From assembly GCA_023145575.1 (NCBI GenBank), contig JAGLDN010000075.1, forward strand, positions 1-34,392: DNA of 34,392 bases, written 5' to 3'. Every line of letters begins with the position of its first letter. Within the stretch, counting starts at the first letter, position 1. The stretch is from Psychromonas sp. GTDB taxonomy: Bacteria; Pseudomonadota; Gammaproteobacteria; Enterobacterales; Psychromonadaceae. Position numbers and translations under genes: made by a program. The notes beneath the pieces are model-generated. The model did no database searches, was not told where the DNA came from, and saw only the letters and a program-made list of their open reading frames with translations. Of the stretch, positions 1-34,392 are shown in pieces.

Positions 1-380
1 TCTGCGGTCTCTGGTTTTACTTGTTGTTTCTTCAGCACTAACCACTTTTTAGCAAGTTCTCCAAAAGTATTTTTGAGATCATCTGTACGAGCTTTAATAA
101 TATCATCTCGACTTTCCTTTGGGTCAATATCTTGTGCCAAGAGTTCTTTTGCAGCCTCTCTTTTTTTTCTAGCTTGTGCCAGTGTTACGCTAGGGTATTG
201 ACCAAGGCTAATAGTTTGATATTTTTTAGTGAAAGGTTTTAGGTATCTAAAGAGCCATGATTTAGATCCTGTTACATTAACTCTTAATTGTAAGCCTCCA
301 CCATCAGATAGTAAGTAACTTTTTTCTTTTCTCTTTGCTTGTTTGATTTCTGTGTCTGTAAGTGGAGTTACGCGAGCCAT
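1..380 (-). CDS. Tyrosine-type phage/island integrase, N-terminal part (DUF4102-like), truncated by window edge
   Basis: Reverse-strand translation from ATG at 380: MARVTPLTDTEIKQAKRKEKSYLLSDGGGLQLRVNVTGSKSWLFRYLKPFTKKYQTISLGQYPSVTLAQARKKREAAKELLAQDIDP; typical P4-type integrase N-terminus, open to the window edge. Confidence 0.9.
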   Translation of the reverse strand, partial: MARVTPLTDTEIKQAKRKEKSYLLSDGGGLQLRVNVTGSKSWLFRYLKPFTKKYQTISLGQYPSVTLAQARKKREAAKELLAQDIDPKESRDDIIKARTDDLKNTFGELAKKWLVLKKQQVKPETA

Positions 381-573
381 TTTATACCCCTTTTGAATAA
401 AAAGTACTACAGAATTTAATTGTTTATCTCTATAGTTCTTTCTATAGTACTTTAAATCGTGGATGTTGTGAAACATCCTGAGACGCCAAAATACATAAGA
501 TCACCGTAAGCCATTGATTTCACTTTACTTAATACATAAAAAAGACGTCCTGAGACGTCTTGATTTAAGTATG

Positions 574-650
574 TGGTGGCCCCTCCCCGACTTGAACGGG
601 GGACCTAACGATTATGAGTCGTGTGCTCTAACCAACTGAGCTAAGGGGCC
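574..650 (-). tRNA. tRNA with CAT anticodon, likely tRNA-Ile2 (CAU, lysidine-modified), ileX-like
   Basis: Reverse complement GGCCCCTTAGCTCAGTTGGTTAGAGCACACGACTCATAATCGTTAGGTCCCCCGTTCAAGTCGGGGAGGGGCCACCA folds as a cloverleaf with encoded CCA; strongly resembles E. coli ileX, which also lies near rpoD. Confidence 0.93.
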
Positions 651-932
651 TAATTTGCACACTAATTATATACCCATGTTATCTCAAGATGCAACACCAG
701 TAAGGTAAATTCAACACGAAGACGCTACATAAAACAGTCGTAGTGATAAATATTTTATAACATTAAATTGCCTTGCTCCTTGAGGCAAGCCTCGAAAGCC
801 AGTCATGCGTCACAACGTTCGAAAAAATCATAACGATTAATTCATGTTATACCCTGCTCTGATATACGAATTAAAGGCTATATAAAGTATCTCAAGATCA
901 CGGCAAGATAAGTCTATTAATCGAGATTAAGA

Positions 933-2810
933 TTACTCGTCTATAAAGCTGCGTAATGTTTCGCTGCGACTTGGGTGGCGTAATTTACGCAATGCTTTCG
1001 CTTCAATCTGACGGATACGTTCACGCGTCACATCAAACTGCTTTCCCACTTCTTCGAGTGTATGATCTGTATTCATATCAATACCAAACCGCATACGTAG
1101 TACTTTTGCTTCCCTTGCAGTAAGGCCTTCTAATACTTCACTTGTTGCATTTTTAAGGCTTGAACTAGTCGCATTATCAACAGGTAAAGCAATGGTTTCA
1201 TCTTTAATGAAGTCCCCTAAATGAGAGTCATCATCTTCACCAATGGGCGTTTCCATTGAAATAGGCTCTTTGGCAATTTTAAGCACCTTACGAATTTTCT
1301 TTTCTGATATGAACATGCGCTCTGCTAATTCATCTGGTTGTGCCTCTCTGCCCATTTCTTGCAAAATTTGTCGTGCGATACGGTTAAGTTTATTGATGGT
1401 TTCAATCATGTGCACAGGAATACGGATAGTACGCGCCTGATCGGCAATTGAGCGCGTTATCGCCTGACGGATCCACCATGTGGCATAGGTAGAAAATTTA
1501 TAACCGCGACGATATTCAAACTTATCTACTGCCTTCATTAAACCGATATTACCTTCCTGAATAAGATCAAGAAATTGTAAACCACGGTTTGTGTATTTTT
1601 TAGCTATCGAAATAACCAAACGTAAGTTTGCTTCAACCATTTCTTTCTTCGCACGTTTCGCTTTCTTTTGTCCAATACTCATTATACGATAAATTTCTTT
1701 GAGATCTAAGATCGTTAACATGGACTGTTTTTCTACAGCAATCAACTTGCTAATGCAGCGATTTAACTCAAGCGTCATTCCTGAAATTCGTGTTGCATAT
1801 TCTGCATCACTCGAAAGTAAAGTGTCTAACCAATCGCGATTTGTTTCATTACCTTTAAATAATTTGATAAAGATTTTTTTAGGCACACCACCTTGTTCAA
1901 CACAAATTTTAAGTGCTAGCCTCTCTTGTACGCGAACGATATCCACCGCTGAGCAAATACTCTTCACCATGGCATAAAATTGCCTAGGCGTAAGCTTGAA
2001 AATTTGAAAGAATTCAGCTTGTTGATGAATTGCCATACGCGTTGCTTTATGCGATCTCCCATTCTTCTGAATTGAATCTTCAACGATTTTATTTAATCTG
2101 CGAAGCTCGGTAAATTTGTCATAAGCTTCTATAGGACATGGCCCTTTTAGCTCTTCTTCATCTTCCTCTTCAGTATCATTAAGTTCCTTTTTAACTTGAT
2201 GATCAATCGGCAACTCCGACCCAATGTTAGTCGCGCTGACAGACTGCGTTAATTCATCATTTAGATCAACAAACCCTATGATCATATCTGTTAGTTTCAT
2301 TTCATCCGCAAGGTAACTATCCCATTTATCAAGGATGCCTATTATCGTTGCTGGATATTCAGAAACAGAATTTTGAACTATTTTAATGCCTTCTTCAATG
2401 CGTTTTGCAATCACTACTTCGCCTTCGCGTGTCAATAACTGTACAGCCCCCATTTCACGCATATACATCCGAACAGGATCAGTTGTTCGACCCGTTTCAG
2501 ATGCAACAGTTGCCATCACTTGAGTAGCCGCCTCAACAGCATCTTCATCTGCGGTATCATTGCTATCTTCACCCAAGATCATTTCGTCAGCATCTGGCGC
2601 TGTTTCAAAAACTTTAATCCCCATATCACCCATCATTTGAATAATATCTTCAATTTGATCTTCTTGAAAAACATCTTGTGGAAGGTAATCGTTAACTTCT
2701 GCTTGGGTTAAGAACCCTTTTTCTTTAGCTTTGAGGATAAGTTCTTTTAGTTGAAATTGAGCTGCTTGAGTTGTTTGAGTTGTTTGATCTGTTTGAGCTG
2801 TTTGAGTCAT
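933..2810 (-). CDS. rpoD: RNA polymerase primary sigma factor RpoD (sigma-70)
   Basis: 625 aa with sigma-70 regions: [91 protein letters not shown]. Confidence 0.99.
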
Positions 2811-3226
2811 AAGATACCGTCCAAAATAGATAAAAAACAGGTAGCATATTATACACTTATTTCACTTGCCTTTCAAGTCAAGTGTTTTTTTATCGACAAT
2901 TTTGTAAGAAATTAACTTGTTTTTTGTTAGAGAATAATTTTAATTTAATAGAACTTCAATTCATATAACATAGAGATCTAATGAACTGTTATAGCTTGGA
3001 TGTTGGGTTAATGCACAACACCACTACGCTAAATTAAATAACAATAGTCAACTATTAATGCTTGTCATTTTGATTGAATATCAATAAAACGTACCTAACT
3101 AGTATGGTAGTGAATGGTTGACTAATTAGTGCCTTGATGGTCGTGCCGCACAAAGTTGTCTTTTCTTTATAACTGATGTTACGCAATAAACTAAAATTTA
3201 ATATCAAAAACTGATAAAGTGTAGCT

Positions 3227-3556
3227 GTGAATAAAAATAAACAAATATTTGAACTGTATATTGATCACCATGTAACATCATTGAGCTACACATCTGCAAC
3301 TGGGTTATCTAATCTTCTCGATGGAGAAAATAGTCACAATCAAAATATTCGTTTTTATTTAATAGGCAGTTTAGCTCGGCCGATTTATGGAAAATGTAAA
3401 AAAAGAAGTGCGTGAAATTGAATCTTATGATCTCGTTTTAATTTTTGATGACACTGTTCAAGCCACACCATTCTAGGATGAAAATGAACTTAGTTAGCTG
3501 GCATTTTGATCATAGCGTTGGTCGTTCCGTTAAAGGTATTAACTTGCTTTATTGCA
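3227..3556 (+). pseudogene. Decayed DDE-type transposase, N-terminal part
   Basis: MNKNKQIFELYIDHHVTSLSYTSATGLSNLLDGENSHNQNIRF..., then frameshifted KKEVREIESYDLVLIFDDTVQATPF*DENEL...SWHFDHSVGRSVKGINLLYC; resembles transposases with LIFDDTIQEK...WHFDH..GRSVKGINLL motif; stop and frameshifts. Confidence 0.6.
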
Positions 3557-3843
3557 TTTATACCCATCACACCTGAAGATAATCGTTCCAGGACACCTGA
3601 GTGATCCATGTTCAAGACACAATGCCCCCTTCAGTAGTATAAAAAAAACTTTAACCCTGTATTGTTATTCACTTTTTGAGTATTGCAACGCAAAATATGA
3701 TTTACTCAGCTTCCCTCAAATGGCAAATTTTAAAGGTGTTATTGATTTTGGCAAGGGAATAACCATTATATTCAATCAATTCCTTGCCTCTAAGCCTTTA
3801 AATTCGCGGTGAAAATTGCATCTTCAGGTGTGATGAGTATAAA
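3557..3843. mobile_element. MITE-like element with terminal inverted repeats
   Basis: Left end TTTATACCCATCACACCTGAAGATaa (3557-); right end ttGCATCTTCAGGTGTGATGAGTATAAA (3816-3843) is its near-perfect reverse complement; about 287 bp; sits at the end of the transposase remnant. Confidence 0.7.
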
Positions 3844-3854
3844 TCAACAGACTT

Positions 3855-4005
3855 TAAATAGATCTGTGATGACTCAGTTAGGCATGACTTAATTCAGCTT
3901 AATGGCAAGCCAGAAAAGATGCTATTATTTATAACACCATTTGAGATCATTGAAAAAACATATGCTAGCACTAGCGGCGTAACGATTATGCACTTGAGGG
4001 TTGAA
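3855..4005 (+). pseudogene. IS30-family transposase C-terminal remnant
   Basis: Multi-frame reading ...DLIQLNGKPEKMLLFITPFEIIEKTYASTSGVTIMHLRVESS resembles the IS30 C-terminus (LN.RPRK.LGF.TP.E......VAL...IR); similar remnant near 33720-33890. Confidence 0.5.
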
Positions 4006-4234
4006 TCTTCCATTCTAATGCGAGGTGATTAACTCAATTAATCATCGAGAGTTGAATTTTATGCCTCGTATTTCGACACTATTTACCAATGTGACTTTTC
4101 ATCTTGAGGTGACTGGGATAAAATGCTTGCAATAAGTTATGTGGCTACAGAGATTAAGCAATTTTTCTCTCTCGAAAAAACAACGAAATACTACACCTTT
4201 TACCGAATGCTAGCGTGGTTATGTGCTGTAATTG

Positions 4235-7200
4235 CTATAATTTTGTATGCCGACAGGTTAGATTAAAGTCGTCTAAAATAACATAAAGAGCCGGCAGTAC
4301 AAAAATGATTAAACTGGTTGCTGCGAGCAAACCAAACATAATCGCAATAACCATTGGAATGAGAATTTGTGCTTGTAAGCTTTGCTCTAATAACAATGGA
4401 AGCAAACCTACCATTGTGGTTGCACTAGTAATAAAAATAGCACGTAAACGCTGTTGTGTCGCAAAAATTGCCGCCCGTTTGATATCACCAAACTCTGCTA
4501 AATCTTTTTTAATAAATTGCACCAATAAAATAGAATCATTTACCACGATCCCCGCTAAAGAAATAAAACCAAGGATGGAAGGCATCGTCAAATTATAACC
4601 TAATAAAAGATGTGACCAAATGACCCCCATTAATGCAAGAGGTATGGCGATAATAATAATAATAGGTTCGATATAACTTCTAAATTGATAGCTTAATATT
4701 GCAAAAATAGCAAACAGACCAATTGAAAATGTTGCGATCATTGATCTCCCCGTTTCGTCAGAAGATTGAGCCTCACCTTTTAAGTGAACAATTAACCCAG
4801 GGTATCGAGCTTGTAGATGCGGTATAAACTCAGCCTTTATTTTTCTCATCACCTCCGCTGTATTATTTACTTTTGCATTAATATCGCCATGTAATGTTAA
4901 CGTGCGTAGCGTATTCACACGAGATATTTTATTAACACCGCGCTGATAGGTAAACGAGACAAGATTAGACAGTGGAATTGACCTTCCATCGGCAAGTATA
5001 ATTGGAAAATCATGGAGTGTTTCAAGCGCACCATGCACCTTAGGATCTAAACGCACATCGAGCTCTACACTGTCATGATTAATGTATAAATCATTAATTT
5101 TAATGCCCAAATATGCACTGCGTAATTGATTAGCGACTCGGTGACCTGTCACGCCATAATGTTCAGCGCCTGGCAACAACGTCATCTGAATTTCAGGTTT
5201 ACCATCACGTAGATCTGACAGTAAATTATGCATACCTGCAAATTTATTAAGGTAATTGGTCAGATCATGGCCTGCTGATTTTAAAACTTGCAAATTCGGG
5301 TGGCTAAGTTCTATTTCGACATTTCTCCCTGCAGGGCCTCTTGACGGGACACGCACCATAAATGAGCTTACACCGGTTAATTTTCCTATTTGTAACATTA
5401 ACCTAGTTTTAAAATCTTCCAATCGAGTTGTTCGTATTTCCGTATCTAAGAGGTCAATATAAATAGTAGCGGCATTTTGACCACGTTCATTTGCATCAAT
5501 ATTGAGACCATATTGGAGAATTTTGTTTTTGATAAGCGCTTGATGATTAGGTTGATCTTTTTCATAAAAATTATTCACTGTTTGAATATCTTTTTCGATT
5601 TTTTTGACTACTTTTTGTGTTTCTAAAAAAGGGGTTCCAGGGGGCATCAATAATGTAATTTGCAGTTGATTACCTTCTAATTCAGGAAATGGAGAAAATT
5701 TAAGGATACCGCTTATTGGCATTGCAATAGAAAGTATAAATAAAAAAACAATGCCACCCGTGAAAAGGTAGCGATGATCAATTATTTTAGAAACAACTAT
5801 CGGAAGATACTGGGCACGAGCTTTTTCAAAAAACTGATTAAAAAGAACTTTTAATGCTATTGGCTTGATGCCTGTTGAACTATTTTGATTGGCGCGATAT
5901 AGGTGGTGAGGTAAAATAAGAAAGGCTTCAATGAGTGATATCACAAGGGTGATAACTAAAACAATAGGGACGACTTTTAATACCCTTCCCATGTCTCCTT
6001 GCAAAAATGCAAGTGATCCAAAGATGGCAATCGTGGTTAAAAAAGAAGAAAATATACCTGCTTTTACATTATTGATCCCATCAACAATGGCTTGAATTTT
6101 ATCTTTTTGTTTTTCGAGTTGCGTAGCAATACTTTCAGAAAGTACGATAGCATCATCCATCAACAACCCAATCGCAATCAACAAACCAACAGAACTAAGC
6201 ATATTTAATGATAGTCCAAATTTTGTCATGACAAAGAGTGAAGCAAGAAACGAAACGGGTAAGCCCATTGAAACCCAAAAGGCATAGCGCCATGGAAAAA
6301 ATAACCACATCACCAAAAACACTAAAAAAATACCTTGAATGCCATTTGATGCAAGCATATTAATACGATCTCTTGCAAGTGATGCCATGTCTCGTGTAAT
6401 GCTTAAATGAACTGAAGAAGGACTGGCATGTTGCTCTTTCTCTACAAAGTCTTTGAGTCGATCATAGACTTTAATCGCATCTGCATTATCTTTCTTTTTA
6501 ATTTCAAGTAGCGCGCCAGATTGTCCATTTATTTCAATACGATCGTCAGGTAGCTCAAAACTTCGCTCAATCTTAGCAATATCACCTAAATAAACGACTC
6601 CTCCTTGTTTATTAGTCGCAATAACGATTTTTGCAAGCTCGCGCGGTGTTTCTTTTTGATCATCGAATCGTAAAAGCAAGGTACGCTCAGCAGTATAAAT
6701 TTTTCCATTCGGCATCGTAATATTTTGCTCACCAACACGTTTGGCAATATCAGACACAGTGAGATTCAGTGCTCGTAATTTATGTAAATTCAACAAAACT
6801 CGTAATTGCGGCGTTGAAAAGCCTGAAATGTCAATCATAGCAACGCCTCTGATCCTTTTCATGCGGCGCTTTAAGTGTTCAACATATTCTTTAAGTTCAA
6901 CTTGCCCCATATTTGATGCAACACCGATAGAAACAACCCGATCATAAACATTGAGTTGTTTAATAATGATTTTTTCAGCCTCATCAGGTAGATCGTCTAT
7001 GCCATCAACTGCGGTGCGAATATCATTAATAAAACGCCCTACTTCACCTGTTTTGAGGTTCATTTCAACAACAGTTGTTGCCATACCTTCAGTTGCTTGA
7101 CAGGTAAGCTCTGTTAAATGATTGATCCCATCAAGCGCATCTTCAATGGGTAAACAAATTGCTTGTTCTACATCTTTAGGATTTGCGCCAGGATAAGGAA

Positions 7201-7339
7201 TTTGCACTTCAACTTTAACACGTTTAAAACTAGGGAATGTTTCGCGTTTCATTTCGGGTATTGCCAAAATACCAAGGATCATCAAAAATATCATTAACAA
7301 ATTGGCAACGGTAGGGTGAACTGTAAAAAAACGTAACAT
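4235..7339 (-). CDS. RND-family efflux transporter permease (AcrB-like)
   Basis: 1034 aa; MLRFFTVHPTVANLLMIFLMILGILAIPEMKRETFPSF..V.V.IPYPGANPKDVEQAICLPIEDAL; GLLMDDAIVLSESI; AGIVVNDSILLVQF; multiple TM segments. Confidence 0.96.
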   Translation of the reverse strand: MLRFFTVHPTVANLLMIFLMILGILAIPEMKRETFPSFKRVKVEVQIPYPGANPKDVEQAICLPIEDALDGINHLTELTCQATEGMATTVVEMNLKTGEVGRFINDIRTAVDGIDDLPDEAEKIIIKQLNVYDRVVSIGVASNMGQVELKEYVEHLKRRMKRIRGVAMIDISGFSTPQLRVLLNLHKLRALNLTVSDIAKRVGEQNITMPNGKIYTAERTLLLRFDDQKETPRELAKIVIATNKQGGVVYLGDIAKIERSFELPDDRIEINGQSGALLEIKKKDNADAIKVYDRLKDFVEKEQHASPSSVHLSITRDMASLARDRINMLASNGIQGIFLVFLVMWLFFPWRYAFWVSMGLPVSFLASLFVMTKFGLSLNMLSSVGLLIAIGLLMDDAIVLSESIATQLEKQKDKIQAIVDGINNVKAGIFSSFLTTIAIFGSLAFLQGDMGRVLKVVPIVLVITLVISLIEAFLILPHHLYRANQNSSTGIKPIALKVLFNQFFEKARAQYLPIVVSKIIDHRYLFTGGIVFLFILSIAMPISGILKFSPFPELEGNQLQITLLMPPGTPFLETQKVVKKIEKDIQTVNNFYEKDQPNHQALIKNKILQYGLNIDANERGQNAATIYIDLLDTEIRTTRLEDFKTRLMLQIGKLTGVSSFMVRVPSRGPAGRNVEIELSHPNLQVLKSAGHDLTNYLNKFAGMHNLLSDLRDGKPEIQMTLLPGAEHYGVTGHRVANQLRSAYLGIKINDLYINHDSVELDVRLDPKVHGALETLHDFPIILADGRSIPLSNLVSFTYQRGVNKISRVNTLRTLTLHGDINAKVNNTAEVMRKIKAEFIPHLQARYPGLIVHLKGEAQSSDETGRSMIATFSIGLFAIFAILSYQFRSYIEPIIIIIAIPLALMGVIWSHLLLGYNLTMPSILGFISLAGIVVNDSILLVQFIKKDLAEFGDIKRAAIFATQQRLRAIFITSATTMVGLLPLLLEQSLQAQILIPMVIAIMFGLLAATSLIIFVLPALYVILDDFNLTCRHTKL

Positions 7340-7340
7340 A

Positions 7341-8687
7341 TTACTCTCCCCGTATGCGCTGCATTTTTAAATTTTTCATCACCTTTACTTTTATGCCTGT
7401 TGTTGCAGGCAAAATATCGGTAGTAATAATAACATCACCTACGTCGACCCCTTTTCGCCCGATAACAACCCACGCGCCACGAGTAAATAAAACATCGACA
7501 GCTTGAATCTTTAGGCGATTGTTTTTATCAACAAGATAGAGCCTATCACCGTGTAATGCTTTTTTGGGTATAACAAAGTGCTCCTTAGCAACGCCTTGAA
7601 TCATCACTTCAACAAACATGCCGCTCGTTAAAGGAAGTTGTTTATTTTTGAGTTGAATATTAGATTTTAAATCAACGGGTATTTCAACCAAAACACCAAT
7701 GGTGCCAACATTCAAATCAACTTGTCCTGAAATTCCCGCGAGCCAGCCTTCCCATGAGGCATTTCTTAAGGCACTATGAAATTCAACGTGAACAGGTAAA
7801 TTTAATCTTGCAAAGTTAGGATATTTATCAACGGATAAAAATGCCGATTTTGAAAATGTAGCTGATAGACGTTGTAGCTGATAAATTGGAACCTTCGCTT
7901 CAACTTCCATCAAACTATGATCTTGCGCTGTTAATAATGTTTGACCAATAGCACAATATTCACCATCTTCAACATTAATTTGTTCAATTCTCCCATCAAA
8001 CGGCATGTTAATTTTTGTGTGGGTTAAATTGAGCTCCGCTTGCTGAATTTGGCTTTCTGCCTGTGAGTTTGATGCTTTAATCGCATTTAATCGCGCGGGG
8101 ATTTGTTGTAACTGTGCATGAAGATCCTTCACTTTCAGAGATTGGATTGTGAAGATCCGTTGCTGTTTTTCAAGGTGGGATTTTGAAATTGTACCCGATT
8201 TACTTAGAGAATTTTGGCGTCGATATTCCCTTTTTTCAAGCGATAAATTACTTTTTTCAAGTTTTAAGGCAAGCGTTAATTTTTCTTTTTCAATGGAGAG
8301 CTTATCAAACTCGGTCTGTATTTCCGCTTTATGAGCAATAGCGGTTGCAAGCGCTAAATCATAGGGCGTAGGGTCTATTTTAAGTAAAAGAGTATCTTTT
8401 TTAATAAACGCTCCTCTCGAGAGTTTATCGTATTTGTAAACAATAGAGCCTTTGATTTGTGAAAGTCCTTGCCACTGAACTTTCGCTTTTGCAACACCAA
8501 AACCTTGAATTAAAGGCGCAATGGATCTTAGCTTTATTTTTGTTGTATAAACCCGATGCTCAAGCTCAATATTTTTTGAAGAGCCCTCCGTTTTCATTAA
8601 TTGTTTCAAGCCCAAAGTGACTAATACCCCTAAAACAATCGCCAGTAAAATCCATTTTAGTTTTCGCATTCGCATTTTAAGCACCAT
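7341..8687 (-). CDS. RND efflux periplasmic adaptor / HlyD-family membrane fusion protein
   Basis: 448 aa; N-terminal TM, coiled coil, NLTHTKINMPFDGRIEQINVEDGEYCAIGQTL lipoyl half motif; one nt upstream of the permease in the same orientation. Confidence 0.93.
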   Translation of the reverse strand: MVLKMRMRKLKWILLAIVLGVLVTLGLKQLMKTEGSSKNIELEHRVYTTKIKLRSIAPLIQGFGVAKAKVQWQGLSQIKGSIVYKYDKLSRGAFIKKDTLLLKIDPTPYDLALATAIAHKAEIQTEFDKLSIEKEKLTLALKLEKSNLSLEKREYRRQNSLSKSGTISKSHLEKQQRIFTIQSLKVKDLHAQLQQIPARLNAIKASNSQAESQIQQAELNLTHTKINMPFDGRIEQINVEDGEYCAIGQTLLTAQDHSLMEVEAKVPIYQLQRLSATFSKSAFLSVDKYPNFARLNLPVHVEFHSALRNASWEGWLAGISGQVDLNVGTIGVLVEIPVDLKSNIQLKNKQLPLTSGMFVEVMIQGVAKEHFVIPKKALHGDRLYLVDKNNRLKIQAVDVLFTRGAWVVIGRKGVDVGDVIITTDILPATTGIKVKVMKNLKMQRIRGE

Positions 8688-8895
8688 TAAAATAAGTGCT
8701 TTAGTATAACCGTAATTATCGACAGAAATTGTGCGAGGTGGTTGTTTTTTGCATAAAAAAGATATTTCACATAAAAGAAATTGGAAGTTATTGACCTAGC
8801 GTTTTAAGGCTACATAGGCATGTACCCATATAGCGTAATAAAACAGTGTCAGACATTAAACAGGAGGTCAAACAAGGCACAACATGAGTTAATAA

Positions 8896-10041
8896 TTACT
8901 CTTCTTTAATTATGTAATGGTGTACAAGTGCAATGAAGAATGAAAGCATGCCAGCAAGCAGTGTTGCTAAAACGACAATTAAAGCACGTTTTGGTGACGT
9001 GCGGTGCAGAGGTTGAGTTACCTCTTGTTGGAAACGAAATGGCATAAAGTTTCTATCTTCTTTATTAATTGTCAACGCATTTAATGCATCAAGTTTAATT
9101 TTAGTTAAAGCAATTTTTGGGTTAAATACACTAGGATCAGAAATTGATTTTAACACTTTGATTTGTGCTTTTAATGCTTTTGAGCCCATATAAATCGGAA
9201 GCAGGGCGTTGTTATCACCAGAATTTTTTTGATAATTTATCACTCCGCCGAGTAACGATATTTTATACGCATAGTCTGTTTTTATAATTTTGGATGCTAA
9301 ATTTAGTTTTGCTGTTTTTATTGCGATATCAAGAGTGCCTGTTAAATCTTTTATTTTGCCGTCCATTAACACAATCAATATCTCATATTGTTTGTTGCGT
9401 ATTTTTTGGCAAATAAATTTAATATAGGCGTTAAGTAATGCTGCAGATAAGCCTGGTGAGTTACTTTGAAGTGAAAGTGAAACAGTCAGATCTTTTTTAT
9501 TGGGGATTGCTTTGATATTTGCTGCCCAGCTATTTAATATATTTTGATAATTATTGGTTTGTACTTTATTTTTAGCAGTTAATTCCTTATCTGCCCTTTG
9601 AATTTGTTTTACTTTTAAGTCTCTCAAAAATATAGGGTTTTGTTGTAAAAAAATCTTTTTATTATCTAGTGAATTAAAGGCGAGGACAAAAGAAGCCAAT
9701 AACTGTTGTGGATCAACTAAAGCATCGAAACGATCTGTTTTTGCATCAAAATCATCTAATATTCCGCTGACTTTTGAAATCGATAGATATAAATCAGTTG
9801 TACTATTATTGTCTGGCTTAATGATTGTAGCTTTTGCATCCCACTTTTGCGGTGCGTGTAAAGCATAAAAAACAGAGCCTATAATGGCAATGGCACACAT
9901 TATAACAGTGAGCCATTTGTAAGCCCATAGTACTTTGATCAGTTCTCGAAGATCGATTTCATCGTCTTGAAAACCTTGTTGATAAGGATCCATGCGTTTA
10001 TCATCAATTTTAGGTGTGTTTTTTGGAGAGGTTGGTTGCAT
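8896..10041 (-). CDS. Wzz/polysaccharide chain-length determinant-like protein
   Basis: ORF track begins at 10107 overlapping tsaD; ATG at 10041 with AAGGAAACCTAATG is a better start. N-terminal (DEIDLRELIKVLWAYKWLTVIMCAIAIIGSVFYAL..P..W.A.A.I) and C-terminal TM segments typical of Wzz. Confidence 0.85.
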   Translation of the reverse strand: MQPTSPKNTPKIDDKRMDPYQQGFQDDEIDLRELIKVLWAYKWLTVIMCAIAIIGSVFYALHAPQKWDAKATIIKPDNNSTTDLYLSISKVSGILDDFDAKTDRFDALVDPQQLLASFVLAFNSLDNKKIFLQQNPIFLRDLKVKQIQRADKELTAKNKVQTNNYQNILNSWAANIKAIPNKKDLTVSLSLQSNSPGLSAALLNAYIKFICQKIRNKQYEILIVLMDGKIKDLTGTLDIAIKTAKLNLASKIIKTDYAYKISLLGGVINYQKNSGDNNALLPIYMGSKALKAQIKVLKSISDPSVFNPKIALTKIKLDALNALTINKEDRNFMPFRFQQEVTQPLHRTSPKRALIVVLATLLAGMLSFFIALVHHYIIKEE

Positions 10042-10055
10042 TAGGTTTCCTTCAT

Positions 10056-11090
10056 TTATGGGCAGATAACGCGATTGGTAATACTTGCTAATGTATCTAA
10101 AGGCCATCTTGGTCTTGCCTTGATGGCTAACGGTTCAAAATGGCCAGCTTTAAATCTTTGCATGCCCGCGTATGCTATCATAGCGCCGTTGTCGGTACAA
10201 AACTCATTGCGTGGATAAAATGCCTTGCCGCCGCTTTTTTTCATCAACTTCGCGAGCTGATCACGCAATGATTTATTGGCACTTACACCACCTGCAACAA
10301 CAAGGGTTTTTAAACCCGTTTGTTTTAAGGCGCGTTTGCACTTTATAGCAATCGTATCAATCACTGCATCTTGAAAAGCGCGTGCAATGTCCGCTTGAGT
10401 TTGTTGATCATTACCTTCTCTGGCAATGGTTACTGCCGCTGCTGTTTTTAAGCCGCTAAAACTAAAGTCTAAGCCTGGCTTGTTGGTCATTGGACGTGGA
10501 AAAATAAAGCGCTCTGCACTTCCTTTCTCTGCTAATTTTGCAAGGCGAGGCCCCCCTGGATATTCAAGACCTAATAATTTAGCTGTTTTATCAAAAGCTT
10601 CACCTGCCGCGTCATCAATACTTTCACCGAGCAAGGTGTACTCACCAATATTCTCAACTCGTACCATAAGAGTATGCCCACCTGAAACAAGTAATGCTAA
10701 AAAGGGAAATTCAGGTTTTTCATTCTCAAGCATTGGGGCTAGCAGGTGACCTTCCATGTGATGGACAGCAATTGCGGGTTTCCCCCACGCAAAAGCAAGG
10801 CTTCTACCAATGCACGCGCCAACCAAAAGCGCGCCAACAAGGCCAGGTCCAGCAGTAAATGCGATTGCATCTATATCGTTTTTAGAGGAGTTCGCTGATG
10901 CTAATGCTGCTTTAACTAAATGAATAGTTTTACGAACATGATCACGCGAAGCAAGCTCCGGCACAACGCCGCCGTAATCAGCATGAAGCGCAACTTGACT
11001 GTATAATTGATGAGACAACAAGCCACACTTATCATCATAAATGGCAATGCCCGTTTCATCACATGACGTTTCAATGCCTAAAATTCGCAT
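10056..11090 (-). CDS. tsaD: tRNA N6-adenosine threonylcarbamoyltransferase TsaD
   Basis: [56 protein letters not shown]. Confidence 0.99.
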
Positions 11091-12432
11091 CGGCTCAATG
11101 CCTCTTTTACTATAAGTTTTTCTACGAAGTCGCTATGCGACAAAAAACACATTTAATATTTTGTTTGACTATAAATGCACAGCGACCCGTTGATGCATTT
11201 AATAAGAATATAACGGGTGAACACACAACAGCAACTAAATTTTCAATTTTTTCATCAGCAACTTTTAACAGGCTTAAAATTATAAGGCAGGCCTGCTATT
11301 ATTGTTGCTTATTTTCGCGCAGCGCGGTGAATAAATTATTTTTTTGTTCTTGCGCTTGATACTTTGATAAGTCTGATATCAAATGTTATTTTGCTTAACT
11401 TAAATCTAAATATTCACCGAGAAACAACAGATATGCGTCCCCGTAGGCGGATCTAACACAATCAAGTCAATGAAATTGCTATCATTTCCAACACCCCCAT
11501 GAACTGCCTCTTTCATGTGACAATAGAAACTGTTCGTAATGCCAACATCAACCAACCGCAACTTGATTATAACAGTTACATAAAGTATGTGTTATAGATG
11601 TTACGCTGAAAAAATAGGTTAATTCAAAGCGTAAGTTGAGGTACATGGCGATTCTCTTTACAAAACGTACAATAACGAAGTAAATTATTCTAAGCAGTAA
11701 AATAGAAAATCTATTTATTGAAATTGATCTTAGAAAGGCTAATCAACTATACCTATCGTACCTAAATGTGAAAATTCAGCAAGGGAAATAGTACCAAGGT
11801 GCTAGGCATAAATTCCTAAATAGTTATTCTACATAGAGATTTTATAACAACGTGGGTTGGTATTAGTAGCATTGCCCTGCGGGACACAACCTCGAAAACA
11901 AAGACTGCGGTACAATAATTAAAAAGTGAACAACAATGACCTGATATTGTACCTTATTCTGATCATCGAGCATGAGCCTAACAACGCATATTTACGTTAC
12001 ATGGGTATAAATTGCTACGCGTTCATTATTTTTGCTGACTTTCACATTATCTTCTGAATTTCGATACTATAGTGCGAAAACACACCAAAATTCTTTATAA
12101 ATTAATATTTCAATTTAGCGCTCGATATTTAAACATTTCATGACTATATTTGATAAATGCAAACTGGGTTTTACCACTGTATTGCATACTCATAATAGAC
12201 AACCGTATGTTATACCAATTACATTCCTTGCGCCTTGCTATGGCATTATAGTGAGTACATTTTAAAGCAACAAACCATATACTGGCAGTGTAAAAATTTT
12301 CTTTTAGTTTATTTTTTAGGTCTTTCTTTACATTTACATAAAAAAGTTTAAAATGTCATATATGTTTTATGTATACTATATTTTCTATACACTGGTCACT
12401 TAACGGCCGCAATAACTAAAGGTAATAAGCAT

Positions 12433-12648
12433 ATGCCAGTAATTAAACTTCGTGAAAATGAACCCTTTGACGTAGCACTACGTCGTTTTAAACGCTCTTG
12501 TGAAAAAGCAGGTATCTTAGCTGAAACACGTAAACGTGAATATTTTGAGAAACCAACAACAGTACGTAAACGTGCAAAAGCTGCCGCAGTTAAACGTCAT
12601 TTGAAAAAACTTTCTCGTGAAAATGCTCGCCGCGTCCGACTTTATTAA
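12433..12648 (+). CDS. rpsU: 30S ribosomal protein S21
   Basis: [71 protein letters not shown]. Confidence 0.99.
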
Positions 12649-12656
12649 AGATCGTC

Positions 12657-13100
12657 ATGTCTTTAAAAATAAAATTAAAAGAGCAACAGATCGCTGCGAT
12701 GCGGGCGAAAGATAAGCTTCGTTTAGGCACACTTCGTATGCTTATGGCGGCGATAAAGCAAATAGAAATTGATGAGCGTATTGAGCTTGATGATGATGCA
12801 GTGACCGCTGTAATTATTAAATCTGTTAAACAACGTAAAGATTCAATTTCGCAATTTGAAAAAGCTGAACGTTTTGATCTCGTTGGCATAGAAAAAGATG
12901 AGCTTTCTATATTGCAAGAATTTTTGCCTCAACCACTCAGTTCAGAGCAAGTCAACGCGTTGATTGAACAGGCTATCGCTGCAGCTAAAGCAACTAGCAT
13001 GCAAGATATGGGCAAAGTAATGGGTATGCTTAAAAAGGATATTCAAGGACGAGCAGATATGGGTGAAGTGAGTGGACTTGTAAGGTCAATTTTAGCTTAA
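12657..13100 (+). CDS. yqeY: GatB/YqeY domain protein
   Basis: 147 aa; LKIKLKEQQIAAMRAKDKLRLGTLRMLMAAIKQIEIDER ... MGKVMGMLKKDIQGRADMGEVSGLVRSIL. Confidence 0.97.
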   Translation: MSLKIKLKEQQIAAMRAKDKLRLGTLRMLMAAIKQIEIDERIELDDDAVTAVIIKSVKQRKDSISQFEKAERFDLVGIEKDELSILQEFLPQPLSSEQVNALIEQAIAAAKATSMQDMGKVMGMLKKDIQGRADMGEVSGLVRSILA

Positions 13101-13490
13101 CCTTGCTTTCTTTTTTGATACTTAAAGCCGCAGCATAAAAAAGTATACTGTTTTTATTTTAAGTATGTACCCATATGGCGTAAAGATACTCTGCCAGGCT
13201 TTAGCTCTTAGGTCAGATCAAAGCATAACAGCCGACCTATCAACAGTTAGCTAAGCTTAGGCTTTGCCTACCAAATTAACTAAAACATGTCATTGGCAAT
13301 ACATGAGTATATACCCATGTTGCTTCAATATGCATCATTTATCCATCAGATCACGGACCAAAAAAGACACAACATTCTCCCAACATTCGAGAGCAACGCT
13401 AATCGTTGATAGATCAAATCATCAACCTTGCTTTGGCATCCAAGCTTACGCATGATTAAGCATTGTATAATCGTTATAAAGAGGAATTAA

Positions 13491-15248
13491 ATGGCTGGTC
13501 GAATTCCAAAATACTTCATTGATGATCTTCTTGCACGAACAGATATTGTTGATGTTATCGAAAGTCGTATTAAACTCAAAAAAAATGGCAAAAGCTATCG
13601 CGCAAGTTGTCCGTTTCATAATGGTAACAATAAATCTTCATTTTCAGTAAATAGCGAAGCGCAGTTTTATCATTGTTTTAACTGTGGTGCTAACGGTAAT
13701 GTATTATCATTTTTAATGGAATATGATGGTATTGAATTTGTCGATGCCATTGAAAGTCTTGCCGATCAACTTTCTGTCAATGTGATCCGTGAAGAGGAAA
13801 CAAATTATCAAAGCCACCCTACTCCCTATGTAGATCGTAAAGATATGTACCTATTAATGGCCGATATAATGCGATTTTATCAACAACAACTACGTCATCA
13901 TGTAAATAGCGCAAAAGTAATTAATTACTTGAAAAGTCGAGGCCTTTCAGGAGAAACAGTAAAACATTTTAAGATTGGTTATTCTCCGCCAGGATGGGAT
14001 GAACTCAGAAAACGTTATGCCACCTCAAGCGAACTTGAATTACAACTGGTTGAATCTGGAGTGCTGATAAGCAAAAGTGTAGGTGTAAGTGCGGGTGCGA
14101 GTGGCAGTTATGATCGTTTTCGTGACCGTTTAATGTTTCCAATCATTGATAGGCGTGGACGCGTTTGTGGCTTTGGTGGGCGTGTTTTAGATAACCAAGA
14201 GCCTAAATATTTAAACTCCCCTGAAACCCCTATTTTCCATAAAGGCAAAGAGCTTTACGGTTTATATCAGGTAAAACAAGCACATAAAGATATACAACGC
14301 ATTTTAGTAACTGAGGGCTACATGGACGTTGTTGCATTACAGCAATTTGGCATCGATTACGCCGTTGCATCGTTAGGCACAGCAACCACACCCGATCATA
14401 TAAAACTTTTATTTAGAAGTACCAGTGAAATAGTCTGTTGTTTTGATGGTGACAAAGCGGGAAAAGATGCCGCATGGCGTGCATTAAATAATGCCTTAGG
14501 GCATCTTCAAGATGGTCGTATGTTACGCTTTATGTTTTTGGCAGATGGGGAGGATCCAGATAGCTTTATCCAAAAAGAGGGGAAATCTGCTTTTGAGCTA
14601 CTTGTTGAAAATGCTCAGCCTTTATCCGATTTTTTATTCGAACAGATCCTTTCACAGGTCGATATGCGACATAATGATAGTAAATCAAAGCTAGCACAGT
14701 TAGCTATCCCGCTGATCAGTAAATTACAAGCCACAGTTTTTAGAGAAATGATGGAAGAGAAATTAACAAAATTACTGGGTATTGAAAAAGAAGGATTAAA
14801 AAAATTATTACCCGCAGCCTCCATACTTGTGAAGCCGAAGAAGCAAAAATCAACGCCAATGCGTCTTGCTATTTCTATTTTATTACAACACCCTAAATTA
14901 GCTTTTTCGCTGCCTTTATTCCCTGAATTTAAAATTATAGATCTTCCTGGAATAAATTTATTATGTGAAATCCTTGATATTTGCCGAGCTCGTCAGGATC
15001 TTAGTACTGGTCAATTACTTGAAAATTGGCGCGATAAACCTGAGTATAGTAATTTAAGTAAACTCGCGATTTGGAATAACGATGTTGAAGAAGATAAGCA
15101 TGAAGATGTTTTCTTTGATATTTTAGAAAATTTTCTAACGATCCACATCAAAACTAAAATTGAAAAATTAAAATTAAAGGAGCGATCGGGGAAAATATTA
15201 TCAAGTATTGAAAAAAAAGAACTTGTGACACTTTTAATGGAGCAATGA
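13491..15248 (+). CDS. dnaG: DNA primase DnaG
   Basis: Zinc finger CPFHNGNNKSSFSVNSEAQFYHCFNCGANGNVLSFLM; TOPRIM LVTEGYMDVVALQQFGIDYAVASLGTA, CFDGDKAGKDAA. Confidence 0.99.
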   Translation: MAGRIPKYFIDDLLARTDIVDVIESRIKLKKNGKSYRASCPFHNGNNKSSFSVNSEAQFYHCFNCGANGNVLSFLMEYDGIEFVDAIESLADQLSVNVIREEETNYQSHPTPYVDRKDMYLLMADIMRFYQQQLRHHVNSAKVINYLKSRGLSGETVKHFKIGYSPPGWDELRKRYATSSELELQLVESGVLISKSVGVSAGASGSYDRFRDRLMFPIIDRRGRVCGFGGRVLDNQEPKYLNSPETPIFHKGKELYGLYQVKQAHKDIQRILVTEGYMDVVALQQFGIDYAVASLGTATTPDHIKLLFRSTSEIVCCFDGDKAGKDAAWRALNNALGHLQDGRMLRFMFLADGEDPDSFIQKEGKSAFELLVENAQPLSDFLFEQILSQVDMRHNDSKSKLAQLAIPLISKLQATVFREMMEEKLTKLLGIEKEGLKKLLPAASILVKPKKQKSTPMRLAISILLQHPKLAFSLPLFPEFKIIDLPGINLLCEILDICRARQDLSTGQLLENWRDKPEYSNLSKLAIWNNDVEEDKHEDVFFDILENFLTIHIKTKIEKLKLKERSGKILSSIEKKELVTLLMEQ

Positions 15249-15652
15249 GCGTTATATACCCATGTGACTTCAAAACGCTTTGTCAGGCGGTTGATAGAAC
15301 ATCAGTGCAAAACTTAACATTAAACCTATCTCCGATTATCTTTGCTAATCATTTGTCGATATTATTAACGTAAAATATTAATTCTCGATTGGTTAGTTTA
15401 TTTTCGATTGTTGTAACTAGGTGGACTTGTTTTCATAATAAGCCGAGCGGGCTATACGCAGTGCTTGGATCCTTACACCAATCAACAAAGTTATAAAATT
15501 TCGGTTAAAACGATTCGTAAGGAATTAAAGTCTTTATTTAAAGTCTCCCATCAAATGATTAACCAAGTTAATCATCGAGAGGGAAATTTTATGCCTCGGA
15601 TCTTGTCACAATTTACCGATCTAACTTTTCATCATTAGCCTGCATGGAGATA

Positions 15653-16348
15653 TCATGGGTGTTTAACGAGCACAGCATTTATATCTATGATATTACGTTG
15701 ATAGCGAAACTTCACCATTTTATAGTTCATACTCGGCGCAAACCAGATTTGTAAAACACGGTCGTTTTTTCGTGCTTGCACCACCTTAAGTGTGTTAATT
15801 TTGCCAAACCTAGTCTTGATCATTTCCTGTCCAGTTACCATAAAAAAATAATGAGCCACCTTTGTAGAGGTCTGCATATAAAAATCAAAATGTGTTTCCC
15901 TAGCCTTTAAAGCCTCGCCTATTTGAAGAACAACAGCATTAAAATCGATTATTTGGTTGTTTTTATCTGTGAATGTCTGCTTTTTACCATTATTATTAAT
16001 GATGACTTTGTGACCATCTTTAAAGAAATTAGCCGTCATATTCACATTGGAAAATCCCTTACTGACTCTGCTGAAATTTTTTGTAAGTATTTTTTTTGAT
16101 AATTGATCTCGATAGATGTTGGATTCCTGAGAACCACTAAAATCAATATACAACAATGACATATCAGCTGATGTTCTCACCACGCCTTTTTGTCCATCCC
16201 AATTAATATCAACAACAAGTTGCCCTAGTCCTATTTTTTTATACGATATATCATATACATAGCCATGTGTGTTGGCGGTTGATTTCTGAATAAAAATAGG
16301 GGTTGCTAACATAATGATAAACAATATTAAAATTTGTCTTTTAAACAT
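15653..16348 (-). CDS. Secreted/periplasmic DUF3108-like protein
   Basis: Preferred start ATG at 16348 (MFKRQILILFIIMLATPIFIQKSTA signal peptide); YDISYKKIGLGQL..., IWFAPSMNYKMVKFRY.R. as in DUF3108 proteins. Confidence 0.7.
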   Translation of the reverse strand: MFKRQILILFIIMLATPIFIQKSTANTHGYVYDISYKKIGLGQLVVDINWDGQKGVVRTSADMSLLYIDFSGSQESNIYRDQLSKKILTKNFSRVSKGFSNVNMTANFFKDGHKVIINNNGKKQTFTDKNNQIIDFNAVVLQIGEALKARETHFDFYMQTSTKVAHYFFMVTGQEMIKTRFGKINTLKVVQARKNDRVLQIWFAPSMNYKMVKFRYQRNIIDINAVLVKHP

Positions 16349-16760
16349 TATTTTCTCCTTTGATTTTATTAGCAATCGCATAGAAACCATTAGTACGAGA
16401 GGGACTTAACTGATTAAGTAAACCTAATGAGCTGAAGATAGACTCAACATCTATATCTTGAATTTCTAACCCGCTTTTATCTTGATAAATAATCAATAAA
16501 ATCATCATCAAGCCCCTAACAATTCGGCTGTCACTATACATTCTTAAATGTTGTACTTCTCCGTTCTCTGTATGTATTTTTTCAATTATCAACCAAGCTA
16601 GGCTTTCGCAACCTTGTACCTGCCTCGCAGGTGTTTTTTCATTTTCAGGAAATAATGGTAATTTATTCCCTAACTCAATAATCAATTTAAATTGTTTATC
16701 CCACGATTTATTGTCATCAAACTGAGCGAGTAATGTATCTATTTCCATTAAAGCTGTCAT
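16341..16760 (-). CDS. sufE: SufE/CsdE-family cysteine desulfuration protein
   Basis: 139 aa; WDKQFKLIIELGNKLPLFPENEKTPARQVQGCESLAWL, SDSRIVRGLMMILLIIY, LGLLNQLSPSRTNGFYAIANKIK. Confidence 0.93.
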   Translation of the reverse strand: MTALMEIDTLLAQFDDNKSWDKQFKLIIELGNKLPLFPENEKTPARQVQGCESLAWLIIEKIHTENGEVQHLRMYSDSRIVRGLMMILLIIYQDKSGLEIQDIDVESIFSSLGLLNQLSPSRTNGFYAIANKIKGENNV

Positions 16761-16803
16761 TATACCCCCACCTTTTTTTCACATATTAACGCCATGCGCG
16801 ACA

Positions 16804-17058
16804 TTAAGCATTGATAGCATTGATAGCATTGATAGCATTGATAGCATTGATAGCATTGATAGCATTGATAGCATTGATAGCATTGATAGCATTGATAGCA
16901 TTTTCAAATTGTAGCACTTTTTTTAGTGAAATATTGGCATGCCTACCTAGCCAGTGAGCTAATATTGTACGCTTAATCGACCTGATAAAGTCAACGTTTT
17001 TCGAAACCATAACTTTTTCATATTCAATTGAGCAGAGAATTGACCAATAACCATTCAA
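16804..17058 (-). CDS. Hypothetical small ORF ending in (NAI)n repeat
   Basis: 84-aa ORF, no recognisable domain; reality as a gene uncertain. Confidence 0.25.
   Translation of the reverse strand: MNGYWSILCSIEYEKVMVSKNVDFIRSIKRTILAHWLGRHANISLKKVLQFENAINAINAINAINAINAINAINAINAINAINA
16811..16900. repeat. Perfect 9-bp tandem repeat (TTGATAGCA)x10
   Basis: Read directly: uninterrupted TTGATAGCA units from 16811 to 16900; reverse strand encodes an (Asn-Ala-Ile)n tail at the C-terminus of ORF 16804..17058. Confidence 0.97.
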
Positions 17059-17322
17059 CTAACCTGCCTGATTTGTTTAAAAAACACGCTTGGTTTACTC
17101 TGCCTATTCTATCGTACTGGTATTTCAAACTTTAAATCTTCTCGCTATCTATTCCCGTTATCAAACAAAGTGAAAAAATATGAAACATCCAATTTATTGA
17201 TGGTAAAACATTAAAAGCAAATAAAAAAATTTATTTCATCATTTGAAAAGGGAAAATATAAAGTTCTTTTTTTGTGTTTATATTCCAATAAATGAAATAA
17301 CCCGTTGATTTTCAGGTATCCC

Positions 17323-17328
17323 TATAAT
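17323..17328 (+). promoter_or_regulatory. Candidate -10 box (TATAAT) upstream of the putative RiPP precursor
   Basis: Consensus TATAAT about 70 nt upstream of the precursor ATG; no convincing -35 box at 17 bp spacing. Confidence 0.3.
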
Positions 17329-17396
17329 ACAATTTAATTGAAATTAAGATTCAAAAATACGCTTAAATTTAATCAAGTATTTACATGGAGAATAAA

Positions 17397-17552
17397 ATGG
17401 AATTAGATAAGGAAATCATAGATATTTATTTTGGTATCGACAGCTCAGATGGCAAAGAAAGTGGCAGTGATGGTAAAGAAGGCGGCAGTGACAGTGACAA
17501 TATTGCCGTATTAATGCAAAGCGGAGCAGGCGCTGATGCTTTTGTATTTTAA
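17397..17552 (+). CDS. Putative RiPP (graspetide-like) precursor peptide, 51 aa
   Basis: ATG with GGAG upstream (catGGAGaataaaATG): MELDKEIIDIYFGIDSSDGKESGSDGKEGGSDSDNIAVLMQSGAGADAFVF*. Three 7-aa repeats DSSDGKE/SGSDGKE/GGSDSDN. Not in the ORF track (too short); heads an ATP-grasp cluster. Confidence 0.75.
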   Translation: MELDKEIIDIYFGIDSSDGKESGSDGKEGGSDSDNIAVLMQSGAGADAFVF

Positions 17553-17573
17553 TAATACCATTCTTATTATTTT

Positions 17574-17599
17574 AAAAAGGAAGCGCAAGCTTCCTTTTT
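17574..17599 (+). terminator. Intrinsic terminator/attenuator hairpin between precursor and biosynthetic operon
   Basis: AAAAAGGAAGC-GCAA-GCTTCCTTTTT: perfect 11-bp stem, GCAA tetraloop, T-tract. Confidence 0.85.
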
Positions 17600-17621
17600 A
17601 ATTCAACCAGGAAATTTTAAT

Positions 17622-18164
17622 ATGAAATTATTAAAACTTTTACCGGTCGTTGCAACGTTAGCTATTAGTATTCCCGCCTTCGCTACTGGAGTCTGCCAAA
17701 AATATCCAGGGACTACAATTTGCGGCAAAGGCGAAGTTGATAATGTGGTTGCTTATGGAGTAGCTACATTAAACGGTACCACGGTACTTCAAAAAACAGA
17801 TGTCAGTGGCACGCTAACAGCAACTGATGCTAATTTAAACATGGTAAACTCTAAAGGAAACACTACTTTACAAAAGACCACGGTAAACGGCTCTAATCAC
17901 TTTTTTGGCGGGCTGCAGACCAACGGATCTACGTTTAAAAAAACACTTACCATTTCTTCAAGTAGTGTAACACTAACAGATACAAAAACTGTCGATGTTT
18001 CACTGGGTGATATAAAGCCTGTTGTTACACAAGAGCTTTATCTAAAGGGCAATACATTGATTAATGGTGATATTACCTTTAAACAAGGTCATGGCATCGT
18101 CTACCTATCGGATAATGCCCAAATATCAGGTAAAGTAAATGGTGGAAAAGTGGTACATCAATAA
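17622..18164 (+). CDS. Secreted repeat-rich protein (possible beta-helix/bactofilin-like fold)
   Basis: Signal peptide MKLLKLLPVVATLAISIPAFA; regular short strands rich in T/S/N/G (GTTVLQKTDVSGTLTATDANLNMVNSKGNTTLQKTTVNGS...); SD AACCAGGAAATTTTAATATG. Confidence 0.75.
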   Translation: MKLLKLLPVVATLAISIPAFATGVCQKYPGTTICGKGEVDNVVAYGVATLNGTTVLQKTDVSGTLTATDANLNMVNSKGNTTLQKTTVNGSNHFFGGLQTNGSTFKKTLTISSSSVTLTDTKTVDVSLGDIKPVVTQELYLKGNTLINGDITFKQGHGIVYLSDNAQISGKVNGGKVVHQ

Positions 18165-18710
18165 ATGAAATTCTTACATCCGATACTGCAGGTAATTCAT
18201 TTACCTGCTTTTACAGCCGAAGGACAAGGCTTATGTTTTCAGTTAGAGCTTAATTGCAAATCGCTATTCAGCAAGCACGATAATCATGTCACAGCAACGG
18301 GCGGTTTTGCATCCTCTTTCTTGCCTTTATTTGAGCGCATTCGTGGAATATTACTCTCCTTACAAGCTAGCTGGCGTATATTAGATCAGTGTAGTATTAA
18401 TATTCATGCTGAATACCCTAAATTTCGTGTCGCTGATTTTCAATCAGCGGGTCTTGGTATCGCAGTCGCTTTTTATAATGTAGCCCGGGCTATAAATGGT
18501 TCAATGATAGCGGCAAACATTACGGGCACAGGTGCTATTAGACTCGATGGTAGTGTGACCGAAGTGCGCGGTATTATCAGTAAAAAGCACGCTGTTAAGC
18601 AACTCCCCGCCAATACCCAATTAATCGTACCCGATGATATACAACATCTTACCGAATTACACTGTACATTGTGGAAAACAATTCATGACGCTGGTAGTAC
18701 TTACAAATAA
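18165..18710 (+). CDS. Stand-alone Lon-like (peptidase S16) proteolytic domain protein
   Basis: FQSAGLGIAVAFYNVARAINGSMIAANITGTGAIRLDGSVTEVRGIISKKHAVKQLPANTQLIVPDD parallels Lon P-domain (G.SAGLA......G......MTGEI.L.G.V.PIGG.KEK..AA......I.P..), with candidate catalytic Ser (SAG) and Lys; no AAA+ domain. Confidence 0.7.
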   Translation: MKFLHPILQVIHLPAFTAEGQGLCFQLELNCKSLFSKHDNHVTATGGFASSFLPLFERIRGILLSLQASWRILDQCSINIHAEYPKFRVADFQSAGLGIAVAFYNVARAINGSMIAANITGTGAIRLDGSVTEVRGIISKKHAVKQLPANTQLIVPDDIQHLTELHCTLWKTIHDAGSTYK

Positions 18711-19500
18711 CGCAAATGATCCCATCGCATCCATCCTAAAAAATGACGCACACATTATTGATTTGGATACATTGCTTAATCAAATTGATATTTTCGATAA
18801 AATCACTGAGCAACAAACTAAGATCAATTGGTCTCATGACAACTATACGATCCAAAATAGCAATGAGACCATTTTACTCAATCGTATTTGCCATCTTGGC
18901 CTAGATGATGTGAAAAGTTTTGCCTCTGAAGACCGATTGTATTCGCTAATTGAGTTACAAGCCTATCTTGGTTTTGCTGTGAGTAATTTTAAAACACTCA
19001 ATAAACACAAATCGAGCAGTGGTACTGAACCGTGTTTACCTTTACCAAACCAATGGGAACTTATTAAAAAGAATACGGATGTAAGCGTGCCTAATTACTA
19101 CTGGGGAGATCCACGTTTTAATCATTTATCGCTTGAAAAGCGTATTTTTGGTGATATTTATAATTACAATCAATGGCGTCCTAACCAAGCGAATGATGAG
19201 CATGTACAATTTTGTTATCAGCGTCCTTCAGGCTCTCCTTATTTTGTACTCTCTATTGGCGGAGAATCTATTATCACGCCTTTTGAAAATAATTTACCGC
19301 CACCTTGTAACATGCTTCCCATAATCGCTGAAAGCTGCCGGCAAACCCTCAATTTATATATTGCGGAAAGTTTGTTTTTTATTGACGATGACAGCATTAC
19401 TTTTGGCTTTATGAGCCCGCTTGTGAACGTTAGTCAAAGAAATGCCGATTTCAACACCTTTTGCCATCAAACCATTACAAGGGATCATCATGAAGCATAG
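18685..19500 (+). CDS. ATP-grasp-associated partner protein (possible divergent/degenerate ATP-grasp fold), about 271 aa
   Basis: ORF track starts at 18634; ATG at 18685 (MTLVVLTNNANDPIASILKNDAHIIDLDTLLNQ) gives a normal operon overlap. LLNRI...SLIELQAYLGFAVSNFKTLNK resembles pre-ATP-grasp regions; C-terminus TLNLYIAESLFFIDDDSITFGFMSP. Confidence 0.5.
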   Translation: MTLVVLTNNANDPIASILKNDAHIIDLDTLLNQIDIFDKITEQQTKINWSHDNYTIQNSNETILLNRICHLGLDDVKSFASEDRLYSLIELQAYLGFAVSNFKTLNKHKSSSGTEPCLPLPNQWELIKKNTDVSVPNYYWGDPRFNHLSLEKRIFGDIYNYNQWRPNQANDEHVQFCYQRPSGSPYFVLSIGGESIITPFENNLPPPCNMLPIIAESCRQTLNLYIAESLFFIDDDSITFGFMSPLVNVSQRNADFNTFCHQTITRDHHEA

Positions 19501-20509
19501 CTTTATGCCCAAAAAACATAGACCAGAACAAGTTGGGGCAAAACTCAATACAACGAGTCAAGGTGAGCGATTTAATTTCGATGACGCATTATTTGTTGAA
19601 CATCCTCTTCCTATTTATAGCTTGTGCATTGGGCCAAGAAATGACCGCGTTTTACAATTAATTGATCAACATACTCAATTATCTTGCCCCATTAAAATCG
19701 TCTATTTAGATGATTTATTAGACAATTGGAGTTTTGTTTGCCGCGATGGCAATATTCAATTTATAATACATGAGCCCTCGTTAGGAAATTGCATTATTGA
19801 TCCACAACTCATTTATTATCGCGCTGGACTATTTGACGAAACTCATCCAAAGTGGCACGCATTACAGCAACTCACTCAATTACTTGACCAATGGCCTAAA
19901 TCTATTCTTTGTAGCCCATTAAAACATAATTTCAACAACTCCAAGCCATATCAAATGACACAAAGTTTAGCAAAGGCGTGTCAAATTAGTGATAATGTTG
20001 TTACACTTCCTGAAACCTATATCATTAAAGGACAGTCTGCTTGGAAGCATATTCAAAACAAAGCGCTCATTGTTAAGTCTCTATCCAGCTTTCATTCCGA
20101 TGTCGTTGATAAAAAAATATTCGGCTCATGGGCACACACAAAACTCGACCATCTACCTACCCTTTTTCAGTGTATTACCCCAGGTGATGATATTCGTATT
20201 CATTATTTTCGTGGACACTTTTCAGCCAAACGAATAAAAAAACAAGAGTCGAGCAATTATCGCTATTTCTCCGACGTAAAAAAAATGCAAGATTATTCAC
20301 CAAGCCAAGCCGTCAAGAATTTTTGTCAAAAAGTAGCGGATATCGAAGACAATGAATTATTAGGTATTGACTTTCTGCTGCAAGAAAATGGCCAGCTAAT
20401 ATGCTTAGAAGCCAACCCAGGCCCAGGTTGGAGTGCATTTCATCATGATGAATTACCGATAGGCGAAACATTTGTAGCACACATTCTTCACGGTTTATCT
20501 CATGACTGA
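19490..20509 (+). CDS. ATP-grasp family peptide ligase (RimK/MvdD-type), putative RiPP maturase
   Basis: Preferred start ATG 19490 (MKHSFMPKKHRPEQ). NSKPYQMTQSLAKACQI....LPETYI; ALIVKSLSSF; FQCITPGDDIRIHYFRGHFSAKRIKK; DNELLGIDFLLQENGQLICLEANPGPGW. Confidence 0.8.
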   Translation: MKHSFMPKKHRPEQVGAKLNTTSQGERFNFDDALFVEHPLPIYSLCIGPRNDRVLQLIDQHTQLSCPIKIVYLDDLLDNWSFVCRDGNIQFIIHEPSLGNCIIDPQLIYYRAGLFDETHPKWHALQQLTQLLDQWPKSILCSPLKHNFNNSKPYQMTQSLAKACQISDNVVTLPETYIIKGQSAWKHIQNKALIVKSLSSFHSDVVDKKIFGSWAHTKLDHLPTLFQCITPGDDIRIHYFRGHFSAKRIKKQESSNYRYFSDVKKMQDYSPSQAVKNFCQKVADIEDNELLGIDFLLQENGQLICLEANPGPGWSAFHHDELPIGETFVAHILHGLSHD

Positions 20510-22103
20510 GCTTAAATATTTTAAGTCGGCCTGTATTCTAAACGCTCTATTACTCTTTCTTCAATATATTAGTGCCTTGGTGTTTTTTGTAACACAGGGA
20601 TCGTTAATTACTATGGCTATTTCTCATAAGGCTCAATGGCTAAGTTTAAGCCAACTCATTATCGTATTTATTAGCAGTAAAGCACTGATGCTGATCGCGG
20701 ATGTAATAAAGCGTAATATTGTTGACTATATTAGTGTTCGTGAGATTAACTATCAATTTTTACAATGCTTTCCTCGACAACTTTATCGTGATCAAGCTCA
20801 TCTTGCGTCACATTTCTTTACCATGATCAATGATAATTTCAACAAACTCATTCGTTATAAACTTGGTATTTATAATAATAGAATCACGTTTGTGCTTGTT
20901 GGGCTAATTTACTTTAGCTTTTTAATCTATTCCCATTTTAATTTGGGCGGGATATTAGTACTGGTCTTATTCTTCCTTGTTTTTTTAAATCAATACCTTT
21001 GGGGAAACAAAGTAGACAAACACCTCGCTGACAATGAACGTCATAAGCGCTCGATCATGACTTGGATAGATGAGTATTTTCGAAGCTTTAGAGAAATTAA
21101 TCGTATCTGGCCTAAAGCAATCAAGACACAACATTGGGCAAAGCAGATTCTATCAAACTTTGCCCGCAGTAAAGAAAAGTTAGTTAACTACTTCCTCATC
21201 ATGAATTCAACCAGTCAATTGCTAGTTGAGATACCTTTTATTGCCATCACTGGGTTTATTATTTTAGAAGTCTATTGGCAACAAATTAGTTTAGCTCTGG
21301 CATTTGCTTGGTTTGGTATTGCACAATTTATCTTACAAGCGTCGCAAGGTTTAGCAAAAAACATCGAACTGAAAAAAAACTATCAAGCGCAATACAATGA
21401 GATTGACACGTTTTTTAGTGCTTTTAGTGCCCCCGCAAAGCGGCTAATAACCGCAAAGGTCGATGATCACGCTGATAATATTTATGAATTTACACTGCAA
21501 AATAAAAGCATAATTCGTTTAAGTACCCATGCAGGCATCCAGTTAATAGATGCCCCTAATGGCGCAGGGAAAACCACCTTGTTAGACACCTTACTTGATT
21601 ATGATCGCCATGCCAGCTTTCATCAAACCAAAGTACTGCAAGCCTATAAAATGGCTGTTTTAGCGCAGGAAATTAAGCTAATTGATCGAAAGTGCGTCGT
21701 ATTCCATGCTTTGTCTTGTTTTAGTCAGCAAATTACGGGGCCTGAACAAAAGATATCACTCAATGCATGCTGTAGACAAATCAAACAACATCTAGAGATA
21801 TTTTGCACACCCTCAGTTAGCGAAATATGGGTAACACGCCTACAACAATTAGGCGATGCCTACGATAAACGTTCAGAGAAATCACTGTCCACGGGTGAAA
21901 AAGTATTGCTTTCGTGGGCGCGAAACTGGTTTGCTTGGCAAGATAATGTTAGGATCTTAATTATGGATGAGTGTGATGCGGTTTTAGATCGTGATAATCA
22001 GGCTTTACTGTACAAAACCTTAATACAATTGGCTGAACATATAGCGATTTATATGGTATCTCACACCCTAGCACAATCAGGACTTGATAAATTAGATGAG
22101 TAA
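20502..22103 (+). CDS. ABC half-exporter: TM domain fused to ATPase domain
   Basis: Several TM helices, then Walker A APNGAGKTT, atypical signature LSTGEK, Walker B ILIMDECDAVLD, switch His VSHTL; overlaps upstream stop. Confidence 0.87.
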   Translation: MTELKYFKSACILNALLLFLQYISALVFFVTQGSLITMAISHKAQWLSLSQLIIVFISSKALMLIADVIKRNIVDYISVREINYQFLQCFPRQLYRDQAHLASHFFTMINDNFNKLIRYKLGIYNNRITFVLVGLIYFSFLIYSHFNLGGILVLVLFFLVFLNQYLWGNKVDKHLADNERHKRSIMTWIDEYFRSFREINRIWPKAIKTQHWAKQILSNFARSKEKLVNYFLIMNSTSQLLVEIPFIAITGFIILEVYWQQISLALAFAWFGIAQFILQASQGLAKNIELKKNYQAQYNEIDTFFSAFSAPAKRLITAKVDDHADNIYEFTLQNKSIIRLSTHAGIQLIDAPNGAGKTTLLDTLLDYDRHASFHQTKVLQAYKMAVLAQEIKLIDRKCVVFHALSCFSQQITGPEQKISLNACCRQIKQHLEIFCTPSVSEIWVTRLQQLGDAYDKRSEKSLSTGEKVLLSWARNWFAWQDNVRILIMDECDAVLDRDNQALLYKTLIQLAEHIAIYMVSHTLAQSGLDKLDE

Positions 22104-22803
22104 ACCTGCATTAATTAGTTGCCAGCACCTAAGTAAATCGTATGGTCACTCAACCAATGCTTCGGTTATCTTGCGTGATATTACACTCACTATCGAAGAA
22201 GGCTGCTACGTGGCTTTAATGGGTCCATCTGGCTCAGGTAAATCGACATTATTAAATATTTTAGGTTGTTTAGATGACTTTGATAGCGGTAGCTATCATT
22301 TATTAAACTACGCCATTGAACAACAATCTTTAAACCTGTTAAGCCAGATCCGATGTCGTCATATCGGCTTTATTTTTCAAGACTATGGCTTAGTCAACGA
22401 ATACAGCGTGCTCGATAACATTAGTTTACCCCTATATCTTCAAGGCATTGCAAAAACGCGTGCTAACGCAAAAGCCCTCGTCTTGTTAAAACGATTTACA
22501 TTGCAGGATCATGCGGATAAATACCCGCTGACATTGTCTGGTGGTCAACAACAACGTGTTGCTATCTGCCGCGCCCTCATCAGTCAACCTAAGGTGATTT
22601 TAGCCGATGAGCCCACGGGTAACTTAGATCAGCAATCTGGCCAGCAAGTACTGGAACTGTTTGACGAGATACACCAGCAAGGTGTCACCTTAGTCGTTGC
22701 CACCCATGATACTACGTTAGCCACGCGAGCACAGAAAATATTCCATATTGAAGATGGGAAAATTCAAACAATGGCACCCAAAGAGATGGAAACAGATGTT
22801 TAA
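22096..22803 (+). CDS. ABC transporter ATPase, MacB/LolD type
   Basis: GPSGSGKSTLLNILGCLDDFDSGSY, LSGGQQQRVAICRALISQPKVILADEPTGNLD, VATHD. Confidence 0.96.
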   Translation: MSKPALISCQHLSKSYGHSTNASVILRDITLTIEEGCYVALMGPSGSGKSTLLNILGCLDDFDSGSYHLLNYAIEQQSLNLLSQIRCRHIGFIFQDYGLVNEYSVLDNISLPLYLQGIAKTRANAKALVLLKRFTLQDHADKYPLTLSGGQQQRVAICRALISQPKVILADEPTGNLDQQSGQQVLELFDEIHQQGVTLVVATHDTTLATRAQKIFHIEDGKIQTMAPKEMETDV

Positions 22804-23935
22804 TAGTCGACGAATGGCCATGACCATGAAAATAGTAATCAGCGTTATCGTTCTTCTCAGCATAGGATTATTCATCCGCCACCATCATCAACAAACGACC
22901 ATTAAAACTATCGCTGTCAAGCAAGGCCCTATCATTGAAACAATTGAGTCACCAGGTCAAATTGTTCCCCAACATGTATCGCAAATTCGTTCAGCTATCT
23001 CTGGTGTTGTGGCTAAATTATTGGTTCGTGCAGGTGATCACGTCAAAAAAGGCCAAGTCTTATTAAGTATCAGCCCAACTCCGACACCCAATGACACGTT
23101 AATAGCGAGCTCTGCCGTAGAAGCGGCTAACATTAACTTACTAAAAGCACTGCACGACTGGCATCGAAATCAACAAATGTATCAGCACCGTGTTATTGCT
23201 AAACAAACCCTCGATAATTATGAAACTACGTATCTCACGAGCAAAAATGACTTGCTAAGAGCTCAAAATCATCTGAAATTATTAGAAAAAGGTAAAGCCA
23301 ATATCGGCGGACACCTGTTAGATAGCCTCATAAAAAGCCCAATGCAGGGGACTGTATTAAAAATTAACATTAATCAAGGCGACTCTATCGTACCCGTCAC
23401 CGAATATCAATCTGGTACGCCATTATTAATCATCGCTGATTTATCACGACTTGAATTTCACAGTATTATTAGTCAGCTAGATGTACAAAAACTTCAGCTA
23501 AAACAAGATGCTATCATTTATTTACAATCCTTAAATAATGAAACCATCAAAGCTAACGTAAGTAGCATCGCTTGGCTGAGTGAGGCTGATGATCCATCCA
23601 AAACCCAATCTGACTTATTTCACATTGACTCACCTTATGCCAATGGCTATCAAGTCATTCTTAATAAATTGCAACTCCCCAAACACTATAAACTGCGGGC
23701 AGGTCTTGTGGGTAATGCCGAATTTGTCATAAATAAACACGCACATGCGTTATTCATTCCTCAGCAAGCAATCTTTTATTCCACTCAAGCATCACCTTAT
23801 GTCTGGCTTAAACAAAAGGGGCAATTTCTAAAGGTCTCTATTAAACTTGGGCTAAGTTCAAATGAACAAGTCGAAATTATAAGTGGATTGAAGATTGCTG
23901 ATCGCGTTGCCCTATCACAGCCCACCTCAGGGTAG
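22796..23935 (+). CDS. HlyD/MacA-like periplasmic adaptor
   Basis: Preferred start ATG 22796 (MFNSRRMAMTMKIVISVIVLLSIGLFI); VAKLLVRAGDHVKKGQVLLSISP, IKSPMQGTVLKININQGDSI. Confidence 0.92.
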   Translation: MFNSRRMAMTMKIVISVIVLLSIGLFIRHHHQQTTIKTIAVKQGPIIETIESPGQIVPQHVSQIRSAISGVVAKLLVRAGDHVKKGQVLLSISPTPTPNDTLIASSAVEAANINLLKALHDWHRNQQMYQHRVIAKQTLDNYETTYLTSKNDLLRAQNHLKLLEKGKANIGGHLLDSLIKSPMQGTVLKININQGDSIVPVTEYQSGTPLLIIADLSRLEFHSIISQLDVQKLQLKQDAIIYLQSLNNETIKANVSSIAWLSEADDPSKTQSDLFHIDSPYANGYQVILNKLQLPKHYKLRAGLVGNAEFVINKHAHALFIPQQAIFYSTQASPYVWLKQKGQFLKVSIKLGLSSNEQVEIISGLKIADRVALSQPTSG

Positions 23936-23939
23936 AGAT

Positions 23940-25178
23940 ATGCCAAAATCATTATCTTCATCTCAATCTATTCTTCCTTTGATTGTAAATGAACTATGCC
24001 ATTGGAGATCATGGCTACTTTGTATCGTTCTATCCTGGGGTATTCTCTGTTTAACTGTTGCATTATCACTAAGCTGGCTTAATTACGCTAAAAATAAAGC
24101 CAGGTTAACCCATATAGCAAAGCCGACTGTATATTTTGCTTTTGATAAAACAGGCTTAAATTATCATGATCAAATAGCTCATCAGTATTTTCAATTATCA
24201 CTGAAACAAATTAACGGCTTGAAAAATGCATTTCCAAGTATCAGCGTTATTACGCCAGTCATTACCAGCCCTTATCTACAAATCTTGCAATATCAAAATC
24301 GACGAGTGAAAACCACGATTATGGGTAAAAATGTTAGTAGTCAAAAAATTGAAGTTGATGATATCTTGCCACCAGGTCGATTTTTTTCCGCTTTAGATGA
24401 ACAGGCCCATCACCATGTTATTATCTTATCGCCTTACGTGAGTGAAAAATTATTTACTACACTAAACAGTGTTGGCAAAATTGTATTACTGCATGGATCA
24501 CCCATGCGCGTTATTGGCGTATTAAATCCTCAATCCAATTTTTTAAGTGGAAACGGTACAAATGCTTTAGTTCCTCTAGGTTTGGCAAGAGACTTCTGGG
24601 GATCGCGCGCGTTGTGGTTCGAATTTTTATTAAAACCACACACGCAAGTAGCACCCTTTATCGCGCAATTAAAGAACACGTTACGCCATCATTGGCACTT
24701 AGCGCCAAAAGAAACCCGCTTATTCTTAACGTGGACACTCGATAAGTTGTACAGCATGAATCAGCAAAGCTTTTTTTTAAGTTATTGTTTTAGTCTTGCT
24801 TGTGGATTTATTTTATTTTTAACGGCATTATCAGTATTTTATAATTTATACAAATATTTTTTACAGCAACGTCACCGTCAATTTGGAATTATCCTCTGCT
24901 TAGGGGCAGATCATAGTTTTATATCACGCTGGGTATTCACTGAATTATGTGGACTCATTAGTATTAGTACGCTTATCGCATTATTAGGCAGTTTTGTTAT
25001 CAATGCCTATTTACGTTGGGCAGGGTTAAGTGAGCAATCACTTTTCGCTTGGCCCCTCATCATCATTTTATTAATTGCAAGTTGCTCTGTCTTATTATTT
25101 GGATTTCTTATTCAAAAATCAACACTGCAATATTTACGACAACGCAGCATAATGGATGTAATTCAGCGTGCTTTTTAA
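23940..25178 (+). CDS. FtsX/MacB-like permease 1
   Basis: ATG 23940 (MPKSLSSSQSILPLIVNELCHWRSWLLCIVLSWGILCLTVAL), large extracytoplasmic region, three C-terminal TM segments. Confidence 0.82.
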   Translation: MPKSLSSSQSILPLIVNELCHWRSWLLCIVLSWGILCLTVALSLSWLNYAKNKARLTHIAKPTVYFAFDKTGLNYHDQIAHQYFQLSLKQINGLKNAFPSISVITPVITSPYLQILQYQNRRVKTTIMGKNVSSQKIEVDDILPPGRFFSALDEQAHHHVIILSPYVSEKLFTTLNSVGKIVLLHGSPMRVIGVLNPQSNFLSGNGTNALVPLGLARDFWGSRALWFEFLLKPHTQVAPFIAQLKNTLRHHWHLAPKETRLFLTWTLDKLYSMNQQSFFLSYCFSLACGFILFLTALSVFYNLYKYFLQQRHRQFGIILCLGADHSFISRWVFTELCGLISISTLIALLGSFVINAYLRWAGLSEQSLFAWPLIIILLIASCSVLLFGFLIQKSTLQYLRQRSIMDVIQRAF

Positions 25179-26301
25179 ATATAAACTTTCCTGGCATACT
25201 ATCCTCGCACTATGTTTAAGTGTTGTTTTTTTATTGGTATCGGCAAACATTGGTCAAGCAATGCTGCAAATCGGAACAACTGTTTTACAGAGCTTCGGTC
25301 TTAATAAAATTGTGCTCTCTGTTAAAGATCTACCTGTTTTCCATCGTGGTTTATTGTTAAGCGATGCATTGGCATTAAAAAAATCAACCAATGTAAGCAA
25401 GCTTGCGGTCATCAAATCACGTTACATTTCAATATCTACCACGAATAAAACCGTTGACGCGGTAGCATTAAAGCTGATCTCTCGAGATTATTTTATGATT
25501 AATCGCTATCACCTTATTGCGGGTTATCAGCTTCCCCAAAAAGCCTTTAAAACGTGTCGGCCTTTTGCATTGATTGATACACAATTACAAAAGCGGATAC
25601 ATTGGTATGCTGGCCAGCCAATATGGTTTAAAGGCATGTTGTTACACGTCACAGGCATAGTGTCGTTTAATAGCATTGGATCCTCTCCTGGCACACTTTG
25701 GTTACCGTGGTGTAGCTTGCTAGGTACGGGTACAAGTATTTATGTGGATCAAATTGAATTATTGCTGCGATCGAATAAATACAAAAAATTAGTTATTCAA
25801 CAACTACAACACAGGCTTGGCTTGCCGTCGATTAATGATATTGAGGAACAAAACTTTAATGGCGCAGTCGCCCTGATACAACATTATCAAAACAGTTTTT
25901 TGCATTTTTTATACTTTATTAGTTTAAGTAGCTTCTTAACGGCCGTATTTGGCTTAAGTATTTATATTTTTGCCTTAATCAAGCAAAATGAGAAAAAAAA
26001 CTTTATTCGCTCTACATTAGGAGAGAAAGTACGCGCTCAAATTATTGGCTATATTCGGATTGCGCTTGTCTATTTTTTATATAGCTATATTCTGGGTAGT
26101 ATAATTAGTTTTGTGATCATTCGATGGATTAATTCTCTACAAATAAAAATTCAATCATTGGCTAATATGATATTACACATCTCATTCTCTCCTAGCTTGT
26201 TACTTTATAGTTTTATTTCTGGCGCAATTATTATCGCAGCAACTGTTTACGTAATTAGCCATCGAAAATTAAACCAATTACCCATTCATATTTTAAAATA
26301 A
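25168..26301 (+). CDS. FtsX/MacB-like permease 2
   Basis: GTG start at 25168 overlapping previous stop; N-terminal TM, extracytoplasmic domain with RYISIS...ISRDYFMINRYHLIAG and ALIDTQL, C-terminal TMs. Confidence 0.82.
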   Translation: MLFKYKLSWHTILALCLSVVFLLVSANIGQAMLQIGTTVLQSFGLNKIVLSVKDLPVFHRGLLLSDALALKKSTNVSKLAVIKSRYISISTTNKTVDAVALKLISRDYFMINRYHLIAGYQLPQKAFKTCRPFALIDTQLQKRIHWYAGQPIWFKGMLLHVTGIVSFNSIGSSPGTLWLPWCSLLGTGTSIYVDQIELLLRSNKYKKLVIQQLQHRLGLPSINDIEEQNFNGAVALIQHYQNSFLHFLYFISLSSFLTAVFGLSIYIFALIKQNEKKNFIRSTLGEKVRAQIIGYIRIALVYFLYSYILGSIISFVIIRWINSLQIKIQSLANMILHISFSPSLLLYSFISGAIIIAATVYVISHRKLNQLPIHILK

Positions 26302-26315
26302 CGTATTTCAAAAAC

Positions 26316-26651
26316 TACCACGCAAGGCTTTCGCAACCATGCACCTGGCAAGCAGGTTTTTTTATTTTCAAGCAATAATCATAATTTATACCATTCCGAT
26401 TAATAAAGTAGTGAGAATTTGCGTAGAGAAAATAGCTAAAAGCAAGGCGCATGATTGAGTAATAGCTGGCTATTGCGATTGAGTGCAACGAAGATATTAG
26501 TTATTTTAACCATTAAAAAAATGAGAAAATACTTAGGCGGATTGGTATTATTTCCTAATTCAATCATTAATCTAAATTGTTTATCCCACCCTTTCTTTTC
26601 AAAAACTGCGCGAGTAATGTCTCTATACCCGTAACCAATTAAAGTTTTCAT
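26316..26651 (-). pseudogene. sufE remnant, interrupted and frameshifted
   Basis: 26552-26651 encodes FEKKGWDKQFRLMIELGN (cf. FDDNKSWDKQFKLIIELGN of intact sufE); beyond the insertion 26316-26385 gives PACQVHGCESLAW* (cf. PARQVQGCESLAW) after a TGA and a 1-nt shift; ATG overlaps the mrcB stop (ATGA). Confidence 0.88.
26390..26547. mobile_element. 158-bp MITE-like insertion in the sufE remnant
   Basis: ACCATTCCGATTAATAAAGT...ACTTAGGCGGATTGGTA with imperfect terminal inverted repeats, flanked by TTAT (26386-26389 and 26548-26551); absent from intact sufE. Confidence 0.75.
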
Positions 26652-28687
26652 TGTCCAGCCTTTTCATTCATATAATAAGAAAATAAAACCAGCGCTCCGC
26701 TGCTACCCGTTAATCCAATACTTTTATCATTATCATTTCCGACCCAAATAGACAGCATTTGAGAATCATCAAAACCAACAAACCAACTATCGATCAGTTG
26801 ACTACTTGAACCTGTTTTACCATAAAAATTACCCTCAGGATTTCGCCAGCGCAAACTTCGTGCAGTCCCTGTTTGAGTAACCTCATGCAACATACTATTG
26901 AGAGATTCTATCACGGAGGCAGAAAATATTTGTTTAAATTGATTTGTTCGTGTATAGAGTAATTCGCCCTCGCTTGAGGTTATCCCGCGGATCATTGATA
27001 ACTTTTTATATCGCCCTTGCATTGCGATCGGCTGATACATTTGCGCGACTTGAAAAGGAGATAATGACAAACTACCTAGCACTAGAGAAGGATAAGATTT
27101 GATATTTTGATTAATACCCATTTTATGCAAATTCGCAATAACGCGATGCAATCCAACTTGCATGCCTAAATTAACTGTCGGCACGTTGAGTGAATATGCT
27201 AACGCGTAGGATAAACTCACCTCGCCTCTGTATTTACGATCATAGTTTTTAGGCACCCAACTTTGACCTTCTGAACTTGTTAAAACAATTCGTTTATCAC
27301 TTAATATCGAATCGTGCGTATAGCCATGTTCAAGTGCCGTTAAATAAACAGCAGGTTTTACTAGCGATCCAATGGGGCGTTTTGCATATAATGCGCGATT
27401 AAATCCGCTAAATTTAACCTCTTTCCCAGAGACTATCGCGCGAATTTCAGCGTATTTCCTGTCGCTCACCACAATTGCAGCTTGTAAATTATTTTGACCT
27501 TTCCTTTTGATACGTTTAATGCCGTTTATAACCGCTATTTCTGCATCTTTTTGTGCAATAGGATCAATAGAGGTAAAAATAGAAAGCCCGCTTTGCTTTA
27601 GGACGCTGCCTGGGACTTGATCTTTAAGCTCGCGCTCTAACAAGCCAAGAAAAGCAGGGTTTGAGCGTTGATTAAGGGCGTGCATATCACTTACATTCAA
27701 CGCCTCTTTCACAGCATATTGATATTGCCCTTTATTTATCAGGTTATTTTGAACCATTAAACGCAGCACTAAATTACGACGTGCTAAAGCCCGTTTTGGG
27801 TTTCGCCTTGGATTATAATAAGATGGCCCTTTAATAATGGCAACAAGAAAAGCCATTTGATCAACACGCAATTCATTTATTGGGCGCGAAAAATAAAAGT
27901 CACTAGCAAGCCCAATACCATACACGCCTTTTCTTCCGTTTTGGGCTAAATACACCTCATTCAAATAAGCTTCTAATAGCCTATTTTTGCTGTATTGTTG
28001 ATTTAGCAATACAGCGAGATAAGCCTCAGTAAACTTTCGCCATAAAGTGCGTTTCCCCGTTAAAAATAAATTCTTGGCAAGTTGTTGCGTTATGGTACTC
28101 CCCCCTTCAACTGTATGCCCTGCTTTAAAATTAGCAATAAATGCCCGCAATATCGCAACGGGAGAGATCCCTTCATTACGGTAATAGTCCCTATCTTCCA
28201 ACAATAGAAGCGTATTAATAAACAACCTAGGAATTTTGTTAAAAGGGACAAAAACACGGTCTTGAGCTTTACTTTCACACAAACGAGCTAATAATAAAGG
28301 ATCAAATCGCAACGCAGTCCATTGTTTATTAGCGCTCTTAATTGAAACAACTTTACCATCATAAAAACGAATGCTGACTTTCAATTCTCCTTGAGCCGTA
28401 TCTGGAAAATCAAAACCTCGTCGATAAACAATCACCATATTTTTTTGGACAGCAAACTGTCCTATAGCTTGCACAGTATGAACTGGACGATAATTTAACT
28501 GCTTAAGCGCTTTAATAAATACTTTTTTAGGGAGTTTGTTGCCTATTTCAACGGTTAACGGTAATCCAAACACTTGCGCAGGTAAATCTCGCCTTTGTCT
28601 CTCTAATTTACCCTTCATTGTTTGATCAAGGTAAATTCCCATTAATAAAAGAAATGCAATAATGCCCAGCATTGCTGCGCATGTCAC
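26648..28687 (-). CDS. mrcB: Penicillin-binding protein 1B (bifunctional transglycosylase/transpeptidase)
   Basis: UB2H-like region, LLLEDRDYYRNEGISPVAILRAF, EGGSTITQQLAKNLFL, KRPIGSLVKPAVYLTAL, SLNVPTVNLG, GKTGSS. Confidence 0.95.
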   Translation of the reverse strand: MTCAAMLGIIAFLLLMGIYLDQTMKGKLERQRRDLPAQVFGLPLTVEIGNKLPKKVFIKALKQLNYRPVHTVQAIGQFAVQKNMVIVYRRGFDFPDTAQGELKVSIRFYDGKVVSIKSANKQWTALRFDPLLLARLCESKAQDRVFVPFNKIPRLFINTLLLLEDRDYYRNEGISPVAILRAFIANFKAGHTVEGGSTITQQLAKNLFLTGKRTLWRKFTEAYLAVLLNQQYSKNRLLEAYLNEVYLAQNGRKGVYGIGLASDFYFSRPINELRVDQMAFLVAIIKGPSYYNPRRNPKRALARRNLVLRLMVQNNLINKGQYQYAVKEALNVSDMHALNQRSNPAFLGLLERELKDQVPGSVLKQSGLSIFTSIDPIAQKDAEIAVINGIKRIKRKGQNNLQAAIVVSDRKYAEIRAIVSGKEVKFSGFNRALYAKRPIGSLVKPAVYLTALEHGYTHDSILSDKRIVLTSSEGQSWVPKNYDRKYRGEVSLSYALAYSLNVPTVNLGMQVGLHRVIANLHKMGINQNIKSYPSLVLGSLSLSPFQVAQMYQPIAMQGRYKKLSMIRGITSSEGELLYTRTNQFKQIFSASVIESLNSMLHEVTQTGTARSLRWRNPEGNFYGKTGSSSQLIDSWFVGFDDSQMLSIWVGNDNDKSIGLTGSSGALVLFSYYMNEKAGQ

Positions 28688-28852
28688 TTTCCAAAGAAAA
28701 GTAAGAATGGTCTGCTTGAAGGTTGATTTAATATTTTTCTTCCTAACTTGGCTTTTTACCTTGTGATTTGCATTCGAATTCTTATTTTAAACGCAAGCCA
28801 CCTTACAAGGTAAAACAGCTCGGCAAATTATCTGCGAATACATAGCTTAATA

Positions 28853-29021
28853 TTTACGCCCATATGACGTAAAATGAAAAGTATACAAGTAAAACGACAA
28901 GCTCCGCGAATTGTTGCTAGACTAAATGTTGTACCATTGCTGGACATCGGGGCTGAAGCATGTTAAAAGATCTTTGATTTAGCCTTATAAATCTTTTATT
29001 TTAAGATAACATGGGTATAAA
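28853..29021. repeat. Eroded intergenic element with inverted TATACCCAT-type ends
   Basis: Left TTTACGCCCATATGACGTAAAAT, right TTTTAAGATAACATGGGTATAAA. Confidence 0.5.
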
Positions 29022-29491
29022 TTATACTGTTCGAATTAATCAAACATCAGCAAATAATCCGCATTTGATTCAAGTTCCCTTTGTAACATTTGCGTTAAAA
29101 CACCTTCTGCTCAAGTCTTAATAATTAACGATGTGATTAATAATGAATTTAGTGGTCATTTCAATGGCTTATGCAAACCAGCCTGCCAGCTGCAAGCCTT
29201 TTCCTCATAAATGCCACAAACTATTCGAAGCAATTCACAGCGTAAGAGGAGCAAACTTGACAAAAATGTAGTAGAGCGTCATCATCTAGCTCTAAAAATT
29301 TACTGTGTCATTTAATCGCGTAAACATCAGCACATTAAATACCAATCACACTAAAATAAGTGATTAATCTTAAACGTTAACATGAGTTACTTCTGTATAA
29401 TATTTGTAAATAATATTAATACAAATAATATAAAACCGTTTAATATATCACTAAAAATAATATTATTGCTTTCAATATAAAGGAAAAAAAT

Positions 29492-29941
29492 ATGCTTGCA
29501 AGCAAAGAAAAAAAAACTCTCGGAATTTTAGCCCTCGCCGGTGTTGAGCCTTATAAAGAAAAACCTAAAGAAGAATATATGAATCAAGCTCAACGCGATC
29601 ACTTTACCTCGATATTAGAAGCATGGAGGATACAATTACGTATCGAAGTTGAACGTACGGTTGATCACATGAAAGATGAAGCAGCAAACTTCCCTGATCC
29701 AGTTGACAGGGCTGCGCAAGAAGAAGAATTTAGTCTTGAACTGCGAGCACGAGATCGCGAACGACGGCTGATAAGAAAAATAGAAAAAACATTAAGTAAA
29801 ATTGAAAGTGATGATTTCGGTTTTTGTCAATGCTGTGGCATCGAAATTGGCATTCGACGCCTAGAAGCTCGTCCAACTGCTGACTTATGCATCGACTGTA
29901 AAACATTAGATGAAATTAAAGAAAAGCAAAATATAGGCTAA
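29492..29941 (+). CDS. dksA: RNA polymerase-binding transcription factor DksA
   Basis: [110 protein letters not shown]. Confidence 0.99.
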
Positions 29942-29942
29942 G

Positions 29943-30321
29943 GATATATTTCCATGTGACGTAGCCTTATTTTAGCTCGAATGACAGATCAAAGCACAAC
30001 ATAATGTCTATCAACGATTAGCGAAAATTTTCGTTGATCGTTAAAGCTAACGGAAAATGTTAATAATTATATAGTTATTCTATTTTCAATATTGTAACGC
30101 TGAGCATGTTATCGAGCCTTGCTCCACGGCCTTAACTACTTGCACCCATCCAGCTCGTTATTGAATTTCGACTGAGTACGAAAATTACAAATTGACGAAT
30201 TTATTTTAATTCGACTTTTGGTGATTAACGCAGTTAATCATCGATAGGGCAATTTTATGCCTAGCACCTTGGTACTATTTCCCCTGCTGAATTTGACTTT
30301 TTACGTTACGTAGGTATAAAT
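29943..30321. repeat. Eroded composite intergenic element (about 380 bp)
   Basis: Left ATATATTTCCATGTGACGTAGCC...ACAGATCAAAGCACAACA...CTATCAACGATTAGC; right GTGATTAACGCAGTTAATCATCGATAGGGCAATTTTATGCC...TTTACGTTACGTAGGTATAAA; same blocks recur elsewhere in the window. Confidence 0.6.
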
Positions 30322-30613
30322 CTTAAAAAAGGACTAACAACATTTGCTTTAAAAACGAAGCTTTATATCAAATCACAAAAATCAGCTATTTAATTATTGT
30401 ATGGGCAATTTTATATAGAATGCCTTGGTACAATTTGCGATCTAACTGTTAATCTTTTCGTCGCATGAGTATTTACCCATTACCAGTTAAGGATCCTTGT
30501 TCTGAGATCTAGTTCAGTTGCTGACAAATTTTTATAAATTGCCTTGGATCTGACCCTATTTATCAACCACTAGTGCTTGCTAATATTCCCCTCTTTAAAT
30601 AGGAAACAAAAAG

Positions 30614-31480
30614 TTGAAATATATAGGACGTTTTGCCCCCTCTCCATCAGGCCCGCTTCATTTTGGATCATTGGTTACCGCCGTGGCTAGTTATTTACAA
30701 GCTAAATCAAAAAACGGACTATGGCACGTCCGCATTGAAGATATTGACCCGCCACGAGAATTCAATGGAGCCGCAGAAGATATTCTCAACACCTTACTTA
30801 CCTATCAATTGCAGTGGGATGGTGAATTGGTATATCAGAGCCAACAAACAAAACGCTATCAACGGATCTTAAATTATCTACAAGAAAACGACTTCAGCTA
30901 TTATTGCCAATGCACGCGAAAAATAATCAAACAGCAAGGCGGCTTTTATCTAGGGGGCTGTAAAAACAAACATCTTTTAAAAAACAATAACGCACAGCGT
31001 ATTAATTTAAGTCGACTCGATATAGCAATTGATCACTTCCATGATCAACTTCACGGGAGGATCAATACGCCTATCAACGATGATTTTATCATCAAACGGA
31101 AAGATGGACTTTATGCTTACAATCTTGCGGTTGTCCTAGATGATATAAACCAAAACATTACTGAAATTGTTCGTGGTGCTGATTTAATAGAAACGACTAC
31201 AAAACAACTCTCTCTTTACAAGATATTAGATAAGCCTGCGCCTACTTATCTTCATTTGCCATTAGTTATAACCGCGTCTGGAAAAAAACTCTCAAAACAA
31301 AATAAAGCACAGGCAATTAGCAAAATCAATGCTCCTGAAACATTATGTCGGGCCCTTACTTTTTTAGGTCAAAACCCACCACAGAGTCTATCTTCTAAAA
31401 GTTGCTTAAAAATACTACATTGGGCTGTTATTCATTGGAATTTAAATAAAATACCAAAAAAAAATGAAATTCAATCTTAA
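30614..31480 (+). CDS. gluQ: Glutamyl-Q tRNA(Asp) synthetase
   Basis: YIGRFAPSPSGPLHFGSLVTAVASYLQAKSKNGLWHVRIEDIDPPRE; GADLIETTTKQLSLYKIL; ASGKKLSKQNKA; TTG start. Confidence 0.97.
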   Translation: MKYIGRFAPSPSGPLHFGSLVTAVASYLQAKSKNGLWHVRIEDIDPPREFNGAAEDILNTLLTYQLQWDGELVYQSQQTKRYQRILNYLQENDFSYYCQCTRKIIKQQGGFYLGGCKNKHLLKNNNAQRINLSRLDIAIDHFHDQLHGRINTPINDDFIIKRKDGLYAYNLAVVLDDINQNITEIVRGADLIETTTKQLSLYKILDKPAPTYLHLPLVITASGKKLSKQNKAQAISKINAPETLCRALTFLGQNPPQSLSSKSCLKILHWAVIHWNLNKIPKKNEIQS

Positions 31481-31551
31481 ATATTATTTGTAATTCATCA
31501 AATGCACACATAAAATGAACACTTATAATAATCCTATTTCGAAATGCAATG

Positions 31552-31576
31552 CCAGAACGCCAGAACGCCAGAACGG
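31552..31576. repeat. Short tandem repeat, (CCAGAACG)x3
   Basis: gCCAGAACGCCAGAACGCCAGAACGg read directly. Confidence 0.85.
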
Positions 31577-31630
31577 TAAATTGTACGCGTACACGAAGCA
31601 TACATTCAGTGATAATCCAACGAGGATAAA

Positions 31631-33025
31631 ATTATTAAACGATTAAAAAGTTTCGTTAAGAAGGTGTTTTCTTACAAGAATAAAATAGCACATCGTAAAA
31701 AAATAACTGCCCCAAAAAAAATCTGTACTAAAAATAACGCCTATGAAAAATACAAAATTCCACGCAGTGAACATTCAATTTCGCGCGATAATATTGATCC
31801 CAATGCATTAAAGGTTTTATATCGATTACATAAAGCGGGTTATAGGGCATTACTTGTCGGAGGTGGTGTGCGGGATATTCTGCTGGGAAAAACACCCAAA
31901 GATTTTGATATCACAACGGATGCTACGCCTGAAGAAGTCAAGGCAATTTTTAAAAACTGTCGCTTAATTGGGCGACGTTTTCGTCTGGCACATATTTTAT
32001 TTGGATACAATATTATCGAAGTAGCAACCTTTCGCGGGCCACATAACGATCAACACCTGAAAGATAAACACATATCAAAGCAATCACAAGATGGCATGTT
32101 GTTAAGAGATAATGTCTACGGCACAATGAAAGAAGATGCAGAGCGTCGTGATTTTACTATTAATGCGTTATATTATGATATTGCTGATTTCTCTATCTAT
32201 GACTTTTGTGATGGAATGAAAGATCTTGAAAGTAACAAACTAAAGCTGATTGGAGAGCCTAATGTACGTTATCGCGAAGATCCTGTTCGTATGCTGCGAG
32301 CCATTCGCTTTGCCGGTAAATTAGATTTTAAGCTTACAGAGGATGTTTATGAGCCCATCAAGCAGTTAGCACCCTTATTACAGGATATTCCTGCGGCGAG
32401 GCATTTCGATGAAGTCATTAAACTTTTACTCTCAGGTCACGGACTTATCACCTATCGGATGCTAAAAGAATATCAACTATTTCAAATATTATTTCCCATT
32501 TTATTTAAAAACTGTGAATATGACAAATCAAATCACATGATCGAGCAAGCCCTTATTGATAGTGATAACCGTATTGAGCAAAATAAACGAATTACACCTG
32601 CTTATATATATGCAGTCATACTTTGGTACCCACTTGATCACCGAGCAAAGACAATGAGCATTCAAAATAGCACTGATTACTACCATGAGTTTTTGCGTGC
32701 AACAAGCGAAATATTAAAAGAGCAACTGCAAATGATTGCAATCCCAAGACGATTTACCACCACCATTCGTGATATTTGGATATTACAGCTCCGTTTACCT
32801 CGCAATTGCGGTAAACGCGCACATAAAATTTACCAGCATATAAAATTTAGAGCTGGTTTTGACTTTTTATCACTACGAGCAAAAATCGAGCAAACGCCAG
32901 AGCTTATTGATCTCACGCAATGGTGGGAAAAATATCAAGAACAACATCCCTTGCCTAAGCATAACCATTCTCGGAAAATGTTGAACAACACATCTACGGA
33001 AAATGAAACAACGAACGAAAACTAA
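31631..33025 (+). CDS. pcnB: Poly(A) polymerase I
   Basis: ALKVLYRLHKAGYRALLVGGGVRDILLGKTPKDFDITTDATPEEVKAIFKNCRLIGRRFRLAHILFG. ORF track begins at GTG 31664, but homologous N-terminus IKRLKSFVKKVFS continues upstream to ATT codons (31631/31634) behind GAGG. Confidence 0.93.
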   Translation: MIKRLKSFVKKVFSYKNKIAHRKKITAPKKICTKNNAYEKYKIPRSEHSISRDNIDPNALKVLYRLHKAGYRALLVGGGVRDILLGKTPKDFDITTDATPEEVKAIFKNCRLIGRRFRLAHILFGYNIIEVATFRGPHNDQHLKDKHISKQSQDGMLLRDNVYGTMKEDAERRDFTINALYYDIADFSIYDFCDGMKDLESNKLKLIGEPNVRYREDPVRMLRAIRFAGKLDFKLTEDVYEPIKQLAPLLQDIPAARHFDEVIKLLLSGHGLITYRMLKEYQLFQILFPILFKNCEYDKSNHMIEQALIDSDNRIEQNKRITPAYIYAVILWYPLDHRAKTMSIQNSTDYYHEFLRATSEILKEQLQMIAIPRRFTTTIRDIWILQLRLPRNCGKRAHKIYQHIKFRAGFDFLSLRAKIEQTPELIDLTQWWEKYQEQHPLPKHNHSRKMLNNTSTENETTNEN

Positions 33026-33029
33026 GATA

Positions 33030-33581
33030 ATGATTAGCTACATTGCCATCGGTAGTAATCAAGACGATCCAATTAAGCAACTTGCACTTGCCATCTGTGC
33101 TATGGATAAAATCGCAAATACTAGCATGCTTGCGCAATCTTCTTTTTATTATAGCACCCCCATGGGACCACAGGATCAACCCGATTACGTGAATGCAGTC
33201 GTTAAGATCAAAACAAATTTGTTACCCCTTAAATTACTTGATAAGTTACAAAAAATAGAGATTTCACAAGGTCGTATTAGAAAAAAAGAACGCTGGGCAT
33301 CACGCAATTTGGATCTTGATATTCTTTTATGCGATGATCTTATAATTAATCATCCAAGACTGACTGTGCCACATTATGGAATGAAAGTAAGAGCATTTGT
33401 TCTTTACCCGCTTTTTGAAATTGATGAAAATATTAAATTGCCAGATGGTAGTTTGGCATCGCAATTATTAACTAAATGTGATTTGAGTTGCCTCACGAAA
33501 ATATGTCCCATTGATCATGTAAACAATCATACTAAACCAATAACATTAAATTTATCATCAAATGTTATACAAAAAAAATAA
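33030..33581 (+). CDS. folK: 2-amino-4-hydroxy-6-hydroxymethyldihydropteridine pyrophosphokinase
   Basis: MISYIAIGSNQDDPIKQLALAI...PMGPQDQPDYVNAVVKI.T.L.PL.LL.KLQ.IE...GR.RK.ERWASRNLDLDIL; start ATG 33030 preferred over 33003. Confidence 0.97.
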   Translation: MISYIAIGSNQDDPIKQLALAICAMDKIANTSMLAQSSFYYSTPMGPQDQPDYVNAVVKIKTNLLPLKLLDKLQKIEISQGRIRKKERWASRNLDLDILLCDDLIINHPRLTVPHYGMKVRAFVLYPLFEIDENIKLPDGSLASQLLTKCDLSCLTKICPIDHVNNHTKPITLNLSSNVIQKK

Positions 33582-33719
33582 GTGAATTTTAGCTGTTACC
33601 TTTATATAACCATGTGACGTAAAAATGCATTGTCTTACTTTAGGATCGAATGTCAGACCAAAGCACAACATTCAGCGTAGAACGACTAGTCTTCAACTTT
33701 ATGCTTTCCAGTCCGCAAA

Positions 33720-34357
33720 CAAGTCAGATTCAACCGCCAAATGCATAATCGTCATACCGCTAGTGCTAGCATATGTTTATCATTATTTCGAATGGTGCTT
33801 GGTAAAAAATGGCTTTTCTGCCTATTATTTAACTGAATTAAATTGCTACGAACAGCTTCATCGTGGATCAGTTTAAAATCTGCAGATTTAGACCCATTAC
33901 ACTCGAAGATGCAGGTTTCAGGTGTGATGGGTATATCACCTCGCTTTCCTGCGCAGGAATGTGTTGAGATCCCCACATTGCCTTTTATCTTTCCAAACGA
34001 ACTTATAGATTGTTTCATGGCTGACTTTAATAGTCTTTTCAATATCACTCTTTAATCGGCCAGTTATTTGCTCGGGGCTTCATTTTTCTTTGAGTTTTGA
34101 TGCAATGTATTCAATCGTTTCAAGCGTCATAACGCGATAGGAAACCGCTCTTGATCGCCTTTTAATTGCTTTGCTATTTCCTGTATAGCGCGATAACCTC
34201 GCTTGCCAATATTGCGTTTCAACTCTCGTGAAATCATTAATTGATGCACACCAAGTTGCTTGGCTATTTTGGTTTGATTTATTGTGCTTTTATTAAGGCC
34301 TGAAAGTTGGTATCTTAGGGGCACAGTCAGTTGTTTCTTTTTTTTCATTATTTGCAT
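33720..34357 (-). pseudogene. IS30-family transposase remnant (frameshifted, interrupted)
   Basis: 34127-34357: LTVPLRYQLSGLNKSTINQTKIAKQLGVHQLMISRELKRNIGKRGYRA (IS30 HTH); continues in other frames MTLETIEYIASKLKEK..SPEQITGRLKSDIEKTIK.VSHETIYKFVW; C-terminal fragment LIQLNNRQKSHFLPS...; broken near 33890-33935. Confidence 0.8.
33889..33938. repeat. Back-to-back TIR hairpin inside IS30 remnant
   Basis: TAGACCCATTACACTCGAAGATGC...TTTCAGGTGTGATGGGTATAT; same end sequence as MITE 3557-3843. Confidence 0.6.
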
Positions 34358-34392
34358 CTCTTGTCGGAGGAAAGGTAGTGAATATATATTCA

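Follow-up and report, generated by a model that had tools for sequence, protein, structure and literature searches.

Gene content of the locus

We analysed a 34,392-nucleotide contig of a Psychromonas sp. assembly (GCA_023145575.1, JAGLDN010000075.1; hereafter the window), in which an open reading frame (ORF) at 17622–18164 on the forward strand (ATG start, 180 amino acids) encodes what its homologs and an AlphaFold2 model indicate to be an exported beta-solenoid protein. Upstream on the same strand lies the gene for a putative precursor peptide of 51 amino acids (MELDKEIIDIYFGIDSSDGKESGSDGKEGGSDSDN..., 17397–17552; 55 amino acids if read from 17385), which has a DGK[DE] motif but no leader motif of a known kind that we could recognize; on its sequence, it is a putative substrate for modification. 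Between the two genes is a perfect 13-bp hairpin (17572–17601; A-tract, GGAAGC-GCAA-GCTTCC, T-tract) with a predicted RNA folding energy of −18.8 kcal/mol (z −4.5). This hairpin is a probable partial terminator, which would raise the dosage of the precursor; it was not among the results of a generic terminator scan, probably because the T-tract sits inside the stem. The number of sites returned by a sigma-70 promoter scan was at the level of chance. The initial annotation correctly placed the solenoid gene between precursor and maturation genes (17385 or 17397–17552 on one side, 18165 onward on the other), but wrongly made it the first gene of the operon, as the precursor gene precedes it with the hairpin in between.

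The maturation and export genes follow on the forward strand, and neighbouring ORFs overlap from the first of them onward. That gene begins one base past the solenoid stop and encodes a stand-alone Lon-type (S16) protease domain without an AAA+ module (18165–18710), which matches NCBIfam spore_lonB (E = 8e-8) and, just under the Pfam cutoff, Lon_C (E = 5.5e-4); its Ser94 and Lys140 align with the catalytic dyad of Lon. The next product, of 270 amino acids (18688–19500; ORF from 18634), has no sequence family match. Foldseek ranks the graspetide macrocyclases AMdnB, MdnC and PsnB, together with a Chryseobacterium ligase, closest to its AlphaFold2 model (pLDDT 79), with E values from 3e-13, and in hhalign its profile pairs with that of the active ATP-grasps at 91% (E = 1e-6). 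Because the E-x-N of the LE(A/I)NPSPG motif of active ATP-grasps is replaced in 11 of 11 members of this partner family, we read the protein as a pseudo-enzyme partner, a second ATP-grasp that is probably catalytically inactive.

An ATP-grasp ligase of the active type (19490–20509; ORF from 19442) retains LEANPGPG. It matches TIGR04187 at E = 2e-3, under the curated cutoff, and its homologs match the same model at E = 1e-16 to 1e-46, as well as MvdC/MvdD, all likewise under the curated cutoffs. At the DFR position the relatives have DYRY, the window protein NYRY and a more distant Rheinheimera homolog DFR. Downstream are an ABC exporter half-transporter with membrane domain and ATPase (20502–22103; Pfam and NCBIfam searches), a LolD/MacB/DarD-type ABC ATPase (22096–22803; E = 2e-63), an HlyD/MacA-type membrane fusion protein (22748–23935; RND_mfp, E = 1e-40) and two MacB/FtsX-type permeases (23895–25178 and 25168–26301; PF12704, E = 1.5e-18 and 6.5e-8). 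On the other side of the precursor, about ten 9-bp repeats (TTGATAGCA) at 16809–16905 can be read as an NAI-repeat ORF on the minus strand.

A predicted exported beta-solenoid

The solenoid protein begins with MKLLK-LLPVVATLAISIPAFA, followed by TG, and has all three regions (n, h and c) of a Sec/SPase I signal, with a mean hydropathy of +2.15 over residues 6–20. The predicted signal peptide comprises 21 residues (17622–17684) and would be cleaved between AFA and TG. Judged from these features, the protein is probably Sec-exported, and its reading as an exported partner of the peptide system is well supported. The mature part consists of 15.7% T, 6.9% S, 8.2% N and 12.6% G and contains neither Arg nor Trp; translation, composition and hydropathy bear out the earlier description of a T/S/N/G-rich ORF with a signal peptide. 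The GTTVLQKTDV/GNTTLQKTTV-type repeat described with it is indeed the best self-match (GTTVLQKTDVSGT and GNTTLQKTTVNGS, spaced 27 residues apart), but 11 of 500 composition shuffles equal its score (p about 0.02), so that the repeat taken alone is just mildly above chance. It is real but weak, and reflects the rungs of the solenoid; at the DNA level, a repeat search returned a single 23-nt pair (74%). A lipoprotein, including an immunity lipoprotein, was considered and rejected: the stretch ahead of Cys25, ATGV, has Val at position −1 and forms no lipobox.

The structure prediction that had been proposed for this protein returned an all-beta model. Built with 8 homologs, the AlphaFold2 model has a mean pLDDT of 89.3 (mostly 93–98 in the mature part), a pTM of 0.81, about 15 strands and no helix, and strongly supports an all-beta solenoid as a confident prediction. 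Foldseek gave no match at E ≤ 1e-3 in the PDB and viral libraries; the nearest matches, at TM about 0.3–0.5, are beta-helices (bactofilin BacA and family 3 pectate lyase), and as these are right-handed the solenoid is presumably right-handed too. It shares with them short stacked strands and Gly at the turns. It differs from bactofilins, which reside in the cytosol, and from pectate lyases, whose catalytic residues are conserved; the solenoid has no such residues. In an alignment of 16 homologs the invariant positions, Met1 aside, are all Gly, Leu or Phe, which makes an enzyme unlikely; a Cys pair directly after the signal peptide is kept in most of the homologs.

Sequence searches of Pfam, NCBIfam and the PDB gave nothing convincing, and a confident match to an unrelated known family was sought in these and by Foldseek without one being found. 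Matches to YdcK and ice-binding proteins (E = 0.005–0.5) merely hint at a solenoid. A match to PF17284 (E = 6e-5) was judged to be due to chance, as it occurred in one member only. Membership in the bactofilins was rejected: PF04519 matched one member only, at E = 0.05, and the solenoid has a signal peptide.

Conservation of the locus in Comchoanobacteraceae

Homologs of the solenoid occur in all 14 sampled genomes of Ca. Comchoanobacteraceae, the gammaproteobacterial family that includes Ca. Synchoanobacter. A search with the profile of the solenoid found 13 of these at E < 1e-3; the copy in the remaining genome, G765, is divergent and scores 34 bits. The window protein is 31% identical to the copy at L015 over 166 residues (E = 4e-16). 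In each of the 14 genomes, the solenoid gene is directly followed by a short ORF that contains SKDGKDGKEGKDD or a sequence close to it. This ORF starts within a few tens of nucleotides of the solenoid stop or overlaps the solenoid gene, and in many cases it shares 4 nt with the ATP-grasp ORF. The ATP-grasp gene follows in 13 genomes; in G769, the exception, the contig stops shortly after the precursor. The pseudo-ATP-grasp was recognized in 10. The core of these precursors is near-invariant, SKDGKD(GKEG)KDD, and all 14 share the DGK[DE] motif of the window precursor, as does an ORF on a Megaera plasmid. In the stretches examined, we saw no dedicated exporter next to these clusters.

Distant ATP-grasp matches in the class are loci in small genomes, and the profile search places loci in Ca. 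Comchoanobacter bicostacola, Ca. Synchoanobacter obligatus and single-cell genomes or MAGs of Coxiellaceae/Legionellales. The Comchoano bacteria are described as having a Coxiella-like type IV secretion system (T4SS) and living with choanoflagellates (PMC9418006). The retention of the locus in 14 of 14 sampled genomes of a marine, host-associated family with reduced genomes suggests that it contributes to the association with protists.

These loci bear on whether the solenoid is itself a second substrate of the maturase, as had been suggested. It is adjacent to the peptide genes and rich in Lys, Thr and Ser, but DGK[DE] and GK[DE]G are absent from all of the co-encoded solenoids (0/14), and a Sec-exported protein, predicted by AlphaFold2 to be a compact solenoid with a signal peptide, would be ill suited as substrate of a ligase that works in the cytosol. 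We therefore regard a second-substrate role as highly improbable.

Solenoids and clusters apart

Profile searches detected the solenoid in 12 of 369 genomes of the class and in one more elsewhere in the phylum. Several genomes (G523, G423, G453, G713, G509 and G1055) have a solenoid without an adjacent ATP-grasp of the window family, and such stand-alone homologs, which span several gammaproteobacterial families and the one other genome of the phylum, indicate that the fold has a peptide-independent function. One of them lies beside a non-ribosomal peptide synthetase (NRPS; L144, 3–8771) and another beside a remnant of a bacteriocin-exporter-like ABC gene (L145, 8556–9479). Their spread would suit a solenoid with a surface or adhesin-like function whose only tie to the peptide operon is shared transcription. 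We consider this improbable, as the solenoid adjoins the precursor in 14 of 14 genomes of one family and in the window, with a different gene order (solenoid first in Comchoanobacteraceae, precursor first in the window), which argues for a functional link between the two. The solenoid is a previously unnoticed part of a peptide-making system, and not an odd neighbour.

A second copy in the source genome, on contig C259 (7660–8336 of L005, minus strand), has decayed versions of the precursor, the solenoid and the beginning of the Lon gene, arranged as in the window; stops and one deletion interrupt it, and the precursor start MELD..IYFG is retained. This decayed copy also kept the three genes together, in support of a partner role, whereas peptide-free solenoid homologs and a Megaera cluster without a solenoid count against one. 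C259 bears IS30-type transposase genes (named by inspection), and a similar IS30-type transposase fragment lies at 33752–34048 (minus strand) of the window. A single-sequence solenoid search of genome contigs returned no relatives; the solenoid is too divergent for such a search.

The solenoid is missing from 23 of 23 congeners searched, and no ATP-grasp of the window family occurs in the congeners sampled; a recent gain of the locus, or loss in the congeners, is likely. Contamination of the bin was judged unlikely because DnaG, encoded on the same contig as the operon, is 64–74% identical to that of all 23 congeners. Among 99 relatives other than the source genome, the only solenoid match (G041, E = 7e-4) falls within an LptA-like gene and was judged to be a chance match of beta-repeats.

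A plasmid of Ca. Megaera polyxenophila (Rickettsiales) encodes a DGK precursor, both ATP-grasps and two isopenicillin-N-synthase (IPNS)-like dioxygenases but no solenoid, and the plasmid search likewise returned no solenoid. The dioxygenase genes, beside the precursor (L016, 13692–15190), are reminiscent of corallotide lysine hydroxylation. The cluster also weighs on the idea that the solenoid assists biosynthesis or export, as a periplasmic chaperone or adaptor through which the peptide completes its folding, is trimmed or is released, by a logic like that of MirC or CorC. The tight genetic coupling of solenoid and precursor would fit such a helper, and partner-dependent graspetides are reported (PMC13097080). 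MirC/CorC-type partners bind the ligase, however, which the solenoid would not meet because of its signal peptide, and the Megaera cluster does without it; by this analogy, a helper role seems quite unlikely.

Viral contigs searched with the ATP-grasp alignment gave no matches. Beside related paired ATP-grasps elsewhere are proteins with Lys/Glu-rich repeat tails: a Herbaspirillum M6-type protease (L024, 7197–9044) and a trypsin-like protease (L013, 2412–4532, minus strand), both read by eye, and a Paracoccus protein (L025, 10516–11226). The two proteases share a C-terminal LRPDLS.GAL, and LRPDL also occurs in a 41-amino-acid ORF of the Megaera plasmid; the proteases may themselves be ligase substrates at their loci.

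Proposed role of the solenoid

We propose that the solenoid is a Sec-exported, non-catalytic beta-solenoid that acts outside the cytoplasm as carrier or anchor of a graspetide-like ribosomal peptide, a reading that we hold tentatively, at a little below an even chance. In the cytosol, the ATP-grasp ligase and its pseudo-ATP-grasp subunit would act on the DGK[DE] repeats of the precursor, cross-linking Lys to Asp or Glu and perhaps to Ser; we infer this modification because the ligase is homologous to graspetide synthetases. In the window, the Lon-type domain would then trim the peptide, and the ABC and MacAB-like transporters would export it. After leaving by Sec the solenoid, which in most members could form one disulfide close to its N-cap, would fold in the periplasm; there, or on the surface of the cell, it might bind, carry or anchor the mature peptide.

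Alternatively, the solenoid could be an immunity protein that sequesters the mature peptide in the periplasm and so shields the producer cell or its proteases. Median identities among the co-encoded loci are 22% for the solenoid and 32% for the ATP-grasp, with a nearly fixed precursor core. An exported, fast-diverging protein coupled with the precursor would suit immunity, as would the natural-product and export genes that adjoin some stand-alone homologs (the NRPS and the ABC-exporter remnant) and the report that all graspetides characterized by 2022 are protease inhibitors (PMC8939145). Yet typical toxin/immunity pairs co-diversify, whereas here the core is almost invariant in 14 genomes; the window already has dedicated exporters; and antibacterial activity of the peptide is a supposition. 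The immunity role is thus unlikely in our estimate. A constant core beside a fast-changing solenoid fits a carrier, anchor or surface role better than a toxin–immunity pair, and of the extracellular scaffold and the immunity factor named in the initial annotation, both possible, the scaffold or anchor fits slightly better.

More speculatively, and with little probability in our view, the DGK peptide could be a structural or host-contact element, cross-linked and displayed on the exported solenoid, and not an antibiotic. If so, a ribosomal modified peptide would serve as surface material or adhesin, kept by a choanoflagellate-associated lineage despite genomes of about 1 Mb.

Comparison with known systems

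The window locus looks like a graspetide cluster. With those of microviridin (MdnB/MdnC), plesiocin (PsnB) and chryseoviridin (CdnC) it shares ATP-grasps homologous to TIGR04187/MvdC/MvdD, an adjacent small precursor with Lys, Asp, Glu and Ser, ABC and HlyD-type exporters, and a partner whose predicted fold matches MdnC/PsnB-type macrocyclases. It differs in that its ATP-grasp family scores under the curated cutoffs and has DYRY/NYRY in place of DFR, in the added pseudo-ATP-grasp partner and exported solenoid, and in having no recognized leader motif.

Corallotide and rosaritide are partner-protein-dependent graspetides with Lys–Asp isopeptides in repeated motifs (Carter et al., PMC13097080). 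They too have accessory partners, and the corallotide 2OG-Fe oxygenase compares with the IPNS-like dioxygenases of Megaera, but the partners described there are a PPIase-like protein, an oxygenase and a beta-lactamase-like protein, unlike an exported solenoid. We found no exported solenoid in main text from the graspetide surveys, that paper included, and this partner adds a component class to those described there. In that sense the secreted protein is as unexpected as first annotated; in its own clade, however, it is the rule (14 of 14). The exact letters of the precursor core were absent from the top-ranked literature matches.

By its content, the locus also resembles the 'branch 8' ATP-grasp loci of Makarova et al. 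2022 (PMC8939145), in which the ATP-grasp is reported to be accompanied by a second, inactive one and by peptidases that belong to unrelated families. The window likewise has a Lon-type peptidase and a second ATP-grasp whose sequence suggests that it is inactive. The branch 8 partner is described as truncated, whereas that of the window is near full length with a lost E-x-N; and whereas no precursor could be predicted for branch 8 according to that report, the window has a conserved short DGK ORF as a candidate. The DGK[DE] repeats thus offer a plausible precursor family for those ATP-grasp peptide loci in which the second ATP-grasp is inactive.
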